A model generated the notes under the pieces. The model had not been told where the DNA came from. It did no database searches and worked only from the letters and a program-made list of their open reading frames with translations. This document shows positions 1 through 64,000 of a stretch of 64,000 nt of DNA, in pieces. The position numbers and the translations under genes are program-made. Numbering within the stretch: position 1 is the first letter of the stretch; each line of letters starts with the position of its first letter. The stretch is taken from positions 30,519 to 94,518 of IMG/VR virus record IMGVR_UViG_3300044695_005756; one strand, 5' to 3'. Origin of the DNA: a virus.

Positions 1-3000
1 GATACTTTTTGCCCTCTTACAGCGTTATAAGGAACAAAATGAATGTCGCCGTTTGGTGCAAGAACACCACCAGAATAAAGATTGGGATTCGCTGCTGATG
101 TTGTGTAAACTAATGCATATGTCGATGCAACACCATCAGCAGATATTTTTTGTCCTCTGTTTGCATTATACGGAACAAAATGAAGTTCACCATTTTGTGA
201 AAGAACTCCACCATAATATCCAAACGAAGTAGTATATGCCAATGCATACGTTGATATTATGCCATTCACGCCGTTATTATTAAACAATGAACCTCGATCA
301 ACATTTCTTTGCAGAGTTCTGTTTAAACTTATCTCAGCTTGCTCGGAAAGGTATTGTTCTATCGATGGATTAACAAGATCAGCATAATAAGTAGTCCCAT
401 TTGCAGCTGGATAAGATGCGGTAGTATCAGTAGAAACTAAAGTACCAGGTAAAGATTTTGGTAATATTGTAGCAGTTAAAGCTTTTTTCGCTTTTGTGAA
501 AACTGTTTGTCGTGATATGAGTTCGTATTTTCCAATTCCTAACGAATAACCAACGGGAACAAGTGATTGAGGATAAATTGAACTGGCATATGGAATAACA
601 TTTGAAGTGTCTGAAGAATCATGCGCTCGTCTTATAAGGACATTTGGTTTATTGACCAGCTTCATCCCATATCGCTGAGTAGTTTGTTGAATAAAATACA
701 CATCTCCAGATTCGGAAAGAACGCCTCCTTGATGAATACGCTGCAATATCGGATACGTTGATATTACACCAGCGGATGATATTTTTTGACCGACTTGTGC
801 GGAATCTGGAACAAAATGAACATCGCCTCGACTATCAAGAACACCACCACGGTATGCACCACTTCCAGAGGTAATTACTAATGAATACGTCGATACTACA
901 CCAGCGGATGATAATTTTTGTCCTCTGTTGGCAAAATAAGGAACAAAATGAGTGTCACCATTTGGTGCAAGAACACCACCCCAATAAGACGCACCAGCGG
1001 TATACACTAATGAATATGTCGATGTAACACCATCAGCAGATATTTTTTGTCCAACTCTTGCACTATAAGGAACAAAGTGTACGTCACCGTTTGGCGCAAG
1101 AACACCACCTTGATAAGCAGTAGCAGTTGTGTATACCAACGAATATGTTGAAACATAAATGGGCACACTTTCGTTAGTTAATAATTTCTGGCCTCTATTT
1201 GCATTGAAAGGCACAAACTGAACATCTCCACTAACATCAAGAACACCACCAGCATATGCAGCGGCTGTTGTGTACGCTAATGAATATGTTTGTACGATTC
1301 CATCGGAAAATATTTTTTGTCCTACTCTTGCAGAATCTGGAACAAAATGAATACTGCCATTACCGTCAAGAACACCGCCATCATATGCAGCGGTTGTTGT
1401 GTACGCTAATGAATATGTTGTAGGATATTGAGATAAAAATTTATTGAACTCTATAACTTGTCCAACTTCTGCTTCATATGGAGCAAGATAAAAGGTGTTG
1501 CCTGTACTATCCATGGCACCACCAAGGTATGGCTGATTGGAAGCTGTGTATGCTAATGCGTATGTTGATACAACACCATCAGAAGAAACTTTTTGTCCTA
1601 CTTTTGCATTATAAGGTGCAAAATGTATATCTCCATTATATGCTTTTCCGCCATAAGCATATGCACTAGAAGTTGTGTATACTAATGAATATGTAGACAC
1701 GACACCAGCAGAAGAAACTTTTTGCCCTCTGTTTGCAAGGAGTGGCACAAAATGTATATCTCCGTTGTTATCAAGAACACCACCCGAATATGCAGCAGTA
1801 GTAGTATACACCAATGAATATGTTGATACAACACCAGCAGAAGAAACTTTTTGCCCTCTGATCGCACTATAAGGAACAAAATGAACATCGCCGTTACTAT
1901 CAAGAACACCACCTCGATAAGCACCAGAAATCGTATATACCAACGAATATGTTGATATGATACCAGCGGATGATATTTTTTGTCCTCTTGTGGCAGAAAA
2001 AGGCACGAAATGAATGTCGCCATTGTTATCAAGAACACCACCATTGTATGCGGAACCAGCGGTTAATACTAATGAGTATGTCGATACGACACCAGCAGAA
2101 GAAACTTTTTGTCCAACTCTTGCACTAAAATTTACAAAATGAATATCACCATTGTTATCTAAAACGCCACCTTCATACGCATTAGTAACTGTATGAACCA
2201 ATGAAAATGTTGATACTACGCCAGCAGACGATATTTTTTGTCCTCTGTTAGCATCATTGGGTATAAAATACACATCACCATTATTATCAAGAACGCCTCC
2301 AGCATATGCACCACCAGACGTTGTATATACTAATGAGTAAGTTGTAGGATAGTGTTCAAGTGTGACATCAAATTGTAACTTTTGTCCTACTCTTGCACTA
2401 AAAGGTACAAAATGTGCTTCGTTATTGTTATTTAAAACACCGCCATCATATGCAGCAGAAGCGGTAGTATATGCTAATGCATATGTTGACACAACTCCTG
2501 ACGATGAAATTTTTTGCCCTCTAGCGGCACTAAGCGGAATAAAATGTACATCGCCATTCGGTGCAAGAATACCGCCAGCGTATGCAGTAATAGATGTGTA
2601 TACTAATGAATACGTCGATACTACACCAGCAGATGATAGTTTTTGTCCTATATCCGCATTATAAGGAACAAAATGTATATCATCGTTATTATCTAAAATA
2701 CCTCCTTTATACTTCGCAAGAGCGGTACTGTTTACTAAAGAGTATGTTGTTATAACACCAGCAGACGATATTTTTTGTCCTATGACAGCATTAAAGGGCA
2801 CAAAATGAATATCGTTATTACTATCTAAAACACCACCGTTATATGCATTAGTAGCTGTATACACCAATGAAAATGTTGACACGACACCAGCAGACGATAT
2901 TGTTAGTCCTCTATTTGCATTATAATTTACAAAATAAATGTCGTTATTATTTGCAAGAACACCACCAGAATATGCACCAGCAGTTGTATATACTAACGAA

Positions 3001-3632
3001 TACGTTGATGGAACTTGAGGTGCGAATCCATTTGGAGTTACTTTTTGTCCTCTGTTTGAATTATATGGCACAAAATATACATCGCCATTCGGTGCAAGAA
3101 CACCACCAGAATATCCAAAATTAGACGTTGTGAATATTAATGAGTAAGTTGTTATAACACCAGCAGATGATATCATTTGTCCTCTAGTGGCATTCCGAGG
3201 CACAAAATGTATATTACCAAGAGCGTCTAGAACTGCTGCACTCCAAAAATTAGCTCCAGATACTGAATAAGGATAAGTAAATACTGTACCATCTGTTGTT
3301 ATTCTTATTCCTCTATCACCATCTACATTTACAATATGAATTTCATTATTGCTGGTGCGAACTGCTCCCGCAAGCTCACTAACAGAGACAGAGGCTGTGC
3401 GGAGTGCATCATTATATGAATGAAGAACTTGAGGATAATCTACAAGAGTTGCTGTACCTACTTCCCATTTATCACCATCGACAATTGAATAGTCAAACTC
3501 ATCACCCATTGAATAGGTTGCAGCAGAAATTTTTTCGACATTGGCCGAACTCAATCTTATATTGGGTTCGAACGCATCTTCACGCTGTGAAAAAGTACCT
3601 GTTTGTGATCTATCTTTTACTTGGCGTGCCAT
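1..3632 (-). CDS. Giant beta-propeller repeat protein, 3' part outside window
   Basis: The frame is open from the ATG at 3632 to the window edge (about 1,210 codons); the C-terminus lies outside. After ~70 unique residues come 21 copies of a ~43-residue repeat of the type STYSLVYT-x-AY-x-GGVL-x-NGD-x-HFVP-x-GQK. A non-repeat spacer of roughly 130 residues follows (about 700-280), and the repeats then resume at least twice before the edge. The repeat looks like a beta-propeller blade, and 21 equals three seven-bladed propellers. It is the third of three tandem paralogues, so probably a host-binding adhesin or tail-fibre component. No T4 homologue is recognised; the adhesin role is inferred from position behind the baseplate genes and from the repeats. 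Confidence 0.85.
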   Translation of the reverse strand, partial: MARQVKDRSQTGTFSQREDAFEPNIRLSSANVEKISAATYSMGDEFDYSIVDGDKWEVGTATLVDYPQVLHSYNDALRTASVSVSELAGAVRTSNNEIHIVNVDGDRGIRITTDGTVFTYPYSVSGANFWSAAVLDALGNIHFVPRNATRGQMISSAGVITTYSLIFTTSNFGYSGGVLAPNGDVYFVPYNSNRGQKVTPNGFAPQVPSTYSLVYTTAGAYSGGVLANNNDIYFVNYNANRGLTISSAGVVSTFSLVYTATNAYNGGVLDSNNDIHFVPFNAVIGQKISSAGVITTYSLVNSTALAKYKGGILDNNDDIHFVPYNADIGQKLSSAGVVSTYSLVYTSITAYAGGILAPNGDVHFIPLSAARGQKISSSGVVSTYALAYTTASAAYDGGVLNNNNEAHFVPFSARVGQKLQFDVTLEHYPTTYSLVYTTSGGAYAGGVLDNNGDVYFIPNDANRGQKISSAGVVSTFSLVHTVTNAYEGGVLDNNGDIHFVNFSARVGQKVSSAGVVSTYSLVLTAGSAYNGGVLDNNGDIHFVPFSATRGQKISSAGIISTYSLVYTISGAYRGGVLDSNGDVHFVPYSAIRGQKVSSAGVVSTYSLVYTTTAAYSGGVLDNNGDIHFVPLLANRGQKVSSAGVVSTYSLVYTTSSAYAYGGKAYNGDIHFAPYNAKVGQKVSSDGVVSTYALAYTASNQPYLGGAMDSTGNTFYLAPYEAEVGQVIEFNKFLSQYPTTYSLAYTTTAAYDGGVLDGNGSIHFVPDSARVGQKIFSDGIVQTYSLAYTTAAAYAGGVLDVSGDVQFVPFNANRGQKLLTNESVPIYVSTYSLVYTTATAYQGGVLAPNGDVHFVPYSARVGQKISADGVTSTYSLVYTAGASYWGGVLAPNGDTHFVPYFANRGQKLSSAGVVSTYSLVITSGSGAYRGGVLDSRGDVHFVPDSAQVGQKISSAGVISTYPILQRIHQGGVLSESGDVYFIQQTTQRYGMKLVNKPNVLIRRAHDSSDTSNVIPYASSIYPQSLVPVGYSLGIGKYELISRQTVFTKAKKALTATILPKSLPGTLVSTDTTASYPAANGTTYYADLVNPSIEQYLSEQAEISLNRTLQRNVDRGSLFNNNGVNGIISTYALAYTTSFGYYGGVLSQNGELHFVPYNANRGQKISADGVASTYALVYTTSAANPNLYSGGVLAPNGDIHFVPYNAVRGQKV

Positions 3633-3635
3633 GTC

Positions 3636-6600
3636 TTATAACTTATTGAAAAATGGACTGAGAACAATTTCTGTATCCAATGGTCGACTAAATGTGTATA
3701 GTTTGTACTGAGTTGCATCATTACGAATCGCAATTATGTTTCCATCAAAATCTAAATTTGCTCCAATACAAAGTGGTGTTCCAGAAATCAAAGGTGATGT
3801 GATTAACGATTGTATGCCAGAAGGCGTAATTTTTAAAATACCTGATGTTCCATTATAAGGAACAAAGTATATGTTTCCTGCTGGATCTAAAACACCACTT
3901 TGAAAAGCACCAGCAGTTGTGTATACTAATGAATATGTAGACACAACACCAGCAGCAGAAACTTTTTGCCCTATAGTTGCAGAATGAGGCACAAAATGCA
4001 CATCGCCATTTGGTGCAAGAACACCACCAACGTAAGCATCGGCAGCAGTATATACTAAAGAGTATGTAGACACAATACCTGAAGCGGATATTTTTTGACC
4101 TACGATTGCGTTGCCTGGTACAAAATGCACATCGCCATTTGGTGCAAGAACACCACCAGCATATGTATCAGCAGCAGTATATACTAATGAATATGTTGAT
4201 ACAACACCAGCAGCAGAAACTTTTTGTCCGACTATCGCGTTGCGTGGAACAAAGTGAATATCACCATTTGATGCAAAGATGCCACCAATATATGCTAAAG
4301 ATGTTGTGTAAACTAATGCATATGTCGATACAACACCAGCAGCAGATATTTTTTGCCCTACTGTTGCGTTACACGGAACGAAATGAACATCACCATTCGA
4401 TGCAAGAACACCACCAGCATATGCATAATTAGCCGTTGTGTACACCAATGCATATGTTGATACTGCACCGTATTGAGATATTTTTTGACCTCTGTTAGCA
4501 CTATCTGGAACAAAATGAATATCACCATTAAGTGCAAGAACACCACCCCAGTATGCACTAGCAGTTGTGTATACTAATGAAAATGTAGACACTACAGGAT
4601 TTTTAAATGTTGTTCCTGCCGTAATACTCTTCATCCACGCTCTTTGAAGTCCTCTCCAAGAAGTCAACGTGGAATTAATTGATGAATCATCTCCTGTTGG
4701 AACAGCGCCTTGCACAACACTTGAAGGTAACGGTATGAATACGTCTTTTATTCCTGATGAAAAATTCACTTTGTCTGGAACATTGGCAGTTACATTAGAT
4801 GATGAAATGACTAAATCTCTACTCAATGTTGAAGCAAGTCTTTGTCCAACTGTTGATCCAAAAGGAACAAAATGTAATTCACCTTGTTTATCAATAACAC
4901 CACCGTTATATGCTAAACTGCCAGTCGAAGTAAGTGGATAAGTTGATACGACACCAGCAAGAGATATTTTTTGTCCAATTCCAGAATCGTAAGGAATAAA
5001 ATGAACTTCTCCATCGCGTGTTTGAATACCGCCACGATAGGCAGTACTGCCTGTATTTACCAATGAATACGTTGATACAACACCGTATTGAGATATTTTT
5101 TGTCCGACTGTCGCACTACTTGGCACAAAATGCACATCGCCGTTTCGTGCAAGGACACCACCGTCATATGCGCCAACAGTCGTATACACAAGTGAATAAG
5201 TTGATACGACACCAGCAAGAGATATTTTTTGTCCTCTGATAGCGTTATTTGGTATAAAATGTACATCACCGTTTGGCGCAAGAACACCACCAGCGTATGC
5301 ACCAGCTGCGGTAGTATATACTAATGAATATGTTGATACTACACCAGCTGATGATAATTTTTGCCCCCTATTACCGACAAAAGGAACAAAATGAACATCG
5401 CCGTTACTATCAAGAACACCACCTCGATAAGCAGTAGCAGTTGTGTATACCAACGAATATGTTGAAGAAAATATTGAGAAAAATTTGTTAAACTCCGCTA
5501 CTTGTCCTACTGTAGCAGAAGAAGGAACAAATTGTAATTTATTTTGGCCGTCTAGAACACCACCATTGTAATGTCCAGGTGAAGTTCGTACTAATGTATA
5601 TGTCGATACAACGCCAGCAGATGATATTTTCTGTCCTCTTGTAACACCATTTTGCACAAAATGTACATCGCCTCGACTATCAAGGACACCACCACGATAT
5701 GCACCACCTCCAGAAGTAATTACTAATGAATATGTTGATACTACACCAGCGGATGATAATTTTTGTCCTACTCTTGCTTCATAGTTTACAAAATGTATAT
5801 CACCTCGACTATCAAGAACACCGCCGGAAAAAGAGCGAACTGTGGTATACACCAATGAATATGTTGATACTACACCAGCAGAAGATACTTTTTGTCCTCT
5901 GTTTGCACTAAAAGGAATAAAATGAACGTCACCATTTCTGTCTAATACTCCACCAGAATATGCAAAAGATGCCGTATATACTAATGGGTATGTATAAGTG
6001 CCAAACTGATCCAACTTTAGTCCTACTCTTGCATTATAAGGAACAAAATAAATGTTTCCATTGCCATCATAAACACCTCCATCATAAGCACCGCCAACAG
6101 TATATGCTAAATCATAAGTTGATGCGACACCAAGGTAATTCACTTTTTGTCCTATGTCGGCATTATAAGGAACAAAATGAGTATCGCCTAAAAAAAGTCC
6201 ATCAAATACTCCTCCAGAATATGCATTCAAAGTGGTGTACACCAAATCATAAGTTGATACAACACCAGCAGATGATATCATCTGTCCTACAGACGCATTA
6301 AAAGGAGCGAAATGAATATCCTTTCTATCATTCAAAGCACCACCTTGATACGCTAAAGACACGGTGTAAACTAAAGGATATGTGCTAGAATAAACTTCGG
6401 GCGTGATATCGAACTGTAACTTTTGTCCTATACCAACACTATAAGGAATAAAATGCATTTCACCAAGACGATTTACTACACCCTCAAAATATGCACTATC
6501 AGCGGTATGCGCCAATGAGTATGTTGATACAACGCCGTATTGAGATATTTTTTGACCGACTTCCGCACTATAAGGAACAAAATGAACGTCAGCATTTCCT

Positions 6601-6863
6601 GAAATAGTTGGCGCAAGAACACCGCCTGCATAACCATTTCCAGTTGTGTACACTAATGAATATGTTACAGGAACTTGATACATTGATACTGTTCCTATTC
6701 CAACCTCAAAAGCATTTCGATCTTCGATTGTGTAATAAGTTTGATTATTATGACATACGTTCGCAAATGATTGATAACCTGAAACTGCGTAATCAAGTGT
6801 TACGTTTCCTGTTCCAGTTGTATTTGTTGTGACGAACGCTCTATCTAAAGCAACAAAAGCCAT
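3636..6863 (-). CDS. Giant beta-propeller repeat protein (1,075 aa), putative adhesin
   Basis: Roughly 75 unique N-terminal residues are followed by 14 repeats of ~43 residues, a spacer (about residues 705-790, containing SRDLVISSSN and SWRGLQRAW), then 7 more repeats and a C-terminal tail ending LSPFFNKL. 14 plus 7 suggests three seven-bladed propellers. The tail closely matches that of the next paralogue (LSPFLNKL), so it may be a shared docking or folding signal. Only 3 nt separate it from the flanking gene at 3632, which implies one transcript. Long DNA stretches match the neighbouring paralogues. Likely a virion surface protein; function not proven. Confidence 0.85.
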   Translation of the reverse strand: MAFVALDRAFVTTNTTGTGNVTLDYAVSGYQSFANVCHNNQTYYTIEDRNAFEVGIGTVSMYQVPVTYSLVYTTGNGYAGGVLAPTISGNADVHFVPYSAEVGQKISQYGVVSTYSLAHTADSAYFEGVVNRLGEMHFIPYSVGIGQKLQFDITPEVYSSTYPLVYTVSLAYQGGALNDRKDIHFAPFNASVGQMISSAGVVSTYDLVYTTLNAYSGGVFDGLFLGDTHFVPYNADIGQKVNYLGVASTYDLAYTVGGAYDGGVYDGNGNIYFVPYNARVGLKLDQFGTYTYPLVYTASFAYSGGVLDRNGDVHFIPFSANRGQKVSSAGVVSTYSLVYTTVRSFSGGVLDSRGDIHFVNYEARVGQKLSSAGVVSTYSLVITSGGGAYRGGVLDSRGDVHFVQNGVTRGQKISSAGVVSTYTLVRTSPGHYNGGVLDGQNKLQFVPSSATVGQVAEFNKFFSIFSSTYSLVYTTATAYRGGVLDSNGDVHFVPFVGNRGQKLSSAGVVSTYSLVYTTAAGAYAGGVLAPNGDVHFIPNNAIRGQKISLAGVVSTYSLVYTTVGAYDGGVLARNGDVHFVPSSATVGQKISQYGVVSTYSLVNTGSTAYRGGIQTRDGEVHFIPYDSGIGQKISLAGVVSTYPLTSTGSLAYNGGVIDKQGELHFVPFGSTVGQRLASTLSRDLVISSSNVTANVPDKVNFSSGIKDVFIPLPSSVVQGAVPTGDDSSINSTLTSWRGLQRAWMKSITAGTTFKNPVVSTFSLVYTTASAYWGGVLALNGDIHFVPDSANRGQKISQYGAVSTYALVYTTANYAYAGGVLASNGDVHFVPCNATVGQKISAAGVVSTYALVYTTSLAYIGGIFASNGDIHFVPRNAIVGQKVSAAGVVSTYSLVYTAADTYAGGVLAPNGDVHFVPGNAIVGQKISASGIVSTYSLVYTAADAYVGGVLAPNGDVHFVPHSATIGQKVSAAGVVSTYSLVYTTAGAFQSGVLDPAGNIYFVPYNGTSGILKITPSGIQSLITSPLISGTPLCIGANLDFDGNIIAIRNDATQYKLYTFSRPLDTEIVLSPFFNKL

Positions 6864-6872
6864 AATTTTTCT

Positions 6873-9299
6873 TTAAAGTTTGTTTAAAAATGGACTAAGA
6901 CAAGCATTTACAGGCAAAGGATTAACCGAAAGCGTTGCAATTTTTTGTCCTACTACACCAGAAAAAGGTGCGAAGTATATATCACCGTTTGGCATAAGCG
7001 CACCACCGATATACGCACTTGCAACAACATACGGCAATGAGTATGTAGACACAACTCCAGAAGTGGATATTTTTTGACCTCTGTTGGCAGCAAATGGTAT
7101 AAAATGTACATCACCGTTTGGCGCAAGAACACCACCAGCATATGCAGTAGCGACAGTATAAACAAGTGGATATGTCGATACAGCGCCATCAGCAGATATT
7201 TTTTGTCCTCTGTTTGCTGAATGAGGCACAAAATTTATGTCGCCATTAACTGCAAGAACACCACCAAGATACGCAGCAGCAATACTGTACACTAATGAAT
7301 ATGTAGACACGACACCAGCGGCAGAAATTTTTTGTCCTCTGTTTGCATTAAATGGCACAAAGTGTACGTCACCGTTTGGCGCAAGAACACCACCAGCATA
7401 TGCGGTAGTGGCTGTGTATATCAACGAATAAGTCGATACGACACCAGATGACGATATCATTTGTCCTCTGTTAGCTGAGTAAGGTACAAAATGTATGTCG
7501 CCGTTCGGAGAAACAACGCCTCCAACGTAAGCATCGGCAGCAGTATATACTAAGGAGTATGTTGACACAACGCCTGAAGCATTTATTTTTTGACCTCTGT
7601 TAGCACTTCGCGGCACAAAATGTACATCACCGTTTGGTGCAAGAATACCGCCATAATACGCATTAGCGACTGTATGTAATAAAACATAAGTGGATGGAAT
7701 ACCCAACTTCGAAAGTTTTTGTCCTCTTACAGCGGAATGTGGCACAAAGTGTGTGTCACCATTTGGTGCAAGAATTGCTCCAGCATATCCAGAAGCAACA
7801 GTATATGGTAATGTAAATGTTGATGCGATACCAGCAGTATTCGCATTATCGTATGCATTTCCACCTAAAGCACTCTGTTCCAATAAACCTCTAAATGGTT
7901 TCCATCCTGATAAATTAGAATCGATTTCATTATTATCAAATGTTGGTACTCCACCGACAGCAATCGAATTTGGATATACGAGTGAAATGTTTGCCGATGT
8001 AGTTAGATTGCTAGGCGATAGATAAATTGCTTGTCCGTTGTTCGATGAATCGAAAATTTTATCTCTTGTAATCGCATTTACTAAAACTCTTTGTGCTGCC
8101 GTAGCACTATGATTTGCAAATATAATTCCAATGTCATTGTTTGATGACAACGCTCCACCAAATAAACCAGCGGTTGATGTTACTGCTAATGAATATGTGG
8201 TAAATATACCTAAACTTTGATCATATACAGTACCTACTCTTGCGCTATACGGAACAAAGTGAACATTACCATTTCTGTCCAATACTCCGCCGGCATATGC
8301 ATTTGTTGTTGTATAAGGTAATGGATATGTGGAACTTGAGACTAACGCAAGCATAACTGACGCATTATATGGAATACAATATACTTCACCAGGATAATTA
8401 GCAGAGAATGATCTCACTACGCCACCAATATATGCACCCGCTGTTGTGTACGGAAGACCATAAGTGGTTGCAATAAAATTGGCCATGTATTGCCCTACTT
8501 GTGCATTGAATGGAACAAAGTAGTTTCCGCCATTAACAGTATATCCACCTTGATATGCGCCTGCAGTAGTATATGCTAACGCCCAAGTTGATGCAATTGT
8601 ATTAGTAGTGTCAATTGTTTGTCCTACCGCTGCGTTATACGGAACAAAATGAATATAGTAAGGATATGTGACTGTATCGACAATTCCACCAGAATATGCA
8701 CCAGCAACTGTGTATGCTAAAGAGTATGTTGACACAATACCTGCCGATGATACTTTTTGTCCTCTGTTGGCATTATAAGGAATAAAATGTACTTCATTAT
8801 CCCCACCAAGAACACCGCCCTGATATGCACCAGCAACTGTGTATGTTAATGGATATGTTGATACAACACCTGCCGATGATACTTTTTGTCCTCTTGTGGC
8901 AGAAAAAGGCACGAAATGAATGTCGCCATTAGCGTCACGAACTGCTCCAGAATACGCTGTAGTTGCGGTTGCGGTAACGGCAAATGTTGAAACTATTGGA
9001 GATTTTCCGCGGTATGTTGCTTTTCCTATTTCCCATTCACCATTTTTAGGCTCAAGAGAATAATAAAACTCACTATTAAGACTTCCCGAATAATCATTAT
9101 CTACAAAAGCAAAATTTTTATATCCTGCAATCGTATAAGGTTTATACCCACTATAAGCTGGAATTCGTTCGTTATCGGTAAAGTTAGAAAAGTTTAAACC
9201 ATCAGGATTTACTGGAGATGGTGTGTTCGCAAGAACCAGTGTTGAATTGCCACCAGAAAAAGTATTTCCACGTGTTCTACTATTAAAAATTATCGTCAT
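6873..9299 (-). CDS. Beta-propeller repeat protein (808 aa), putative adhesin
   Basis: This is the shortest of three tandem paralogues: ~105 unique residues, 7 repeats, a spacer (about residues 395-480, with TRDKIFDSSN and LSGWKPFRGL), 7 repeats, and the tail LSPFLNKL. Each repeat carries a GGV(L)-x-NGD(V/I)HFVP core followed by RGQK(I/V)SSAGV. Two blocks of exactly seven fit two seven-bladed propellers. The spacer resembles that of the 3636-6863 protein, so the family layout is N-cap, propeller block, linker, propeller, tail. It is probably a late-transcribed virion protein. Confidence 0.85.
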   Translation of the reverse strand: MTIIFNSRTRGNTFSGGNSTLVLANTPSPVNPDGLNFSNFTDNERIPAYSGYKPYTIAGYKNFAFVDNDYSGSLNSEFYYSLEPKNGEWEIGKATYRGKSPIVSTFAVTATATTAYSGAVRDANGDIHFVPFSATRGQKVSSAGVVSTYPLTYTVAGAYQGGVLGGDNEVHFIPYNANRGQKVSSAGIVSTYSLAYTVAGAYSGGIVDTVTYPYYIHFVPYNAAVGQTIDTTNTIASTWALAYTTAGAYQGGYTVNGGNYFVPFNAQVGQYMANFIATTYGLPYTTAGAYIGGVVRSFSANYPGEVYCIPYNASVMLALVSSSTYPLPYTTTNAYAGGVLDRNGNVHFVPYSARVGTVYDQSLGIFTTYSLAVTSTAGLFGGALSSNNDIGIIFANHSATAAQRVLVNAITRDKIFDSSNNGQAIYLSPSNLTTSANISLVYPNSIAVGGVPTFDNNEIDSNLSGWKPFRGLLEQSALGGNAYDNANTAGIASTFTLPYTVASGYAGAILAPNGDTHFVPHSAVRGQKLSKLGIPSTYVLLHTVANAYYGGILAPNGDVHFVPRSANRGQKINASGVVSTYSLVYTAADAYVGGVVSPNGDIHFVPYSANRGQMISSSGVVSTYSLIYTATTAYAGGVLAPNGDVHFVPFNANRGQKISAAGVVSTYSLVYSIAAAYLGGVLAVNGDINFVPHSANRGQKISADGAVSTYPLVYTVATAYAGGVLAPNGDVHFIPFAANRGQKISTSGVVSTYSLPYVVASAYIGGALMPNGDIYFAPFSGVVGQKIATLSVNPLPVNACLSPFLNKL

Positions 9300-9308
9300 G
9301 TTATTTTA

Positions 9309-10661
9309 TCACGCTACTATTGGCTGAGTGGGTTCTACATTTCCAATTATAATACAACTTGTAGAACTAGTAAATATTACTGTTGCAATTCCTCTAGGAG
9401 AAAGAGGCGTATATGGAATATCATAATCATGTCCAGCCACAAATGCATTTGTAATGCTACATGTTATTATAACATCAGCACTTGTGTTATTGATGATTGT
9501 GATGACATCTCCATCCGCAAAAACTCCATTAGGAATAATAACTGATCCGCCTTCTTTTATACTTATATACTTTCCTATATCGGTTAAAGCTAATGTATAC
9601 TCTGAAGTTTTTTGTCCATTGAATGGTATATTTCTGAAGCCTACTGTAAAATCTTCGTCTGGAAAAGTTGCTGTTCTAGATGCAGTCAAAGTTTTTGGAG
9701 TTAGTGTCATGGTATATCCACCAGGTGCTGTTGAACCTCGAAGTGATATACTGTCATACCCAACTGCTCGTTGTACTTTTAGTCCGTTTGGATGTCTTAT
9801 GGTAACAGCACCCGTAACTATTCCACCATTGTTAGCGTCTAATGAGTTATTCGCACGAATAAATCCAGAATTCGCATGATTAAATGCTGCATTTGTATGA
9901 ATGTAAGCAGAATTCGCTTGAATGAATCCTGAATTCGCGTGAGCAAAAGCCGCATTGATTTGATCAAAACTTGAATTTGCGTGATCAAATGAAGAGTTAG
10001 TTTTTATGAATCCGCTGTTTGCATGATTAAATGCATAATTTGCGTGTAGATATGCGCTATTTGCTTGTATAAATCCAGAGTTGGCATGAATGAATGCTGC
10101 ATTTGCTTGTATGAATCCAGAATTGGCATGAATAAATGACGCATTCGTATCATGATAAGCAGAATTTGCTTGAATGAAACCTGAATTTGCGTGATCAAAC
10201 GCCGCATTTGTTTTTATGAATCCACTATTTGCGTGATTAAATCCAGAATTTATGTGGATGTAAGCGGAGTTTGCTTGAATGAATCCACTATTTGCATGAC
10301 TGAATGCCGGGTTAATTCTTTCAGCAAGTTGTAAAACATTTGCGCCTTTTTGATATAGTTCATTGGCGTAAACGTAAATGCTTGAGATATTTCTACCGAC
10401 TGTTAAGTCGAGCTGAATGGTTACATTGCTTTTATCAAAGTTCGTGTTTGCAATATTACCAGTATTTGCACGAAGTGTATTAATGTTCGCGTGATTACGA
10501 ACATTTAATGATGAGCCTGCTCCCTGAATAAAAATGGCAGAATTGGCAATGAAACCACCACTCGTATTACTTGTTAAGTTATTAGCGACTTCAATTAGAG
10601 AAGAGGTCGCTGATAACCATTCAGTAAAGTTATTAGAAGTTGAAAGTTGATTTATTGCCAT
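9309..10661 (-). CDS. Heptad-repeat fibre protein with C-terminal beta domain
   Basis: 450 aa in three parts. Residues ~1-115 form an N-domain (FTEWLSATSSLIEVANNLT) shared with the next gene and probably the virion attachment part. Residues ~120-270 are tandem heptads of the type F-I-Q-A-N-S-G, with Phe/Tyr and Ala four or three apart as in a/d core positions, so a parallel (probably trimeric) coiled coil is likely. Residues ~275-450 are a beta-rich domain containing VGFRNIP, IIPNGVFADGDVITIINN and LSPRGIATVIF, a type seen at the ends of phage tail fibres. Whether this is a main or accessory fibre cannot be told. Confidence 0.8.
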   Translation of the reverse strand: MAINQLSTSNNFTEWLSATSSLIEVANNLTSNTSGGFIANSAIFIQGAGSSLNVRNHANINTLRANTGNIANTNFDKSNVTIQLDLTVGRNISSIYVYANELYQKGANVLQLAERINPAFSHANSGFIQANSAYIHINSGFNHANSGFIKTNAAFDHANSGFIQANSAYHDTNASFIHANSGFIQANAAFIHANSGFIQANSAYLHANYAFNHANSGFIKTNSSFDHANSSFDQINAAFAHANSGFIQANSAYIHTNAAFNHANSGFIRANNSLDANNGGIVTGAVTIRHPNGLKVQRAVGYDSISLRGSTAPGGYTMTLTPKTLTASRTATFPDEDFTVGFRNIPFNGQKTSEYTLALTDIGKYISIKEGGSVIIPNGVFADGDVITIINNTSADVIITCSITNAFVAGHDYDIPYTPLSPRGIATVIFTSSTSCIIIGNVEPTQPIVA

Positions 10662-10676
10662 TTTTTTATAAACTTG

Positions 10677-12023
10677 TTATGTGATACCTGATGTTATGCA
10701 ATAATTGGGCTCAAGGAACATTACTGTCGCAACTCCTTTTGGCAAAATATTTGCTGATGTGATGATCGTATCTTTGCCAGCTTTATATGCAGTAACTCCA
10801 TAAGTGAGACCCACATTCGCTGAAGAGTTGTTTACGATAATTACCACATCGCCGTTCGAAAACGGTTGAGTTGAGTAATTTGGAATATTTATATAAGTTT
10901 GTCCAAACCCTGGAGCATTGTCAGAAACTTCAATAAATTTACCAATTTCAGTCGGATTAATTGTAGCATTCTGATCGGCTAATGTTCGGGATATAGGCAC
11001 ATTTCTGAAGCCTACTTCAAAAGTTGAATCTGGAAATTCTACGGTTTTGTCAACCGTAAGAATGCCTCCACTCGTTAAAAGAAAATCATATGAAGCAGAT
11101 CCGCCTGATCTACCTTTAAGTTCTATGGAATCTTCTAATACACCGTTTTGAGATTTAACACCATCAACAGCCAGAATTGTTACAGCACCCGTAACTGTTC
11201 CGCCATTGTTAGCGTCTAATGAATTATTAGCACGAATGAATACAGAATTCGAACGATTAAAAGTTGCATTAGCGTGATCAAACGCTGAGTTTGTTTGAAT
11301 AAATCCACTGTTCGCGTTATTAAAAGCAGGCGCCATGTGAATCAAAGCATGTTCTACTGGTACATTCGCTACATTTATTTTAATAAACTGCGAATTCGCG
11401 TGAATAAATCCACTGTTTACATGATCGAACGCAGCATTAATTTGTATAAAATCGCTGTTCGCATGATAGAATGCAGAATTTGTTTGAATGAATCCACTAT
11501 TTGCGTGATTAAATGCATAATTTGTATGCAAATAAACAGAATTCGCTTGTATGAATCCAGAGTTGGCGTGAATAAACGATACGTTTGTTTGGTTAAATTC
11601 AGCATTTGCATGAATGAATGCTGAATTGGCGTGAATATATAATGAATTTGATTGTACGAATTGTGAATTTGCCTGATTAAATGCTGCGTTAGGCTCAACC
11701 AATATTCCAATAACATAAAAATTTTCACTATGTCCTTCGTCGGTAGATAAATTTCTTCCTACCGTTAAATCTAATGCTATTGATACGTTCGATCCATCAA
11801 TATTGGTATTTGCAATATTACCAGTATTTGCGCGAAGTGTATTAATATTCGCTAAAGTGCGAACATTAAGAGAAGAGTTTGCACCTTCAATAAAAATAGA
11901 ACTATTCGCTAAAAATCCACCGTTAGTGTTGTCGGTAAGATTGTTAGCGACCGCAATTAAAGAAGATGTTGTCAGCAACCACTCTTCAAAAGTGTTTGCT
12001 GACGAGACTTGATCTATTTTCAC
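10677..12023 (-). CDS. Heptad-repeat fibre protein, paralogue
   Basis: 448 aa, with the same three-part layout as the protein at 9309-10661: N-domain (FEEWLLTTSSLIAVANNLT), heptads with conserved Ala-Asn and Phe, and a C-terminal beta domain (VGFRNVP, FSNGDVVIIVNNSSANV, LPKGVATVMF). The heptads are less regular and are interrupted near residues 215-235. The divergent C-terminal domains of the two paralogues may recognise different receptors; that is inference. Confidence 0.8.
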   Translation of the reverse strand: MKIDQVSSANTFEEWLLTTSSLIAVANNLTDNTNGGFLANSSIFIEGANSSLNVRTLANINTLRANTGNIANTNIDGSNVSIALDLTVGRNLSTDEGHSENFYVIGILVEPNAAFNQANSQFVQSNSLYIHANSAFIHANAEFNQTNVSFIHANSGFIQANSVYLHTNYAFNHANSGFIQTNSAFYHANSDFIQINAAFDHVNSGFIHANSQFIKINVANVPVEHALIHMAPAFNNANSGFIQTNSAFDHANATFNRSNSVFIRANNSLDANNGGTVTGAVTILAVDGVKSQNGVLEDSIELKGRSGGSASYDFLLTSGGILTVDKTVEFPDSTFEVGFRNVPISRTLADQNATINPTEIGKFIEVSDNAPGFGQTYINIPNYSTQPFSNGDVVIIVNNSSANVGLTYGVTAYKAGKDTIITSANILPKGVATVMFLEPNYCITSGIT

Positions 12024-12024
12024 G

Positions 12025-12249
12025 TTATGATTTTGCTACGAGTTGTCTTAACAAGTCTTTTATTTCTGAAACATCATTCTCTAACTGATTCACTTTATTT
12101 TCTATTTTCAAATTTTTTTCATTTTCTTTTCGTTTCATTTCTACTTCGGCTTGATAAGTACGAAACTCTTCTTTATCGATGTTAATTATTGCACCACTTT
12201 CGATATCGCGGTACAAGCTTTTACGGTTTTCAATTTGAACGTATTTCAT
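12025..12249 (-). CDS. Small coiled-coil protein in the baseplate/fibre operon
   Basis: 74 aa. The N-terminal third (MKYVQIENRKSLYRDIESGA) is followed by a highly charged helix with leucines spaced for a coiled coil (KVNQLENDVSEIKDLLRQLV). Short proteins of this kind recur in the structural blocks of marine T4-like phages; their job is unknown. A chaperone or small adaptor for the adjacent fibres is a guess from position. Only 1 nt separates it from the fibre gene and 5 nt from the DUF4815 gene. Confidence 0.75.
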   Translation of the reverse strand: MKYVQIENRKSLYRDIESGAIINIDKEEFRTYQAEVEMKRKENEKNLKIENKVNQLENDVSEIKDLLRQLVAKS

Positions 12250-12254
12250 AATAT

Positions 12255-15200
12255 TTAATCTTGTTGTGTTGTAGTTTGAGCACCCTCAGACATAGGCAAT
12301 GCAATAACACGCAGTTGTGCAAACTTTGGAACATCAACAGATGTTGTTCCATACATAACCACTTTTATCGAAAATAAGATAAAATCATCTGCTATATTAC
12401 CATCTTTTTTGAGATATGAAACTCTATTATCCGCAGTACCAGAACCATAACGACCAGGAGCATATACCGCTTCAAAAAAGTCAACTGGATTTTTAGAGAA
12501 CAGATTTTGAGTTTCTGATAATTCAGTCATCAATTGATAGTCATTATCGTCAAAATTCGACGGATCAGTTTCAGACAATAATTTATAATAAACAAGAATT
12601 CCTGCACCAGGTGGACGATATGCATCCATGTAAACACGGAGATCACCTGCATCAAAACCTGGCGCCAACTTAACACGTTTGGTAATATAACGAATAGCTG
12701 AATTACCTCCAACAGAAGAATCTTCACCATTGTATTCGGCTGTTGCTGTAACTGCACCTCCAGTTTCAGGCGCATTCATCGTAATTGACGGCGATAGAAT
12801 ATACCCTGTTCCAGGATTCGTAATTTCAATACGAATAATTTTACCACTTGCAGCTTCATAAATGCCAACGGCAGCTGCGCCTTCCCCTTGAGCACCCGCA
12901 GGAGTTGTTGAAGGATAACTGAACGTAACTGTCGCATTTCCTGTATAACCTGAGCCTCCATTTGTAATAACAAATCCTGTATTCTGCAAAGGCATGTTGT
13001 TAATTTTGTTTTCAATTGTCAACAGATTTAAACGTGTGACATCGATCATTGGAGAAATATCAGGATTACTAGAAGATAATGATGCAATCAACTTAAATGT
13101 ATCATTACCTGATACAGTATTCAAGACTCTTCTACCGTATCCATCAACACATTCATAATCAAAATTAGGCACGATTCTCAATGGTGGATGAGGTTCTCCT
13201 AATTCAGGTTCAGAAATAAAATCATAAGTGACAGTTGTGTTCAGAATAGCTGCATCAGTTGACATTAATTGTAAAAGATCGAATGGAGTATTTGCTGAAT
13301 ATGGCGATAAATTCACATTAAAATTTGCGTATCCTTGAGCGGATGAAAACACTCTCTTTTGAATGCTGAACATAATGTCCGAAGTTTGATCCGCAGTCCA
13401 TGTTGATCCGTTTTGCGACAAGAATAGAGAACCCGTATATGGTTGTTCGGATATCTTATTCTGAGTTCGAATGTCCGTTGCACCTATTTCCGCAATATAC
13501 GTTTCATATCCATTACTGTTTGAAACAAGGACAAATGAATGTTCTCCTGGTAAAAGAAGCACAGGAGTTTCAAACTTAAATTCCGTATACTTACTTGAGT
13601 CAGTCAAATCAGGAATATCGGTTATAGTAACTTTGTCCGGAGTTAATGTTTTTTCCGCAAAAGGATAAACTACAGCCGATGATGGATAACCATTAACAAC
13701 AGGTCGAAGCTGACATGTTACAGGAATGGTTGAATCTTTTGTTTTAAAACAAACTCTAACCGAATCAATAACTACACCTTGAGGATATTGATTTGGATTA
13801 ATCAGGAATGTTTGTGCAAGAGGATCATAGTATCCAATAACAACATTGTTCTGTCTTGTCGAACTTGTTGCTGTTTTAACAGATGAAGTTGTTGCAGAGA
13901 ATTCTTCTGTAACTGTCGATCTTGTAACTGTAGGCACAAATACTGTAATTGTTTGTTCTTGTACAGTATTCACTCTACCTTCAGAGTAGAATTTTGTATC
14001 TCCGTTTGATCTTGAATTTTCCACGTTATTAAATTCGTCATCAATCAGACGGAAAATTTTCTCTCCTGTTCTAAAGATATCAGCAGGTATAAAGAATATT
14101 CCTGCAGTCAATCCTTCTTCAGTCGTTTCAAGTGTTCCGATTGTGTAAACTGAAGTTGTGTCTGGAGTTGTTCCCCACGAACCAGTGATTGTAACTACAC
14201 GCGTGGATGCATCATAGCCACTGATTGTGGCAACTTGTCCTTCACCTTTACCTCTTAAAATTCTAATCTGTTTTCCTACAATATAGCTAGATGCGGCTGA
14301 ATCTGTGTTTACTGCTCCGCCTGCACTATAGGCAAGAGTGATTGTGCTTGCACCGCCACCTAACGCAACACCAACTTGATGAGTCCATTTAAGAGTTCTT
14401 TCAAGTTCTTCTGATCTATCGCCCTTTACTGCGATTCCGTGTGTTGCATATTGTGACCAAGAACCTGCTGCTGCATCTGGATCCATATTCGCAATGAATA
14501 CGTTTTTACCACCTTGCAGTATGGCACCTCCTACTCCAATTTTTTTAGAAAATTTGTAGATAGTTCCATCAGCTTCAGTAAACGTATCTGTTCCAGCAAC
14601 GGTTGTTGGTTCCAGAGCATAGAAAGTTACTGTTTCGGCATCCGAAATTGTCGTTTTATATGACAGATCATTTTGTGTCATTTCAAAACGATTTACTTTT
14701 GCGATTCTATCATTGACATTTACATTGTCGAAGAACGCATTCAGAGTCGTAAATGGTTTAAACTTTTCAGCAAGTACCAACACTCTCTTTTCTCTCATGA
14801 ACTGAACCACGCTTATATCAACCAATCTATCACCCATTGATTGAGTTAATTCTTGTGGAACAATTTGCGATAAAATACCAGTTCTTGTTGCTTCTAAAGA
14901 AGATGTTTCTAAAGTTCTTTGTGTTGTGGTTGTAATTACATCACCTGTAGCTGCTATTCCACTACCGCCAACCACACTTCTGCCACCAGTCGCTTCAAAG
15001 TTAGCTTCTAACGCGCCTGATGCCCAACCTCCATTTACATTTACAACATCTCTGGTTGTTTTAGTATCTAATACTTTGGATGTAGTTGTCCATGTAGTAT
15101 CCCATGCACCCCAAGTGGTACTCTGAATTGAAGACCACGCATCCCTTGCAGCTTCACCTCCAGATAAATCGATATTCTGCGCTTCTAAACGAGTTTCTGA

Positions 15201-18200
15201 TTTCCAAACATCTGAAGTTGGATCAAGCCTTACTGTTCCAAGAAAGTTTACAATATTAAACGGATTAATATTCATTGTCTTTGATGCTCGATTTTGCATG
15301 ATGAAAGTAGTTTCAGTCGATGCAAGCATCAATAATGGTCCATTAATCTCAACTCCAGAATTTTCAGCTGGTGAAGACTGTATTAATGTGGATGCAATAT
15401 TATATGATCCGCGACATAAACGAGAAATTGTATCTATTGCGGCATCAAAGTCTGGTGAAATAATATCGGATACTTTTTTATTGGTAAACGAATCTACTAA
15501 AACACCATTTTTAGGTCTAGATATGCCATTTGAATCACGAACATTACGATCATTTTTACTTAAAATAGCAAGTTCCGCAAAAGACAAAGATGTATACAGT
15601 TCAAGATTTTGAATTCTCTTATCAAGTCTGCCAATATCTTGCATCGTATAACGTCTATGATTGTACGTTTGTATTAACGTAGATGATGTGAAAGTCAAAT
15701 ACGCGGGGTAAGTCAGCACATATAACGTCATTGAATCCGCTGGCTCTTCAGGAACAACTGGCTTAGATGCTGGGACACCTTGTAGTACCTGAAACTCTCT
15801 ACTCTTGTTTAATACAACACGATCTATTCTAGGCAAATAATATTCATAATCCATGAAGATATCTAATCCAGGTTCAGCAATTTGTGGACCAAGAACCGCT
15901 TCGTTTACACTTAAAACAAAATTATTTGCAAGATAGTCTGATGTTACGTTGGTAACAACAGCATTTGCTCCATCAACTCTAACTGGGCGAAAATCTAAGT
16001 AGTCTCTTAGATTTCTTGATTTGCCGTCTTGTGAACGATAATTAGGAATATTTCCATAATCAAATCCTGTTCCACCATCTTCATGTCTTCCGCCTCTTGT
16101 GTATGAGTCTACATCAAAATATCCAGAACCGTTTGACGTAAATCTATCGTAACGAATGAGAAGAGGACCACGTGGAGGATTTTGCCCCGGCTTCAACACG
16201 ATTCCTGACCAGTCGTAATATGAATCTCTTTGACCTGTGTCTAAAGAATAACGAGATGTTACATTCGAATAACTTCCCGAATTGTAGTTGGATGTTGTAA
16301 TTGCTGTGCCGTTAAAATCAAAAACAGCATTAATTGCATAAACATCTGTAACATAAAGATGTTGTGGAATACCAGGTTTTCTCTGAACAAAAGATTCATC
16401 GATGATTGTTTGACAGTCGAACGGCGAAACGAATGCTGAAGTATTACCAGAGAAGATTTTATACGGTTTTCTAGCTGATGTTGGATCGACAAGAATTGTA
16501 TTAGCTTTTACAAAAGTTTTTGTTTTTGACGTAGGAATAGAAGAACTTACAACCGCATAAATGTTTGCAGTCATATTTTCTCCAGCATCCACACTTATTG
16601 TTCGTGAAGATGTGTCTACAGAAAATTGCTGCGCTGGTATAGTTTTTCCTAACGCATGATGAGATCCTGAACCAGGATTAGTAACAACTATCTGATAATA
16701 TCTTTGTTTAGAATCAATCGTCGTTGCATCTTGTATTGTTTCTCCGATTCCAAGTGAAAGTGGCTGCGACACACCAGAAACAAATGATACGGATTGGAAA
16801 AGTTTTCTGTACGCAAAAGAAAAATCTCTAATCGTATTGTCTGCAACAAAAGCTTCGCCTATTCTAATTAAAAGAGGCTCTTTACCTGATTCTGCAATAT
16901 ACGCAGGTTGAAACATTCTATTATTTTTCAACGACTCATCTGTCGTTCCAATTTGCTCAATTTTACTTAATGGAGAAATATTTGCTGAAGCAACTATAGC
17001 GCCTGATGTATTTCTAACGATCACAGATTCCGCGTGTATTAAACCGCCAATAATCTGGAATCTTACGAGTCCATTGTTCATTGCGGTAACAGTATCATCA
17101 CGGAAAACTTTACCGCCAGCCGTTGTTGATTGTATGGTAACGTCTTGTGATGATGAACTCACTATAAGTTTCGTGAGGTTATCTTCGGCTGAACCAGAAC
17201 CTTGAGGAACACCATCAATTAGTTTAATGGACATTCCTTTGTATATGCTTGTATTTGATGGGAAAAGACTAGGAAGCCTAATCGTTGTGGTTGTACAACC
17301 AGCTCTTGTGTTACCAACTAAAGGATTAGAATTTAAACTAGTTACATATAGCTTATAAATGTAATTATTACTATCAAGTGTATTCGAAGAAACACTATAG
17401 AAACTTTGAAGTTTAATTCTACCAGTTGCTACGACCGAGTTTGAAATATTCGATCTGTTTATCGTAGCTAACGATGAAAGAACGAGTGGAAATGATTCTC
17501 CAGAATTATAGATAGAAAATTCTACGTTGCCGTACTGATTTGTCGCAAAATTTCCAAACATACTGTTTGCAAATAAGTAATATCCATAATCTACATCAAC
17601 TCTTTTATTTGTAATTGTTTCCGTTGTTCTAGGTTTAGGAACAGTTAGTATAATTGGAGCTGATGTTTGGAATTCATATCCTTTAACGTATGCTTTTCCA
17701 GAACCTAAACTGATATTAGCAAATGCATTGTTTGCCGTACTGTCAGTCAACTCTAGATTAAAACTTTTAACGATATAATCACCAGATTCATCTAATGTTC
17801 TTCTTGCGAATTCATCCCCAATAGCAGCATAAATTGGAGTCTGAACGATGTTTTTAGGATTACCTTCTTCCATAGTTCCCAACTCAATGAATTGAGTAAG
17901 GTCACTACTATCGATTGGACGTGTGTTTAGTACGAGAGAAACTTTATAACGATCTGCGCCTGGTGCTTGGAAATTTGATGAACCTTGTGCTGGATCTAAT
18001 AGTGAAGTGTCTTCTGTATAATCAATTAAACTTTCACTAACTTCGAATCCAACAATTGCATTTCCTGTGCGATCATACTTATTAACTGCAACACTTTGCG
18101 GTTGACTTTTAATGAAAAGTCCGTCATAATAAAAAACACCTTCATTTACAGAAAACGCTTGACAATTTCCTGTTACATTTGTTGATGCCAAATTTGCATA

Positions 18201-18656
18201 GAATGTCGCAACAGTAGGATCAGTATTTGATGTATAAATTGTTTCGCCATCTACGAAGCTATCTCCGTATAATTGATTGATAATGAACGTAATCGGTTCA
18301 TTTAATGTAGGTTCAGCACCGTAAGATTTTAAAACATACGCACGTTTAGTGTTCGCTGTATTGATAATTACTTGTTTATCAAAATTGGTGTATACAATAT
18401 CTTTACCGAAATATGTTGAAGATACATTCAAATACGCTGTATTTTGAATTGTTATTTGTCCACCAGTAACAATGGAGCCTGTTTTGAAAATATGATCGCC
18501 AAATTTTTTGATTTGATCCTGTAAGGTGCTTTGAAGCTGCGTCAACTCACGCGCTTGAACAGCATTTCCTGGCTTAAATAAAAGACGATAATAATTTTTA
18601 TTATCATTGAAATCGTCGTAATAAGGATCGGTATTAAAATTTGTAAGTAATGGCAT
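12255..18656 (-). CDS. DUF4815-type giant virion structural protein (2,133 aa)
   Basis: The N-terminus (YYRLLFKPGNAVQARELTQL, then DQIKKFGDHIFKTGSIV) is the hallmark of the DUF4815 family found in marine T4-like phages, where the protein is a baseplate-associated or tail-fibre-like virion component. The central part is beta-rich and repetitive. Near the C-terminus are two GxGY modules (GGSGYTGNATVTFSY, NPGTGYILSPSITM) that also occur in gp6 and gp7 here. There is no signal peptide or catalytic motif. It lies between gp8 and the heptad fibres, so it may link fibres to the baseplate; that role is inference. Confidence 0.85.
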   Translation of the reverse strand: MPLLTNFNTDPYYDDFNDNKNYYRLLFKPGNAVQARELTQLQSTLQDQIKKFGDHIFKTGSIVTGGQITIQNTAYLNVSSTYFGKDIVYTNFDKQVIINTANTKRAYVLKSYGAEPTLNEPITFIINQLYGDSFVDGETIYTSNTDPTVATFYANLASTNVTGNCQAFSVNEGVFYYDGLFIKSQPQSVAVNKYDRTGNAIVGFEVSESLIDYTEDTSLLDPAQGSSNFQAPGADRYKVSLVLNTRPIDSSDLTQFIELGTMEEGNPKNIVQTPIYAAIGDEFARRTLDESGDYIVKSFNLELTDSTANNAFANISLGSGKAYVKGYEFQTSAPIILTVPKPRTTETITNKRVDVDYGYYLFANSMFGNFATNQYGNVEFSIYNSGESFPLVLSSLATINRSNISNSVVATGRIKLQSFYSVSSNTLDSNNYIYKLYVTSLNSNPLVGNTRAGCTTTTIRLPSLFPSNTSIYKGMSIKLIDGVPQGSGSAEDNLTKLIVSSSSQDVTIQSTTAGGKVFRDDTVTAMNNGLVRFQIIGGLIHAESVIVRNTSGAIVASANISPLSKIEQIGTTDESLKNNRMFQPAYIAESGKEPLLIRIGEAFVADNTIRDFSFAYRKLFQSVSFVSGVSQPLSLGIGETIQDATTIDSKQRYYQIVVTNPGSGSHHALGKTIPAQQFSVDTSSRTISVDAGENMTANIYAVVSSSIPTSKTKTFVKANTILVDPTSARKPYKIFSGNTSAFVSPFDCQTIIDESFVQRKPGIPQHLYVTDVYAINAVFDFNGTAITTSNYNSGSYSNVTSRYSLDTGQRDSYYDWSGIVLKPGQNPPRGPLLIRYDRFTSNGSGYFDVDSYTRGGRHEDGGTGFDYGNIPNYRSQDGKSRNLRDYLDFRPVRVDGANAVVTNVTSDYLANNFVLSVNEAVLGPQIAEPGLDIFMDYEYYLPRIDRVVLNKSREFQVLQGVPASKPVVPEEPADSMTLYVLTYPAYLTFTSSTLIQTYNHRRYTMQDIGRLDKRIQNLELYTSLSFAELAILSKNDRNVRDSNGISRPKNGVLVDSFTNKKVSDIISPDFDAAIDTISRLCRGSYNIASTLIQSSPAENSGVEINGPLLMLASTETTFIMQNRASKTMNINPFNIVNFLGTVRLDPTSDVWKSETRLEAQNIDLSGGEAARDAWSSIQSTTWGAWDTTWTTTSKVLDTKTTRDVVNVNGGWASGALEANFEATGGRSVVGGSGIAATGDVITTTTQRTLETSSLEATRTGILSQIVPQELTQSMGDRLVDISVVQFMREKRVLVLAEKFKPFTTLNAFFDNVNVNDRIAKVNRFEMTQNDLSYKTTISDAETVTFYALEPTTVAGTDTFTEADGTIYKFSKKIGVGGAILQGGKNVFIANMDPDAAAGSWSQYATHGIAVKGDRSEELERTLKWTHQVGVALGGGASTITLAYSAGGAVNTDSAASSYIVGKQIRILRGKGEGQVATISGYDASTRVVTITGSWGTTPDTTSVYTIGTLETTEEGLTAGIFFIPADIFRTGEKIFRLIDDEFNNVENSRSNGDTKFYSEGRVNTVQEQTITVFVPTVTRSTVTEEFSATTSSVKTATSSTRQNNVVIGYYDPLAQTFLINPNQYPQGVVIDSVRVCFKTKDSTIPVTCQLRPVVNGYPSSAVVYPFAEKTLTPDKVTITDIPDLTDSSKYTEFKFETPVLLLPGEHSFVLVSNSNGYETYIAEIGATDIRTQNKISEQPYTGSLFLSQNGSTWTADQTSDIMFSIQKRVFSSAQGYANFNVNLSPYSANTPFDLLQLMSTDAAILNTTVTYDFISEPELGEPHPPLRIVPNFDYECVDGYGRRVLNTVSGNDTFKLIASLSSSNPDISPMIDVTRLNLLTIENKINNMPLQNTGFVITNGGSGYTGNATVTFSYPSTTPAGAQGEGAAAVGIYEAASGKIIRIEITNPGTGYILSPSITMNAPETGGAVTATAEYNGEDSSVGGNSAIRYITKRVKLAPGFDAGDLRVYMDAYRPPGAGILVYYKLLSETDPSNFDDNDYQLMTELSETQNLFSKNPVDFFEAVYAPGRYGSGTADNRVSYLKKDGNIADDFILFSIKVVMYGTTSVDVPKFAQLRVIALPMSEGAQTTTQQD

Positions 18657-18666
18657 TTATTAACCT

Positions 18667-20238
18667 TTAAAATCTAACAATAAGTTTGATGTCTTCAGCT
18701 TGACCGTCTGCTCTTTGTGTCTTTACAGCATTTTCGGTATAAAGAACATCTCCAGAATATGGTTCAAAATCAGGATTTTGTATGGAAACGACTAAACGAT
18801 CCACAATACCAGAATTTGCTCCATACAAAGGAAATCCTGTTTTAAATGTTCCTACTACGTTCGTTAATCTTATTGTTGTTGTGGTTTGATCTAAAACGAA
18901 TCCATAAGCGGATGTAGTTTCATAAGACACATCATTCTGAAAGCCTTGGTAAACAAATTCACCTAGTGAATATGCACCGCCAGCGGTTAGTGTTAATGAT
19001 GTCGCTTGTGATATTACAGGACTTGCATTCAAAGGTGCGACAACACTTTTCTCTCCATATTTATATGGGTTCACAAATATTCCAGATTGTCTAAATGTTG
19101 TATTTGCTGGTATTTTTCCATTTTCAGTAGTATCAATTTCACCAATTCTGGATGAAATCATCACGCTGTTAGCACCTAATTCTTTAGCTGGATTTTTTGC
19201 ATGTCCATTTTTCATCGCACGAATAACGCGCAAAGTTGCACCTGTACCTGTACCAAATACATAAGCATTTGCTCTAGAATAGTTTGTGCCAATCGTAGTA
19301 ACAGCAACTTTTGTCAAATAACCATTTGAATTGATTGTAGGAGATGCAACTGCTCCACTTCCATTACCATCTACAAAAATTCTAGTTGTAATTGAAATTT
19401 GATTTGCTGTTGTATTGCCACCACCAGAACCAGTTGTTGCTAAAGATAATGTTATATTATTGTTTGGAGTATCGACGGTAGAGATAAATGTTTTGGGAGC
19501 AATGCCTGTGCCGGAAACAAACATGTTTGCAGCAACATTGGTTGTATTTGCCAATCTTAATATCGTGCATCCAGAAGTAAATATTGGAATTACTGAAACA
19601 TTATTTTCATAATATCCAAGTCCCGAATTTTCGACAACGATGGTTGTCAATTCTCCTTCCACAATACCCGAACCACTTACTGAATAATCGAGTTGAGCAT
19701 TGCTTGTTGGCACAGGAATCCATAAGTCTGTTAAAAATTTACTTGAAGATTTAACATTAAACATGTATTTCCAGATGTATCCATCAGAAGTTGAAATACA
19801 TCCGTTAGAAACAGAATAATCACCTGTTGGTTCTACAGTAGAATTAGCAGATGAGTTATTTGACAAACACTTATAAACACTTCTGTCCGATGTATACACA
19901 TACATCGGCTTGACATTTATGGCATCATCATAAGATAATAATTTATCTAGATCAATTAAATCGTCATATTGTTTATATTTGGTGTTTGCTGTCCAATCTA
20001 CTAATGGTATAACAAGTTCTAAATCATTGCCGGTAATTTTTTTTGCGGCAATCATATTTTCCCATACCAATTTATCATCTTGGATGCAATCCACGGTAAC
20101 GGTAGGAACTTCTTCGTTTGCATACGCAAGAGGTCTTGCAATGTACACATAACCCACTTCGGGTTGTGGCTCATAGAAAGACTCTTTAAACTGAACTGCC
20201 GCTATATAGGGCAACTTTTTAGATGTTACTGAAGGCAT
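18667..20238 (-). CDS. 8: Baseplate wedge protein gp8-like
   Basis: 523 aa, longer than T4 gp8 (334 aa). Matches to T4 gp8 are an acidic, aromatic segment resembling the TRYPDPY region (TKYKQYDDLID), a VYKCL motif, GDGYVWEY-like SDGYIWKYMF around residues 150-160, and the terminal beta strand (IKLIVRF versus INILFTF). Extra residues ~195-350 contain GxGY-type beta repeats absent from T4. In T4, gp8 joins the wedge through gp10 and gp7, and here it shares an operon with gp7, gp6, gp25 and gp53. Confidence 0.8.
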   Translation of the reverse strand: MPSVTSKKLPYIAAVQFKESFYEPQPEVGYVYIARPLAYANEEVPTVTVDCIQDDKLVWENMIAAKKITGNDLELVIPLVDWTANTKYKQYDDLIDLDKLLSYDDAINVKPMYVYTSDRSVYKCLSNNSSANSTVEPTGDYSVSNGCISTSDGYIWKYMFNVKSSSKFLTDLWIPVPTSNAQLDYSVSGSGIVEGELTTIVVENSGLGYYENNVSVIPIFTSGCTILRLANTTNVAANMFVSGTGIAPKTFISTVDTPNNNITLSLATTGSGGGNTTANQISITTRIFVDGNGSGAVASPTINSNGYLTKVAVTTIGTNYSRANAYVFGTGTGATLRVIRAMKNGHAKNPAKELGANSVMISSRIGEIDTTENGKIPANTTFRQSGIFVNPYKYGEKSVVAPLNASPVISQATSLTLTAGGAYSLGEFVYQGFQNDVSYETTSAYGFVLDQTTTTIRLTNVVGTFKTGFPLYGANSGIVDRLVVSIQNPDFEPYSGDVLYTENAVKTQRADGQAEDIKLIVRF

Positions 20239-20250
20239 AATTATTATCTA

Positions 20251-21324
20251 TTATGGTATTGGATTGTTACTGTTCAATATGTAAACCAAATTAGCAAGTC
20301 GATCAATAGCTATTTGTATTGTTGCTGGTGGTGATGTATCCCAAATAATTGTACTTGCTGCTGTGTAATTGTACGATCCATTTGCAACATCAAACGCAGA
20401 GTTTGCGTGAGCATATCCGCTGTTCGCAAATCCTGAAGCCATATTGGCAATTTCAAATCCAGCATTTGCATGTATGAATGCAGCATTCGTGTCATGGTAT
20501 CCAGAGTTTGCTTGAATGAACCCTGAATTCGCATGTAAGAATGCCGCATTAGCATCGTGATATGCAGAGTTCGCTTGAATAAACGCCGAATTTGAATGAT
20601 CGAATCCACTATTAGAATGAATAAATCCAGAGTTTGCGTGAATAAATGCGGCGTTAGCGTATTGACCCGTCGAATTCTGTGACTGATAACCTGAATTGGC
20701 GTGATTAAAAGCCGCATTAGTTTGTATGAATCCAGAATTGGCGTGAATAAATGCGCCATTGGCCAAAGTAAATGCTGCGTTAGCGTATTGACCTGTCGCA
20801 TTCTGACTTACATAAGCGGCGTTTGCATGGTTAAACGCTGAGTTCGTGTGAACGAATGCCGCATTCGCTTGAATGAATCCTGAGTTTGCGTGAATAAACG
20901 CAGCATTTGCATAACTTGACGCTGAGTTTGATACATGACTAGGTGTATTTGCCGATATTGCTGTCCCGTTTCCAGCAAGAAACGCAGAATTGGCATGAAT
21001 AAACGCTGAGTTGGCATGAACGAATCCAGAATTTGCGTGATTGAATCCAGCGTTCACACTATGATAGGACGAATTCGCTTGAATGAATCCTGAATTAGCA
21101 TGATTGAATGCCGAATTTGCCTGTGTAAATCCTGAATTGGCGTGATTAAACGCCAAATTAGCCTGTCCCTGAGTTACGTCAAGTAATGTGTCTAGGGTAA
21201 AAGCAGACATTTTTCTGGAAACTGGTGTTCCAGATTGAATGTCTGTTACCATAAAAAATGTATTTTTTGTATTGGAAGATGGAGAGGTTAACTCTGTTAA
21301 TTCCGATAACTTAACTTTTGCCAT
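20251..21324 (-). CDS. Heptad-repeat fibre-like protein (357 aa)
   Basis: Short N-domain (VKLSELTELTSPSSNTKNTF; residues 1-55), then about 35 heptads with an Ala-Asn-Ser/Ala-Gly/Ala-Phe pattern from residue ~58 to 320, and a short C-terminal cap (IQIAIDRLANLVYILNS). The heptads are broken by three NATGQYANAAF-like inserts. There is no beta receptor domain, so it may be a shaft or whisker-like trimer rather than a receptor binder. A NATAAATA-like late motif is not present, but an AATAAATA motif lies 21 nt upstream of the ATG. Confidence 0.75.
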   Translation of the reverse strand: MAKVKLSELTELTSPSSNTKNTFFMVTDIQSGTPVSRKMSAFTLDTLLDVTQGQANLAFNHANSGFTQANSAFNHANSGFIQANSSYHSVNAGFNHANSGFVHANSAFIHANSAFLAGNGTAISANTPSHVSNSASSYANAAFIHANSGFIQANAAFVHTNSAFNHANAAYVSQNATGQYANAAFTLANGAFIHANSGFIQTNAAFNHANSGYQSQNSTGQYANAAFIHANSGFIHSNSGFDHSNSAFIQANSAYHDANAAFLHANSGFIQANSGYHDTNAAFIHANAGFEIANMASGFANSGYAHANSAFDVANGSYNYTAASTIIWDTSPPATIQIAIDRLANLVYILNSNNPIP

Positions 21325-21344
21325 TTTAAATTCCTAAGTTCTTC

Positions 21345-21352
21345 TATTTATT
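21345..21352 (-). promoter_or_regulatory. Candidate T4-type late promoter
   Basis: AATAAATA on the minus strand fits the NATAAATA late -10 motif of marine T4-like phages and lies 21 nt before the ATG at 21324. The site is within the 3' end of gp7. AT-rich sequence makes chance matches easy. Confidence 0.35.
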
Positions 21353-24300
21353 CTATTATCAAATCGAATTCTTGTTCTGTCTCAATAATTTCTCCATCTT
21401 CCGCAGTCAAATAAATTTTTGGAACAGCAGAGAAAATTACCGCAGTTTGTGCGTTTGCAGTTTGACTCCATGAAACAGGATCAATCGTAATTATCGCATT
21501 AGCTCCAGCAGAATTTGGAGTTATTTTTGGAGTATAATAATATTTTCCAACACCCTGGAGAACACTATCGCTATTTACTGTCAGCTTTCGAATGGCTCCA
21601 TTTCCAGAATAAACTTCAACCAATACGTTAGCTGCTGTATTCTGCTCAACAAATCCAACAGTAATTACCGCATTTGTCACCGCATTTGCTACCGCAGTTA
21701 AAGTAAATGCAGCATTTACGAAGGTATTGCTGTTTGCTGTAACAAGAAATCCTGCCGTTTGTCCTGAATTTGCTGAAGAAGAAACCGATAACTGTGCGAT
21801 GTTTCTTGTATTTGCGTTATATCCAATTGAAAGAATCGCAGGAGTTGTTGGAGTTTGAATTGCACCTGTAGTCGGATCTAAAATACCTACGATAATAATG
21901 TCTTGTCCGTTTGCATATAGACCTATATCAGTTACAACAGTTTTATTAATTCTACCTGAAGTATCAACTCCGATAAGACAGTTTGCAGGATTATTTGCAG
22001 ATTCCTGATTGGTCGAAAACACTACATAGCCTGCTTCTTTACCAGAGACTGGCTGCAGATATCCTTCTCCGCCAGAAGTTATCAGCACTTGCGTTACGGA
22101 AACTGGAGTAACATTTGGCGTAACAGTTGTTGGTGGAACAGAATATAATCCAACATCCGTTATCACAATAGAGTGCATATTAATTACACCATTTGCTGGA
22201 TATATTTCATACGTGGCGTTTGCTTTTCTTACTGGTGTTCCTCCACCAAAAACCAAATAACCATTAGCGATACATGTGCCAGCATATATGTTAGTTGCTG
22301 TATTCGATACGACTGATATGATTGATTGAGGAATTGTATTTGATACAGCAGTTGGCGCGGTAGAATATGCTCCATTATCAGTAATATCAATCTTACGAAT
22401 TTTTCCTCCCATAGGCATCATCTGCACGGTAAATACTGCGTTACCTGTTTGAGGTAATGCGAATGGAGTAGTTTTATATAATCCTCTATTTAAAACTGTG
22501 ACGTTGACAATTGCACCTGTTGAATTAACAAAGACTCTTGCATTCGCACTAATATTGTCTTTGTCTGGACTTACAAAATTAATGTAACCGTTAGCTCCAT
22601 GTGCAAACGAATTTGCAGTAATGGATATTACCTGTGCAGAATTTGGATGAAAAACTTCGATGCTTGCTACCGCAGAACGACTCGGACTTCCTCCAGAGAA
22701 ATTTATAATGCCATTAGAGTGTCCAAGTCCACCACTTGGCGCAGTAATTGTAAACATCACATTGGACTCTGCGTTTGTAGTTGCTGTAAACACTTCATTA
22801 TTTTCATAATATCTTAAACCAGCAATGTTTGCAAATATAGGATAATCTGTTGAATATGCTCCGTTCGCTTGTACTTCAACATTTAAAACATAACCTTCCG
22901 TATTCACATACACTCTTGCATTTGCCGCACTATATTGCGTACCAACATTGGCATTCGATACCGTGTTTGTGGTAAATGTGATGAAGCTATTTACCGTTCT
23001 TGAATGAGCATTCACATTAACCATTCGAACTAAAGTCACTACTTTAATGTCGGAAATAACGACATTTGGACTTGAGTTTGGAACAGCAAGCGTTGGATCA
23101 GTTTGATAAAGTCCAGAATCGATTACAACAACAGTATTAATTGAAGTATTGGGGTGAACTATAAGTTGTACATTTGCATCTCTTAATGGACTTCCACCAG
23201 AAATTTGTAACCATCCGTTTGAGTATCCTTGACCGCGATTCGTTATCGTAATTCCATTAGCATATAGAACTCTGTGTGGATTCGTATCAGGAAGCGCGAT
23301 TGGTTTGTCTGAGTAAAGACCTCCGGACACGAAAGTTATATTTCTTAATGCGCCATTTGATGCGTAAACTTCAACATTTGCCACAGATCGAATCGATTCA
23401 TCTGTACCAGAAAATGCAATTGAACCATTCTCATAACCTGAACCTGGATTTGAAATAGTTAGACTTGTTACTTGACCACCGCCATTTGAGAACACCAAAT
23501 AACCATTTGAATATCCTGAACCTGCGTTTGTGATTCTCAGATTTGATACGTTCGACTCGGTTACAATTTTAGTGTTGCTTACAATGTGAGATACTTTTCG
23601 CAATTCTCCATTTGCTGCGATTGATGATCCTATTGTAAGAATACCCGCATCATATAAAACATTGAATTTTGTATTTGAACCAACAACAATTGCACCGCCA
23701 TTTGAAACATTAACTTTACCTGAAAGTGTTGTCTCTCTATTTCTTTCAACTTCAACGTCAGTTAATTCAACGATGTTTTGTTTATTGTAAAATGCATAGT
23801 TAATTAATCCTACAGGATGCAGCAGTTGTTTAAGCAGACTCTTATATTTACTGAATTCTATCTGAGAAGAGATAACATATGAATAATCCACATAAAAATC
23901 TTCACCCTGTATTTTTCTTTCGAAGCTGGACAAAAGTGAATCTGTTGTTCTCCAGTTACCACCACTGGAAATATATGATCGTTCAATTTCAACATTTCCT
24001 GTAGCGGAACCATCTCCACCAGTTATTTCTACAGATGGAATGTATTGATATCCTGAACCTGGATCAATGACTTGTATTGAAGTGATTGCACCATTACTGG
24101 CTCCAAACCCAGCAATCGAAAGTCTTTCGTTGTCTCCTAGTATAGAATCAATCTCAATAATCGCTCCAGAACCTGTTGCAGAATCGACTGAAATTGATGG
24201 GAAATTATTCTGAGTGTATCCATAACCACCAATTGGCCATCTGTTTTGAACTCCTATTTTTCTACCAGAAGTTGAGTATGTGAAAGTTCCAGAAACTGTG

Positions 24301-26060
24301 GCTAATGTATCATTTACAATCGCAACAATTAATTTTGGTTCATTATTAATCTCTACTGTATCACCAACAAATAACTCTTTTGTAAAAAATGTTCCTGTTC
24401 CTATAATCTCATTACAAGCCGATAAGATGGATGCTGTTCCCTGTATTCTAGCATTTGCGGAAACAATTTTTTGAATATAACCATTCGCTGCAATTTTACC
24501 TACAGTTGCAGCGGCATGTTGACCATACGTGCCTAAAGGATTTGGTCCAAATACAATTTCATCTCCAATTTTGTAATTTAATCCACCATCATTAATTTTA
24601 TAACGATCAATTGATTTTAAACTCTTCGAAAAACGATAGGGAGCATTTGCACCATACAATGCACCCGATGCATCTAGAATAGTCGAGTCTTTTTGATTTA
24701 GTGGTAAAGTTGAAGAAAGGACTGTGACGTTTGAAATTGGTCCAACTTGAAGTGTAACGTAATTAAAAACTGTGTTGAGTGCATTAGCAGCACTCACGTT
24801 TGATTTCAAGAAAACCGCACCAAAATTGGAACTGTTAATATAAACATTTCCACCAACATTTAAACTTAAATTCGATATGACATCAGGAGATACTGTAAGA
24901 GTATTTCCAGCGTTTGCTCCTGATGCATCTATGGCATCAACAAAAAGTGTGAAGACGGTAAAAGCACTATTTCCAGTAACCGAAACAGGAGAAGTTGTGG
25001 TGAAGCCAGCTCCACCATGATGAATAAGAATACTATCTGCGAAACCAGAAGAAACACTTTCTACTGTTCCGATTGCGTTTGTTTTTGAATTCCCGCCATA
25101 AACATAAACGAGATCGCCAACACTATAATTATTTCCAGAATTGACTACATTGATCTTTTTTACGATTGAATATGTCGAAGCGCGAACATCAACTATTACA
25201 TTATTTACTTCATCTACAATAGGTATTGATACTTCTTCACCATTTAAAAATGATCCACGTAGAGTGCTTGGATTGATGAGTAAATCAATAGGAAGACTTA
25301 ATGTAAACGTGTCAGAAGATGTTCTTCTAATCGCATCTTCAATAATGGCATAAGCACCTGAAGATACTCCTACGACTTTTCTATTACCTAAAATAACTGG
25401 ATTTAGATTTTCATATCTTACTTTTACAATAGAATTGTTGGCAGGAATATTTAAAAATACTAATTGACGGTACTCTTTGTTAATGTAATAGTCAACGTCA
25501 ATTGTTTTTAAAACATCATCGACGTAAACATTTATTTCTTCAGGTTCTATTTTTCCTACTAGATAAAAAACTCTAGTCGTTCCGTCTGCAACATAACGAC
25601 TGAAAACATCGTTATTGATTCTAAGTTTACTATCTACTTCCCATTTACTTGCCGATGCACGAAGAATGCTATTTCTAGGGTAAAGAACTTCAATATCTTT
25701 ACCATAAATTAATTGAAACAGAAGTTTAAAAGAACTTTCGGCACCTTTGGAACGATATATGTTTGCCAAATGCTTAAACAATAAAGCTTTATTTGACTGA
25801 ACTTCAACTGGAATTAATGTTGCAAAAGTATTGTAGAAACTTCTCTCAAACTTCTCAATCGATTCATCAACATCACGAATATCTCTCAAAGATTTTGCGG
25901 TTGAAATTAGATTATTTGAAGTGGCTGAAGTGTTTGCTTGAGTTTCCAAAAACTCATAGTATGCTTTTACAAACGCAACAAATTTTGGATGATCATCCCT
26001 AACAAATTCTGGAATTTGCGTTTCAATAAGTACCGATGTTTTTAAATCAGAAATTGACAT
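21348..26060 (-). CDS. 7: Baseplate wedge protein gp7-like
   Basis: 1,570 aa against 1,032 in T4. The homologous core resembles the C-terminal half of T4 gp7: YRSKGAESSFKLLFQLIYG near residue 110 (T4 YSTKGIEASYKFLFKVLYN), and SSFERKIQGEDFYVDYSYVI with LLHPVG near residue 740. The T4 N-terminal region is absent. The last ~780 residues are a long array of GxGYSNG / GGSP-type beta modules with no T4 counterpart. I start at the ATG at 26060 rather than the GTG one codon upstream. In T4, gp7 is the organising wedge subunit. Confidence 0.85.
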   Translation of the reverse strand: MSISDLKTSVLIETQIPEFVRDDHPKFVAFVKAYYEFLETQANTSATSNNLISTAKSLRDIRDVDESIEKFERSFYNTFATLIPVEVQSNKALLFKHLANIYRSKGAESSFKLLFQLIYGKDIEVLYPRNSILRASASKWEVDSKLRINNDVFSRYVADGTTRVFYLVGKIEPEEINVYVDDVLKTIDVDYYINKEYRQLVFLNIPANNSIVKVRYENLNPVILGNRKVVGVSSGAYAIIEDAIRRTSSDTFTLSLPIDLLINPSTLRGSFLNGEEVSIPIVDEVNNVIVDVRASTYSIVKKINVVNSGNNYSVGDLVYVYGGNSKTNAIGTVESVSSGFADSILIHHGGAGFTTTSPVSVTGNSAFTVFTLFVDAIDASGANAGNTLTVSPDVISNLSLNVGGNVYINSSNFGAVFLKSNVSAANALNTVFNYVTLQVGPISNVTVLSSTLPLNQKDSTILDASGALYGANAPYRFSKSLKSIDRYKINDGGLNYKIGDEIVFGPNPLGTYGQHAAATVGKIAANGYIQKIVSANARIQGTASILSACNEIIGTGTFFTKELFVGDTVEINNEPKLIVAIVNDTLATVSGTFTYSTSGRKIGVQNRWPIGGYGYTQNNFPSISVDSATGSGAIIEIDSILGDNERLSIAGFGASNGAITSIQVIDPGSGYQYIPSVEITGGDGSATGNVEIERSYISSGGNWRTTDSLLSSFERKIQGEDFYVDYSYVISSQIEFSKYKSLLKQLLHPVGLINYAFYNKQNIVELTDVEVERNRETTLSGKVNVSNGGAIVVGSNTKFNVLYDAGILTIGSSIAANGELRKVSHIVSNTKIVTESNVSNLRITNAGSGYSNGYLVFSNGGGQVTSLTISNPGSGYENGSIAFSGTDESIRSVANVEVYASNGALRNITFVSGGLYSDKPIALPDTNPHRVLYANGITITNRGQGYSNGWLQISGGSPLRDANVQLIVHPNTSINTVVVIDSGLYQTDPTLAVPNSSPNVVISDIKVVTLVRMVNVNAHSRTVNSFITFTTNTVSNANVGTQYSAANARVYVNTEGYVLNVEVQANGAYSTDYPIFANIAGLRYYENNEVFTATTNAESNVMFTITAPSGGLGHSNGIINFSGGSPSRSAVASIEVFHPNSAQVISITANSFAHGANGYINFVSPDKDNISANARVFVNSTGAIVNVTVLNRGLYKTTPFALPQTGNAVFTVQMMPMGGKIRKIDITDNGAYSTAPTAVSNTIPQSIISVVSNTATNIYAGTCIANGYLVFGGGTPVRKANATYEIYPANGVINMHSIVITDVGLYSVPPTTVTPNVTPVSVTQVLITSGGEGYLQPVSGKEAGYVVFSTNQESANNPANCLIGVDTSGRINKTVVTDIGLYANGQDIIIVGILDPTTGAIQTPTTPAILSIGYNANTRNIAQLSVSSSANSGQTAGFLVTANSNTFVNAAFTLTAVANAVTNAVITVGFVEQNTAANVLVEVYSGNGAIRKLTVNSDSVLQGVGKYYYTPKITPNSAGANAIITIDPVSWSQTANAQTAVIFSAVPKIYLTAEDGEIIETEQEFDLIIE

Positions 26061-26071
26061 CACTTATACTC

Positions 26072-28129
26072 TTATATTGTCTCTAAAGTTGTGCTAATTG
26101 AAGTTGGATCGGCTGCATCTAACGTGAGAATAGTATTCTTTGAAGAACTTATAATATCTTTTTCCGATTCAATCGAAACACGAATCAATCCATCGGCAGA
26201 ATTAACATCTTTAATAACAATATTAGAAATCGAAACTATACCCGTTTCGTAATTAATTTCTCCAGCATTTGAATTAACCACTTGACGTTGAGCAAAAGAA
26301 TCGTAATAAACAGTTCGAATTGTTCCTATTTTTCCATCAACTATTACAACTCCTGTTGCTCCTGATCCACCTCCACCAACAATTGAAACTGTGGCACGTG
26401 TGTAGTCGATTCCTCGATTTATAATTTTTATACTCTCAATTTTTCCGTTTACAATTACCGCCGACGCATTTGCACCAACACCGTCACCAGATATTGTAAT
26501 CGTTGGCTGAGTTATATATCCTGTTCCAGGATTCGTAACTTGAATTGATGAGATTCCAGAAAAAGACTGAGGAATTTCATCAAACTGAACTGAGCGATCT
26601 ATACCATTAACATCTGCGACAGTAAAATACGTTGAAGTTAGTTTGTTGCCAATCGTGCCTCTACGTAAAGGCACATTAAAATTAATTGTATATGGAGTGG
26701 AAGTTGTTAAAGTTGGAGTAAATCTTTTTTCCAAACGAACATTAACACTTGAACCAACAATCGAACTTTGATCGACTTTATCTATAGAATCTTGAACTTT
26801 AGATAAAATAAATTGTGCAGCAAATTTGTTCAAGTTAGTTGTATTATATGTTAATATGGCATTACGAACCATCGTCTTAATCTCATCTTCCGTTTTATTT
26901 GTTTTTCTTGAATAGTATCTAACGGTTGATGCCAATTTTAAGTACAAGTATTCTGGCTCACGAATAACTGCTTGGATAGCAACAATCGCTTTAGGTCTAA
27001 TGATTTCATCTATAATTTTTTGTTTTTCAGTTTCAGACAAATAATAATTTTCTTTTAGTTTTAGTGCGATATAAACAATTCCAAATTTTGGTGGAGATTC
27101 ATCTTCACCACCCCATACGGAAATAGAATCTATGGGCGGATATTTCTTTGTAATATATGCTTCATAATCAGAAAAAGTTACCAAACGATTTTGAGATGTA
27201 TACAAAAGAGGTGCAGCAAATTTGATGTTATCAACAGATTCTCTTTCTGCTCCACCGGAAGCTTCACTTACTGGATCGATAATGAAGTCTGAATGAGTTT
27301 GTCCATTTGAATCAACTAATGTTTGTGTGGCAATAAAGTTATTTGCTTTGTTTGGAACTTCTCCATTTGTAACAAGATAATTCATATTTACAACAGCACC
27401 ATCTGGAAGTTTTTTACCTATAATATTGTCACCAAAATAAATTGAGTATCTTTGTGCTTTATCTTCTTGCAGATAAAAAACTTTTGATTGAGTCGATGTA
27501 TTACTTGAATCATCGGCTAAATTATAAATTTCAATTTCAGTATTAGATACTGAAGGTTGAACGGTTACTGAAATGGTTGTAGTGTCTACCTCTGCATCAG
27601 GCAAAACAAACACTTGTTTAGGATTAGAAGCTTGATCATGAACATACGAGTAGGTTACTAACTGTCCTTCGTGAATTGGTATGTTAAAGAAAGAAAAATC
27701 ATTATTTGCTTTAGTAACTTTTAATTCTTCCAATGTTACGAATCCATAACTCACACCGTCAATTTGTTCTGATAAAAATCTAAATCCTTTTGGAATTGTC
27801 ATAGTTGATGCAACATTTGACGCCGTATTTACTGTAAAGTTAATTAATGCTCTCGGCGCTTTTCTAGAATAAGGTATATAACCTAAAGTTTTAGCTTGTG
27901 AGATTACCGAATCGCGTAAAAGTGCTGTGTCAAGAAAAGCCTCGTTGGCAATCATGTTCAAATAATATGCTTGATAATGCGTGTTGTACGCAAGTACATC
28001 AAGCAAAATATTCAAACCAGATCCTTCAAAATTGTAGTCCGTAAATTCAGACTGCTGATTTAAAAATGTTTTTAAGTTTTCCTTGATTGAATCAAAATCA
28101 AGTTCGGTTACTCTTAGACGGTCTGCCAT
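26072..28129 (-). CDS. 6: Baseplate wedge protein gp6-like
   Basis: 685 aa (T4 gp6 is 660). The N-terminus matches T4 gp6: IKENLKTFLNQQSEFTDYNF, then FEGSGLNILLDVLAYNT, LLRDSVISQAKTLGYIP and TIPKGFRF. T4 gp6 dimers join wedges into the inner baseplate ring. Residues ~520-620 carry two inserted GTGYITQPTITI-like beta modules. It lies directly after gp25, whose product contacts gp6 in the assembled wedge. Confidence 0.92.
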   Translation of the reverse strand: MADRLRVTELDFDSIKENLKTFLNQQSEFTDYNFEGSGLNILLDVLAYNTHYQAYYLNMIANEAFLDTALLRDSVISQAKTLGYIPYSRKAPRALINFTVNTASNVASTMTIPKGFRFLSEQIDGVSYGFVTLEELKVTKANNDFSFFNIPIHEGQLVTYSYVHDQASNPKQVFVLPDAEVDTTTISVTVQPSVSNTEIEIYNLADDSSNTSTQSKVFYLQEDKAQRYSIYFGDNIIGKKLPDGAVVNMNYLVTNGEVPNKANNFIATQTLVDSNGQTHSDFIIDPVSEASGGAERESVDNIKFAAPLLYTSQNRLVTFSDYEAYITKKYPPIDSISVWGGEDESPPKFGIVYIALKLKENYYLSETEKQKIIDEIIRPKAIVAIQAVIREPEYLYLKLASTVRYYSRKTNKTEDEIKTMVRNAILTYNTTNLNKFAAQFILSKVQDSIDKVDQSSIVGSSVNVRLEKRFTPTLTTSTPYTINFNVPLRRGTIGNKLTSTYFTVADVNGIDRSVQFDEIPQSFSGISSIQVTNPGTGYITQPTITISGDGVGANASAVIVNGKIESIKIINRGIDYTRATVSIVGGGGSGATGVVIVDGKIGTIRTVYYDSFAQRQVVNSNAGEINYETGIVSISNIVIKDVNSADGLIRVSIESEKDIISSSKNTILTLDAADPTSISTTLETI

Positions 28130-28131
28130 TT

Positions 28132-28554
28132 TTATCTAATTCTCTCTAAAAAGAAATCAATCGTAACTGGATTTGGATTGTTGATAATGAAAAAGGTTAA
28201 AGAAATACTATATCCATTATCTTCGGGATACCCTGTTGCGCTGATACTTAAAATACTTACTCTAGGTTCATAGTTTGAAATTGTGTCATTTATAGCTGTT
28301 TTAATTTGTTCTGCCACAATTGGATCAACATTTTCAAATAATAAGCTTCGTAGACCACTTCCAATTTCTGGTCTAAAAGGTTTTTCGTAATAACTTAAAG
28401 ACATTAAATTTTTCACAGAATTGATTACAGCATATTCATTAATATTTTTTGTAACGTCTTTTTTAATAGGATGCATGTTAAAGTTCAAATCGAGGTCTTT
28501 GAAACCTCTCTCTGAAGAAATTCTTGGATTCGCTGTTGTGATAGTGGTAGCCAT
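28132..28554 (-). CDS. 25: Baseplate wedge protein gp25 (gpW/gp25 family)
   Basis: 140 aa (T4 gp25 is 132). Family features are DLDLNFNMHPIKKDVTK, a VKNLMSL helix, the conserved EKPFRPEIGSGLRSLLFE segment (residues ~58-75) and an I-x-Y-x-P-R-V strand. It is the conserved core wedge protein shared by contractile tails and sheath-driven secretion systems, and initiates sheath polymerisation. It is 3 nt from gp6. Confidence 0.93.
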   Translation of the reverse strand: MATTITTANPRISSERGFKDLDLNFNMHPIKKDVTKNINEYAVINSVKNLMSLSYYEKPFRPEIGSGLRSLLFENVDPIVAEQIKTAINDTISNYEPRVSILSISATGYPEDNGYSISLTFFIINNPNPVTIDFFLERIR

Positions 28555-28565
28555 TTATTATTTAT

Positions 28566-28862
28566 TTAACCTCCAACGAAAACATTTTCGGATCCTTGTG
28601 CTACCGCCGTACATGCAGTAACAGGATCACCGACTCTTCCTGCTTGAAGACCCTCAACGTAAACAGTTGATGAGCCTTTTGTTATTGGTGCCACGTGTAC
28701 TGGACATGGAATTCCTGGCACAGGAAGTAAATGTGGTGTGTTAATATGAGATTGACATGACCATGGTCGACCATTTACAAAAACGCTACCTGAACCTTGC
28801 GCTCTTGATGGCGGAGAGCAATGTGTTACGTCCAAATCTCCTACTCTTGTTGCTGCTGGCAT
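28566..28862 (-). CDS. 5.4: PAAR-domain spike tip protein (gp5.4-like)
   Basis: 98 aa, all PAAR domain: AATRVGDLDVTHCSPPSRAQ at the N-terminus, GSSTVYVEGLQAGRVGDPVTAC centrally, and GSENVFVGG at the end. His and Cys in THCSPP, CPVHVAP and ACTA could bind the tip metal. In T4 the orthologous protein caps the gp5 beta-helix and sharpens the membrane-piercing tip. It is close to gp5 and directly upstream of gp25. Confidence 0.92.
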   Translation of the reverse strand: MPAATRVGDLDVTHCSPPSRAQGSGSVFVNGRPWSCQSHINTPHLLPVPGIPCPVHVAPITKGSSTVYVEGLQAGRVGDPVTACTAVAQGSENVFVGG

Positions 28863-29804
28863 TTATGAAAATACTCCTACGTTACTGCGGGGCAACTTAG
28901 TTACTTTCATGTAACTTCCAGTATTTGGAGTTATACGACCCGCACTTGTTGAAACTGATAGATAACAATTACCTGATGTAACGGAGTTTGTTATAACAAA
29001 CGCTTTAATATTAAATGCGTAGAGTGTGTTATCTGTCAAAGAAGGTGTTACTGGAAGAGTAAATGGATCAGCGGTGCCAATTATTCTCCCTGCGGTACAT
29101 GCAGCAGCGACAACGCTTGCTGCACCACCAACATATGTTGCATTTACTAATTGAGGATTTACGCCAGAGCCAGCACCCGAACCACTTCTAAATCGTATAT
29201 TAAATGTTACAGTACCAGCTGTTATTTTTTGAAAATATAACTGCCATTCGATTTCATATGCACTATTTGCAGTTAGCATTACACCGTTGCTGTTACCCAT
29301 GAATGGCAATTCCGCTGTGCTTATGAAACCACCCGCACCAAATATAGTGTTTGATGTTAGATACCTAAATTGTGTTGCCGGAACATAGCCTACTCCTTGA
29401 GTTCTATCAACTGTGGCATACAAAGAATTTTTATTGAATTGAATTGTTCCATTTGTACTAACCGTAGAAGGACTGCCTGACCATGCGGTTGTAGTTAAAT
29501 CTAGACCTGTTGTACTTAAATCTCGTATAACAACATTTACGGTATTTGAATCGTTAGTATATAAATTACCCGAAATCACATTTGTGGTAACAAAAATATT
29601 GCCAGCGACAACATTACCTGTGCTAACATTTACACTAACAAAAACATTACCAGCAATAACATTACCTGTGCTGACGTTTGAATTCGATGTCACATTTGAT
29701 GTGACAACATTATCCAATCTTTGCTCAAGATAAGTAAAGTTGGTATCTAAGTCTCCTAGTCCTACAGAGATGCTTTTGTCTGCAAAGGTCTTTGGTACTG
29801 TCAT
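28863..29804 (-). CDS. Virion structural protein, fibre-like
   Basis: 313 aa. The N-terminus (KTFADKSISVGLGDLDTNF, YLEQRLDNV) is a motif common at the start of marine T4-like structural proteins. Residues ~35-85 are short repeats (NVSTGNVxAGNVFV) suggestive of a beta-helix stalk, followed by a C-terminal beta-rich domain (YEIEWQLYFQKITAGTVTFN). It may be a small fibre or baseplate decoration protein; no T4 counterpart is recognised. Confidence 0.7.
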   Translation of the reverse strand: MTVPKTFADKSISVGLGDLDTNFTYLEQRLDNVVTSNVTSNSNVSTGNVIAGNVFVSVNVSTGNVVAGNIFVTTNVISGNLYTNDSNTVNVVIRDLSTTGLDLTTTAWSGSPSTVSTNGTIQFNKNSLYATVDRTQGVGYVPATQFRYLTSNTIFGAGGFISTAELPFMGNSNGVMLTANSAYEIEWQLYFQKITAGTVTFNIRFRSGSGAGSGVNPQLVNATYVGGAASVVAAACTAGRIIGTADPFTLPVTPSLTDNTLYAFNIKAFVITNSVTSGNCYLSVSTSAGRITPNTGSYMKVTKLPRSNVGVFS

Positions 29805-29808
29805 TTGT

Positions 29809-30444
29809 TTATTCCGCTGTCCATTTAACTTCTTTTCCTAATGCGTTTGTCCAAATCACAGGTTTTCCATCTGCACCGCCAGAAAACACGGGAGAAAAAA
29901 CGAAAGGATTTGTGTTACCATAATACGATTGTAAATAAGATGTGTGGTTTCGTATGTCATTAAGAACGATTTGATTAATAGTAAAAGTTTCGGTAAGTCC
30001 TGAAGTAATTCCAGTATATGTAACTACTATAGTAAAAGTTCGTGTTACGCTTGTTATATCTGACGGCTGATAAAGTATAATATTTTTGTTAGGCAAAATG
30101 TTACCTAAACTTGTAACCGTGGTTTCAGTCTCAGTTTTTGTGCTGCCCTCTTTTGTAATAAATTTTGCTAAGTCAGAAAACCCTTTTTGATAAAAACCAG
30201 AAATAATGAAACTATCTGCCGTTGCTCCAGGAGTTATCTTTAAATCTGGTTCAGTATCGCCTAACAAAGTGGCACTTATTCCTGTAACTTTTTCAATTAT
30301 GTAAGTTCCGCTTCCACCACCTCCAATTCCACCACCACCTGAGCCAATTACTCCTGACTGTACACCCTTTGCAGTAACAGTCAAAGTAAAATTTTTATTT
30401 CTTAGCGCATCAGGAAATCTAGGCGGAAAAATTTCAATTGCCAT
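29809..30444 (-). CDS. Conserved virion-region protein with Gly-rich linker
   Basis: 211 aa. IEIFPPRFPDALRNKNFTL leads into a Gly-rich linker (residues ~35-50), followed by immunoglobulin-like or other beta-rich sequence. No catalytic or membrane motif is seen. It sits among baseplate spike genes (gp5 and PAAR) and overlaps the upstream small gene by 11 nt, so a structural role is likely but not shown. Confidence 0.65.
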   Translation of the reverse strand: MAIEIFPPRFPDALRNKNFTLTVTAKGVQSGVIGSGGGGIGGGGSGTYIIEKVTGISATLLGDTEPDLKITPGATADSFIISGFYQKGFSDLAKFITKEGSTKTETETTVTSLGNILPNKNIILYQPSDITSVTRTFTIVVTYTGITSGLTETFTINQIVLNDIRNHTSYLQSYYGNTNPFVFSPVFSGGADGKPVIWTNALGKEVKWTAE

Positions 30445-30637
30445 TCGTTTCTCGTTTCAGCAACTCTTGTAATCTATCCATCCACGAATCTATTTCTTCG
30501 TGTTGTTCATGTGTGTGCGGTGGCTCTGGAGTTCTTGGTAAGAACTTGATTAAATTATCAAACTTGTCTGGAATGTCTTCGTAACGTGTATAAGTCTTCA
30601 GTTCGCCATTCAACAGTATAACAAATTCATGATCCAT
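30434..30637 (-). CDS. Small conserved protein between gp5 and structural genes
   Basis: 67 aa from the ATG at 30637; the upstream in-frame TTG at 30652 is a less likely start. Features are LNGELKTYTRYEDIPD, a His-rich stretch (THEQHEEID) and a C-terminal helix (WMDRLQELLKRE). It starts 2 nt after the gp5 stop and overlaps the next gene. Function unknown. Confidence 0.65.
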   Translation of the reverse strand: MDHEFVILLNGELKTYTRYEDIPDKFDNLIKFLPRTPEPPHTHEQHEEIDSWMDRLQELLKRETNGN

Positions 30638-30638
30638 T

Positions 30639-31625
30639 TTAGTTAATGTCAATTCTCGGTGCAGTAAACTTCATGCTACCTCCTGATTCAATTGTACAAG
30701 AGCCACCAATCTTCGCAGAAAAACTACCGCCTGTTTGTAATGAACAACTGCTTCCAATTTTTACTGTTCCTGATCCTCCAACATCAGCGGAAAGATTACC
30801 GTTAACTTTTCCCGTTAAATTTCCTTTTACTGTAGCGTTTAAATTTTTTCCAACTTCTACCGTAGCATTTCCATCAATGTAAACAGTAACATCGCCTTTA
30901 ACATATACTTGTTCGTTTCCAATCACAACTTCAAATTTATTTCTTTGTATTCGTTCAGCACGATCACCTTCTGGTCCCCATTCAGTATAAGAACCTGATC
31001 GATGATAAAGATGAACTCGCTCTGCACCCTTTGTATCATCAAACTCTAGTGCATGTCCTGATTCAGATTCGTACACATTGTTGTAAGGATATTGCGCTTT
31101 ATAGTATGGGTCTGGTTCTACTTTAGATTCTTTCTTTGATTTTTTATCTTGTACAATCTCTGATGGATACTTTGCATCGTTTCTGGCCAAACGTGATGTT
31201 GTCGGTTCATCTAATTTTCTTGGATAATTTTTAGCACTCTCTTTAGGCTTTACAGGCGCATTTGATAATTCGGATGATGTTCTTGGATCATTAAAGCCAT
31301 CTTTTGGATTCGCATCTTTTAAAGGTATGCCAGGAAACATACCTAACATCACGGGTTCTTGCGCGTTCTCACCATCAAGAAAAAAACCAAACACCATATC
31401 TCCTTCACGAGGAGTATAAACATTCGGCATGTTTATTGGAATGCTGGGTGTTGCCCAAGGTAAAGCATCTGTTGGTAATTGCATTTTATTTGGATTATGC
31501 CAACCTATGCAGCGCACTCTACAGCGACCAAGTTTTATAGGATCTTTACGATCTTCAACCACACCTGTCCACCAGATAAAACCATTTTTACCTGCAAAAT
31601 CTTTTTGTTCTGAAGGATTAATCAT
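30639..31625 (-). CDS. 5: Baseplate hub spike gp5-like, without lysozyme domain
   Basis: 328 aa against 575 in T4. Residues ~10-110 form the gp5 OB-fold (GFIWWTGVVEDRKDPIKLGR, RVRCIGWHN, EGDMVFGFFLDGE). Residues ~115-190 are a Lys/Pro-rich linker where T4 has its lysozyme domain, and no lysozyme motif is visible. Residues ~225-325 are VxGN/VxVGxN octapeptide-like repeats of a triple-stranded beta-helix needle. The start codon overlaps the gp27 stop. The product is the central membrane-piercing spike, capped by the PAAR protein. Confidence 0.9.
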   Translation of the reverse strand: MINPSEQKDFAGKNGFIWWTGVVEDRKDPIKLGRCRVRCIGWHNPNKMQLPTDALPWATPSIPINMPNVYTPREGDMVFGFFLDGENAQEPVMLGMFPGIPLKDANPKDGFNDPRTSSELSNAPVKPKESAKNYPRKLDEPTTSRLARNDAKYPSEIVQDKKSKKESKVEPDPYYKAQYPYNNVYESESGHALEFDDTKGAERVHLYHRSGSYTEWGPEGDRAERIQRNKFEVVIGNEQVYVKGDVTVYIDGNATVEVGKNLNATVKGNLTGKVNGNLSADVGGSGTVKIGSSCSLQTGGSFSAKIGGSCTIESGGSMKFTAPRIDIN

Positions 31626-32977
31626 TATGTCTTATATGATTCGTTATAATCACTAGCAATTTTATTTTGATCTGGATTACTAACAAAAGCTCTTTTATCG
31701 TTTGTAGAATCTGTCGCAACTTCAATAACTGTAACATGTTTTGTTAAGCCAAGTATATGTCGTGTCCCAGTAATTACATATTTTCCACTTACTGAAGTAT
31801 CTTCTTCCGATTCTTGACCCTTAGAATGTGCGCCGAATCCAGATGTTTCGAAATTCACATTCTTACCAGAAGTCAATTGAAAATTGCCTGGCATAACTAT
31901 CTTCAATCTTCTTGTCATTAAATTACCTAATATTGACCGTCTTTGTGCTATTATCTGCTCATAAGGTTCATTTTTTGATATTGACGTTGGATCATTTTCT
32001 TTCACGTAACTGCTTTTACCTCTAATCTGATTGTGAATACTCATCGCTTGTTTCGTATCATATGAAGTTTTGGTAGTGGTCAATTTGTCTCTGTTGTGTA
32101 TTTCAGTATCTAAAGGACTTTTATTTGCATGATCTACCAACTTATATACTTCGTCAAAAGAAAATTGTTGACTGCCGAAACTTCTAGTAATAGGATCGAA
32201 ACCTAAGAATTTACCCGAATTAACTCCATCTTTCATTCTGTCTAAAAGATCGAACTGAGACAGAACCTCAAAACTTCTTGCTTGACTCATTTCATAAAAT
32301 TCATTTCCATCATCAACATTTTTGGGAGTAAAACTGATATTAATAATAGCATTTTTAGTTAATATTGTAGACAAAGATGTAAAATTGTAACCCTCAGCAT
32401 TACAGAAAAAAACGTATTCTGGTGAGTTTTTTGAACTCAATGCTCTTTTCGTACACCATTCAATAGCATCAAGAGGTGACAAATTTGGAATCACAACTTT
32501 TCTTATTCCATAAGTTTCTTGAAAAAGACTGGTGTTCTTTTTAGGCACTTTTAAATTATTTGTCAATATTTTCTGAATAACGGAAGAATATGTTAGACCA
32601 TTAAAACTTTGATTTATCTTCTGTTGCTCAGAAAAAACATACTCATCAGAGACAAAGTGAAGTATATAAGATTCGCTTGTTTGATTGATGTTTTTTCTAT
32701 CAGTCTGTTTGTATATTCTATATGATTTTTTGAAAGACGCAAATCCCACATCATCACTTTTTGATATTGTCATGGCAATTACATCCGAGCCATCTAAAGC
32801 CAATCTTTTTGATAATTTTATAGAATCGACAATTAGTATATTACCAGAAATGACTGGTAAAAAAAGAGAATCGAAAAGATTTAGCTCTTCAAATATTTCC
32901 TCAATACCTACTTTTCCACCTTTCGTTTGCACAAAAAGCTCTTGGATTCTATACTGTGTAGGTTCAATTATTTTCAT
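31625..32977 (-). CDS. 27: Baseplate hub protein gp27-like
   Basis: 450 aa (T4 gp27 is 391). Hub-fold features are an N-terminal barrel (IEEIFEELNLFDSLFLPVIS), SYILHFVSDEYVFSEQQKIN, YSSVIQKIL, the ring-helix segment PNLSPLDAIEWCTKRALS, and late strands RRLKIVMPGNFQLTSG and GKYVITGTRHIL. In T4 the gp27 trimer forms the torus between tail tube and gp5. It lies between gp53 and gp5, with ATGA and TAATG overlaps suggesting coupled translation. Confidence 0.8.
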   Translation of the reverse strand: MKIIEPTQYRIQELFVQTKGGKVGIEEIFEELNLFDSLFLPVISGNILIVDSIKLSKRLALDGSDVIAMTISKSDDVGFASFKKSYRIYKQTDRKNINQTSESYILHFVSDEYVFSEQQKINQSFNGLTYSSVIQKILTNNLKVPKKNTSLFQETYGIRKVVIPNLSPLDAIEWCTKRALSSKNSPEYVFFCNAEGYNFTSLSTILTKNAIINISFTPKNVDDGNEFYEMSQARSFEVLSQFDLLDRMKDGVNSGKFLGFDPITRSFGSQQFSFDEVYKLVDHANKSPLDTEIHNRDKLTTTKTSYDTKQAMSIHNQIRGKSSYVKENDPTSISKNEPYEQIIAQRRSILGNLMTRRLKIVMPGNFQLTSGKNVNFETSGFGAHSKGQESEEDTSVSGKYVITGTRHILGLTKHVTVIEVATDSTNDKRAFVSNPDQNKIASDYNESYKT

Positions 32978-33645
32978 GATGGATTAATTATATCTTTAAA
33001 TTCTTTCATAATCTGGGACACGAATTCGGGCTTCAATATTTTAATTTTTCTTTTACTTTCATTCAATTCTTCTTCATACTGATAATACGTTTGCGTTTCT
33101 TTTGTGATAGTTTCAGTAATTAGATTTCCACCTGGTAATGTATATGTGGTTGTTGAAGCAACAACATTCGCATATGTGTTCGCATCTAATTGAACTTTTT
33201 CTGTAATCGTTTTGCTATCTAAGTTTTTTTTATTTTCCGCTCTGGTTGTTACTTTATAATATGCTTGAATGTTAGCAGCATTTTTTGCCCAAGCTAATCC
33301 TGCTCCAGATGTTGTGTTGTTGGCGTATTTTGGACCTGAATATTTTTTGTCTATGTATTTAATGAACGCTTCTTGACGTAAAGGCCAATCATATTGAGGA
33401 TCGATTATATCATTAAACATCATAATAATCCAATGTCTTTCTGAATTATTATAAATTTTGGATGCAATAATTTCTGGCGTGTCAGATTCTTTAATATAAT
33501 AAGGATAAAAAGCCGAAGAGTTTTCTTTTAAAGATGATTCGAATCCGAACCGAGCAATGATATTTGTTACCGTATCTAGACTGGTAACATTATTTGCACC
33601 CGATGAATAATACGTGATTGGAAAATTTTCGAAATAGTCTGCCAT
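32974..33645 (-). CDS. 53: Baseplate wedge protein gp53
   Basis: 223 aa (T4 gp53 is 196). The diagnostic region is YYIKESDTPEIIASKIYNN, then RHWIIMMFNDIIDPQYDWPL (residues ~48-90), matching T4 YYIKGSPRPEELANAIYGN and YWVLLMCNDNYDPYYGW. It carries a LysM-like fold in this family. The C-terminal ~110 residues are phage-specific. gp53 clamps inner-ring subunits of the baseplate. Confidence 0.9.
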   Translation of the reverse strand: MADYFENFPITYYSSGANNVTSLDTVTNIIARFGFESSLKENSSAFYPYYIKESDTPEIIASKIYNNSERHWIIMMFNDIIDPQYDWPLRQEAFIKYIDKKYSGPKYANNTTSGAGLAWAKNAANIQAYYKVTTRAENKKNLDSKTITEKVQLDANTYANVVASTTTYTLPGGNLITETITKETQTYYQYEEELNESKRKIKILKPEFVSQIMKEFKDIINPS

Positions 33646-33652
33646 TTTTTGT

Positions 33653-34981
33653 TTAAGATTGTGCGTAACCGCCTATGTTTGTGTTTTTCGGCGAATAACT
33701 AGAAGTTTTATTATTGGGTGCAGATGTTTCTCTCACTAAACTCTGAGATGCAAAATCTTCTTTAGTGATATAAGTAGTCTCTCTAAATTGAAGTGACATT
33801 TGAATTGCAACAGGCATACCTGTTCTACCTAAAGCTGGAGAATTTTCTCCAGCAACTTCATACGCAGACCAACCGCGTGGTGCAAAATTTACTTGAATAT
33901 TTTCCAAAACGCAAGATGCGATAGGAGGAATATTTGGATTTTGTTTACCTGCATAAAAAAACTTAATATCAAATTCTGATGGAGGTATTAACATACCTGT
34001 TTGTCTACCGCTCTGAAACTTGTCGAGTTCGGGTGCTTGATGAAATCTAAAACGATCTATTATTCGTTGAACTTCAAACGCTTCTCGTTCATCTCTAGGA
34101 TAAAACATAAATTCAAACTGAAAGCTTCTTAAACTTGGCGATGAGTAAATTAACTCAAGCATTGGATTTGTTACTTTACCTGTAGCACCAAAAAGACCCA
34201 ATCTACCAGTCGCACCTCCTCCACCAGGTATTTTAGCAATAACATCTTGTGCAAATTGCTGTGCTAATCCAGATTTGATTGCAACTCCTGCTAACTGTGA
34301 ACCTCTCATTCCACTCTTATAAGCATCAGTAAGTTCTGATGCTGCAACTGCAAACTGTCCTAGTTTTTCTTCACCAGGACGCATCTCGGAATAACTTGCA
34401 GTTGAATCAAAATTAATTGTATCTGGCATGTATAAAGCAATTGCATCATTTGTCAATCTTGTTCTGTTTAAAAAACCGAATGGACTTTTATCGGTTATTT
34501 GAGCAATCGATTGGCCTATTGATGAATCAAAAGATTCTTCTCTAGCTGCTTTTTGTGGTCCAGAAACAAAACTATTAATTGCATTACCTACTTTTCCAGT
34601 AACTCCACCTTGTTTGTTAAGATACGTTCCACCTTTTGTAAGTGCGCTTCCTAACTTATCATTTAAAAACGATGCAAAATCATTTCTTGATGATTCGGAC
34701 ACAAGACCACTTCCTTTAACTTGCTTATCCAAACTTGCAAATAAAGCTTGTTCTTTTCCTTTTTCAAAAGATTGGCCACCTCTTTTTGCTACACCAAAGT
34801 TGGTGTTCATTTGCTCACGCACAAAGAAAATCATATAATGTCCTTTGTCGGCACTTCCTACATCGTTAGGATATTTCAGAGTCGTTTTCTGAAAAGGTGA
34901 GCCTTCTAGTGCAGAAAGAGGACCAAATGATCTTCGTTCTATGTCGTTGAATTTTATATCGGTTAAACCAAAGAGTGCCAT
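33653..34981 (-). CDS. 48: Baseplate tail-tube cap gp48-like
   Basis: 442 aa (T4 gp48 is 364). The C-terminal half resembles the tail-tube fold: LRSFQFEFMFYPRDEREAFE, VQRIIDRFRFHQAPE, PPSEFDIKFFYAG, CVLENIQVNFAPRGW and VAIQMSLQFRET. The N-terminal ~190 residues are variable. It is the first gene of the leftward structural operon, before gp53 and gp27. The tube-fold family includes gp54, so the gp48 name rests partly on having a separate gp54 candidate at 36039. Confidence 0.75.
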   Translation of the reverse strand: MALFGLTDIKFNDIERRSFGPLSALEGSPFQKTTLKYPNDVGSADKGHYMIFFVREQMNTNFGVAKRGGQSFEKGKEQALFASLDKQVKGSGLVSESSRNDFASFLNDKLGSALTKGGTYLNKQGGVTGKVGNAINSFVSGPQKAAREESFDSSIGQSIAQITDKSPFGFLNRTRLTNDAIALYMPDTINFDSTASYSEMRPGEEKLGQFAVAASELTDAYKSGMRGSQLAGVAIKSGLAQQFAQDVIAKIPGGGGATGRLGLFGATGKVTNPMLELIYSSPSLRSFQFEFMFYPRDEREAFEVQRIIDRFRFHQAPELDKFQSGRQTGMLIPPSEFDIKFFYAGKQNPNIPPIASCVLENIQVNFAPRGWSAYEVAGENSPALGRTGMPVAIQMSLQFRETTYITKEDFASQSLVRETSAPNNKTSSYSPKNTNIGGYAQS

Positions 34982-35010
34982 ATGGATTTCCTGTTTAGTT
35001 GACTAGATAG

Positions 35011-35018
35011 TATTTATG
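35011..35018 (-). promoter_or_regulatory. Candidate late promoter for the baseplate operon
   Basis: CATAAATA on the minus strand lies 30 nt upstream of the gp48 ATG, in the 34-nt gap between divergent operons and overlapping the gp4 start codon. It fits the NATAAATA late motif. It would serve the whole leftward structural block. Confidence 0.45.
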
Positions 35019-35450
35019 TCAAACAAAGGTAGATTTAGACCGAAAAACCCACAGAAATACAAAGGTGATGCAAATAACATTATCTACAGGTCCACGTGGG
35101 AAATAAAGGTAATGAATTATTTAGATGAGAATCCGAACGTCTTATGGTGGGGTTCGGAAGAGCTGCCTATACCGTATCTCAATCCTATCGATAAAAAGAA
35201 GCATCGATATTTTCCAGATTTCATCGCCAAAATGAAAAAGTCTGATGGTACTGTAATAACTTATGTGATTGAGGTCAAGCCAGAAAAACAAACTCAGCCG
35301 CCCAAGCAAAAACGCAAAACAAAATCTTTTCTACAAGAGTCGATTACCTACGAAATCAACAAAGCCAAATGGTATGCGGCTGAAGAGTTCTGTAAAGATC
35401 ATGGGTGGCAATTTCAGATTTTAACTGAAAAACATTTAGGAATAAGATAA
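35016..35450 (+). CDS. 4: Head completion protein gp4 (gp50/gp4)
   Basis: 144 aa (T4 about 150). Strong match to T4 gp4: RFRPKNPQKYKGDANNIIYR, STWEIKVMNYLDEN, the strand RYFPDF, IEVKP, then QTQPPKQKRKTKSF and ITYEINKAKW. It retains a nuclease-like constellation (E29, D68, E86-x-K88) of the PD-(D/E)XK/TnsA fold, although gp4 is needed to finish DNA-filled heads before tail joining. It is the first gene of the rightward operon. Confidence 0.93.
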   Translation: MSNKGRFRPKNPQKYKGDANNIIYRSTWEIKVMNYLDENPNVLWWGSEELPIPYLNPIDKKKHRYFPDFIAKMKKSDGTVITYVIEVKPEKQTQPPKQKRKTKSFLQESITYEINKAKWYAAEEFCKDHGWQFQILTEKHLGIR

Positions 35451-35457
35451 ATACAAC

Positions 35458-36039
35458 ATGGCAAAACGACTAATTGATAGAATTAAGGAATCCCTTGCTA
35501 AAGAAGGATATGAGCCACGTTCACGTTTTGCGCGAACATGGTTAAAATCCAAAGTTCCGACACTTAGACCCACAAAAGGTGATCTAATGCGTGATCGTGA
35601 ACGACTAAGAAACAAGTCTATCATAGGTCGCATGTATTTTTATTATTACGATCCAAAGACGAAAGATTCGTTGCCATATTACGACAGGTTCCCATTGGTT
35701 ATTCCAATAGAACGATACTCAGACGGCTTTTTAGGGTTGAATCTACATTACATTCACCCAAAGCGACGAATCATTCTTCTAGACAAATTGAGCACCATAT
35801 TAAACAATGACAGTTATGATGAGACAACAAGGTTCAAAATTAGCTACGCTTATCTTAAATCGGCATCTAAAATTTTTGAAGCAAAGCCTTGTATAAAAAG
35901 ATATTTAACAAGACATGTACAATCCAGATTTTTGGAAATAACAGCGGATGAGTGGGACATTGCAGTAATGTTACCCGTTGAATCATTTGCAAAAGAAAAA
36001 GCCAGAACTGTTTGGTCAGAATCAGAGGACAAATTCTAA
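35458..36039 (+). CDS. Conserved T4-like phage protein of unknown function
   Basis: 193 aa, basic. Recognisable segments are RFARTWLKSKVPTLRPTKGD, IGRMYFYYYDPKTKDSLPYY, DRFPLVIPIERYSDGFLGLN and LHYIHPKRRIILLDKL. Similar proteins stand next to gp4 in marine T4-like phages. Conserved basic and aromatic residues could contact DNA or head protein, but no motif proves it. It lies 7 nt after gp4 and its stop overlaps the gp54 ATG (TAATG). Confidence 0.8.
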   Translation: MAKRLIDRIKESLAKEGYEPRSRFARTWLKSKVPTLRPTKGDLMRDRERLRNKSIIGRMYFYYYDPKTKDSLPYYDRFPLVIPIERYSDGFLGLNLHYIHPKRRIILLDKLSTILNNDSYDETTRFKISYAYLKSASKIFEAKPCIKRYLTRHVQSRFLEITADEWDIAVMLPVESFAKEKARTVWSESEDKF

Positions 36040-36776
36040 TGTCATTTTCACCTAACGCATTTTTATCTAATGTTAATGCAAAGGAAGGGCTTGCAAGAAC
36101 CAATCGTTTTCAAGTTATATTACCTATACCGCCATACATTGCAGAATATGTGAGTAATTCTTTAATTGAAAGAATTTTAAATTTTCCTAATTCGATTATG
36201 TCTGACGTTACAGGTGCTATTAATGATGCTTTGGGTAGAAATAAAGATAAAGGATTTGAATCTGCTAATCCTGGCATGACAAGATATTTGGCACTACAAT
36301 GTGAATCTGCCGAACTTCCTGGTAAATCTTTCGTTACCGAAGACGTTAAGATATATGGACCAGTATTTAAAGTTCCTTATCAAGTGCAGTATGGAGAAAC
36401 CACACTAAACTTTATTTGCACGAATGATTTTTATGAGAGAAAACTTTTCGAGCGTTGGATGGAAGCAATCATGCCGACTGATACTAACAATCTTCGTTTC
36501 CCTAAAGGACAGAATTCAAAATACATGACTGAAATTACAGTCAAACAATATAACGATGATGTGAAGCAAATTTTTGGTGTCACATTTAAAGACGCCTTTC
36601 CAATCAACATGGCAGCACAACCTTTAAATTGGAGTGACGATGGCTTTCATCGTTTGAGTATACAATTTGCTTATCAAAAATACGTTCCAATTGTTGATAG
36701 TAAATACGACATTGGAGAAATAGTTACTTCAGCAGTTCAAGGTGGCGCTGGAGCAATTGGAAGAGCAATTTTTTAA
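36039..36776 (+). CDS. 54: Tail tube initiator gp54-like
   Basis: 245 aa from the ATG at 36039, which overlaps the previous stop codon; an in-frame TTG at 36012 is less likely. Tube-fold features are LQCESAELPGKSFVTEDVKI, YGPVFKVPYQVQYGETTLNF, FYERKLFERWMEAIMP, FGVTFKDAFPINMAAQPL, and FHRLSIQFAYQKYVP. These correspond to T4 gp54 VKMPENRLSYET, DWVNSV, VMFTGCIPISV and TFDVTFAYRV. gp54 starts tube polymerisation on the baseplate. The tail tube gp19 has the same fold but is shorter. Confidence 0.75.
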   Translation: MSFSPNAFLSNVNAKEGLARTNRFQVILPIPPYIAEYVSNSLIERILNFPNSIMSDVTGAINDALGRNKDKGFESANPGMTRYLALQCESAELPGKSFVTEDVKIYGPVFKVPYQVQYGETTLNFICTNDFYERKLFERWMEAIMPTDTNNLRFPKGQNSKYMTEITVKQYNDDVKQIFGVTFKDAFPINMAAQPLNWSDDGFHRLSIQFAYQKYVPIVDSKYDIGEIVTSAVQGGAGAIGRAIF

Positions 36777-36793
36777 ATTAAAGTGAGGACATT

Positions 36794-37525
36794 ATGTTAC
36801 CTAAACTAGACGTACCGATTTATGAAACCAAATTAATTTCAAATGACCAAGTCGTTAGATTTCGTCCATTTCTGGTTAAAGAACAAAAACTCTTTTTGAT
36901 GGCAGCAGAATCAGAAGAACCAAAAGATACAATTAATGCTATCAAACAAGTATTGAGAAACTGTATATTAGATGACATAGATGTTGATAGCATGGCTACA
37001 TTTGATATTGAATATCTTTTTCTCCAACTTCGTGCCAGATCGATTGGTGAAGTTGTGAATCTCAGATTTAATTGCAATAACAATGTTACCGAAAAAGGTG
37101 AAGAAAAAAAGTGTGGCAACTTAGTTAAAATTGATATCAACGTGTTAGAAATTAATCCTACTAAAGACCAAGAACACACGAATAAAATACAAATTACAGA
37201 CAAAGTAGGAGTTGTGTTAAAGTATCCTACATTTAATTCTATTGATTCAAATGAGATTGATTCTCAAGACATGCAACAAGTTTTAAATGTGATTGTATCT
37301 TGTATTGATTATGTTTATGATGATGAACAAGTTTATTACGCGAAAGATACCAAAAAAGAAGAATTGATTGAGTTTATCGAAAACATGAAGCAAGGAGATT
37401 TGGAAAAACTGTCTTCTTTCTTTACGACATTACCTAAGTTGAAAAAAGACGTACAATTCCATTGCGATAAATGTGGGTATGAGGAAGACATTATTCTGGA
37501 AGGCGTTCAAAGTTTTTTCGGATAA
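36794..37525 (+). CDS. 26: Baseplate hub assembly protein gp26-like (zero-frame product)
   Basis: 243 aa (T4 gp26 is 208). It begins LDVPIYETKLISNDQVVRFR, PFLVKEQKLFLMA, and has a four-Cys zinc-ribbon-like set: C94 and C107, C224 and C227 (CDKCG). The zero frame ends SFFG at TAA 37523-37525. The position immediately before the tape-measure genes is that of tail assembly chaperones in other tailed phages. A slippery heptamer precedes the stop, so a longer -1 product is predicted (next entries). Confidence 0.87.
   Translation: MLPKLDVPIYETKLISNDQVVRFRPFLVKEQKLFLMAAESEEPKDTINAIKQVLRNCILDDIDVDSMATFDIEYLFLQLRARSIGEVVNLRFNCNNNVTEKGEEKKCGNLVKIDINVLEINPTKDQEHTNKIQITDKVGVVLKYPTFNSIDSNEIDSQDMQQVLNVIVSCIDYVYDDEQVYYAKDTKKEELIEFIENMKQGDLEKLSSFFTTLPKLKKDVQFHCDKCGYEEDIILEGVQSFFG
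37498..37519 (+). promoter_or_regulatory. Probable -1 ribosomal frameshift site at end of gp26
   Basis: The heptamer T TTT TTC (37513-37519) is in register with gp26 codons AGT TTT TTC and fits the X XXY YYZ -1 slippery pattern. A Shine-Dalgarno-like GGAAGG lies at 37498-37503, 9 nt upstream, as at the dnaX site. The zero-frame TAA comes two codons later. No strong downstream hairpin is obvious. Confidence 0.7.
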
Positions 37526-37716
37526 TTTTTAGTCATGAGACACTAGGTAATTACTTTCAAACTAACTTTGCATTAATGCAGCATCACAAATATAGTTTGA
37601 CAGAATTGGATAATTTGATGCCTTGGGAAAGACAAGTTTATATTGATTTGTTGTTGAAACACTTAGATGAAGAAGCAGAGAGAGTAAAAGAAGAAAAAAG
37701 ACGAGCCGCAAAATAA
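37519..37716 (+). CDS. 51: gp51-like C-terminal extension of gp26 in the -1 frame
   Basis: The -1 frame runs open from the slippery site to TAA 37714-37716, giving 65 residues starting RIIFSHETLGNYFQTNFALM and including HHKYSLTELDNLMPWERQVY and a charged C-terminal helix. The first in-frame ATG (37576) lies inside the conserved-looking part, has no Shine-Dalgarno, and would yield only 46 aa; the frame has no upstream ATG after the TGA at about 37482. So the product is best read as a 307-aa gp26-gp51 fusion made by frameshifting, with independent initiation at 37576 as the alternative. Confidence 0.7.
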   Translation, partial: RIIFSHETLGNYFQTNFALMQHHKYSLTELDNLMPWERQVYIDLLLKHLDEEAERVKEEKRRAAK

Positions 37717-37719
37717 AAA

Positions 37720-39999
37720 ATGGTCTACACTAAAACAACAGGTAAAATAGGAGTAATGGACATTCCTCCTAATCCTAAGAAAAAGACTCCTTCACAGTCT
37801 AAAAATGATCCTAACGTAATCTTAGGCAAAGTTGCCAAAGATGTTGCTGCTTTAAAAGTAAGTGTTTTAAAATTAGCTAAACTCTTTGAAGATGAAAAAA
37901 AGTCTGCTGCAATTGCTAGACAAAAGCAACGTGCGGAAGACTATGCGGCAAAATATAAAAGAGCAACGCCTACCAAAGCTGATCGTTCTGCTGTTAAAGA
38001 AAACAAAAAGTCTCTTTTAGATATGTTAAAAGAGGCTCTATCAAATATTTTTACCTTCATCATAGCGGGTCTTGCTGCAATCGGATTGTCTAAACTCCTA
38101 AGCGTGTCGGGAGTAATGGATACGATTACAGAATTTACCAAAAGATTAATTATCGGCATTTCTGAGTTACTTCAGAAAGGCATGAATTTTATATCAAGCA
38201 TAATAAAAGATCCTCAAGTAATTCAAACAATCTTCGATCTTGCAAAAACTATTCTTCAATTTATTGGTGATGCGATTACTGCTGGTGCAAAATTTTTCAG
38301 TAAATTTGTAAGTGATGCTGGTAATCAAAAAATTATTGGCGATATTATTGTTGCGATAATAAGTGGAATCGCAAGCGCAATTAAAGCCGCATATTCCATA
38401 ACAAAAAATATTCTATCTGAAAATTCTGATGCAATAAAAGAAGGCGCAATGAGCGTTTTCTTAGTCATAAAAGATATCATTGTAGGCACTTTAAAAGCTG
38501 GCCAGAGTATTCTTGGGAGTGCAGAATTAAAAGAACAATTTGTTTACATAGGCAATGCGATTATGAACTTCATTGGTCAAGTCATGAATATGCCTATTTT
38601 CGAAGTCAATGGAACTAAAGTTACTCTGAAACAAGCACTCATAGGACTTGCTGTTGCGACAACGGTCATGCAAGCAGGTATGTATTATGTAATTGGTGCA
38701 TTGCAAGGTCTTGGAATGAAAGCTGCTGGAATTAAATCTGGTCGTGGCGGTGGTTCTAAAGATGGTAAGCCCGAAACTGGAAAAGATGTACCAGGTGGCA
38801 AAGGCAAAAAAAGTCGCATGCCGTCATTTAATACGATTGTTGGAGCTGGAGCAACGGCATTTGCTGCATACGAAATTTATGATTTAATGAAGCCTGAAAA
38901 AACTGATCGTTCAACTGAGCCTTCTGATTCAACTTTCTCTTCTTCATCTACTTCACCAAAACCAAGTGGTGCATCCACAAAATCTGGATCGCAACAAAAT
39001 CAATCGCCGAATCAGAATTATTCTTTTGATGCAATGAAAACTAAAGTACAAAAGATGCTTGGTCTTGATACTTTTGGTGAAGGATCGAAGCTTTCCGATA
39101 GTGAATTGAAACGTCGAGCTAATGAATTTGGATTTCAACACGGAAGAACTGTAAAATATACCGACACAAATGGTCATCAAGCATCTTTTGTACATTCGGT
39201 TCATGCAGCTTTAGTTGATCCAAATTTACCGATACCTGAAGCTGGTGTAAATGTAAGAGATCCTAAAGCCATACAAAAAAATATTGATTTTTTCAAGAAA
39301 CAAGATCAAAACAATCCTGAAACTCTTTTCAAGATAGCTTTATATAAAGAGATGAAAAAGGATGCTGAACAGTATCAAAGAGTTAAAAATTTGATACCAT
39401 CTAGTGCTTCTGGTGACACATCATCTAAATCTCCGTCTAATCTCCAACCTGGAATGAAAGGCACTAGATTTGATCCTAATGTGAAAGCCATGCAAGACAA
39501 AATGTTGTCCAGAGATTCTGAAACATCGCAAGGATATGGTGGAAATGCATTACAAAGTATGGCTGCGGCTTCAACGCCAAGCATGTCATCTATGTCATCA
39601 ATGTCATCGATGGACAAAATGCTTGAGTCTATTACTGGTATGACTGGACAAAAAGACAAAGAGGGTCACGAATACGCATCTGGCGGAAGTGCGGAGAGTG
39701 GAGCAAGCGCAACCTCAGCAATGGGTGGTGTAGAAAAACCAAAAAGTATTATGGAATCTTTTGCAGATTCTTTAGGTGAAGGTTTAGCAAGTTTTGATAA
39801 AGCTACAGGAGGTAAATTAGGATTCGCTTCTACTGAACTTCAGACGTTGCTTCGTGATAAGAGTTTCTTGGAAGCTTTTGAGACTCCTGTATTTGCCGAT
39901 TCATCGAAAAACGTACAAAGCACAGACAATACTGCATTAAATGAAAAAACTCCTTCTGTATACGATGAAGTTCTTCTATCAAAAATGATGAGAGCATAA
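37720..39999 (+). CDS. Tape-measure-like tail protein, paralogue 1
   Basis: 759 aa. A Lys-rich N-terminus with a helical region (LKVSVLKLAKLFEDEKKSAA) is followed by a hydrophobic stretch around residues 100-130 (IFTFIIAGLAAIGLSKLL) and further hydrophobic helices to ~340, then a low-complexity Ser/Gly/Met-rich C-terminus. No enzyme motif. It shares its N-terminal plan with the next gene (helical Gln/Lys segment, hydrophobic helix, AILxGIxxxYSIxxKL-like segment). Position after the gp26/51 chaperone pair fits a tape measure, but T4 gp29 homology is not visible. Confidence 0.65.
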   Translation: MVYTKTTGKIGVMDIPPNPKKKTPSQSKNDPNVILGKVAKDVAALKVSVLKLAKLFEDEKKSAAIARQKQRAEDYAAKYKRATPTKADRSAVKENKKSLLDMLKEALSNIFTFIIAGLAAIGLSKLLSVSGVMDTITEFTKRLIIGISELLQKGMNFISSIIKDPQVIQTIFDLAKTILQFIGDAITAGAKFFSKFVSDAGNQKIIGDIIVAIISGIASAIKAAYSITKNILSENSDAIKEGAMSVFLVIKDIIVGTLKAGQSILGSAELKEQFVYIGNAIMNFIGQVMNMPIFEVNGTKVTLKQALIGLAVATTVMQAGMYYVIGALQGLGMKAAGIKSGRGGGSKDGKPETGKDVPGGKGKKSRMPSFNTIVGAGATAFAAYEIYDLMKPEKTDRSTEPSDSTFSSSSTSPKPSGASTKSGSQQNQSPNQNYSFDAMKTKVQKMLGLDTFGEGSKLSDSELKRRANEFGFQHGRTVKYTDTNGHQASFVHSVHAALVDPNLPIPEAGVNVRDPKAIQKNIDFFKKQDQNNPETLFKIALYKEMKKDAEQYQRVKNLIPSSASGDTSSKSPSNLQPGMKGTRFDPNVKAMQDKMLSRDSETSQGYGGNALQSMAAASTPSMSSMSSMSSMDKMLESITGMTGQKDKEGHEYASGGSAESGASATSAMGGVEKPKSIMESFADSLGEGLASFDKATGGKLGFASTELQTLLRDKSFLEAFETPVFADSSKNVQSTDNTALNEKTPSVYDEVLLSKMMRA

Positions 40000-42645
40000 A
40001 TGAATCCATTAGTATCGGTAGGTTTAAGCTTTAAATCAATACAAGCCAATATTGTAAAGATTGTAAAGTTAAAAGATCAAGAAAAACTTCAAAAAAAGTT
40101 TGATGAGGTACGCGCACGACAGCAATCTTATAAGGCTCGCTATCAACAAAAAACATCACCTAAAATTTCACGCGAAAGTTTAAAAGACTCTTCTCAAAGT
40201 TTTATGTCAATGCTGTCGGGCATGGGAAATTTATTGAAAGTTCTTTTTGCTCTTGTTGGTATTGCTGGAATATTTGCGATTCTAAAAAAATCAAAATTAG
40301 GTAACTATGTTCTTGAGTTTATTCAAAGTTCACTCACATCAATTATAGACTTAATTAAAAAATCATTCAGATTTATTCGTGACGTTTTTTCAGACTCCAG
40401 AGTTAAATTATCACTTTTTAATTTTATTGTTTCTTTCCTTAGATTTATTGGAACTTTAGTTGTCGCAGCAGCTTCATTAGCAATTAGTCTTTTGCGTGAT
40501 AGTGAAATTATCAATACAATCAAAACTACCATCGTTGCAGTATTTGTTGCAATATTGGACGGAATAAAAGCGACTTATAGTATCATATCAAAACTTGTAA
40601 TGGATAATTGGGACACGCTGAAGCAAGTCACATATGATATTTTCATTGAAATCAAAAATGCTCTTTTACTTGCATTGAAAACTGCTGGAACAATAGTTTC
40701 TGGTGGAATGGATCCTAGAATAACAGATGGTCTCAAAGAAATTTTTGTTGAAGCATGGCGATTCATAGTGGCATTATTCACAACAGAGTTTCAAGATCCT
40801 GATACAGGTAAAAAATTTACGTTACTGAAAGAAGGTGGTTTATGGGTAGCTGAAATGGCAGGTTTGGCTGCAGCGTGGATGATATTTGGCGCATGGATGA
40901 AAGAGAAAGGTAAAGCACTTTCAGGAATGAGTCTTTTAGATTTAAAAGAAGCTTGTTCTTCATGCATGGACATTCCTGATATAGACAAAGATAAAACAGG
41001 AAAGAAAAAACCAAAAGATATACCATCAAAAGGCAAAACTCCTGACAAAATTCCTCAAAAAGAAAAAGGTGTTATTGACAAAGTTACGGACTATACTAAA
41101 GAAACCTATCAAAAAGGAAAAGAATACGTAGGTAAAAAAATAACACAGGCTCGTAACGCGGTCGGTCAAGTTGTAGAATACGTTAGTGAAAAAGCCGCAC
41201 GAATAGGTGCAAAACTTGATGCTGGCTTTAAAGCACTCAAGACAAGAGTTAAAGTTGTTGCAGAAGCTTTGTATAAACCTTTAGTCGCAATGGTAAATAG
41301 TGATAAAATTAAAAGACTTCTGTTTACTGCTTTCGAAAAAAGATTTAAATCAGCAGCACTCGGCAGACTTAAAGTTTTTATTGTAGCACAGTTAGCAGGA
41401 CTTACAGCAGCAGCGGGATCAGGTGGTCTTGGCTTAGTCATCAATTTGTTATCCGCTGGTTTAGCAGCGTATGATTTATATTGTTTGTATGATCTATTGT
41501 TTGTATCTTCTGATGGTGAAAACGAAGATGGTGGTTTTTATCCTGTAATAAAAACTGAAGTTGAAAAGTGGTGGAAAGATCAAACAACACCATCTAAAGC
41601 AAGTGCTGGTCCAAAAATGCCTGAGTCTCAACCTGTAACTCAACAAGCACCATCAGCACCAACACCAGTTTCAGCTCCTAAAGTCAAAACACAACAATCC
41701 GCATCTGGAGTTATAGATTACTCAGCAGCACCAAAGCCTGAAACTTCATTTAAACAAGTATCAGCGCCTGTTGCTGCGACGGCTGCTACAACGGCAGCGG
41801 CATCAACTGCGCCATGTCAATGTCCTCCAACAATGGATACAGTAACTTCACCGCAAGACTTTCCTGCAAATTGGACTTCTGAAGTAGGAGTTGTTCCTGC
41901 TGGCATGTCAATGGAAAAACGTCAAGTTGGTGGACTTGGATATGGAGGTCAAAGAAAAAAAACAGACGGTGTAATTATACACCATACCGGTGGTAGCAGC
42001 ATTGACGTAGCAATTAGAACTCTACAAAACAGAAAACTCTCTTATCATTATTTGGTTGATAGAAACGGAAAAGTAGTTCAAATTTTACCAGATAATCTAG
42101 TCGGTTGGCATGCTGGAGACACAAACAAAAAACCAGCGTTTAATAACTATAATACCATAAGTATTTCAATGGTAGCAAAAGATGATAAAGATGTTACACC
42201 AGAACAAGTGGCAGCAGCAGCATCACTTGAAGCAATGCTTGCGAAAAAATATGGTTTTTCCAAAACAAATGCATTCGGACATGGTGAAGTGGCGTCATCT
42301 AAACAACCTACAGAAGGATTTACCATCGCAAATGCAATTCGTTCTGGTTCAGTAGGTCAAAAACTTCAAAATTTTGCAGATCAAACCATAGAAGAAGTGA
42401 AGCCTACAATTTCATCTGCGGCACAAACAGTCACACAAAAATCAGGAGAAGTATTAGATAGTGCATCTGGTATGGTAAGATCAGGACTTAGAACGCTTGA
42501 AGACATGTTCTTATCAAATCGTCCATCATTTACTGACTTATCAACAACAGTAATTCAAAATAACACGATTAGTAAACCTGGCGGTAATATGAAAGATAAA
42601 GAATCTCAGTCTTTTGAATTTTTAATAGCCCGCCAACTCAATTAA
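40000..42645 (+). CDS. Tape-measure-like tail protein with C-terminal amidase, paralogue 2
   Basis: 881 aa. The N-terminal ~300 residues match the plan of the preceding protein: basic helix, hydrophobic segments near 70-95 and 145-170, and an ILDGIKATYSIISKL segment. After a Pro/Ala-rich linker a type-2 amidase (PGRP/T7 lysozyme-like) domain occupies residues ~645-790: VIIHHTGG (H661, H662), LSYHYLVDRNGKVVQ, VGWHAGD, and AFGHGEV (H761) with a KQPTEG turn. It would cleave the N-acetylmuramoyl-L-alanine bond. Carried in the tail, it could open the wall during DNA injection. It starts directly after the previous stop. Confidence 0.8.
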   Translation: MNPLVSVGLSFKSIQANIVKIVKLKDQEKLQKKFDEVRARQQSYKARYQQKTSPKISRESLKDSSQSFMSMLSGMGNLLKVLFALVGIAGIFAILKKSKLGNYVLEFIQSSLTSIIDLIKKSFRFIRDVFSDSRVKLSLFNFIVSFLRFIGTLVVAAASLAISLLRDSEIINTIKTTIVAVFVAILDGIKATYSIISKLVMDNWDTLKQVTYDIFIEIKNALLLALKTAGTIVSGGMDPRITDGLKEIFVEAWRFIVALFTTEFQDPDTGKKFTLLKEGGLWVAEMAGLAAAWMIFGAWMKEKGKALSGMSLLDLKEACSSCMDIPDIDKDKTGKKKPKDIPSKGKTPDKIPQKEKGVIDKVTDYTKETYQKGKEYVGKKITQARNAVGQVVEYVSEKAARIGAKLDAGFKALKTRVKVVAEALYKPLVAMVNSDKIKRLLFTAFEKRFKSAALGRLKVFIVAQLAGLTAAAGSGGLGLVINLLSAGLAAYDLYCLYDLLFVSSDGENEDGGFYPVIKTEVEKWWKDQTTPSKASAGPKMPESQPVTQQAPSAPTPVSAPKVKTQQSASGVIDYSAAPKPETSFKQVSAPVAATAATTAAASTAPCQCPPTMDTVTSPQDFPANWTSEVGVVPAGMSMEKRQVGGLGYGGQRKKTDGVIIHHTGGSSIDVAIRTLQNRKLSYHYLVDRNGKVVQILPDNLVGWHAGDTNKKPAFNNYNTISISMVAKDDKDVTPEQVAAAASLEAMLAKKYGFSKTNAFGHGEVASSKQPTEGFTIANAIRSGSVGQKLQNFADQTIEEVKPTISSAAQTVTQKSGEVLDSASGMVRSGLRTLEDMFLSNRPSFTDLSTTVIQNNTISKPGGNMKDKESQSFEFLIARQLN

Positions 42646-42672
42646 AAAAAAAAACGCCACCCGAAGGTGGCG
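42644..42672 (-). terminator. Intrinsic terminator after gp32
   Basis: A 7-bp stem (42655-42661 with 42666-42672) has a UUCG tetraloop when read on the minus strand and is followed there by an 11-nt T run. It terminates leftward transcription from gp32. Reading rightward there is no T run after the stem, so it is at best a weak stop for the converging plus operon. Confidence 0.88.
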
Positions 42673-42699
42673 CCGCAGTTGATTAAGATAAAGGAAGGT

Positions 42700-43560
42700 T
42701 TAATCTTCTGCTAGAGACTTGAAATAATCCAATTCTTCATCTTCAATATCTGGTGAAGAACGTGGTGTGAAGTCTTCTGCTTTGCCTTTTGACACAGGCA
42801 CAGCACCATCAAGACCAAGCACTTTGTCAAGTTTTGCTTTCAACACTTCATATGGTTTGAAGTGTTTTGGATCAAGAAACTCTTTAAGAGAATATTCTTT
42901 TTTCCAGAGTGCTTCAAGTTTTGCGTCATCACCGCCAAACAATGCAGAAGGCGATTCAAACTCAGATTTATCATAATTACGATAACCTTCAACTTGACGA
43001 ATCTTGATTTTGAAGTTTGCACCTTCCCAAAAATCAAAAGGATTCATTGCCTTTTCATCTTCAAACTCTGGATCCATTGCTTCAGTCAACTTGTCAAAGA
43101 TTTTCTTACCAAACTTATACAGTTTGATTTGACCTTCGTTTTCTGGATTCTTTGGATCAGAAATGATCAACACATTTGAAATGTATGTGAGTCTACGTTT
43201 CTGCTTACGCGCAATTTCTTTGTTTGCTTCAATACCAGAATTCCACAACACAGAATTATATTCTGAAACTGGATCTTTTTGACCGAGTGTAGTCAAAGAG
43301 TTTTCAATGTACCAACCACCAGGACCTTGAAAGCCATGATTGAAGACACGTGCCCATGGAAGAGCATCATCACCATCTACTGCTGGTGCTGGTAGAAATC
43401 GAATGATTGCCATTCCGTTACCAGCTTTATCTACTTCGGGTTGCCAAAAACGATCATCGTCTTTAGAACCTTCGTTTGTGGGGGTATTGATTGATTCAAT
43501 CGCTTTAGTAAGTTTTTCAAACGAATTGCGATTGCTTTTAAGACTAGAAAAGTCCGTCAT
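42700..43560 (-). CDS. 32: Single-stranded DNA-binding protein gp32
   Basis: 286 aa (T4 is 301). The core matches T4 gp32: DKAGNGMAIIRFLPAPA, NHGFQGPGGWYIEN, then KQKRRLTYISNVLIISDP, ENEGQIKLYKFGKKIFDK, WEGANFKIKIRQVEGYRNY and an acidic C-tail (DIEDEELDYF) for partner binding. Of the T4 zinc ligands (one His, three Cys) only the His (H75) remains; all three Cys are missing, so the zinc ribbon is lost. It coats ssDNA at the fork and binds gp59. It has its own promoter and terminator, and a GAGG Shine-Dalgarno. Confidence 0.95.
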   Translation of the reverse strand: MTDFSSLKSNRNSFEKLTKAIESINTPTNEGSKDDDRFWQPEVDKAGNGMAIIRFLPAPAVDGDDALPWARVFNHGFQGPGGWYIENSLTTLGQKDPVSEYNSVLWNSGIEANKEIARKQKRRLTYISNVLIISDPKNPENEGQIKLYKFGKKIFDKLTEAMDPEFEDEKAMNPFDFWEGANFKIKIRQVEGYRNYDKSEFESPSALFGGDDAKLEALWKKEYSLKEFLDPKHFKPYEVLKAKLDKVLGLDGAVPVSKGKAEDFTPRSSPDIEDEELDYFKSLAED

Positions 43561-43584
43561 GTTTTACCTCGTATAGTTAGTGTG

Positions 43585-44127
43585 TTAAAAAATATGTACA
43601 TCTTGTCCACTTGATTCATTATATACTTGTATATATGTATCGTCAAGAACAGACTGCACGACTTTTATCGTTTTTGCCGTTTCTTTGTGAAGAATACCTA
43701 CACCACCTGCCATATTAAAATCGTCAATAACATCATTAGTGTCATCAATGAGTATAATATCAGACTTGGCATAGTTTGCTTTCAAATGACGACCAGGTAC
43801 GATATTAGCTTTAAAGTCGATGTAATGTCTTTTCAGCCAAACCTTTTTTTGCCGCTTCACTTCTTCATGATGTAGTCTACCGCCAGAAGATGAAAGAATT
43901 TCTACAGGTATATCAAGTGAAATGATATACTTTAACAACTCTTTACCACCTGGATACCAGTCAAGTGTTTCAAAATTTCTTCCCTCAACAAATGTATTCC
44001 AATTATCATCATGTTTTTCACCACGTTCTCGACTACTTGCTGCGTTTTGTTTAAAAACTTCTTTGTATCTTTTGTTGAAGTCTGACAAAACTCCATCCAT
44101 GTCTAGGTAGATTTTAGTTATTCGCAT
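43585..44127 (-). CDS. HAD-superfamily phosphatase (5'-nucleotidase-like)
   Basis: 180 aa. Motif I is YLDMDGVLSDF (D9, D11), motif II Ser is in EILSSSG (about residues 77-81), a basic motif III region lies around K115-K120, and motif IV is LIDDTNDV (D128, D129). Size and motifs resemble NT5C-type deoxyribonucleotidases, so it may act on nucleotides; a role in end repair is an alternative. It overlaps gp59 by 14 nt and its distal end holds the gp32 promoter. Confidence 0.8.
   Translation of the reverse strand: MRITKIYLDMDGVLSDFNKRYKEVFKQNAASSRERGEKHDDNWNTFVEGRNFETLDWYPGGKELLKYIISLDIPVEILSSSGGRLHHEEVKRQKKVWLKRHYIDFKANIVPGRHLKANYAKSDIILIDDTNDVIDDFNMAGGVGILHKETAKTIKVVQSVLDDTYIQVYNESSGQDVHIF
43618..43646 (-). 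promoter_or_regulatory. Sigma70-like promoter for gp32
   Basis: TTGACG (43641-43646), 17-nt spacer, TATAAT (43618-43623) on the minus strand. It lies inside the 3' end of the HAD gene; the predicted leader before the gp32 ATG is about 50 nt. With the terminator at 42644 it makes gp32 a separate transcription unit. Confidence 0.75.
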
Positions 44128-44713
44128 CGTATTCTTTCTTGAGTATTAGTTTATATTTCGTCGGTTCGAATTGTATGAACGGTGTATATTTTTTTATTTT
44201 TCTACTGACATTCGGATAGTGAATTGTGTCATTAATTTTCTTGTCCCATGAAGAAATAAAATTGAGTATTTTATTAAGTATGCATACAGTTTCAAGCGAA
44301 ATTTCATCATGTAGCAATTTCTGAAGTAAATCAGGATATTCGCCATCATGTATCATAAATGCTGCATTAGCGTCTTTATGACTTATTAATGATGCAATTT
44401 CGTTGGTAAAAGTATACGTCAATGATTGAATCACTTTTTGTCGTTTACGATACTCAATATCAGCATCGTTTGTGAGTAGGTGTCCTATCCAAACATCTGA
44501 ATCATGAACCAAATTAGCAACAATATAATCGCGCCCTTGATCATCATTTGTGAATCTCCTGCTTAGTTTGTAGAAGTGCCATTTATCTTTTCGATTCTCA
44601 AACGCATCAATACTGGTACTTACTTTACCATGATACTTAAAGTAATCGTAAGAATCTGAATTAAAGTGGAGCTTGAGAGAAGTATATAAACAAAATGCCT
44701 CATACCCGGTCAT
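44114..44713 (-). CDS. 59: Loader of replicative helicase gp59
   Basis: 199 aa (T4 gp59 is 217). Matches to T4 gp59 are YEAFCLYTSLKLHFN, YDYFKYHGKVSTSIDAFENR, KDKWHFYKLSRRF, and IVANLVHDSDVWIGHLL, and the C-terminal helical domain shows SLETVCILNKILNFI. gp59 loads the gp41 helicase onto gp32-covered DNA, and here it is one gene from gp32. Its ATG overlaps the gp33 stop (ATGA). Confidence 0.88.
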   Translation of the reverse strand: MTGYEAFCLYTSLKLHFNSDSYDYFKYHGKVSTSIDAFENRKDKWHFYKLSRRFTNDDQGRDYIVANLVHDSDVWIGHLLTNDADIEYRKRQKVIQSLTYTFTNEIASLISHKDANAAFMIHDGEYPDLLQKLLHDEISLETVCILNKILNFISSWDKKINDTIHYPNVSRKIKKYTPFIQFEPTKYKLILKKEYDANN

Positions 44714-44934
44714 ATCGGTAAACGATTGCCTTTCACTTTTAACATATTTAATCTTTCTGCTTGCTCATGAATCTTCGATTTAAGATTTGGTGTAATGAGT
44801 GAAGCAGCAACTTCTAATTCAAGTCCAGTTTCTTTGCAATGTTCAGTAATAGCTTCAAGATATGTGTAATCAGTATTAGCCACCAACTGCTCTATTTGCA
44901 GAGAAAACTGGAGCATTTCGTCTTTAGTAGGCAT
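44710..44934 (-). CDS. 33: Late transcription coactivator gp33
   Basis: 74 aa (T4 gp33 is 112). It matches the shorter marine T4-like gp33: PTKDEMLQFSLQIEQLV, the helix DYTYLEAITEHCKETGLEL, and VAASLITPNLKSKI. In T4, gp33 links RNA polymerase and the gp45 sliding clamp at late promoters, while gp55 reads the TATAAATA motif. gp55 is not in this window. It is in an overlapping operon with gp59. Confidence 0.85.
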   Translation of the reverse strand: MPTKDEMLQFSLQIEQLVANTDYTYLEAITEHCKETGLELEVAASLITPNLKSKIHEQAERLNMLKVKGNRLPI

Positions 44935-45245
44935 TATTTTTCAGACGGATGAACTACAGGTGAGTACACAGCATCTCCAGTTTTTCTTTCAGAAAATGGC
45001 CAGTTGTTATTTGGTATATTCGAAAAGTCAAACTTGGTATCGACTGTAGGTCTTTCAAACTCATCCCATGGTGGTGTAACTTCAAGTTGTCCATCAACAA
45101 TGTATCCACAACCTTGTAGAAATTCTTTAAATCGATCTAAAATATCTCCAAGAAACACTTCATTGCAACCCATCTCTAAAGTTCGTTCGCCATCATTTGA
45201 ATCAAATCGAAATGTAAAATTGTGTTTATCTTCTTCAAAGTGCAT
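44934..45245 (-). CDS. Conserved hypothetical protein next to gp33
   Basis: 103 aa, acidic, no Cys cluster or membrane segment. The N-terminal half (NFTFRFDSNDGERTLEMGCN, FLGDILDRFKEFLQGCGYIV) looks alpha/beta. A Pro-rich region follows (VTPPWDEFERPTVDTKF). Its stop overlaps the gp33 start, which suggests co-expression. Function unknown. Confidence 0.7.
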   Translation of the reverse strand: MHFEEDKHNFTFRFDSNDGERTLEMGCNEVFLGDILDRFKEFLQGCGYIVDGQLEVTPPWDEFERPTVDTKFDFSNIPNNNWPFSERKTGDAVYSPVVHPSEK

Positions 45246-45260
45246 AATATAGTTCTCCGT

Positions 45261-45512
45261 TTATTTACGATTTGCTGCGTGTGCAATACAAACGATATCA
45301 TCACTCTTGGCATAAGAACACCGTACTGCAAGTGGATCAATGCCTTTTGCGATTGCGTTTTCAATATTCGCTGCCATTAATTTACGGTCATTCAAACCAT
45401 ATAAACATGTCGCAGCAACGATTGAAAGTAGAACCAAAGTTACAGAAACTGTGGTCACACTACTCAATCCTTTTTCCATCATCTTCTCCTTTTTGCTTGA
45501 TAAAATACTCAT
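45261..45512 (-). CDS. Small single-span membrane protein, lysis-module candidate
   Basis: 83 aa from the ATG at 45512, which overlaps the stop of the SleB-type hydrolase (ATGA); a second in-frame start lies at 45479. One transmembrane helix (residues ~19-40, VTTVSVTLVLLSIVAATCLY) is preceded by lysines, predicting a short cytoplasmic N-tail and a ~40-residue periplasmic tail with two Cys (AVRCSYAKSDDIVCIAHA). Coupling to the wall hydrolase makes a holin or other lysis role possible, but no family is recognised. Confidence 0.65.
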   Translation of the reverse strand: MSILSSKKEKMMEKGLSSVTTVSVTLVLLSIVAATCLYGLNDRKLMAANIENAIAKGIDPLAVRCSYAKSDDIVCIAHAANRK

Positions 45513-46060
45513 GAATTTCTTCTTACCTTATTGTAAAATAAATGTCTGCCTATTTGTGCAGTATAACGCATATTATTCCAACCAGGCTTCACATAATTTG
45601 CATGAAAGAACAATGCTCCTTTTGTTGGATCTCTGAAAGATTCTGGATACAAATAAAATCTCAAAGCCATCTCAGTTATCTTATTATATACTGCATTGTT
45701 CTCAATTGTCAACAATCCTCTATCAATCATTGCCTTCGCTCTACTCTCACAATACCATGAGAATTGACAAACATAACCTTCTCTTTGTTTGACTACACCA
45801 CAATAGCTTCCTGGAAATGAACCAGACAATGCTCTATTGTGTGTGACAAATGCTACTGCTAGTTGACCCTTTTCAGGTTCACCTCCTGCTTCAAAATACA
45901 TGTTTTGTGCAAGACATTCAACTTCAGCCCTAGCCATTGGAGCTAAATCTTCCAGTTGAACATGTGGCACAATTGGTATGTTTACTTGTGCTGCCGCATG
46001 GCTTATATAAACTATAAATGCTGCAAAGATACTACAAAGTAATAGTGTGATGTAACGCAT
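45509..46060 (-). CDS. SleB-type cell wall hydrolase with signal peptide
   Basis: 183 aa. Residues 1-24 are a signal peptide or anchor (TLLLCSIFAAFIVYISHAAA). The SleB/Hydrolase_2 domain follows: ECLAQNMYFEAGGEPEKGQL (predicted catalytic Glu near residue 57), AVAFVTHNRALSGSFPGSYC, GVVKQ, and VCQFSWYC. The family cleaves peptidoglycan glycan strands. The signal sequence suggests export by the host Sec system, so it is the likely endolysin. Its ATG has an AAGGAG-type Shine-Dalgarno, and a strong hairpin lies upstream. Confidence 0.88.
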   Translation of the reverse strand: MRYITLLLCSIFAAFIVYISHAAAQVNIPIVPHVQLEDLAPMARAEVECLAQNMYFEAGGEPEKGQLAVAFVTHNRALSGSFPGSYCGVVKQREGYVCQFSWYCESRAKAMIDRGLLTIENNAVYNKITEMALRFYLYPESFRDPTKGALFFHANYVKPGWNNMRYTAQIGRHLFYNKVRRNS

Positions 46061-46079
46061 ATTTCTCCTTGTTAGTTAG

Positions 46080-46099
46080 AGAGATGCCGAAGCATCTCT
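46080..46099 (-). other. Intergenic UUCG hairpin
   Basis: An 8-bp stem (46080-46087 with 46092-46099) closes a UUCG tetraloop on the minus strand, in the 46-nt gap before the SleB gene. It has no T run, so it is more likely an RNA stabiliser, processing or attenuating hairpin than a full terminator. Confidence 0.6.
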
Positions 46100-46106
46100 G
46101 TTCCCG

Positions 46107-46379
46107 TCAGGCAGTTTTTTTGCTTTGTGTTTTTTCTGCTGTGATATTGGAAACGAATCCGTTTAAGGCAGCTGCCTTAGTGATGATATCGTTTTCTGTG
46201 GGATAAGTTGGAAAGGCTGGATGTTCAGGTATTACTTGTCCGTTTAGTTTAGCAGACTCTACCTTTACGTGCCATTCATTTGATAGGCGATCTTTGCTGG
46301 AAGAATACTCTTCCAATAAAAGTTCTTTCGCCATTTTTAGAAGTTCAAGACGAATCTCGAACGGTGTCAGATTACTCAT
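46107..46379 (-). CDS. Conserved hypothetical protein (T4-like)
   Basis: 90 aa. It starts NLTPFEIRLELLKMAKELLL, with an acidic and basic helix, a Pro-rich segment (PEHPAFPTYPTE) and the ending ITKAAALNGFVSN plus a Lys-rich tail. Proteins with this start are widespread in marine T4-like phages; function unknown. The Shine-Dalgarno AGGAG is well placed. Confidence 0.75.
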   Translation of the reverse strand: MSNLTPFEIRLELLKMAKELLLEEYSSSKDRLSNEWHVKVESAKLNGQVIPEHPAFPTYPTENDIITKAAALNGFVSNITAEKTQSKKTA

Positions 46380-46408
46380 GTGTTTCTCCTGTGTTGTGTG
46401 TGTTTACT

Positions 46409-46451
46409 GGCGAGTGTGTGTGGTGCCAGTAATCTTATTTAGTCATTTATA
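46409..46451 (-). promoter_or_regulatory. Leader with stem-loop and possible late promoter
   Basis: On the minus strand TATAAATG (46444-46451) and CTAAATA (46436-46442) resemble T4-type late motifs. They are followed by an 8-bp inverted repeat (TTACTGGC / GCCAGTAA, about 46404-46433) before the gene starting at 46379. The repeat may be a terminator for upstream genes or a leader structure. Motif identity is uncertain. Confidence 0.35.
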
Positions 46452-46620
46452 ACTTTGTAGCCCGCGTTTCACGACATAATTTCCTCATCTCTGGCGTAAA
46501 GTCTGGAGATATCTCAGACAATCCACAATTGATGTATGTACCTTTTGGTTGTGGTACAAATACAATCAAGAACATGAATAGAAGAACGGCTCCACCAATC
46601 AACAAAAATGATTTGTTCAT
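46447..46620 (-). CDS. Small membrane protein
   Basis: 57 aa from the ATG at 46620, 1 nt after the upstream gene. One transmembrane helix covers residues ~4-22 (SFLLIGGAVLLFMFLIVFV). The remainder (KGTYINCGLSEISPDF) is short and soluble with two Cys. Function unknown. The longer reading from 46683 lacks support because it would lie inside the upstream gene. Confidence 0.6.
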   Translation of the reverse strand: MNKSFLLIGGAVLLFMFLIVFVPQPKGTYINCGLSEISPDFTPEMRKLCRETRATKL

Positions 46621-46621
46621 A

Positions 46622-47344
46622 TCAATCCCAAAGTCCTCTGTAGTATTTACCAAATAAACGAAAACCGTTATCCATACGATCATAAACTTTTTTCATGCCA
46701 TCGTAATCACATTCGTATGTGTGATTTGGTCCGTGTTCAAATGTGTAGAGTATTGGTTTACCATCTGCATCCCATTCACACGGCACAGAATGTGTATCAA
46801 TATTACCCGAACGATATGCTTCTTCCCACGAATCGTCAATGAGGTGTTCAAATGCAAAAATCATTTCATTCAACACCCATTCCCAACGACGATGTGTGAT
46901 GTCCCAAGATTTTTTTTGAAATTCTTCATCATCTTCAAACTTCAATTCAAGTTGGGAAGAACAATCGTCATAACCACTAATACGTAGTTCTTCTGGCACA
47001 TCTTCTGTATCAACTAGTGGTGAACCGTGTTTAGTATCACGCAACTGTTTCAACATCGGCAAAACGATCATACCTAATGTGTGATCCATTGACCATGTGT
47101 CATACTTGTCAATGCGTATTTTGATTTTGCGCTTCTTGTACTCTTCAATCTTTTGGCAAACTTTAGTCAACCAAGAGTCGTTACCGTTTCGATCTTCTGC
47201 AAGCCATGTACCAAAGTCGTGAACCCAATCAGGCTTTCGTGAAAAGCCACACTCATCGGGTACTTTCTTTGCCCAGAAGCAAAGTAAGTCTGCTAATTGA
47301 TAGGGACCGAACCAGTTTGTATAAGGACCAATGTTTACTTTCAT
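46622..47344 (-). CDS. Conserved marine phage protein of unknown function
   Basis: 240 aa from the ATG at 47344 (MKVNIGPYTNWFGPYQLADL). Other conserved segments are KIKIRIDKYDTWSMDHTLGM, IVLPMLKQLRDTKHGSPLVD, WEWVLNEMIFAFEHLIDDSW and NGFRLFGKYYRGLWD. Similar proteins are frequent in marine phages without known role; Trp/Tyr/His-rich motifs suggest an enzyme or binding protein, but no family is assigned. An upstream start at 47407 would run into the tmRNA and is rejected. Confidence 0.82.
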   Translation of the reverse strand: MKVNIGPYTNWFGPYQLADLLCFWAKKVPDECGFSRKPDWVHDFGTWLAEDRNGNDSWLTKVCQKIEEYKKRKIKIRIDKYDTWSMDHTLGMIVLPMLKQLRDTKHGSPLVDTEDVPEELRISGYDDCSSQLELKFEDDEEFQKKSWDITHRRWEWVLNEMIFAFEHLIDDSWEEAYRSGNIDTHSVPCEWDADGKPILYTFEHGPNHTYECDYDGMKKVYDRMDNGFRLFGKYYRGLWD

Positions 47345-47358
47345 AATGTATCTCTGAA

Positions 47359-47650
47359 TTTGGTGTAGGGTGTTTTGGTAATAAGGTACACCCCACTTAA
47401 ACCCCATGAGAGTTACGCTGCTAGGCGTTCTTCTCCGTAAAATGCATCGTTTGCATTTGTAGATTTGCTTGATTTACAGTCATCGCCTACTGTGTTGCCT
47501 TCTCCGCTATCTCACCCTGTCGAAGCCATGTCATCCCCATCAAAAGTATTCTCACGGTTTATCTTTCCGTTCCCAACTCCATGGACAAGAATACTTTTGG
47601 TGGAGATGCCGGGGATCGAACCCGGGTCCAGAATGCCTTCACTTTGAAGG
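47359..47650 (-). ncRNA. ssrA: Circularly permuted two-piece tmRNA (ssrA)
   Basis: Transcribed leftward. The acceptor part comes first: T-arm CCGGG-TTCGATC-CCCGG, then CATCTCC-A-CCA ending at 47598. About 59 nt later the coding part begins at 47538 with GGGGATGACATGGCTTCGAC. GGGGATG pairs with CATCTCC in a 7-bp acceptor stem with the G3-U70 pair that marks alanine tRNAs. The tag reading frame is downstream (47413-47454). The intervening segment (47539-47597) has a 10-11-bp inverted repeat (47542-47552 with 47588-47598) that would hold the two ends together before processing. The outer ends (hairpins at 47362-47393 and 47636-47650) are approximate. tmRNA rescues stalled ribosomes. Confidence 0.9.
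47413..47454 (-). other. tmRNA proteolysis tag reading frame
   Basis: Resume codon GCA at 47454-47452 opens ANDAFYGEERLAA and ends at TAA 47415-47413. The AND start and the LAA end are standard for tmRNA tags; the LAA end is the ClpX recognition signal in known systems. Confidence 0.9.
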
Positions 47651-47809
47651 AGTTACAACAATTCCGTCTTCTTGCATTATTGCATCAAATTCATTTTTTC
47701 TTGCTGCATACCAACCCCATGCACCAAAGAATGTTGTGCCTGGATTAGAACCACATTCTTTCAAGTATGCTTCAAATCTTTCGTAATAATCTTGTTCACT
47801 AATTTGCAT
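47639..47809 (-). CDS. Small hypothetical protein abutting the tmRNA
   Basis: 56 aa (MQISEQDYYERFEAYLKECG, then GTTFFGAWGWYAARKNEFD). It starts 2 nt after the stop of the upstream gene. Its last codons and TGA form part of the hairpin at 47636-47650, so the coding region overlaps the presumed 5' edge of the tmRNA acceptor piece. Function unknown. The tight spacing supports it being real. Confidence 0.6.
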   Translation of the reverse strand: MQISEQDYYERFEAYLKECGSNPGTTFFGAWGWYAARKNEFDAIMQEDGIVVTPSK

Positions 47810-47811
47810 AA

Positions 47812-48342
47812 TTACTCTGTCGTAAATCTTGCAGAACCTTTGCTCGTTCTACCGGGCTTCAACGGCTTGTCAGACTTCGGTTTTGTTTCTGTTTGAAATG
47901 GTACATGTGACTTATTGAAAGCCATTTTACCTACATTCTCCGTCTTGCCATGTCCTGGGAATCCCGTTTTGTTTGTTCCGTGCAGGGTCGCCGTTTTTCC
48001 ATCATGATGTAAGATTGAGTCTTGATTATAATGTTCTCCATGTTTTTTAACATCATGGAGGAGTTGTTTTCCGTGTTCTTCACCTTTGCCTTTGGCATGT
48101 ACAAGTATTGATTTTTCTTTTCCACCTTCCCAATGTCCTTCTACTTCTTTATGTGTATAACCTTGTGAGGTCAGTTTCTTTTTTAGTTCTTCGTGATGCT
48201 TTTTATTTTGTTCTGGCGACACTTCATCATGTGGTCGCTGTGAAGAAAGAATTGCATAATGACGACCTTCTTCCGCATGTTTAGCCAATCTTGCTAATGG
48301 ATTGCCTTCATCTAGTTGTGTATGTTGTTTGAATGATAGCAT
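47812..48342 (-). CDS. Hypothetical His/Lys-rich protein, DUF3293-like features
   Basis: 176 aa. The segment HYAILSSQRPHDEVSPEQNK, HEELKKKLTSQGY, VEGHWEGGKEKSILV and QDSILHHDGKTATLHGTN resembles the layout of DUF3293-type proteins found in phages (S-x-R ... N ... L ... G-x-W-x-G-x-E-x-S). Very hydrophilic, with Lys/His-rich low-complexity C-terminus. Function unknown; the resemblance is from memory and weak. Confidence 0.7.
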   Translation of the reverse strand: MLSFKQHTQLDEGNPLARLAKHAEEGRHYAILSSQRPHDEVSPEQNKKHHEELKKKLTSQGYTHKEVEGHWEGGKEKSILVHAKGKGEEHGKQLLHDVKKHGEHYNQDSILHHDGKTATLHGTNKTGFPGHGKTENVGKMAFNKSHVPFQTETKPKSDKPLKPGRTSKGSARFTTE

Positions 48343-48357
48343 AGTGCCTCCGACGTG

Positions 48358-49023
48358 TCAAGCATATTTATCAATCATCTCAATTAGAGGCTGTCTATAA
48401 TCATGAATCTGACGCTCAAACACTTGCGCTGGACCTTCTTCAGTCGCAATCAGCACCACAATATCGTCAATCCACATACCAGTTCGTTCAGAAAACATCA
48501 GAGCATATGCTGTACATTGCATAAAGTAATTCTGAATATTCTCTTCCAATTTCTGCTTCGTCGATGTTTTAAAATCGATGACGGCTAACTTACCATTCCA
48601 TTCTGCAATCAAGTCCACTCGACCAGCAATTCGTAACTTGTCTGAATATAATGCCTGCTCTTGTGAATAAACTTTACCTACATTCTCATCTATGATTGGC
48701 TTAATCTTGAAAAACAGTTCTTTCAGATCAGGCATCATCATTTGCATCTTTAGTTCTGGTATTTCATTGTTAATGTAATCCTCACAAATTTTATGTACTT
48801 TGGTACCACGATTCGATGCTTTGCGTGAGATTTCATTCGCACGTTCCTCACCCACAGCTTGACGCCATTCGTAAATAGCTTGTTTGCCGTAGTTTGAAAG
48901 AACAGTAGTGATAGACTTGTATCTATTACCTTCTGGTGTAGTATACAGTCTACCACTATCAGTAGTTTCTGCTTTTAAGTCAAATTGTAATTGCGGTAAG
49001 CTTACATGTTCAAATATTCGCAT
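48358..49023 (-). CDS. RecB/Cas4-like PD-(D/E)XK exonuclease
   Basis: 221 aa. Motifs are RGTKVHKICEDYI (H77), AGRVDLIAEWNGKLAVIDFK (D137, D150, K152) and a Q-x-x-x-Y helix (QCTAYALMF, Q169/Y173), the RecB-family nuclease signature. It is metal-dependent; roles in recombination, DNA breakdown or replication-end processing are possible. Similar proteins are common in marine T4-like phages. It starts 2 nt after the next upstream gene's stop. Confidence 0.85.
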   Translation of the reverse strand: MRIFEHVSLPQLQFDLKAETTDSGRLYTTPEGNRYKSITTVLSNYGKQAIYEWRQAVGEERANEISRKASNRGTKVHKICEDYINNEIPELKMQMMMPDLKELFFKIKPIIDENVGKVYSQEQALYSDKLRIAGRVDLIAEWNGKLAVIDFKTSTKQKLEENIQNYFMQCTAYALMFSERTGMWIDDIVVLIATEEGPAQVFERQIHDYRQPLIEMIDKYA

Positions 49024-49025
49024 TG

Positions 49026-49589
49026 TTAGATATAGTGTAAATAACCACCGATAATATATTTTGCGCTGCTAATCGGTGGATATGCAACGTGTGGATGTGT
49101 CCATAAAGGTGGAAACATCAACAACTTTCCTGCTTTTGGTTGAATCTTTAATTTTGGTTGAGTATTTCTATTCAATTGAAATCCAGTTTCACCGCCTTCT
49201 TCTACATCATTTAAATACCAAAAATAGACTAAGAATCTTCGTGCTGATGAATAATCATTTACGTCAACGTGAAATTTGAAGTAATCTTTCGAATTAGGCA
49301 AATATCTTTTCATTCTCAGTTCTTCGTAGCCATTTTGTTTTGGCCATGAACGATCATCAACACCAACATCTTGTTTGTATCGTTTCAGATATGCCTGCAT
49401 TGTGCCAATCAAAATCTGAAGTTCTTCGTTCCAATCATCTGGATTTCGATTTAAATTAATCTCAGTAAACGAACGATGATTCTCAAGATATGTTACTACA
49501 TGTTGTTCGGGATGCGCTTCAAATTTTTTGATTATTCTATCACACAAATCCTGTGATAGAACATTATCATATGTTTTAACATAACTCAT
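49026..49589 (-). CDS. 2OG-Fe(II) oxygenase
   Basis: 187 aa from the ATG at 49589. The double-stranded beta-helix carries the iron triad H-x-D ... H: FKFHVDVNDY (H107, D109) and TH in LWTHPHVAYPP (H165 or H167), with K177 as a candidate 2-oxoglutarate anchor. It is of the prolyl-4-hydroxylase-like type common in T4-like marine phages. Substrate is unknown; 2OG availability and host metabolism are proposed contexts. A longer start at 49655 would overlap the upstream small gene. Confidence 0.87.
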   Translation of the reverse strand: MSYVKTYDNVLSQDLCDRIIKKFEAHPEQHVVTYLENHRSFTEINLNRNPDDWNEELQILIGTMQAYLKRYKQDVGVDDRSWPKQNGYEELRMKRYLPNSKDYFKFHVDVNDYSSARRFLVYFWYLNDVEEGGETGFQLNRNTQPKLKIQPKAGKLLMFPPLWTHPHVAYPPISSAKYIIGGYLHYI

Positions 49590-49593
49590 AATT

Positions 49594-49773
49594 TTATGTA
49601 ACGTAATGACTTCGACTGTGATATGGATAATTTTGTCTAATATACTTCTTTTCAATCTTTGCAGTAGTATTTTTTTCTATTTCATCAATTTCTGTTATCA
49701 TCTCTTTTTCGATTTCTTTGGTAATGTAATCGTTTAACAATGCTACTTTTTTCTGCAAAGATTTTTTAGACAT
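49594..49773 (-). CDS. Small Lys/Glu-rich helical protein
   Basis: 59 aa (MSKKSLQKKVALLNDYITKE, followed by a charged helix and YPYHSRSHYVT). Strong AAGGAG Shine-Dalgarno 6 nt before the ATG; the stop is 4 nt before the oxygenase ATG. No family known. Confidence 0.65.
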   Translation of the reverse strand: MSKKSLQKKVALLNDYITKEIEKEMITEIDEIEKNTTAKIEKKYIRQNYPYHSRSHYVT

Positions 49774-49806
49774 ATACGCTCCTTGTGCAAAGTTCGCATA
49801 ATGTAG

Positions 49807-50109
49807 TTACTGCCCAAATTTTCCTAAATGTTTATCAACAATTCTTTGTGTTTGTGATTCACTAATTGATTTTTTACCGTGACGATTAGCCACAGTAGAT
49901 TGTTTGTGATTCTCGGAAACTTTTGCTAGAACTTCTTTAAAACCGTCTGGTATTTTACCAGTAATTGATACACCACTTACAGTAGAAGTGGCGCCAAGAA
50001 CTTGTTGGATGTGTGGATTCGCTTTGAGAAATTCTTCACGCGCTGCAATGCTCATGAATTGCTCAAACTCTTCACCAGTTTGTGTATTATAAAAATCGTA
50101 TGTAGGCAT
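49807..50109 (-). CDS. Conserved hypothetical phage protein (MPTYDF type)
   Basis: 100 aa from the ATG at 50109. It begins MPTYDFYNTQTGEEFEQFM, like the first strands of FmdB-type zinc-ribbon proteins, but has no Cys. A Lys-rich C-terminus contains SISESQTQRIVDKHLGK. Similar starts are common in marine phages. Function unknown. Confidence 0.7.
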   Translation of the reverse strand: MPTYDFYNTQTGEEFEQFMSIAAREEFLKANPHIQQVLGATSTVSGVSITGKIPDGFKEVLAKVSENHKQSTVANRHGKKSISESQTQRIVDKHLGKFGQ

Positions 50110-50114
50110 CAATC

Positions 50115-50657
50115 TTATATAGTCAAATACCACTCAGGCACAGGACGTTTTGTCCATCGTGCAAAGTGAGTTTTTCTCTCATTGTAATATTTATGATATG
50201 ATGCAAGCGAATCATTGGCTATCTTGCAGTCATCGGGCATTGCAGGCGTTGGTTCAGTTTCACGCAGACCAACAGAAATTTTTTCTGGTGGCTGTGCAAG
50301 AATATCTCTCAGTCGCGCACACGCATGAACTTTACCATATCGATGTGTGTACTCATCAAGTAAATGACACCACATTTCATACAACCATTTGTAGTTCAAA
50401 TGATTCGCTCGGGCCCACACATTTGATGGATGATTAATATGTGATGCTTTCATTAAACGCTGTTCACGTTCATCAGACAAACGCCAACGCTTGATCTTTC
50501 GATTATTTGCTGTTAGATCGGTATATTCTTGACCGTCACAAATTCTATGTGCCGTGGACAAAAGTTGTGCGTACTCAATAATCATTTTTACCACATGCTT
50601 ATCGCAATGGTATTCAGCACAAAGTTTTGGATCATGTGAGAGATAAAATATATTCAT
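50115..50657 (-). CDS. Conserved phage protein (NIFYL...CDKHVVKM family)
   Basis: 180 aa. Conserved-looking segments are MNIFYLSHDPKLCAEYHCDK, HVVKMIIEYAQLLSTAHR, HINHPSNVWARANHLNYKWL and KVHACARLRDILAQPPE. It is rich in His, Cys, Trp and Arg in a helical context. The family recurs in marine phages; nucleic-acid or metal binding is plausible but I see no diagnostic motif. It overlaps the next upstream gene by 4 nt. Confidence 0.72.
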   Translation of the reverse strand: MNIFYLSHDPKLCAEYHCDKHVVKMIIEYAQLLSTAHRICDGQEYTDLTANNRKIKRWRLSDEREQRLMKASHINHPSNVWARANHLNYKWLYEMWCHLLDEYTHRYGKVHACARLRDILAQPPEKISVGLRETEPTPAMPDDCKIANDSLASYHKYYNERKTHFARWTKRPVPEWYLTI

Positions 50658-50896
50658 TCTTGTTTATTGTCTGGATCATCTGGAGTCATTTTACTCATAA
50701 TGTAAACAAACGCTATAAACTGAACTGCGCCATAAGCACCACCGAGTGCTAGTAGGCCCATGAAAAAAACCGCGATATGAAATTTTTGTCGCGGTGTGAA
50801 TAAATTGCCATAAAAATTTGCAGTACCAATAGCTTCGATGGCTTGTTCTTCAAGTTTTAAATACTTGTCAACAAGCCATGCTTTAAGTTTCGACAT
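50654..50896 (-). CDS. Small membrane protein
   Basis: 80 aa from the ATG at 50896, preceded by a GAGG Shine-Dalgarno. An amphipathic N-terminal half (LKAWLVDKYLKLEEQAIEAI) and one transmembrane helix (residues ~42-70, IAVFFMGLLALGGAYGAVQF) end in an acidic tail. Function unknown. The longer frame from 50944 lacks a ribosome binding site. Confidence 0.65.
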   Translation of the reverse strand: MSKLKAWLVDKYLKLEEQAIEAIGTANFYGNLFTPRQKFHIAVFFMGLLALGGAYGAVQFIAFVYIMSKMTPDDPDNKQE

Positions 50897-50997
50897 TTTT
50901 ACCTCATAAAAGAAGGGGCACGTGGATGTCATCCCGACATTCATTGTTGTTTAATGATAAGCCTATGTCCCGCTGACGGCTACCACCCCGAAACTGA

Positions 50998-51387
50998 TTA
51001 TTCGGTGATTTCTTCTACTTCAAGAATTTCTTTCTCAACAGATTTAGAAGATTTAGAAGATTTTGCAGGTTTAGCTTTTAGATCAGCCAATGTATTTACA
51101 CCACCGTCGCGACCGACAATAGGTGTCACAGAAAGACCTTTAGGTGTCAACATCTTATCGATCATTTCTTGTACATTGACAAGTTCATAACCTTCAACTT
51201 TACGACCATTTTTGTGTGTCTTAACGACACCGCCGTGAATCTTGATGCAGTAAACTTCACAACTGATTCGATACATGTTGTGATAGTCCATCGTATCTTC
51301 GATTTCTTTAAGTGTAACTTTACCACCGTTACACAGAATCATTAAAAGGCGTTCTGAACGAACAGGTTTCACAGATTTATTTGCCAT
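50998..51387 (-). CDS. Conserved hypothetical protein, winged-helix-like
   Basis: 129 aa from the ATG at 51387. VRSERLLMILCNGGKVTLKE, IEDTMDYHNMYRISCEVYCI and the hairpin GGVVKTHKNGRKVEGYELV have the helix-turn-helix plus wing pattern of small DNA-binding regulators. The C-terminal ~45 residues are low complexity (Lys/Ser/Glu). It lies directly below a strong promoter, so an early regulatory role is possible. Confidence 0.72.
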   Translation of the reverse strand: MANKSVKPVRSERLLMILCNGGKVTLKEIEDTMDYHNMYRISCEVYCIKIHGGVVKTHKNGRKVEGYELVNVQEMIDKMLTPKGLSVTPIVGRDGGVNTLADLKAKPAKSSKSSKSVEKEILEVEEITE

Positions 51388-51421
51388 AATAAAAAACTCC
51401 ATTTTCAACAGTAGAAATTAT

Positions 51422-51450
51422 AGTATAGCAAAGCTTGACCGAAATGTCAA
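51422..51450 (-). promoter_or_regulatory. Sigma70-like early promoter
   Basis: TTGACA (51445-51450), 17-nt spacer, TATACT (51422-51427). Predicted start about 28 nt before the ATG at 51387. Confidence 0.8.
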
Positions 51451-51453
51451 GCA

Positions 51454-51846
51454 TCACAATACCTCGTTTTTCCGACCAAGACTTGCAGGATTCATACCAG
51501 GAGTAACGTAAGTATAACTACTCTTGTGTATGGGAGCCGTACAAGATGCAACATCATTCACAATCTCACGGTCGGATGCGGTGAGTTTGTGATAGTCTTT
51601 CATGATACCCGTCTTTGTCAAAGCACCCTTATGAGTGTCTGGCAAGCTTGGTGCGCGTTTTATATCGCGTGGCACACGATATGCCACTATAGGCTTGCTT
51701 TTGACTTGTTTCGATGCTGTAGCCGGGAAACGACCGCCAGATGGCAACGGTATTTTGTTGATTGAAGCAATGAAATCTTGCTGCTCTTGCAATTGCTTTT
51801 TTGTCAACTTGCGTTTCTTCGACTTGCTGTAGATTTGTATCATCAT
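51454..51846 (-). CDS. Hypothetical basic protein
   Basis: 130 aa, basic. It has a Lys-rich start (KSKKRKLTKKQLQEQQDF), INKIPLPSGGRFPATASKQV centrally, and ends in loop-rich sequence (PIHKSSYTYVTPGMNPASLG). The tripeptide-rich ‘PSLPDTHKGALTKTGIMKDY’ region resembles a short motif common in phage hypotheticals. Two in-frame ATGs (51846 and 51843). It has its own promoter. Confidence 0.7.
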   Translation of the reverse strand: MMIQIYSKSKKRKLTKKQLQEQQDFIASINKIPLPSGGRFPATASKQVKSKPIVAYRVPRDIKRAPSLPDTHKGALTKTGIMKDYHKLTASDREIVNDVASCTAPIHKSSYTYVTPGMNPASLGRKNEVL

Positions 51847-51855
51847 AATGTTACC

Positions 51856-51884
51856 ATTATATCAAAATTTATGGAAAGTGTCAA
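51856..51884 (-). promoter_or_regulatory. Consensus sigma70 promoter
   Basis: TTGACA (51879-51884), 17-nt spacer, TATAAT (51856-51861): a perfect match to both consensus hexamers, just before the ATG at 51846. The leader would be only a few nucleotides long. Confidence 0.85.
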
Positions 51885-51888
51885 GACA

Positions 51889-52245
51889 TTAGTTGGTAAT
51901 GTTTTGTTTCACTTTTGTAATGTGCTTACATTTGTTGTGATATTTGAAACCTATGCATGAACAGGAAAAATGCTGTCCTGATAATGTTACGATGTATTCA
52001 CCTTTTGAACCAGCAACTTTAAACTTACGAATATTTGTTGTTGAACCTTTAAGTATTTTCAAATCAACAACATTTACAAGATTAATAACTGACACAGGAA
52101 ACTCAGAATTGCCTGTTTGTAAACAAAATTCGTCAGCACTTAGCCAACGATATGGATTGACAACCACTCCAGTAAGAGTGATAGATTTAGTAATATATTG
52201 ACAATTTACGGCAATTGTCGAGCCGACAGATGGCAGATTTTTCAT
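51889..52245 (-). CDS. SWIM zinc-finger-like small protein
   Basis: 118 aa. The C-terminus carries C95-x-C97 ... C106-x-H108 (FSCSCIGFKYHNKCKHI), the CxC(n)CxH pattern of SWIM zinc fingers. The N-terminal part is beta-rich (VGSTIAVNCQYITKSITLTG, VVVNPYRWLSADEF). SWIM domains bind DNA or proteins in recombination factors and transposases. The stand-alone phage form is of unknown function. Own promoter upstream. Confidence 0.78.
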   Translation of the reverse strand: MKNLPSVGSTIAVNCQYITKSITLTGVVVNPYRWLSADEFCLQTGNSEFPVSVINLVNVVDLKILKGSTTNIRKFKVAGSKGEYIVTLSGQHFSCSCIGFKYHNKCKHITKVKQNITN

Positions 52246-52254
52246 AGTACAACC

Positions 52255-52283
52255 AGTATACTACGACATCCACCAATTGTCAA
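52255..52283 (-). promoter_or_regulatory. Sigma70-like early promoter
   Basis: TTGACA (52278-52283), 17-nt spacer, TATACT (52255-52260), immediately upstream of the SWIM gene; the predicted leader is very short. Confidence 0.8.
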
Positions 52284-52289
52284 GCGGTA

Positions 52290-52466
52290 TTAACCTTTTA
52301 GCAACTGCTGTCCACTCTCTTCACGCATATCTTCCTCAAAATCTTGCATATTCAATTTAGCAAGTTCGACACGCAGACTGTCTAACTGGATTTTATCCAA
52401 ATTAGATTCGGCAATTTTTGCTTCCAGTTCCGCTATGCGTTTTTTAATTTGTTCTCTATAAGACAT
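52290..52466 (-). CDS. Small coiled-coil protein
   Basis: 58 aa: YREQIKKRIAELEAKIAE, LDSLRVELAKLNMQDFEEDM. Leucine-spaced charged helices predict a coiled coil. It overlaps the end of the next upstream gene by 11 nt, with an AGGAAA Shine-Dalgarno. Function unknown. Its 3' end is next to the SWIM-gene promoter. Confidence 0.68.
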   Translation of the reverse strand: MSYREQIKKRIAELEAKIAESNLDKIQLDSLRVELAKLNMQDFEEDMREESGQQLLKG

Positions 52467-52608
52467 AATCTTTTTCCTGTTTCAGTAAACGATACAAAGA
52501 TTTATCATGATGTTTTTGATTCTTCGCTTGTTGATTTTCATACTGCTCACGGTTTTTGTGAAATTTAGTTTTTTTGGGTTTTTGAAATTTCTTACCGCCA
52601 GACAACAT
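52456..52608 (-). CDS. Small basic protein
   Basis: 50 aa from the ATG at 52608 (MLSGGKKFQKPKKTKFHKNR, ending LYRLLKQEKDYVL). Very rich in Lys, Gln and His, hence probably RNA or DNA binding, with no assigned family. Start chosen because the region upstream encodes the ClpP-like protein's C-terminus. Confidence 0.65.
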   Translation of the reverse strand: MLSGGKKFQKPKKTKFHKNREQYENQQAKNQKHHDKSLYRLLKQEKDYVL

Positions 52609-52619
52609 ACTTATTACTC

Positions 52620-53153
52620 CTAAAAGATAATATCTGCAATACCATACTCGACCAGTTCTTCTGCTGACAACCAAACATCAGTTGGTCGCAGAAACTTAGC
52701 CTTTACATCTTTAACTGAAAGTTTAGAACAATCAGAAAGAATCTTTGCCATTTTGTGATGATACCTATCACACTCTTTGGCATAAGCCCGCATATCATGA
52801 TATTTGCCACCCATTTCATCATTAAATTGGTGAATCATAATTGTCGTGTTTTTACCGACTGCACGATAACCTTTTTCACCAGCAGCAAATATTACGAATG
52901 CAGCACTCATTAAATTACCATATGCAAGTGTGCGAACAGGCACACCCACACCTAACATTAAATCTGCAAGTCCTATTGCATCACCTAAGTTTCCACCTTC
53001 TGAGTTAATGTGCAATGTTAAGGGCTTTTCAATCTTGTTAAATTTTGCGTATAATATCCAACGTGACGCAGCTTCAATAATTGTCGGATCAATATTACCT
53101 GACAAAAAATGTGCATACGATTCAAAAGATATTTCATTGTCTTTGTCGTTCAT
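52620..53153 (-). CDS. ClpP-like serine protease
   Basis: 177 aa. The ClpP fold is intact: NSEGGNLGDAIGLADLM, catalytic Ser S83 in GNLMSAAF, His H108 in MIHQ, and Asp D159 in RPTDVWLSAEELVEYG. Host ClpP is about 200 aa; the N-terminal axial-loop region appears shortened. It may form its own protease with host ClpX or modify host ClpP; a role in processing phage proteins is also possible. It overlaps galE by 20 nt, and a tmRNA encoding an LAA tag is on the same genome segment. Confidence 0.88.
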   Translation of the reverse strand: MNDKDNEISFESYAHFLSGNIDPTIIEAASRWILYAKFNKIEKPLTLHINSEGGNLGDAIGLADLMLGVGVPVRTLAYGNLMSAAFVIFAAGEKGYRAVGKNTTIMIHQFNDEMGGKYHDMRAYAKECDRYHHKMAKILSDCSKLSVKDVKAKFLRPTDVWLSAEELVEYGIADIIF

Positions 53154-54087
53154 ACCAATTATATGCGGTTCTCAAAATAGATTGTAAATTGTGTTTGGGT
53201 TTGAAATTAAGATGGTGTCTAGCCGAATCTGAGTTTGCGACAAGTCTTCTTGGATCGCCTTCTCTTCTTGGACCAACAGTATATTGAATAGAAACATTAA
53301 GTTCTTTTTGTGCAGCATCAATTACTTCTAATATAGTATATCCTCTTGCTACTCCAAGATTGAATAGCGTAGGTTGATTGTTACCTCTAGTTTGCAAATA
53401 TTCGTCTGCTAATATGTGTGCATCAGCAACGTCGGATACATGCACATAATCACGAATACATGTACCGTCTATTGTTTGATAATCGTTTCCGTTTATCACG
53501 AACTTTTCATTATTTAGACTCCTGAACATTAGCGGAATCAAATGTGTCTCTGGTTCATGATCTTCACCCATTTCTCCATCTGGATCAGCACCAGCAAGAT
53601 TAAAGAAGCGAAAAATAATATGATTAACTTTCGCATCACGAATCGCACACTCAGCAGCATACTTGCTGTTTGCATACGGATTATTATTGTCTATCTCAGC
53701 TTTCTCAGAAAGAGAGGTAAACTGCGACCGATAAACACCAGCGGTAGATGAATAAACAATATTTGTAACACCAAATCTTCTCATTGTATTCAATAGATTG
53801 CAAGTGCCACCAACATTGACATCCCAAAACTCTTCAGGATGTTCAACTGACTCACCAACTTCAATACGACCAGCTAAATGAAAAACAACATCTGGCTTCC
53901 AGTTCGTAAAAACTCTTGATAAATCTTGATAAGAACGTATGTCACCTGGATGATATACGTCCCAGTACAAATCGTTTCGAGGAGTTTTTATATCAAAACA
54001 AACTGTATAGTAACCTACTTTTTTTAGTGCCTTGCCAAGATGTGAACCAAGATACCCTGATCCACCAGTCACTAATGCGGTTCTCAT
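53134..54087 (-). CDS. galE: UDP-glucose 4-epimerase-like (GalE)
   Basis: 317 aa, short-chain dehydrogenase/epimerase fold. NAD-binding GGSGYLG (residues 8-14), D50-I, FHLAGRIEVGESV, catalytic S-T in SSTAGVY (113-118) and Y138-x-x-x-K142 (YANSK). It would interconvert UDP-glucose and UDP-galactose or a related sugar nucleotide. It heads the downstream side of a glycan cassette with RmlC, two glycosyltransferase-like genes and a nucleotidyltransferase. Confidence 0.9.
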   Translation of the reverse strand: MRTALVTGGSGYLGSHLGKALKKVGYYTVCFDIKTPRNDLYWDVYHPGDIRSYQDLSRVFTNWKPDVVFHLAGRIEVGESVEHPEEFWDVNVGGTCNLLNTMRRFGVTNIVYSSTAGVYRSQFTSLSEKAEIDNNNPYANSKYAAECAIRDAKVNHIIFRFFNLAGADPDGEMGEDHEPETHLIPLMFRSLNNEKFVINGNDYQTIDGTCIRDYVHVSDVADAHILADEYLQTRGNNQPTLFNLGVARGYTILEVIDAAQKELNVSIQYTVGPRREGDPRRLVANSDSARHHLNFKPKHNLQSILRTAYNWYERQRQ

Positions 54088-54575
54088 CTATCTCGTTCCG
54101 ATAAAATAGGATTTTTAATTGGCCAGTAAATATTAAATCGATCATCGTTCCACTTTACCGTATACTGTGATTTGCGGTCATAGTATTGGTCAAGTTTATA
54201 ACTGAATACACAATGTTCAGACATTACCAAGTGTGCATTGCCATGTTTTGGTGGTAACAATACTTGATATCCGTTTCTATCAGATAAAGTGAATTCTTGC
54301 CATTGTCCATATTGATCCGAATCTTCATCAAGGTTAATTACAATTTGATAGATTGTGCCGTGTAAACATGAAACAAGTTTTGTTGTGCAGTCATCACCAT
54401 GAATACCACGCAATGTATGTCTACGTGAAGTTGAAACACTATCTAAAATAAAATTCACTCCTAACTGTGCATAATTCTCTTTGTGCCACGTTTCGATGTT
54501 CGTGCCACGATAGTCTTCGTGTACGGTAGGTTTGATTAGTTTAACGCCTTTGAGGCTTGTATCTTCGATTATCAT
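54084..54575 (-). CDS. rmlC: dTDP-4-dehydrorhamnose 3,5-epimerase-like (RmlC)
   Basis: 163 aa cupin. Segments are EDYRGTNIETWHKENYAQLG, TLRGIHGDDCTTKLVSCLHG, NLDEDSDQYGQWQEFTLSDR and LLPPKHGNAHLVMS. The catalytic His of RGLHY is present in RGIHG (H59). The family epimerises dTDP-sugar rings toward rhamnose. Overlaps galE by 4 nt, so both enzymes are probably translated together. Confidence 0.85.
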   Translation of the reverse strand: MIIEDTSLKGVKLIKPTVHEDYRGTNIETWHKENYAQLGVNFILDSVSTSRRHTLRGIHGDDCTTKLVSCLHGTIYQIVINLDEDSDQYGQWQEFTLSDRNGYQVLLPPKHGNAHLVMSEHCVFSYKLDQYYDRKSQYTVKWNDDRFNIYWPIKNPILSERDR

Positions 54576-55330
54576 TATCCACTCACTATAGTTATACCAG
54601 GTCCAACAACATACTCTTCTTTAATTTCTTTTTTCCATGGAAATCCATCGACATAGTTCTTTTCATTTTCTTTATTACCTTTTTCAAAGAACTCGGCGTT
54701 TACTGAATTAGGATTACCATCTAATCGATAACACAACGAATATTCTCTTGAGCAGGAAAAATTAGGATAGTATTGTTTTAGTGCATTGAAAAATTGTCTA
54801 TCTGCACCCCATTGCCCATACCAAGCTTGACCTAATCTTCGTGCAATGTCAGCTTTAACCATGAATGACGATGTATCAATGTGAAACGCATCTTTATTGA
54901 AGTAAATTGGCCATTGACCTAACGACTCACAGTTATCTTCACAAATAAAATTACCTTGTTTGTCAAAAATCTTTCTTAGTGAGTATGACCAGTCAACACC
55001 TTTTTTAAGTTTTTCCACAAGTTTCTCAACATGATTAGGCTCAAACCAATTATCCTCATCAAGATAACATATAGCATCAGCGTTAACCAAGAAGCCACAT
55101 GCAGCGTATATACGATGCCCGTACCAACCTTTACCAATGTTTTCTTGCAAACGGATTGTTTTGGTTCTTGTTGCGCCTTGAAGTTGATTCCAGATTTTGT
55201 CGCCATGCTCGTCCTCTCCATCAAGAACAATGTAATGTGTCAAATTTTCGTATGTTTGCTCATCAACAGATTGAAGACATTTACTTAAAGTTTTTGCTCC
55301 GATTGTCGGAGTTACGACTGCTACTTTCAT
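54575..55330 (-). CDS. Glycosyltransferase, family 2 (GT-A)
   Basis: 251 aa. VAVVTPTIGAKTLSKCLQSV at the N-terminus, nucleotide-sugar binding and metal site YLDEDNW (D91, D93), and the acceptor region KIFDKQGNFICEDNCESLGQ. It would transfer a sugar to a lipid, glycan, protein or nucleic acid acceptor. Stop overlaps the rmlC start by one base. Confidence 0.87.
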   Translation of the reverse strand: MKVAVVTPTIGAKTLSKCLQSVDEQTYENLTHYIVLDGEDEHGDKIWNQLQGATRTKTIRLQENIGKGWYGHRIYAACGFLVNADAICYLDEDNWFEPNHVEKLVEKLKKGVDWSYSLRKIFDKQGNFICEDNCESLGQWPIYFNKDAFHIDTSSFMVKADIARRLGQAWYGQWGADRQFFNALKQYYPNFSCSREYSLCYRLDGNPNSVNAEFFEKGNKENEKNYVDGFPWKKEIKEEYVVGPGITIVSG

Positions 55331-55421
55331 CTTTCACCTTTTTCTTAAAGATTTTGTCCCAGTTATCATTAAATTTTTCACGAGGTATTTCAATAGGTCT
55401 AGGTTTCGATCCCTTACTCAT
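55281..55421 (-). CDS. Small conserved protein overlapping the glycosyltransferase start
   Basis: 46 aa (MSKGSKPRPIEIPREKFNDN, WDKIFKKKVKD). It overlaps the 5' end of the glycosyltransferase in another frame by 50 nt and overlaps the end of the upstream gene by 8 nt. Short proteins with the MSKGS-x-PRP start recur in phages, which supports it. Function unknown. Confidence 0.6.
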   Translation of the reverse strand: MSKGSKPRPIEIPREKFNDNWDKIFKKKVKDESSSRNSDNRSKNFK

Positions 55422-55854
55422 TCCAATTCCTTAATAACCAAGATGAAGAATTTTTCTTGTTGCTGCCACCCACACCATATACAAAGTTAATATTTGGTAC
55501 ACTTGCTTCTGCATTATTTGTTTCATTACGATCACCACCATTTGCAAACCAGATTGAATAATTTGAAAGTGTAGGTAAAACATTACAATAGTGATCTCTC
55601 ACACGTTCAAGTAAATCACACGCGGTGCCATCAGAATCGTCAAACTCCCATACTTCATCAACCCAACGAATTGATTCCAATACTGCTTTGCGTTCGTGAA
55701 TGTTCATGAATGGCTTACCTTTCTTGCGTGTGAGCCAAGCATCAGAGTTTACGCCAACGATAAGTTTATCACCCATGCCCGATGCTTCACGCAGCAATGC
55801 AAGGTGTCCAGAATGAATGGGATCAAATCCACCAGAGACAACGACTATTTTCAT
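55414..55854 (-). CDS. Nucleotidyltransferase (cytidylyltransferase-like, HldE/RfaE C-type)
   Basis: 146 aa. GGFDPIHSGHL (HxGH, residues 8-18), VGVNSDAWLTRKKGKPFMN, ERKAVLESI, and a GGDRNETN turn near the end match the CTP/ATP-transferring superfamily that activates sugar or alditol phosphates. The heptose adenylyltransferase domain of HldE is the closest in feel. It probably feeds the glycosyltransferase cassette. Confidence 0.85.
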   Translation of the reverse strand: MKIVVVSGGFDPIHSGHLALLREASGMGDKLIVGVNSDAWLTRKKGKPFMNIHERKAVLESIRWVDEVWEFDDSDGTACDLLERVRDHYCNVLPTLSNYSIWFANGGDRNETNNAEASVPNINFVYGVGGSNKKNSSSWLLRNWNE

Positions 55855-56282
55855 ATGACTAAATCAGGAAATGCTTCTTTGACTAGATTAGCGGTAAGAT
55901 TTTTTACCTTGAACTTTTTTTGAAAAACATCAAGAATGATAGCAGCTTCATCACGATGAAGTGATTCTACCATAACTAAAATTTGTTGCGTGGTTTTTTC
56001 TGTGGTAAATCCTGGTGGTCGCATTGGATGATTTTTAATAAATCTATACATCTTGGGCATTTGTGTGTCAAGATATGCATAGTTTAAGCCAGCAGGTTCT
56101 TTTGCTGGACGGTATCTATCTGGCAATGCAATATCAAACTCAATTGCTGGATTAAACGCTAGTTGAAGAAAGAAACGAAATCGTTCATCGCCTTCACGGC
56201 GTAAAAGATTAATTCGTTCTTGTTTAGTTGATGCGTTTTCAAACTCATCAAATATTTCAGAATACAGTTTTTCGGAACTCAT
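55851..56282 (-). CDS. Conserved phage protein, DUF6433-like
   Basis: 143 aa. Segments SEIFDEFENASTKQERINLL, RFRFFLQLAFNPAIEFDIAL and MPKMYRFIKNHPMRPPGFTT resemble a family conserved in T4-like marine phages with no known function. Helical, with no catalytic pattern seen. Start ATG overlaps the upstream stop. Confidence 0.72.
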   Translation of the reverse strand: MSSEKLYSEIFDEFENASTKQERINLLRREGDERFRFFLQLAFNPAIEFDIALPDRYRPAKEPAGLNYAYLDTQMPKMYRFIKNHPMRPPGFTTEKTTQQILVMVESLHRDEAAIILDVFQKKFKVKNLTANLVKEAFPDLVI

Positions 56283-57454
56283 TATGTTCTCTCTAAAAGT
56301 TTGGGTATTAACACATTAGGTGATATATGATCATTATATAAATTCATCATGTTGTCTTTCATTTTTTCAAATGATACAGACTCGATTTTTTGTCTTATAG
56401 TATCTGGACTATCATTTGCTTGAATGTAAACGCATGCCTCATAGTCATCGATAACTTTTGGCAATCTATCATTTTTTGAAAACTGAACGTAAACTGGTAC
56501 AGTCATATTGATAATACTTTCAGCGAATCTTGCGGGAAGCACACTCTTCCATTGTTTATAACTTTTTTCAGCATCATTCAAAAAACTTGCTGGCATAGTT
56601 GCAGTCAAAATTGAAAAACGCGATTCTGCAACTTTATCCAAATAATCTTTAGTTGCGCTAAGATAATTATCTGGCTTTGTAGTTTTGCCTTCGGTATAAA
56701 CGAAGAAACTTTTATCGGGTAGACTAGTTTGCATCAGTTCTAAAGCAACGCCTCTATGCTCACGACCTAGTCCAATAGGACCTATGAAACAAAAGTCGGT
56801 AGTTTTATCTTCCATCGTCGTTTTGTTTAGTGCCATTGATGAGCAAGGAAAATAGCTTAGTTCATCCGCTAAATCTTTTCTCTTATTTGCAAGCAGGTAC
56901 GGAATCATCTCTTCATATAAGACCACTGTTTTATCAGACACCACAATGTGTGAAGAAATTAGATTAAACAAATCTCCACCTCTTGGCCAAGCATCTGGTA
57001 TAATTGAAATGACTCTAACTTCTTTTCCTTTTTTTCTATATGATTTAATCTTGTTGAAGATATGAATCATGTTAGGAGAAAGATATGGTTCAATGTTCCA
57101 CAAAAATAGAAAATTAATAGTTTCGGATATCTTACTTGCTTGATCAAAGCATTCATCAATAGAATCGAAATCAACATCGAGTGGAGTTAATTCTCTGAGT
57201 TCAAATTTTTCTTGCTGCTTAGGATCATATGGTGCAATACATGATGCAACATCTTTGTGAAAATAAGCCGTCACAACAAAATCCGCAAGACTCCATTTGG
57301 GTTCAAAAAGAGGTATTTTGTGATATTGTTGAAAAGATGTTCGTAGGTGATATACCATATCAGATTCAATTGGATTCGGTGGAAAGATAACCCAATTGTT
57401 TACACCAGCAGTAATGAAAGGTGGTGCAATAAGTATTACGGAATCAGAACTCAT
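56282..57454 (-). CDS. Putative glycosyltransferase (GT-B-like)
   Basis: 390 aa from the ATG at 57454; an in-frame TTG lies one codon upstream. N-terminal alpha/beta region (VILIAPPFITAGVNNWVIFP) and a C-terminal part with RFAESIINMTVPVYVQFSKN and VIDDYEACVYI, a pattern like exostosin or capsule glycosyltransferases. Weak recognition; it belongs to the glycan cassette by position, overlapping RNase H by 11 nt. Confidence 0.6.
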   Translation of the reverse strand: MSSDSVILIAPPFITAGVNNWVIFPPNPIESDMVYHLRTSFQQYHKIPLFEPKWSLADFVVTAYFHKDVASCIAPYDPKQQEKFELRELTPLDVDFDSIDECFDQASKISETINFLFLWNIEPYLSPNMIHIFNKIKSYRKKGKEVRVISIIPDAWPRGGDLFNLISSHIVVSDKTVVLYEEMIPYLLANKRKDLADELSYFPCSSMALNKTTMEDKTTDFCFIGPIGLGREHRGVALELMQTSLPDKSFFVYTEGKTTKPDNYLSATKDYLDKVAESRFSILTATMPASFLNDAEKSYKQWKSVLPARFAESIINMTVPVYVQFSKNDRLPKVIDDYEACVYIQANDSPDTIRQKIESVSFEKMKDNMMNLYNDHISPNVLIPKLLERT

Positions 57455-58292
57455 CAATAACTTCCAAAAGATTTTTTAGTTTGTTTGCAATCATATAATT
57501 CATAAAGTGCTGTTTGGTGTGACCAGTCGCACTCTCATATGTATCTATGATATTTTTCTGCAATTGTTCAGGTATTTTTGTCAAGTCAATCATCATTTCG
57601 TTGCGTTTGTAATTACGCAGCATTTCACCCTCACAAAATTCTTCTGGTGCTTGATTGAGCCAATTGATTATCTTAGCTTCAGTAATAGGTCGCTGGCGCA
57701 CACCATTCACAATGCTATCATCAGCAGACAGAATGTTGGGTATGCCATCACCCTTATCACCACGAATAATCATCTGCTTCAACTGCACCGCTGGCAAAGG
57801 TTCTTTGATGAACTTCTTGAGTATAGGTGAATACTGTTCAACATTGTCAAATTTCTGCAATTGTGCAAAGTCTTTATCGGAAGACAATATCATTACCTTC
57901 TGATGTGCAGAATATCGAATGGTCAATGTGGCAATGATATCATCAGCCTCAGCGGTATCAACATCAATGACCTTATATGGTGAATGTTCTTTCAATTCTT
58001 CTTTGATTTTGTGTAAACACTCAAAGATAGAATTCCAGTCATGCCCAGATGCATCGCGTGTCTTTTTACGACCAGCTTTGTATTGTGGAAACAACTCACG
58101 GCGCCAGTAATTACGATTGTCACATGCAATGACAACTTCTGGTCCATGTGATGCTTTGAACTTTTTAACATAGGTGCGAATGACATTCAATATCATATGT
58201 CGTACCAATGCTTCTTCAACAGATTTTTTAGATGAACCGATCTGTTCCATCAGCGTAGAGATGGCTACTTGATTGTAATCAAAGATTATCAT
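57444..58292 (-). CDS. rnh: RNase H (T4 rnh-like 5'-3' exo/flap nuclease)
   Basis: 282 aa (T4 about 305). Metal-binding acids are D5, EADDII (115-120), SSDKDF (137-142) and GDKGDGIPN (178-186), with the DNR-N-Y-WR and YKAGRK segments typical of phage flap nucleases. It removes RNA primers from lagging strands behind gp32. The start overlaps the preceding small ORF's stop (ATGA). Confidence 0.9.
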   Translation of the reverse strand: MIIFDYNQVAISTLMEQIGSSKKSVEEALVRHMILNVIRTYVKKFKASHGPEVVIACDNRNYWRRELFPQYKAGRKKTRDASGHDWNSIFECLHKIKEELKEHSPYKVIDVDTAEADDIIATLTIRYSAHQKVMILSSDKDFAQLQKFDNVEQYSPILKKFIKEPLPAVQLKQMIIRGDKGDGIPNILSADDSIVNGVRQRPITEAKIINWLNQAPEEFCEGEMLRNYKRNEMMIDLTKIPEQLQKNIIDTYESATGHTKQHFMNYMIANKLKNLLEVIDEF

Positions 58293-58390
58293 TTTACATG
58301 TTGTCCTAGAATTGCACCCTTGAATAGAAACAAGAATGCAACTCGTAAGTGAAATTTAAACTTGCGATAGTAGTAACCGCGTATCGTCAT
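58289..58390 (-). CDS. 33-aa basic peptide, ATGA-linked to both neighbours
   Basis: MTIRGYYYRKFKFHLRVAFL followed by FKGAILGQHVK: a basic, aromatic, moderately hydrophobic peptide. Its ATG overlaps the upstream stop and its TGA overlaps the rnh start, both as ATGA. That double coupling is the main support. Confidence 0.58.
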   Translation of the reverse strand: MTIRGYYYRKFKFHLRVAFLFLFKGAILGQHVK

Positions 58391-59460
58391 TTAGAAACTC
58401 TCAATAGTATTGTATCAGTATTGATTCGACCTGTCAACGGTTTTTCTGCGGCACGAATGTCGTTCAATACATTTCGTAATGCAACTTTACCTGCTTTCAA
58501 TACCTCATGCACCGTTACCTCAGGTTTTCGTAATGTTTTACTTACCGATTTACTTTCGGCATAGTTTTGTATCGTAGAACCTTTGATATTCAATCCCGAT
58601 GCATCAAGTGCATGATATACACCAAGTTTGCGTGTTTTGATATTGTACACCCACAATGATGTTGCGCCGATAATCGTTTTTGGATCAACTGAGGTAATTT
58701 TCAAATCAGCAAAGTCTTTTGCGTAGTTCAATTTGGCAATCAATTGATCTGCCGACTTCGTTTTGCGTTTGCGTGGCTTGCGCGTTTTAATTGCTTCACC
58801 AGCAAGTTTCATTCCGTCAACAATAACTTGATCACAGTATGATATCAATTTTTTAAGTTGTGATTTTGTAAAGTTGGAATATGCTTCTTTGATATCAGAA
58901 TCATCCGTTGTCAAAACATTATCGTACTCAACTCGGCGTGTTTTGAAATGTTCAATTATGAACTTAGTATGTGCATTTTTGACATCCATTCCAGTCATCG
59001 TTGCATAAGGTGAAACATTTGCTTTAAATTCCGATATTATCAAGTCATCAATCTGACCTTCCAGTTCCCCGATACACTCACTTGCTTTTCTTTTAATGTG
59101 ATCTTGAATTGATACGACACTAGAGGTCGTGGTTGTCTGTTTGACAACACTTGTTGATTGCTTGAGTTTGTCGATTGTTTCATTGAACCATTTAGCGTTA
59201 GAATCGTTCAGAATGCCGCCTAAGCTTACAATTCGGCAGATGAACCCAAATGTACTGACTTGGGATTTTAATGCGTCTGGAGCTTGGATTTTGAGTTTCT
59301 TTTTAAAGTATTCTACCGCATATTTTGTTGCATCTTTATTATCGCGGTTTTGAGCATACCAACTCAACGCTTGAGTTAGTTGCGTTTGTGACAACTCACC
59401 TGAAAACTTAGGTTCTTTGTTGTTTGATAAGATTGCTTTAATGTCAATTGATTTACTCAT
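58387..59460 (-). CDS. Conserved hypothetical protein (357 aa)
   Basis: 357 aa, Lys-rich. Segments: ELSQTQLTQALSWYAQNRDN, FGFICRIVSLGGIL, SVVSIQDHIKRKASECIGEL, then a basic stretch (KTRKPRKRKTK) and a beta-rich part (SLWVYNIKTRKLGVYHALDA). Found as an unknown in related marine phages as far as I recall. The basic stretch suggests nucleic-acid binding. First gene after the strong promoter at 59495. Confidence 0.75.
   Translation of the reverse strand: MSKSIDIKAILSNNKEPKFSGELSQTQLTQALSWYAQNRDNKDATKYAVEYFKKKLKIQAPDALKSQVSTFGFICRIVSLGGILNDSNAKWFNETIDKLKQSTSVVKQTTTTSSVVSIQDHIKRKASECIGELEGQIDDLIISEFKANVSPYATMTGMDVKNAHTKFIIEHFKTRRVEYDNVLTTDDSDIKEAYSNFTKSQLKKLISYCDQVIVDGMKLAGEAIKTRKPRKRKTKSADQLIAKLNYAKDFADLKITSVDPKTIIGATSLWVYNIKTRKLGVYHALDASGLNIKGSTIQNYAESKSVSKTLRKPEVTVHEVLKAGKVALRNVLNDIRAAEKPLTGRINTDTILLRVSK
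58409..58437 (-). promoter_or_regulatory. Sigma70-like promoter for the rnh operon
   Basis: TTGACA (58432-58437), 17-nt spacer, TACAAT (58409-58414). It lies inside the 3' end of the 58387-59460 gene, with a ~12-nt leader to the ATG at 58390. Confidence 0.72.
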
Positions 59461-59494
59461 AATGTCTCCACCATGTATTTATTCACTAAATTGC

Positions 59495-59524
59495 AGTATA
59501 GCATAAATATACCGTGATTGTCAA
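59495..59524 (-). promoter_or_regulatory. Sigma70-like early promoter
   Basis: TTGACA (59519-59524), 18-nt spacer, TATACT (59495-59500) for leftward transcription of the 59460 gene. The opposing late motif sits inside its spacer. Confidence 0.8.
59502..59509 (+). promoter_or_regulatory. Candidate late promoter inside a divergent early promoter
   Basis: CATAAATA on the plus strand fits the NATAAATA motif, about 70 nt upstream of the ATG at 59582. It overlaps the spacer of the leftward sigma70 promoter, so the two could not be used at once. Confidence 0.5.
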
Positions 59525-59581
59525 GATTGTCTTTTTTGAATCAAAGTATGTTTCTTCCATGAAAGGTTACGAAAAAGACAA

Positions 59582-60376
59582 ATGGATCCGTTTACACTTT
59601 TTGCCTTGGCAAATGGTGCAGTCCAAGCGGTAAAAAAAGGCTGTGAGTTATACAAAGAAATTGCAAGTGCCGCTGGTGATGTAAAAGGTGTTTTATCTGA
59701 TTTAGAAGAACAATTCAATTCTCGTCATAAAGACAAGCCTCCTACTGTTGCTGAGAAAAATCAGTACATAGCAGAAAAAAACCGCGTAATTGAACTAAGC
59801 AAAAAACAACCCAATGATATCTACACTCAGATAGGTGAGGAACTGGGCGTTTACTTTGAAAACTATGCAAAATGTTCTGCTATTTTTGAAGAGGAAGCAA
59901 AACATGATAACGAAGTCTACACAGGAGAAACTAGTTTAGGCAAAAGAGCATTGCAGCGTGTTCTTATGGAAAGCAGATTGGCTGCCATGGAAGCAGAACT
60001 TCGTGAACTTATGGTTTACAACTGCCCTCCAGAATTAGGTGATCTGTATACCCGCGTATACGCTATGATGGAAAAAATGAAAAAGCAACAAGCGTCTGCA
60101 TGGTCTAGAAAAAAAGAAGATGATAGAATTTCCGCAATTAAAAAAAGAAAAAGAATAAACCACATAAAATGCAACGCATGGAAATATGGGCTGACTTTTA
60201 TATTTACCGTTTACATGGTATGGCTAATATGGGCAGTTGTACAAATAAGAATTGAAAATCATCCTGAATTAGGAGACTGTCTCATACCAAAAGGCACATG
60301 GCCTTACGAACATTATAGCAATTTGAAATGGGTTGACTGTGAAATACGAAAACCTTACGATGATGCTGAAACTTGA
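59582..60376 (+). CDS. Conserved T4-like virion-associated protein, one membrane helix
   Basis: 264 aa. Recognisable marine T4-like features are MDPFTLFALANGAVQAVKKG, EELGVYFENYAKCSAIFEEE and SLGKRALQRVLMESRLAAME, ELREL..., PPELGDLYTR. A basic cluster (KKRKRINHIK) precedes one transmembrane helix (~residues 204-226, YGLTFIFTVYMVWLIWAVVQ). Role unknown; late expression is inferred from the upstream motif. Overlaps the next gene by 17 nt. Confidence 0.72.
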   Translation: MDPFTLFALANGAVQAVKKGCELYKEIASAAGDVKGVLSDLEEQFNSRHKDKPPTVAEKNQYIAEKNRVIELSKKQPNDIYTQIGEELGVYFENYAKCSAIFEEEAKHDNEVYTGETSLGKRALQRVLMESRLAAMEAELRELMVYNCPPELGDLYTRVYAMMEKMKKQQASAWSRKKEDDRISAIKKRKRINHIKCNAWKYGLTFIFTVYMVWLIWAVVQIRIENHPELGDCLIPKGTWPYEHYSNLKWVDCEIRKPYDDAET

Positions 60377-60551
60377 GTTTATTGATGGTGAACTATTTTA
60401 CTTTGTTTTTACGAACAAAGGTAATAATCTAATTCTCATGACAAGAGATAGTAGGCTAGCAACTCAAACCAATGCTGCATTAAAAAACAAAAAAGATGAT
60501 TCTTACTTTAGAATCAATGCGGTGCGTGATAGAAAAAAAGCGGCTTGGTAG
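60360..60551 (+). CDS. Small hypothetical protein
   Basis: 63 aa from tandem ATGs (60360/60363). Beta-rich N-terminus (LKLEFIDGELFYFVFTNKG) and basic C-terminus (FRINAVRDRKKAAW). Its stop codon lies inside the following terminator stem. Confidence 0.65.
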   Translation: MMLKLEFIDGELFYFVFTNKGNNLILMTRDSRLATQTNAALKNKKDDSYFRINAVRDRKKAAW

Positions 60552-60565
60552 CCGCTTTTATTTTT
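60536..60565. terminator. Bidirectional intrinsic terminator
   Basis: GC-rich stem GCGGCT (60540-60545) and AGCCGC (60550-60555) with TGGT loop, extended by A/T pairs, A run on one side and T run on the other. It separates the plus pair of genes from the leftward pqqA-like/rubrerythrin unit and can end both. Confidence 0.85.
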
Positions 60566-60570
60566 ACTAA

Positions 60571-60645
60571 TTAACGATTTGCAATATACATTGTGATTTC
60601 AAAACCGAAACGCATATCTTGTGCTGATGGTGTAGTCCACTTCAT
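60571..60645 (-). CDS. pqqA: PqqA-like peptide (PQQ precursor)
   Basis: 24 aa, beginning MKWTTPSAQD and containing GFEITMY. The key Glu and Tyr (E16 and Y20, spacing E-x-x-x-Y) that become the PQQ ring are present, and the surrounding residues are typical of PqqA (for example GFEVTMY in pseudomonads). A strong AAGGAG Shine-Dalgarno precedes it, and a terminator follows. PqqA is the peptide substrate of PqqD/PqqE; no other pqq gene is in this window, so a host or another part of the phage must supply them. It is 14 nt after the rubrerythrin stop. Confidence 0.82.
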   Translation of the reverse strand: MKWTTPSAQDMRFGFEITMYIANR

Positions 60646-60659
60646 TTTTTTCTCCTTAG

Positions 60660-61094
60660 TTAGTTATTTTCTGCTAAATGTTTGTCCAACGCTTTTTGAT
60701 AACGATTAGCATGTGACCGTTCTGCTTTCGCAAGTGTCTCAAACCAATCTGCTACTTCATCAAAACCTTCATCGCGGGCAATTTTTGCCATACCAGGATA
60801 CATGTCAGAATATTCGTGTGTTTCACCATGAATTGCTGCTTCTAACATTTCTCTAGCAGACTTTGCTGGCATATTTGTGCCTGGCTCACCCGCACCGCCT
60901 TCAATGAGATATTCCATGTGACCGTGTGCATGTCCTGTTTCGCCTTCAGCAGTAGAACGGAATAATGCAGCAAGATCGTTTTCACCTGCGATATCACATT
61001 GATTTGCGAAATACAGATAACGACGGTTTGCCATAGATTCTCCAGCAAAAGCTTCTTTCAAGCATTCTGCGGTTTTTGTACCCTTCAAACTCAT
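60660..61094 (-). CDS. Rubrerythrin-like diiron protein
   Basis: 144 aa. Four-helix bundle with [13 protein letters not shown] (E19), [10 protein letters not shown] (E52, H55), [15 protein letters not shown] (E91, E94) and [11 protein letters not shown] (E125, H128). There is no C-terminal rubredoxin Cys pair, so it needs an external electron donor. The family reduces peroxide or stores redox iron. Likely co-transcribed with the pqqA-like gene. Confidence 0.9.
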
Positions 61095-61137
61095 AACATC
61101 TCCTATAAAATGATAACTTCTTATTTACACAAAGCCA

Positions 61138-61329
61138 CTACTCTTTTTTCTCAGTATTTTCTTGATTTTTATCTAATTTTTTCAGCGTCCATGAACCATC
61201 ACCATTATCTGACCAATCAATAACATCACCTTCTTTCCAGCCAGCTTCTTGTAATACTTCATCAGGAAATTCAATAAAGTATTCGCCGTCTTCGTGTTGT
61301 TGTACTTCTAAGGTCCAAGTTTTTGACAT
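61138..61329 (-). CDS. Small AbrB/SpoVT-like protein
   Basis: 63 aa from the ATG at 61329; the longer reading to 61392 would start inside the tRNA-Gly. YFIEFPDEVLQEAGWKEGDV and DWSDNGDGSWTLKKL resemble the swapped-hairpin AbrB fold. DNA binding possible. The C-tail is charged (NQENTEKKE). Confidence 0.65.
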   Translation of the reverse strand: MSKTWTLEVQQHEDGEYFIEFPDEVLQEAGWKEGDVIDWSDNGDGSWTLKKLDKNQENTEKKE

Positions 61330-61342
61330 AATAAAAAAAATG

Positions 61343-61416
61343 TGGAGCGGGATATCAGAATCGAACTGATAACAGGAGCTTGGAAGGCTCACGTTTTACC
61401 ATTAAACTAATCCCGC
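61343..61416 (-). tRNA. tRNA-Gly(UCC)
   Basis: Acceptor GCGGGAT/ATCCCGC, discriminator U, CCA encoded; anticodon TCC in CTTCCAA. Confidence 0.93.
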
Positions 61417-61423
61417 GTTTGAT

Positions 61424-61714
61424 TTACTTGATAAGGATTTCTTTGCGTTCTACATCTTCACCTGATGGATGATGATATGCAATATATCCATCTTTGTCTT
61501 TGTATGTTACGCCAGCCCAAAAATAATCTTTGTCTTTGAAGTATGCAATTCGTTCATCGGTGTATTCATTGATATCAACTTTCATGCATCCGAGCCATTC
61601 TTGCCAATTGTCATCAGCATACTCAGAAATTTTTACTGCTTCTTCTTCAGAATCGGCTTCAATGACATAAACATTTCGAAAAACGGACAATTGTTCAACA
61701 ATATACTTAGGCAT
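61424..61714 (-). CDS. Hypothetical protein
   Basis: 96 aa from the ATG at 61714, with GGGGAG Shine-Dalgarno 5 nt upstream; a GTG at 61720 is less likely. PKYIVEQLSVFRNVYVIEAD, SEEEAVKISEYADDNWQEWL and a beta C-terminus. Its start overlaps the stop of the DUF2693-like gene. No function assigned. Confidence 0.68.
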   Translation of the reverse strand: MPKYIVEQLSVFRNVYVIEADSEEEAVKISEYADDNWQEWLGCMKVDINEYTDERIAYFKDKDYFWAGVTYKDKDGYIAYHHPSGEDVERKEILIK

Positions 61715-62000
61715 TTTCACTCCCCAATGAAAAATGAACTTCTTTAATTGAATCCCAACGAAAAGAACGCCAACCTTCTTTTTCTAAATCATAAACTGCA
61801 AGAGTTTCATCATTTTTCGGTCTATCTGAGCCTACAGTTTCAGGAAGAAATTTTTCCATCAATGTACATTTCATTGTACGTTCAGTTCCGTCTTTTTTTG
61901 TGAAAATCACTTCAACTGGAGACTGTTCTAAAAGACCAATCAGCCATTCACGACCAATTCTTGCATCTTCTGTATTACCTGAAAAAACATTTGGATTCAT
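61707..62000 (-). CDS. DUF2693-like small protein
   Basis: 97 aa. REWLIGLLEQSPVEVIFTKK, DGTERTMKCTLMEKFLPE, and EGWRSFRWDSIKEV fit the short SH3-like DUF2693 fold found in several phages. Function unknown. Confidence 0.7.
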   Translation of the reverse strand: MNPNVFSGNTEDARIGREWLIGLLEQSPVEVIFTKKDGTERTMKCTLMEKFLPETVGSDRPKNDETLAVYDLEKEGWRSFRWDSIKEVHFSLGSENA

Positions 62001-62003
62001 AAT

Positions 62004-62438
62004 TTACTCCGCTAAAGATTTTAACGCTTCATTGACTTTTTTCTTGAATGTACCATTTGTAATGAAATCAAGATACTCAGTCCACCAATTATCTGACTGC
62101 TCAGTCTTTTTGACGATACAACCTGATATTCCTGAACCCACTAGATTTTTTATATACACTAAAGGATCAACTAAAATGGCTTCAAACGCATCTTCAAACT
62201 CAGGCATACCTTCTTCGTTCTCTTTAAAAAATGCCATATGATATTTGTAGCCCATTTCAGACTTTTCAATCGGTTCCGCTTGTGTCCATTCTTCTTTAAA
62301 GTTAAAAAACGCTAATTTATAGTTTTCCTCAAAGTCATCATAGTCAGGAACAAAGTAAAAACCATCAAATTTACTCATTTCATCGCCGTTTACACTTTCG
62401 GCTTCAGCTTTTTGCAACTTTTCATCAGAAGAAGGCAT
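62004..62438 (-). CDS. Hypothetical acidic protein
   Basis: 144 aa, acidic. FYFVPDYDDFEENYKLAFFN, FKEEWTQAEPIEKSEMGYKY and VGSGISGCIVKKTEQSDNWW. No recognisable motif. Three nt before the DUF2693-like ATG. Confidence 0.65.
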   Translation of the reverse strand: MPSSDEKLQKAEAESVNGDEMSKFDGFYFVPDYDDFEENYKLAFFNFKEEWTQAEPIEKSEMGYKYHMAFFKENEEGMPEFEDAFEAILVDPLVYIKNLVGSGISGCIVKKTEQSDNWWTEYLDFITNGTFKKKVNEALKSLAE

Positions 62439-62586
62439 AGTTTTTCCGTAAATTTTGTTTTTCGGCTGCTCGACTGTAAAAATTTATCGCAGAATGTTCA
62501 ATTTTCATCCGATATTTCGGTGTGAATAAGTCTTTTGCGACAAAATTTCGCGGCTTTTGCAATTTTTTCGTGTTTTTCGTACTCAT
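62425..62586 (-). CDS. Small basic protein
   Basis: 53 aa from the ATG at 62586 (MSTKNTKKLQKPRNFVAKDL, FTPKYRMKIEHSAINFYSRA). Directly below a strong promoter; stop overlaps the next gene's start. Probably nucleic-acid binding by charge; no family. Confidence 0.65.
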   Translation of the reverse strand: MSTKNTKKLQKPRNFVAKDLFTPKYRMKIEHSAINFYSRAAEKQNLRKNYAFF

Positions 62587-62596
62587 GATAGACTCT

Positions 62597-62625
62597 ATTA
62601 TGTCAGAAAACTCAAATTTTGTCAA
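62597..62625 (-). promoter_or_regulatory. Sigma70-like early promoter
   Basis: TTGACA (62620-62625), 17-nt spacer, CATAAT (62597-62602), just upstream of the ATG at 62586 and just after the tRNA-Ser gene. Confidence 0.75.
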
Positions 62626-62631
62626 TTATAA

Positions 62632-62723
62632 TGGCGGTAAGTGTGGGATTTGAACCCACGGAACGTATTTCTACGCTCGACGGTTTAGCAAACCGCTGAT
62701 TTAAGCCTCTCATCCAACTTACC
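62632..62723 (-). tRNA. tRNA-Ser(GCU)
   Basis: Acceptor GGTAAGT/ACTTACC plus CCA, anticodon GCT in TTGCTAA, long variable arm of about 19 nt (GAGCGTAGAAATACGTTC region). Its 5' end overlaps the stop of the SGNH hydrolase gene. Confidence 0.92.
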
Positions 62724-63123
62724 GTGTCTGATCCGCAAGTTTTTTGTAACCTTTTCCAGTAGGATGTACACCATCCGCACTAATATCACTCTCTGGTCGA
62801 GAAATTACTACATCTCCAAACTCTGCTGCGACTTGTTTTACTGCTTCTACTTGTTTTGGCTTCAATTTTTGACTCGGTAAAAGCCAAAAAACTTTTTGTG
62901 CTTGTGCATTTGTTCGTAATGACCGAATATTTCCTTCTGTGTTGATACCTAAATCATTTGCACCAAGACTGATAATCAAAGTTTTTGTCGGTTGTAGTTT
63001 ATTCATATAGATTTTATTCCAATTATGTGAATTGATACCACTCTTCACATATGCAACACACTCCCTACGAACTTGACTCACACCAACACCGATGCTATCA
63101 CCAACAATTAAACATTCTAACAT
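62719..63123 (-). CDS. SGNH/GDSL hydrolase
   Basis: 134 aa. Catalytic Ser block VGDSIGVGV (S10), Asn block GANDLG (N56) and the D-x-x-H block DGVHPTGKGY (D117, H120). The Gly block is partially visible (SGINSHNW). Esterase or deacylase on cell-envelope or virion glycans is possible. The last codons and TAA overlap the 5' end of tRNA-Ser by 5 nt. Confidence 0.85.
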   Translation of the reverse strand: MLECLIVGDSIGVGVSQVRRECVAYVKSGINSHNWNKIYMNKLQPTKTLIISLGANDLGINTEGNIRSLRTNAQAQKVFWLLPSQKLKPKQVEAVKQVAAEFGDVVISRPESDISADGVHPTGKGYKKLADQTR

Positions 63124-63138
63124 AATTTTTCCTTTAAA

Positions 63139-63226
63139 TGGCGGAAGCGGTGAGATTCGAACTCACGGATCATTTCTGATCGGCAGTTTTCAAGACTGCT
63201 GATTTAAACCACTCATCCACACTTCC
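63139..63226 (-). tRNA. tRNA-Ser(UGA)
   Basis: Acceptor GGAAGTG/CGCTTCC, CCA encoded; anticodon TGA in CTTGAAA; long variable arm (CGATCAGAAATGATC). Confidence 0.93.
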
Positions 63227-63231
63227 CTAAC

Positions 63232-63309
63232 TGGAGCAACGGGTCGGATTTGAACCGACGGTTTTAGAGTTTTGCAGACTCTTGCATTGGGCCACTCTGC
63301 CACCGTTGC
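63232..63309 (-). tRNA. tRNA-Cys(GCA)
   Basis: Acceptor GCAACGG/CCGTTGC, discriminator U, CCA; anticodon GCA in CTGCAAA. Confidence 0.92.
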
Positions 63310-63314
63310 ATAAT

Positions 63315-63389
63315 TGGTGCATCGTGATGGATTCGAACCACCGACAACCTGCTTGTAAGGCAGGGATTCTACCGCTGAACTAACGATGC
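63315..63389 (-). tRNA. tRNA-Val(UAC)
   Basis: Acceptor GCATCGT/ACGATGC, ACCA end; anticodon TAC in CTTACAA. Confidence 0.92.
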
Positions 63390-63413
63390 ACAGCCTCACA
63401 CGCGATACTTATA

Positions 63414-63489
63414 TGGTGCGCTAGGAGAGATTCGAACTCTCAAAATTTGGTTTCTAAGACCAACACGTATACCGTTCCGTCACCAGCGC
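63414..63489 (-). tRNA. tRNA-Leu(UAG), short variable arm
   Basis: Acceptor GCGCTGG/CTAGCGC, ACCA end; anticodon TAG in CTTAGAA; T-arm GAGAG-TTCGAAT-CTCTC. The variable region is only 5 nt (ATTTT) where tRNA-Leu normally has a long arm. Confidence 0.82.
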
Positions 63490-63490
63490 A

Positions 63491-63565
63491 TGGTAGTAGT
63501 GGTAAGATTCGAACTTACACCTGACACCGTATGAAGGTGGCGCACTACCGTTATGCTACACTACC
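63491..63565 (-). tRNA. tRNA-Met(CAU), elongator type
   Basis: Acceptor GGTAGTG/CACTACT with a G-U first pair, ACCA; anticodon CAT in TTCATAC. Initiator hallmarks (unpaired C1, three G-C anticodon-stem pairs) are absent. Confidence 0.85.
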
Positions 63566-63567
63566 AT

Positions 63568-63641
63568 TGGTTGTCCCGACAAGAATTGAACTTGTAATGG
63601 TCGATTATCAATCGACAGTTATACCATTTAACTACAGGACA
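63568..63641 (-). tRNA. tRNA-Ile(GAU)
   Basis: Acceptor TGTCCTG/CGGGACA, ACCA; anticodon GAT in TTGATAA. Confidence 0.87.
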
Positions 63642-63645
63642 AAAT

Positions 63646-63720
63646 TGGGGTGTCTAACGGGTACCGACCCCGTACCTACTCTTTCACAGAGAGTAATGCT
63701 ACCACTACACCATAGACACC
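63646..63720 (-). tRNA. tRNA-His(GUG)
   Basis: Acceptor stem GTGTCTA/TAGACAC, encoded G-1 facing C73, CCA; anticodon GTG in CTGTGAA. Confidence 0.92.
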
Positions 63721-63722
63721 AT

Positions 63723-63796
63723 TGGCCTCGGTGGAGAGAATCGAACTCCCACATACGGTTTTGGAGACCGTGGTTCTGCCATTAAACTACACCGAG
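63723..63796 (-). tRNA. tRNA-Trp(CCA)
   Basis: Acceptor CTCGGTG/CACCGAG, discriminator G, CCA; anticodon CCA in CTCCAAA. Confidence 0.92.
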
Positions 63797-63801
63797 AAAC
63801 T

Positions 63802-63877
63802 TGGAGCGGATAGCCAGGCTCGAACTGGCGACATTTTGCTTGGCAAGCAAACATTCTACCAACTGAATTATATCCGC
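63802..63877 (-). tRNA. tRNA-Gly(GCC)
   Basis: Acceptor GCGGATA/TATCCGC, discriminator U, CCA; anticodon GCC in TTGCCAA. Confidence 0.93.
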
Positions 63878-63884
63878 ATTACCT

Positions 63885-64000
63885 CTAAGCAGCAATAGAC
63901 TTAAATCTATCGGCTGCGTAACTTGCTGCAAATGCTTTTGGTTTAATCAGTGGCACAACATTACATGTACCACGAATGTAACCAATCGCTTCGTTTACTA
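63885..64000 (-). CDS. C-terminal fragment of a protein running in from beyond the window
   Basis: 37 codons before TAG (63885-63887): VNEAIGYIRGTCNVVPLIKP, then KAFAASYAADRFKSIAA. The start lies outside. Not recognised; the short basic C-terminus is not diagnostic. Confidence 0.6.
   Translation of the reverse strand, partial: VNEAIGYIRGTCNVVPLIKPKAFAASYAADRFKSIAA

Follow-up and report, generated by a model that had tools for sequence, protein, structure and literature searches.

The window analysed here is a 64,000-nucleotide stretch of an uncultivated virus record (IMG/VR IMGVR_UViG_3300044695_005756, 94.5 kb) that comes from a T4-like virus. Its genes run in the order tube-like, gp26, gp51 and tape-measure-like genes, so that the short form and the putative extended form of the gp26 product are encoded immediately upstream of the tape measure, where chaperones of the G/GT type are usually encoded. 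The features of the locus are as follows.

36042..36776, plus strand: tail-tube-like gene upstream of gp26 (phrog_45 tail tube, weak PF06841 gp19)
36794..37525, plus strand: gp26, putative short tail-assembly chaperone (TAC-N), 0 frame (PF12322 T4_baseplate, phrog_150)
37498..37503, plus strand: Shine-Dalgarno-like GGAAGG, 9 nt from the heptamer, a probable weak stimulator
37513..37519, plus strand: slippery heptamer T TTT TTC, candidate -1 frameshift site (270/274 loci, 106/106 clusters)
37523..37525, plus strand: gp26 stop codon TAA, which ends the short product
37519..37716, plus strand: gp51 C-terminal domain in the -1 frame, 65 codons and TAA (phrog_634, 2e-26)
37720..39999, plus strand: first tape-measure-position gene, its role assigned from position, without a significant family match
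40000..42645, plus strand: second tape-measure-like gene with a C-terminal Amidase_2 domain (phrog_4200 tail length tape measure, 8e-9; PF01510, 9e-22)

The gp26 protein is 243 aa long and matches Pfam PF12322 T4_baseplate (E=9e-62) and phrog_150 (9e-69), and AGGA stands upstream of its ATG. Its gene ends ...GAA GGC GTT CAA AGT TTT TTC GGA TAA, with T TTT TTC in the gp26 frame and a single codon between the heptamer and TAA. This in-phase X XXY YYZ heptamer falls inside the overlap of the gp26 and -1 frames, as is characteristic of a programmed -1 frameshift gene. From 37519 the -1 frame stays open for 65 codons up to the TAA at 37714-37716, and its product matches phrog_634, "baseplate hub assembly catalyst", so that the locus carries both marks of the T4 gp26/gp51 family, the PF12322 domain and the gp51 C-terminal domain. 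The earliest ATG of the -1 frame is codon 20 (37576), with no GTG or TTG before it, and ATG, GTG and TTG are absent from the 12 open -1-frame codons upstream of the slip site. Ahead of that first ATG lies the conserved -1-frame sequence RI-SH--L-NY--TNFALMQHH. Across the window ORFs of at least 100 aa, T TTT TTN occurs in frame 10 times in 18,404 codons, and just once within 12 nt of a stop.

An earlier note, made from the window sequence, had located an in-phase T TTT TTC close ahead of the gp26 stop, a GGAAGG 9 nt before the heptamer and a 65-codon -1 frame lacking a proper start, and its coordinates and description are right on all three points. It had also called that frame gp51-like, which holds for the phrog_634 match, with the qualification that the 65-aa piece is only the C-terminal domain of T4 gp51 (249 aa). 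Of the two tape-measure-like genes that it saw downstream, the second is borne out by phrog_4200, and the first is such by position only. With its Amidase_2 domain, the 881-aa second protein joins a cell-wall enzyme to a tail protein.

How widely is the slip site kept? Among the 80 closest IMG/VR loci (gp26 identity 58-86%), 79 continue past the junction, and all 79 have CAA-A[GA]T-TTT-TTC-Gnn-TA[AG] with gp51 in the -1 frame. A wider set was assembled from five more searches, seeded with cyanophage, Pelagibacter, Sinorhizobium, T4 and S-CRM01 gp26, and from GenBank records; it holds 274 loci with a complete gp26 end, which form 106 clusters at 85% nucleotide identity. In 270 loci an in-frame T TTT TT[C/T/G] leads into 35 or more open -1 codons with gp51, and the four without the heptamer are T4 or its close relatives (T4-type). 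The in-frame T TTT TTN is present in 106/106 clusters, and clustering at 75%, which gives 57 clusters, leaves the pattern intact. When codon usage is pooled for Phe, Asn, Asp and Ser, P is ~10^-39 for the retention of xxT TTT in all clusters, a figure that shared ancestry makes overstated. The same type of heptamer is found in Stenotrophomonas phage Mendera, Aeromonas phage phiAS5, Vibrio phage D491s and Rhizobium phage RHph_I1_18. The comparison of junctions in relatives that the earlier note had proposed thus returns a conserved heptamer.

The signal is kept in every non-T4-type relative found at the junction, except in one distant branch: ECML-4 (Ackermannviridae) and Vibrio phage K387 have a gp51-like domain in the -1 frame, without T TTT TTN. 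The ECML-4 and K387 junctions read A ATT TTC or A CTT TTC, which resembles slip sites of the T7 gene 10 type, and in ECML-4 the gp51-like domain has been left unannotated. Relatives with their own gp51 start and Shine-Dalgarno sequence and no slippery site, which the earlier note had named as the case against frameshifting, were sought, and the departures that came to light were the T4-type loci, with an in-frame fusion, and the ECML-4/K387 branch, where gp51 is still in the -1 frame.

The substitution pattern changes register at the same place. The freely varying positions are the third positions of the gp26 frame before the heptamer and those of the -1 frame from the heptamer on, and this phase change sits at the heptamer, well ahead of the usual first ATG (codon 20). 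Over codons 1-18 after the slip, pairwise differences in the window clade number 1292, 824 and 2446 at -1-frame positions 1, 2 and 3. Over the 44 codons past the slip, stops occur in the -1 frame in 0/106 clusters and in the 0 and +1 frames in 106/106. From its upstream stop as far as the slip site, the -1 frame is without ATG, GTG and TTG in 96/106 clusters; after the slip, the first ATG ranges from codon 1 to codon 33, and several loci have no ATG, GTG or TTG before codon 32. Most loci have the gp26 stop 9 nt past the start of the first slip codon, and elsewhere it is displaced, to 30 nt in the Mosig group, 12 nt in phiN3, 15 nt in three other loci and 33 nt in RHph_I1_18. Where it is displaced, the position of the heptamer relative to the gp51 domain is unchanged.

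GenBank annotates gp51 as an independent gene, and it could be argued that it is a separate small gene, started from an internal ATG (codon 20 in the window) by reinitiation after the gp26 stop. Met is common at -1-frame codons 19-20, and some relatives have an ATG 1-4 codons past the slip site, which in several of them overlaps the stop (S-CRM01, AF3). However, -1-frame conservation extends over the block before the codon 19-20 Met, the position of the first ATG varies as described, the codon-20 ATG of the window is without a Shine-Dalgarno sequence, and reinitiation would neither conserve a heptamer nor hold it in place as the stop moves. Because the heptamer is static while the stop moves, the -1 frame is conserved before the ATG and starts are few, independent initiation does not explain the pattern, and we regard it as highly improbable. 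An independent start as the sole source of gp51 was rejected on the start-codon survey, which found no usable start; in the few clades where an ATG adjoins the stop, an own-start product could occur alongside the frameshifted one. In the GenBank records of S-RSM4, S-PM2, Melnitz, HTVC008M, S-RIM2 and S-WAM2, gp51 is either an independent gene with differing -1 starts or omitted, and its conserved sequence in those records begins at the slip site.

Taken with the comparative data, -1 frameshifting at T TTT TTC very probably makes a gp26-gp51 fusion, and the -1-frame gp51 domain is predicted to be made as part of that fusion (TAC-NC). What the sequence comparison shows is the heptamer, how the two frames relate, selection on each of them and the homology of the fusion to T4 gp51.

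What might stimulate the shift? A complement to the anti-Shine-Dalgarno of at least 4 nt lies within 22 nt upstream in 76/106 clusters, versus 30% of random in-gene positions, mostly at a spacing of 8-10 nt from the heptamer, and at the relevant Glu codon GAG was observed 31 times against 13 expected (P=2e-7). The element of the window is the weaker AAGG form, and many of the cyanophage and Pelagibacter phage loci carry a stronger GGAGGG. No unusual downstream RNA structure is predicted at the slip site (z=0.00), which led us to reject such a structure as stimulator; any stimulation therefore rests on the Shine-Dalgarno-like element and the nearby stop. The -1 frameshift of dnaX uses A AAA AAG, with a Shine-Dalgarno-like element about 10 nt upstream and a downstream stem-loop. 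The gp26 site is like dnaX in having such an element upstream of a homopolymeric heptamer and unlike it in the lack of a detected downstream structure.

The T run itself, of at least six T at the site and of eight in 5/106 clusters, raises the alternative that RNA polymerase rather than the ribosome slips there. Exactly six T are present in 95/106 clusters, which is short for productive transcriptional slippage and disfavours it, and both the in-phase X XXY YYZ arrangement and the Shine-Dalgarno-like element at 8-10 nt are ribosomal features; we consider a transcriptional origin of the frame change extremely improbable. We infer that the slippage is ribosomal, and likewise its efficiency.

The T4 genes 26 and 51 are divergently transcribed. 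A complete PF12322 domain (residues 1-201, 4e-52) and the phrog_634 domain (147-246, 1e-23) are both present in T4 gp51 (249 aa), and in a profile alignment the relatives of T4 gp51 are colinear end to end with the fused -1 products (E=1e-24), with an ungapped junction that sets VFKLLV against FFRIIF. T4 gp51 is thus an in-frame fusion of gp26 and gp51, and the second gene of T4 encodes what the window would make by frameshifting. T4 gp26 retains the EFF motif, but with the codons TTC TTT it has no heptamer, and T4 was rejected as a 26/51 frameshifter since the genes are divergent and the heptamer is lost. The two arrangements are alike in their short gp26, their long gp26-gp51 fusion and their homologous domains, colinear across the junction; they differ in that the long form is a separate in-frame gene in T4, whereas the window has one gene and a slip site. 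In a gp26-domain tree of 53 rows, the long forms fall in one well-supported group and the T4-type stands apart from the frameshifting rows, although the tree is unrooted, has long branches and does not prove the direction of change. In Klebsiella phage CP-p-KP-21068 a long gp51 and a short gp26 are neighbours on one strand and overlap by 4 nt, a two-gene layout that differs from the divergent one of T4. Within the Straboviridae, phiAS5 keeps the frameshift arrangement, and T4 and 44RR encode the fused long form in frame.

The lambda-like -1 frameshift that the earlier note had proposed is therefore upheld by an invariant heptamer, a frame switch, the lack of a usable start, a stop that moves while the heptamer stays and a colinear T4 fusion. 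The heptamer of lambda G/GT is G GGA AAG. The window locus differs in its T TTT TTC, in belonging to a contractile T4-like phage and in a gp26 fold without a significant match to lambda-type chaperones. It resembles lambda gpG/gpGT in its putative short chaperone and minor -1 fusion, with a slip site where the upstream frame ends, just before the tape-measure gene (PMC5009743). The tape measure is the binding partner of gpG in lambda, and the tube protein that of the T part of the minor gpGT (PMC5009743), and by analogy gp26 and the gp51 domain may divide the labour in the same way. There is also a comparative case for poly-T -1 frameshifting at a conserved site in the tail chaperone of a myovirus from another phage group, the Vandenendeviridae/Andersonviridae (Pseudomonas phage Adele), with the different motif GTTTTT (PMC12846349). 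The cyanophages S-PM2, S-RSM4 and P-SSM2 and the Pelagibacter phage HTVC008M share with the window the gene order, T TTT TT[CT] and the -1 gp51 domain; they differ in annotation, gp51 being an independent gene with inconsistent starts or absent in GenBank.

That gp26 and gp26-gp51 act as tail-assembly chaperones is quite likely. The AlphaFold model of gp26 (pLDDT 88) gave 3fgx (Foldseek probability 0.89) and the HK97 tail assembly chaperone gp13 (2ob9; probability 0.54, rmsd 2.8 over 63 columns) as its two highest-probability fold matches, both with E > 0.7, the HK97 gp13 match not being significant alone. A Phage_TAC_3 match in one relative (0.018) was below cutoff, a sequence search of gp26 against the PDB found no relative, and a fold search with T4-like gp51 returned nothing useful. 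Classical T4 work puts gp26 in the hub (PMC3004832), and together with the lack of a significant PDB match in the gp26 fold search this would suit a different role, in which the -1 product exists but gp26 and gp51 are baseplate hub subunits or a hub catalyst rather than chaperones of the lambda G/GT class. However, the same source tabulates both T4 proteins as hub assembly chaperones, with gp51 absent from the final particle (PMC3004832), HK97 gp13 is among the best non-spurious fold matches, the locus stands before the tape measure, and the short/long architecture is conserved. The tail-chaperone assignment has moreover been published by Vladimirov, Gautam and Davidson (2022, Virology 566:9-15), as cited in PMC10885494 and PMC12846349, and a hub role in place of a chaperone role is in our view unlikely.

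The earlier note had placed T4-type gp26/gp51 in the chaperone class; position and the published assignment support this, the placing was already in print, and T4 itself is not a frameshifter. As described through PRFect (PMC10885494), Vladimirov et al. reported that in some T4-like phages one short gene and one longer fusion gene replace frameshifting, and the Adele paper (PMC12846349), citing the same work, treats poly-T slip sites as known in T4-like chaperone genes. As far as these citing papers convey it, the class had been assigned before, and frameshifting had probably also been recognised already for part of the T4-like group; what is added here is a new member, and comparative evidence in its breadth and strength.

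In the mechanism that we propose, gp26 and the downstream -1 frame would constitute a tail-assembly chaperone gene of the lambda G/GT type. Most ribosomes would end at the gp26 TAA and yield the short chaperone, and a minority would slip -1 on T TTT TTC, by tandem re-pairing of two Phe tRNAs, to make a 307-aa gp26-gp51 fusion. The frequency of slipping would presumably set the ratio of short to long form. As for function in tail assembly, which we infer as well, both forms may coat the tape measure and recruit tail-tube subunits in hub and tube assembly.

The gene in the tape-measure position starts at, or no more than 5 nt from, the gp51 stop in 81/99 loci, and in 40 the two overlap by one base. 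The window has 3 nt between the gp51 stop and this gene (37714-37722) and no recognisable Shine-Dalgarno sequence, and this closeness suggests that tape-measure translation is coupled to shifted ribosomes. A bolder reading, which we put forward as a doubtful possibility, is that frameshifting is general and ancestral in T4-like phages, that T4 gene 51 is a single derived duplication-fusion and that shifted ribosomes also supply tape-measure translation, the last part resting on the start within 5 nt of the gp51 stop. If it were true, one slip site would tie the chaperone ratio to the dose of tape measure.

The comparative data make a large case that in many T4-like phages outside the coliphage group the long tail chaperone is a product of -1 frameshifting at a single invariant heptamer, T4, the textbook model, being an exception with a hard-coded fusion. 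This would correct the GenBank entries of the relatives examined, in which gp51 is a free-standing "catalyst" with arbitrary starts, or is omitted, and it would offer a natural comparison between a ratio set by a slip site and a ratio set by two genes for the same two proteins.

Follow-up and report, generated by a model that had tools for sequence, protein, structure and literature searches.

The intervening segments of two-piece tmRNAs are usually regarded as discarded spacers. Permuted tmRNA genes of this kind have been described in phages, including Methylophilales phage Melnitz; of the 133 distinct phage tmRNAs collected in 2021, 53 were predicted to be two-piece, nearly all of them aquatic (PMC9004378). 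The Melnitz tmRNA belongs to a bacterial lineage other than that of its host, and both ribosome rescue and tagging of host proteins have already been proposed as roles of phage tmRNA (PMC9004378). The tmRNA database contains 79 phage sequences of all forms, and mycobacteriophage DS6A has a tag-less tmRNA-like RNA that inhibits the endogenous tmRNA (PMC11915505).

The locus studied here lies in a window of 64 kb (the whole stretch of DNA that was analysed), which is part of a 94.5-kb virus contig, a metagenome fragment that is possibly incomplete. Its closest counterparts are the ssrA genes of Melnitz and Pelagibacter phage Mosig (PMC9004378), likewise T4-like aquatic phages (Kyanoviridae), with permuted tmRNAs at 113 and 94 bits. 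The tmRNA of Melnitz resembles alphaproteobacterial ones and is linked to a glutamine riboswitch, whereas that of the window is beta-like and has no riboswitch match. Also similar are the Stenotrophomonas phages (Marzo, YB07, Ps15 and others), which have the permuted gene within a tRNA cluster. The Marzo gene shares with ours an intervening hairpin (58 nt) with a closing stem; it differs in its tag, VAANDDSYTVRIAA, and in a core that is not recognised among the families found here. With the Rfam families RF04321 and RF01850 the window gene shares the acceptor-intervening-coding order, tRNA-like domain, G3-U70 pair, tag frame with stop and single 3' domain, and the arms of its intervening stem (AAGggCAUU) resemble bacterial arms. 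In contrast to bacterial beta tmRNA, it is phage-borne and encodes CCA where the beta consensus has CCc. Its tag has 13 residues and ends in RLAA, whereas bacterial beta tags mostly have 10 and end in ALAA, AIAA or AVAA, and its exchangeable intervening segment has 59 nt, compared with 24-50 nt in the bacterial segments read here.

While two-piece tmRNA in phages is already known, a pool of swappable hairpins that also occur right after tRNA genes is apparently new; a literature search found no description of tmRNA intervening-segment exchange or of phage post-CCA hairpins. We conclude that the window probably holds a complete permuted beta-type phage ssrA gene, whose excised segment is a hairpin cassette with cores exchanged among phage tmRNAs and shared with post-tRNA hairpins.

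Structure of the permuted tmRNA gene

ARAGORN called a permuted tmRNA at 47322-47690 on the minus strand, with the tag ANDAFYGEERLAA. Two Rfam models match at full length: RF04321 (tmRNA_permuted) over 47660-47413 with 150 bits against a gathering threshold of 47 (E = 9.9e-30), and RF01850 (beta_tmRNA) over 47702-47355 with 141 bits against a cut-off of 84. All three agree on a permuted tmRNA on the minus strand, which spans 47660-47355 and is of the betaproteobacterial type. The initial annotation had proposed a phage-borne two-piece tmRNA with the acceptor part before the coding part on this strand, and the covariance models and the T4-like contig bear it out; its coordinates, 47359-47650, are correct apart from the outer ends, which are less certain. 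Viral contigs L002, L126 and L127 carry near-identical copies, so the gene is neither a chance match nor a one-off assembly error. Its identity as a tmRNA is close to certain. The features of the locus are as follows.

47598-47660, minus strand: acceptor piece with P2 strand, T arm (GGGTTCGATCCCC), acceptor 3' strand CATCTCC, discriminator A and CCA (RF04321 and RF01850 alignments and sequence; 5' end predicted)
47539-47597, minus strand: intervening segment of 59 nt, with a closing stem of about 11 bp, the conserved core TTGTCCATGGAGTTGGGAACGGAAAGATAAACCGTGAG and then GAT; family 0 (fold and cross-contig matches)
47413-47538, minus strand: coding piece with G1 at 47538, acceptor 5' strand GGGGATG, TGGCTTCGACAGGG, P2 strand and tag frame (RF04321 alignment)
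47413-47454, minus strand: tag reading frame, GCA..GCG TAA, encoding ANDAFYGEERLAA and stop (ARAGORN and sequence)
47355-47412, minus strand: 3' domain of the coding piece, with a 9-bp stem (47396-47388/47373-47365) and CUUAUUACC loop (RF01850 alignment and fold)
47639-47809, minus strand: putative 56-aa ORF (MQISEQDYYERFEAYLKECGSNPGTTFFGAWGWYAARKNEFDAIMQEDGIVVTPSK), whose final 22 nt overlap the acceptor piece (translation)

The acceptor part terminates in CATCTCC-A-CCA (47608-47598, the encoded CCA being 47600-47598). The coding part begins with GGGGATG (47538-47532), and the sequence from 47538 reads GGGGATGACATGGCTTCGACAGGG. As had been noted before, these two ends pair in a 7-bp stem (GC, GC, G3-U70, GC, AU, UA, GC; 47538-47532 with 47608-47602) and the tag follows. 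The tag frame has the resume codon GCA, the stop TAA and a predicted degradation signal, ...LAA. Downstream of the tag, the 9-bp stem GTGGGGTGT/ACACCCTAC (47396-47365) with its loop corresponds to the beta model's single 3' domain; a candidate pseudoknot pairing, UAAG/CUUA, 3' of the tag was spotted by eye only. The unusual part of the gene is the intervening segment, which the initial annotation overlooked.

The intact parts make ribosome rescue with host SmpB, AlaRS and ClpXP the default reading. The tmRNA would be transcribed together with its neighbours, RNase P would cut before G47538, and 3' trimming would expose the CCA at 47598; the 7-bp acceptor stem and the P2 helix would then hold the two pieces together. 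Host AlaRS could charge the molecule via G3-U70, and with SmpB it would rescue stalled ribosomes and append ANDAFYGEERLAA, whose ...LAA end should send tagged products to host ClpXP. No SmpB was found in the 94.5-kb contig, which may be incomplete, so SmpB of the host would be required. Use by the phage in rescue or in tagging of host proteins is plausible.

Genomic context and host assignment

The baseplate wedge, tube-cap and tail proteins of the contig are T4-like. By the 685-aa baseplate wedge protein, the nearest cultured relative is Melnitz (39.5% identity), followed by pelagimyophages and cyanomyophages. Directly upstream of the tmRNA is a gene for a predicted S-adenosylmethionine lyase (47812-48342, minus strand; PF23780, E = 2e-12). 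SAM lyases are known phage counter-restriction factors. The downstream neighbour encodes a phrog_11543 protein of unknown function. The putative 56-aa ORF had no match in a PHROG search; the DNA for its C-terminal part is conserved in related phages L006, L071, L128 and L129. An array of 11 tRNA genes (61343-63877, minus strand) reaches the contig end and is continued in the sister contig 3300042453_002018 (L205).

Permuted tmRNA had initially been put forward as a host clue, and in that role it proved weak. It scored above cut-off in only 22 of 399 sampled Burkholderiales genomes, mostly with tags of the ANDxxxALAA/AIAA/AVAA type, and therefore the gene does not identify the host; an initial pattern search of genome contigs that required an encoded CCA gave no matches. 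In Melnitz the tmRNA lineage is not that of the host. No bacterial tag examined equals the phage tag, and the idea of a strong host marker was rejected. As a caution, the host of a phage cannot be read from its possession of a permuted tmRNA.

Permuted tmRNAs with aberrant tags were observed in several Burkholderiales genomes (L146, L149, L157, L158 and L175, with L158 from Herbaspirillum). One Herbaspirillum genome (L146/L158) has a second, standard tmRNA (L159, tag ANDNSYALAA) on the same contig, so its permuted tmRNA may be prophage-derived.

Exchange of intervening segments among phage tmRNAs

At least 120 viral contigs matched one degenerate permuted-tmRNA pattern, and ARAGORN called 118 permuted tmRNAs in 125 viral loci. 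Pairwise comparison of 106 distinct viral genes yielded 55 families of intervening segments at 85% identity. Nineteen of these families have several members, and most of the nineteen span more than one acceptor or coding cluster. Across the 106 genes, identity of the intervening segment correlates with that of the acceptor and coding parts at 0.31 and 0.24, respectively, as compared with 0.57 between acceptor and coding parts.

The window's segment belongs to family 0, which was found in 14 other viral contigs, always within tmRNA. It is identical in L071, though the acceptor stem (GGGCTAG) and tag (ANDNYYAMAA) of that gene differ. A second phage group (L119, L121, L131) has family 0 segments 88-93% identical to other members of the window's group; the window segment itself is 88% identical to that of L131. 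The tmRNA bodies of the two groups are 56-69% alike, and their flanks have no homology within 6 kb; at the protein level, the whole loci have in common only a domain of about 85 aa (35-42%), which is not syntenic. Several other families are likewise common to contigs without any flank protein homology. Conversely, L099 and L063 share 97.8% identity over 3 kb, yet locally the hairpin core has been replaced and the arms kept. Exchange of intervening cores between phage tmRNA genes is thus well supported by sequence comparison, which shows the excised segment as a hairpin cassette and not a drifting spacer.

In a set of 29 distinct bacterial permuted tmRNAs, intervening segments resembled each other only where the coding parts were at least 86% alike, and cassette swapping in bacteria is not supported by this set. 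Arms resembling AAGNGCATT occur in bacterial beta tmRNAs too. Since bacterial permuted tmRNAs carry this general arm motif, the closing stem is ancient in the beta lineage. What is new is that cores are swapped and shared; within what was tested, core exchange and the relatives in tRNA arrays appear to be phage-specific.

Conservation of stems and cores

Of 90 distinct viral segments, 88% were predicted to have a closing stem of 8 bp or more, as compared with 1.4% of shuffles. In family 2, 6 of the 12 pairs of this stem show compensatory change, and 95% of cells are paired versus 32-62% when the partners are slid. The invariance of the family 2 core is partly by construction, since the family was collected by core pattern; exact-pattern searching inflates core conservation in families 2 and 16. 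A comparison of 14 families chosen without regard to the segment avoids this effect. There, 43 of 314 arm positions differ compared with 28 of 524 core positions (p = 5e-5), a 2.6-fold higher variability of the arms, and 14 pairs have changed on both sides. Given this contrast and the compensatory changes, the cores look sequence-constrained: the stem appears mainly to need pairing, and the core appears to be held by sequence.

The cores of families 0, 2 and 16 were searched one by one for known relatives. Rfam returned only sub-threshold microRNA noise and the tmRNA or tRNA flanks, so none of the three, and hence neither the intervening hairpin nor its relatives, was identified as a known RNA. 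An origin in cultured phages or bacteria was equally rejected, with no match to the three cores in 50,697 phage records and none to the family 2 core in 399 Burkholderiales genomes. A search with a tRNA-Lys trailer hairpin gave only noise with E > 2. Unsystematic reading of the arms for integron attC core sites (RYYYAAC / GTTRRRY) revealed none. Nor was there support for the window's core acting as an antisense RNA on its own genome: the longest complementarity is 11 nt, the same as for shuffled cores.

Related hairpins in phage tRNA arrays

Exact-core scans of viral contigs outside tmRNA covered families 0, 1, 2, 4, 5 and 16. Families 0, 4 and 5 were found in tmRNA only, the few entries left unclassified by the filter being plainly readable as tmRNA; family 1 likewise occurs in tmRNA, its single unclassified match being cut by a contig end. 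Families 2 and 16 are also present in phage tRNA arrays, in about 12 of 31 and about 33 of 40 contigs, respectively, where many of the hairpins that their cores cap lie directly behind a tRNA CCA. The sister contig of the window phage, which is the contig of L002, has such a family 2 hairpin behind tRNA-Arg (L205). In the fetched loci, 47 of 796 tRNAs are followed by a long-stem hairpin at the CCA or up to 5 nt from it, as opposed to 1 in shuffled trailers; many of these loci had been retrieved by core patterns, so they are no random sample as regards tRNA arrays. The post-tRNA hairpins mostly use the tRNA's own CCA as first pairs and have the arm consensus CCATATWRAARCACATT...AGTGTGTTTCWATATGG in common, with cores that differ widely; this consensus is missing from a few AT-rich hairpins among the 47.

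In one phage tRNA array (L194:11650-11770, plus strand), a hammerhead ribozyme bears the family 2 core on top of its stem III. The RF00008 score is 30.3 bits (E = 6e-5), below the cut-off of 48.5; stem I and an 11-bp stem III are present. It is the sole such match in the scanned loci, and the cores themselves, unlike RF00008, have no hammerhead motif.

A recurring hairpin with a GTGTAATCTCA loop lies just upstream of the cassette hairpins in the tRNA arrays of L201, L265, L267, L271 and L275, at positions where no tRNA was called. It may be a degenerate tRNA or a further element of the arrays.

Possible role of the cassettes and alternative explanations

At least two core families are common to tmRNA cassettes and to hairpins beginning at a phage tRNA's CCA. 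The closing stem of the cassette likewise begins at the CCA and mainly needs pairing; most likely it labels or shields the sequence 3' of CCA ends while phage tRNA and tmRNA transcripts are processed. The core is one of many distinct conserved RNA modules, most likely swapped by recombination through the similar stem arms. We tentatively suggest, at a little under even confidence, that phages of uncultivated bacteria carry a so far undescribed class of RNA hairpin cassettes at tRNA and tmRNA CCA ends, with pairing-only arms and many interchangeable cores that have a function of their own (e.g. protein binding, anti-nuclease protection or processing control), the permuted tmRNA intervening segment being one docking site. 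If phages indeed trade conserved cores there and behind their tRNAs, this slot has a function or is a site of mobility, and the cores form a collection of uncharacterised RNA modules available for experiments.

The main rival is neutral swapping, in which only the hairpin is needed, frequent recombination at conserved tmRNA arms moves any spacer, and shared cores reflect recent exchange. It would explain why many unrelated cores serve equally well, why acceptor and coding parts are mosaic too, and why segments of families 6 and 13 are identical, arms included. We nevertheless consider it rather unlikely: the 2.6-fold excess of arm changes, with compensation, comes from a set not selected on cores, and members of one core family are found on stems of unrelated kinds (tmRNA, tRNA trailers and hammerhead stem III). 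The same contrast and re-use support a sequence-specific function of the cores, as far as sequence data can indicate one. More doubtful still are mobile DNA elements of the MITE or attC kind that target CCA ends, their arms being terminal inverted repeats and the core a passenger. The arm consensus around diverse cores in the tRNA arrays and the swap between near-identical phages (L099/L063) are compatible with such elements. However, no pair of empty and filled tRNA sites has been shown, no recombinase is linked, and within families the arms are more variable than the cores, while G-U and compensatory changes preserve their pairing, a pattern indicative of RNA structure.

Fusion of different tmRNA alleles by metagenome assemblers is the least probable of the explanations and, we believe, very improbable. 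Conserved stretches of 20-50 nt do flank the segment, and three of the four members of family 6 come from one metagenome; yet 20 exact acceptor-cassette-coding combinations are each present in at least two contigs, family 0 members come from different metagenomes, one cassette is common to two phage groups without flank homology, and the L099/L063 swap lies within a short segment that a single read could span. Only slightly less remote is interference of the phage tmRNA with host trans-translation, as with the DS6A RNA that inhibits endogenous tmRNA (PMC11915505). The lack of an SmpB gene in the contig would fit such a role. The tag frame ending in LAA, the G3-U70 pair and the full model match argue against it, as do viral tag variants, such as GEDRLAA and GDERLAA, in which the reading frame and the LAA end are retained.

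Very long predicted tags of 23-33 residues, e.g. ANADTFDFSAMSFTGNTVRGAANESRFALAA, were observed in the viral permuted tmRNAs L016, L017, L024, L034, L053 and similar ones.

Follow-up and report, generated by a model that had tools for sequence, protein, structure and literature searches.

A lone PqqA precursor peptide gene in a T4-like phage and other viruses, and its putative role as a substrate-only auxiliary metabolic gene for PQQ synthesis

The window, that is, the whole stretch of 64 kb analysed here, is part of a virus record of 94.5 kb. A short pqqA gene lies between a rubrerythrin gene and an intrinsic terminator, and the features referred to below are located as follows.

40000–42645, plus strand: 881-aa protein with a C-terminal amidase/endolysin domain (domain match)
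47355–47702, minus strand: permuted tmRNA of the betaproteobacterial type, ARAGORN tag ANDAFYGEERLAA (beta_tmRNA, 141 bits)
60536–60559, both strands: bidirectional intrinsic terminator, AAAAGCGGCTACCAAGCCGCTTTT and T run (pattern: 10-bp stem, T-run)
60571–60645, minus strand: pqqA, 24-residue PQQ precursor peptide MKWTTPSAQDMRFGFEITMYIANR with Glu16 and Tyr20 (ORF and profile matches)
60646–60659, minus strand: gap of 14 nt from the rubrerythrin stop to the pqqA ATG, holding the Shine-Dalgarno sequence AAGGAG (sequence)
60660–61094, minus strand: rubrerythrin-like protein, 144 aa (Pfam 3.3e-25)
61343–61416, minus strand: separate tRNA-Gly (tRNA search)
62632–63877, minus strand: array of ten tRNA genes (tRNA search)

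The ORF read from 60645 to 60571 consists of 24 codons and a stop. Its product gave 39.5 bits against Pfam PF08042 (E 5.4e-10; cut-off 21.1) and 38.4 bits against the NCBIfam equivalog TIGR02107 (E 7.6e-10; cut-off 20), and the PqqA match was recovered again in a genome-level profile search. The PHROG search of the 24-aa peptide matched no family. The profile match is far beyond chance, and as judged from its sequence the ORF is a genuine PqqA. A preliminary description of this DNA had placed a PqqA-like gene of 24 residues at exactly these positions; the minus strand is added here, and both profile cut-offs are passed. Glu16 and Tyr20 at the E-x-x-x-Y spacing, in the GFExTMY context that it had pointed out, are present as GFEITMY. 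The phage peptide shares with the PqqA family, both of whose curated cut-offs it exceeds, the length of 24 residues, the W-x-x-P start and the core R-F-G-F-E-[IV]-T-M-Y, with the Glu and the Tyr four apart. The Glu16/Tyr20 numbering of Methylorubrum PqqA coincides with that of the phage peptide, and it is known that the link between these residues is made by PqqE with PqqD as a chaperone (PMC10906245). Unlike the usual PqqA, however, the gene is phage-encoded and located behind rubrerythrin, without adjoining pqqB-E. Operon linkage to pqqB-E is usual in the family but is not defining, orphan copies being common in methylotrophs.

The gap between the rubrerythrin gene (61094–60660) and pqqA is only 14 nt, and rubrerythrin is therefore probably the co-transcribed upstream partner of pqqA. 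The sequence upstream of the start codon, AACTAAGGAGAAAAAA-ATG, contains a strong Shine-Dalgarno site. The neighbouring rubrerythrin and the strong ribosome binding site had both been noted previously and are borne out. The peptide had also been credited with a terminator of its own. A hairpin with a T-run does exist, as judged from the pattern, at 60559–60536, but this terminator is bidirectional and lies 3' of both pqqA and the convergent plus-strand ORFs; it should therefore be assigned to the rubrerythrin-pqqA unit, not to the peptide alone. A tight rubrerythrin-pqqA pair (<35 nt) was found in at least nine viral loci, and PqqA occurs within the fetched flank at 23 of 80 rubrerythrin loci. 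Short rubrerythrin itself is widespread in viral contigs: one scan gave 312 confirmed stretches, on contigs up to 364 kb (L002-L081).

The window carries T4-like baseplate wedge and tail genes, a T4 RNase H, 11 tRNA genes and a tmRNA, and this gene content identifies it as a tailed T4-like phage. The best match of the baseplate wedge protein was from the Methylophilales myophage Melnitz (39.5%), followed by those of the Pelagibacter phages Mosig and HTVC008M. A tblastn search of 50,697 phage records turned up no relative of the 881-aa endolysin-like protein. Since the phage has a permuted tmRNA of the betaproteobacterial type, its host is probably a betaproteobacterium; a host comparison by tmRNA DNA similarity gave nothing informative. 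The PqqA of the window is nearest to Burkholderiales peptides, for example MKWEKPAASDMRFGFEITMYIANR in a Rhodoferax genome. This likeness does not fix the host family, because phage PqqA need not closely match that of its own host family: the PqqA of Melnitz, a phage on a Methylophilales host, is MKWTKPVAQEMRFGFEVTMYIMTR.

The preliminary description had suggested a search for the same short ORF in other phages. In the 50,697 phage records, tblastn found ten genuine phage records carrying PqqA: Melnitz (four), Venkman, MEP301, MEP401, MEP402, P19250A and a Manatee Spring podovirus. All nine of these with a named host infect Methylophilales/Methylophilaceae; the taxonomy names further Methylophilales phages outside this set, such as HIM624-A and MEP431-434. 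These PqqA records span several lineages, with Zobellviridae and small phages from other groups next to a Kyanoviridae myophage. The gene is present in compact genomes of 35 kb, and in the small methylophages it stands in contexts other than rubrerythrin. The P19250A peptide is identical to the PqqA of Methylotenera genomes, and that of the Manatee Spring podovirus to a Methylophilaceae peptide. Most of the PqqA methylophage records have no annotated gene at the pqqA site (L203-L208), and in Melnitz MZ577097.1 (L202, 3967–4062) the gene called in place of pqqA is a CDS on the opposite strand.

IMG/VR relatives were collected by one rubrerythrin search and two degenerate DNA pattern scans, and the isolates were added. 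This gave at least 219 viral loci, a few contigs being represented by two loci, with 112 distinct peptides among them and contigs up to 365 kb. Grouping by proteins shared within 6 kb merged most of the T4-like loci; immediate neighbours were used instead, which split the loci into at least 27 components, the largest of which comprised 175 loci among the matches listed. Three loci with a Klebsiella-type PqqA (L133, L153 and L154) are probably bacterial and were set aside.

The first count of conservation was circular for those loci that had been found with Glu and Tyr in the pattern. Therefore, a rescan was carried out with codons 16 and 20 set to NNN, which gave at least 119 viral stretches. 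Glu16 and Tyr20 were kept in all matches listed, 75 in newly fetched loci and 62 in earlier loci; a lack of this conservation had been put forward beforehand as evidence against the assignment. Their codons, GAA/GAG and TAC/TAT, were all used, in all combinations. Among 168 distinct DNA cores, W3, P6, R12, G14, F15, E16 and Y20 were invariant, several of these positions being fixed by the search patterns. The mean pN/pS of the viral relatives was about 0.26, with synonymous differences near saturation, and a Shine-Dalgarno-like site was present in 216 of the 219 viral loci listed. This pattern of substitution indicates that phage pqqA is under purifying selection.

The rest of the PQQ pathway was searched for with the PqqB, PqqC, PqqD and PqqE models in 57 records, namely 55 viral records (32–365 kb), among them the whole record of the window, the bacterial control W08 and the doubtful G031/L133. 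PqqB, PqqC and PqqD were absent and PqqE was below the cut-off in all 55 viral records; the record of the window is a fragment of 94.5 kb. Thus, the look for pqqB-E in the rest of the genome, as recommended in the preliminary description, gave none in this fragment or in the 54 other viral records. All four models recovered the control W08, which was the sole record over a cut-off. Weak radical-SAM matches in some viral records were not accepted as PqqE, the best of them having an E value of 3.3e-10 and 34 bits against a cut-off of 381. In bacteria, pqqB was found in 78 of 118 flanks of pqqA, in contrast to none of the viral flanks. A search for a PQQ alcohol dehydrogenase in the PqqA-bearing viral records was negative. 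Hosts lacking pqqE had been proposed as a further argument against the assignment; among 13 bacterial genomes with a similar PqqA, 12 have PqqE over the cut-off and the remaining one has a partial match.

On the host side, all 60 Methylophilaceae genomes contain pqqA, at 1–12 copies each (mean 4.6) and 275 altogether, and 57 of the 60 contain pqqC, essentially one each. Precursor dosage appears to matter in the methylotroph hosts, since there are about 4.6 pqqA genes per single pqqC. The copies in Methylophilaceae are scattered, with about three even in genomes of 1.3 Mb. Among 200 genomes from the family to which the Rhodoferax genome belongs, 46 have pqqA, mostly as a single copy. In Methylovorus MP688, which has five pqqA copies, the availability of PqqA was reported to be rate-determining (PMC11317620). 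PqqA expression is about 20-fold above that of PqqC/PqqE (PMC2294125), and purified PqqA added to a cell extract gave PQQ with 70–80% conversion (PMC9851590). The precursor is not always limiting, since overexpression of pqqAB in Acetobacter raised PQQ by only 29%, whereas the whole cluster gave an eightfold increase (PMC7936290). The orphan pqqA genes of methylotrophs (Methylovorus MP688, Methylorubrum pqqA2/pqqA3, Methylophilaceae) resemble the phage gene in that they stand alone and add precursor dosage to one enzyme set; they are chromosomal, whereas the phage copy is viral.

These results make it rather likely that phage pqqA is a substrate-only auxiliary metabolic gene feeding the PQQ pathway of the host. 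The preliminary description had proposed a precursor supplied alone to the host pathway, and all the sequence evidence agrees with such a role. During infection, the phage would express the PqqA peptide together with rubrerythrin, and the host PqqD and PqqE would cross-link Glu16 to Tyr20. A host protease, PqqB and PqqC would then complete PQQ, and the resulting rise in PQQ might load the periplasmic alcohol/methanol or sugar dehydrogenases of the host, so that the electron supply is kept up during virion production, to the benefit of the phage. One molecule of PqqA would be spent per PQQ, and the peptide would be depleted once host transcription stops, whereas the enzymes are catalytic and would persist. 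We propose that the phage encodes only PqqA for this reason, the peptide being consumed stoichiometrically while the host enzymes last.

The same peptide, cross-linked by host PqqE, might serve another end, such as the handling of lanthanides or a redox or antioxidant function. The latter would accord with the redox activity of PQQ and with the rubrerythrin next to pqqA in the tight pairs described above. In addition, two orphan pqqA copies of Methylorubrum respond to the lanthanide source, and lanthanide uptake has been suggested (PMC11317620). However, the link with rubrerythrin is not general, as seen from the rubrerythrin loci with PqqA in their flank and from the small methylophages, and one peptide would serve every one of these uses alike, so that they are not separable by sequence. 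A modified peptide with another purpose had also been considered in the preliminary description, but it found no positive evidence, and the PQQ-forming residues are strictly kept. We regard another use as unlikely.

Decoys are in use among phages, and a free-standing mimic of the substrate could saturate PqqD/PqqE. A PqqA-shaped competitive inhibitor of this kind would occupy the host PqqD/PqqE and lower PQQ or free carbon and electrons. In that case, loss of the reactive Glu or Tyr would be expected in some lineages, but both are kept in all matches listed, and in some phages the peptide does not differ at all from the host PqqA. Such an inhibitor is thus very improbable. That the gene is a functionless passenger acquired from hosts seems hardly credible either: it is tiny and its host copies are many and scattered, but the number of neighbourhood components, the saturation of synonymous sites with the protein kept, the retained Shine-Dalgarno sites and the presence in 35-kb genomes all speak against a gene without function.

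Bacterial DNA that passes for viral through misassembly or misbinning does occur among the candidates, namely two records labelled Acinetobacter phage MD-2021a (L209 CAKLQF020000010.1; CAKLQH020000055.1), which are apparently bacterial chromosome and were rejected, pqqABCDE and ppk being read in one of them, and the three bacterial-looking IMG/VR loci set aside above, but as an explanation it has next to no chance, being refuted for the window by the T4-like baseplate/tail genes, the T4 RNase H and the tRNA array, and for the isolates by their complete cultured-phage genomes. The pqqA gene is a host-type metabolic gene inside bona fide phage genomes.

PqqA was reported in 2020 in the Lake Baikal viral population VP_266 (PMC7678222). 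That population resembles the present case in being a T4-like virus with a predicted Methylophilaceae host, its PqqA being read as an auxiliary metabolic gene, and differs in that it also carried methanol dehydrogenase. One case was named in that paper; the distribution, the isolates and the missing rest of the pathway were outside its scope. In reservoir viruses, pqqA was listed among phosphorus-cycle genes (PMC13188868). Phage PqqA goes unmentioned in the publications on the marine isolates. The breadth, the substrate-only nature and the occurrence in cultured methylophages appear to be unreported in the open-access literature (the description of P19250A is under subscription).

Auxiliary metabolic genes usually encode enzymes or protein subunits, and here the virus carries the substrate alone. 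In the psbA type of cyanophages, the phage supplies a fast-turnover part of the energy system of the host. Phage pqqA is alike in supplying a component with fast turnover, but psbA encodes a protein subunit, whereas PqqA is a cofactor precursor peptide that is consumed stoichiometrically. We are inclined to think, on balance, that the supply of a lone consumable precursor is a general viral strategy in PQQ-making proteobacteria, acquired convergently by viruses that range in size from podoviruses of 35 kb up to a giant of 365 kb, and missed by gene callers. The gene is nearly invisible, with no PHROG match and no annotation in most of the cultured methylophages that carry it. Culture systems for direct tests are at hand in the OM43 strains with MEP301, MEP401/402, Melnitz and Venkman; PQQ is an ingredient of the OM43 medium in PMC9004378, and an effect of the phage gene would be masked by it. 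If the proposed role is correct, the phage gene would indicate, as an example from nature, that PQQ synthesis is limited by the dosage of its precursor. The supply of PQQ, and with it the oxidation of methanol and alcohols, would then come under the influence of viruses in lakes and oceans, and viral infection would affect PQQ-dependent methanol/alcohol oxidation in aquatic carbon cycling.
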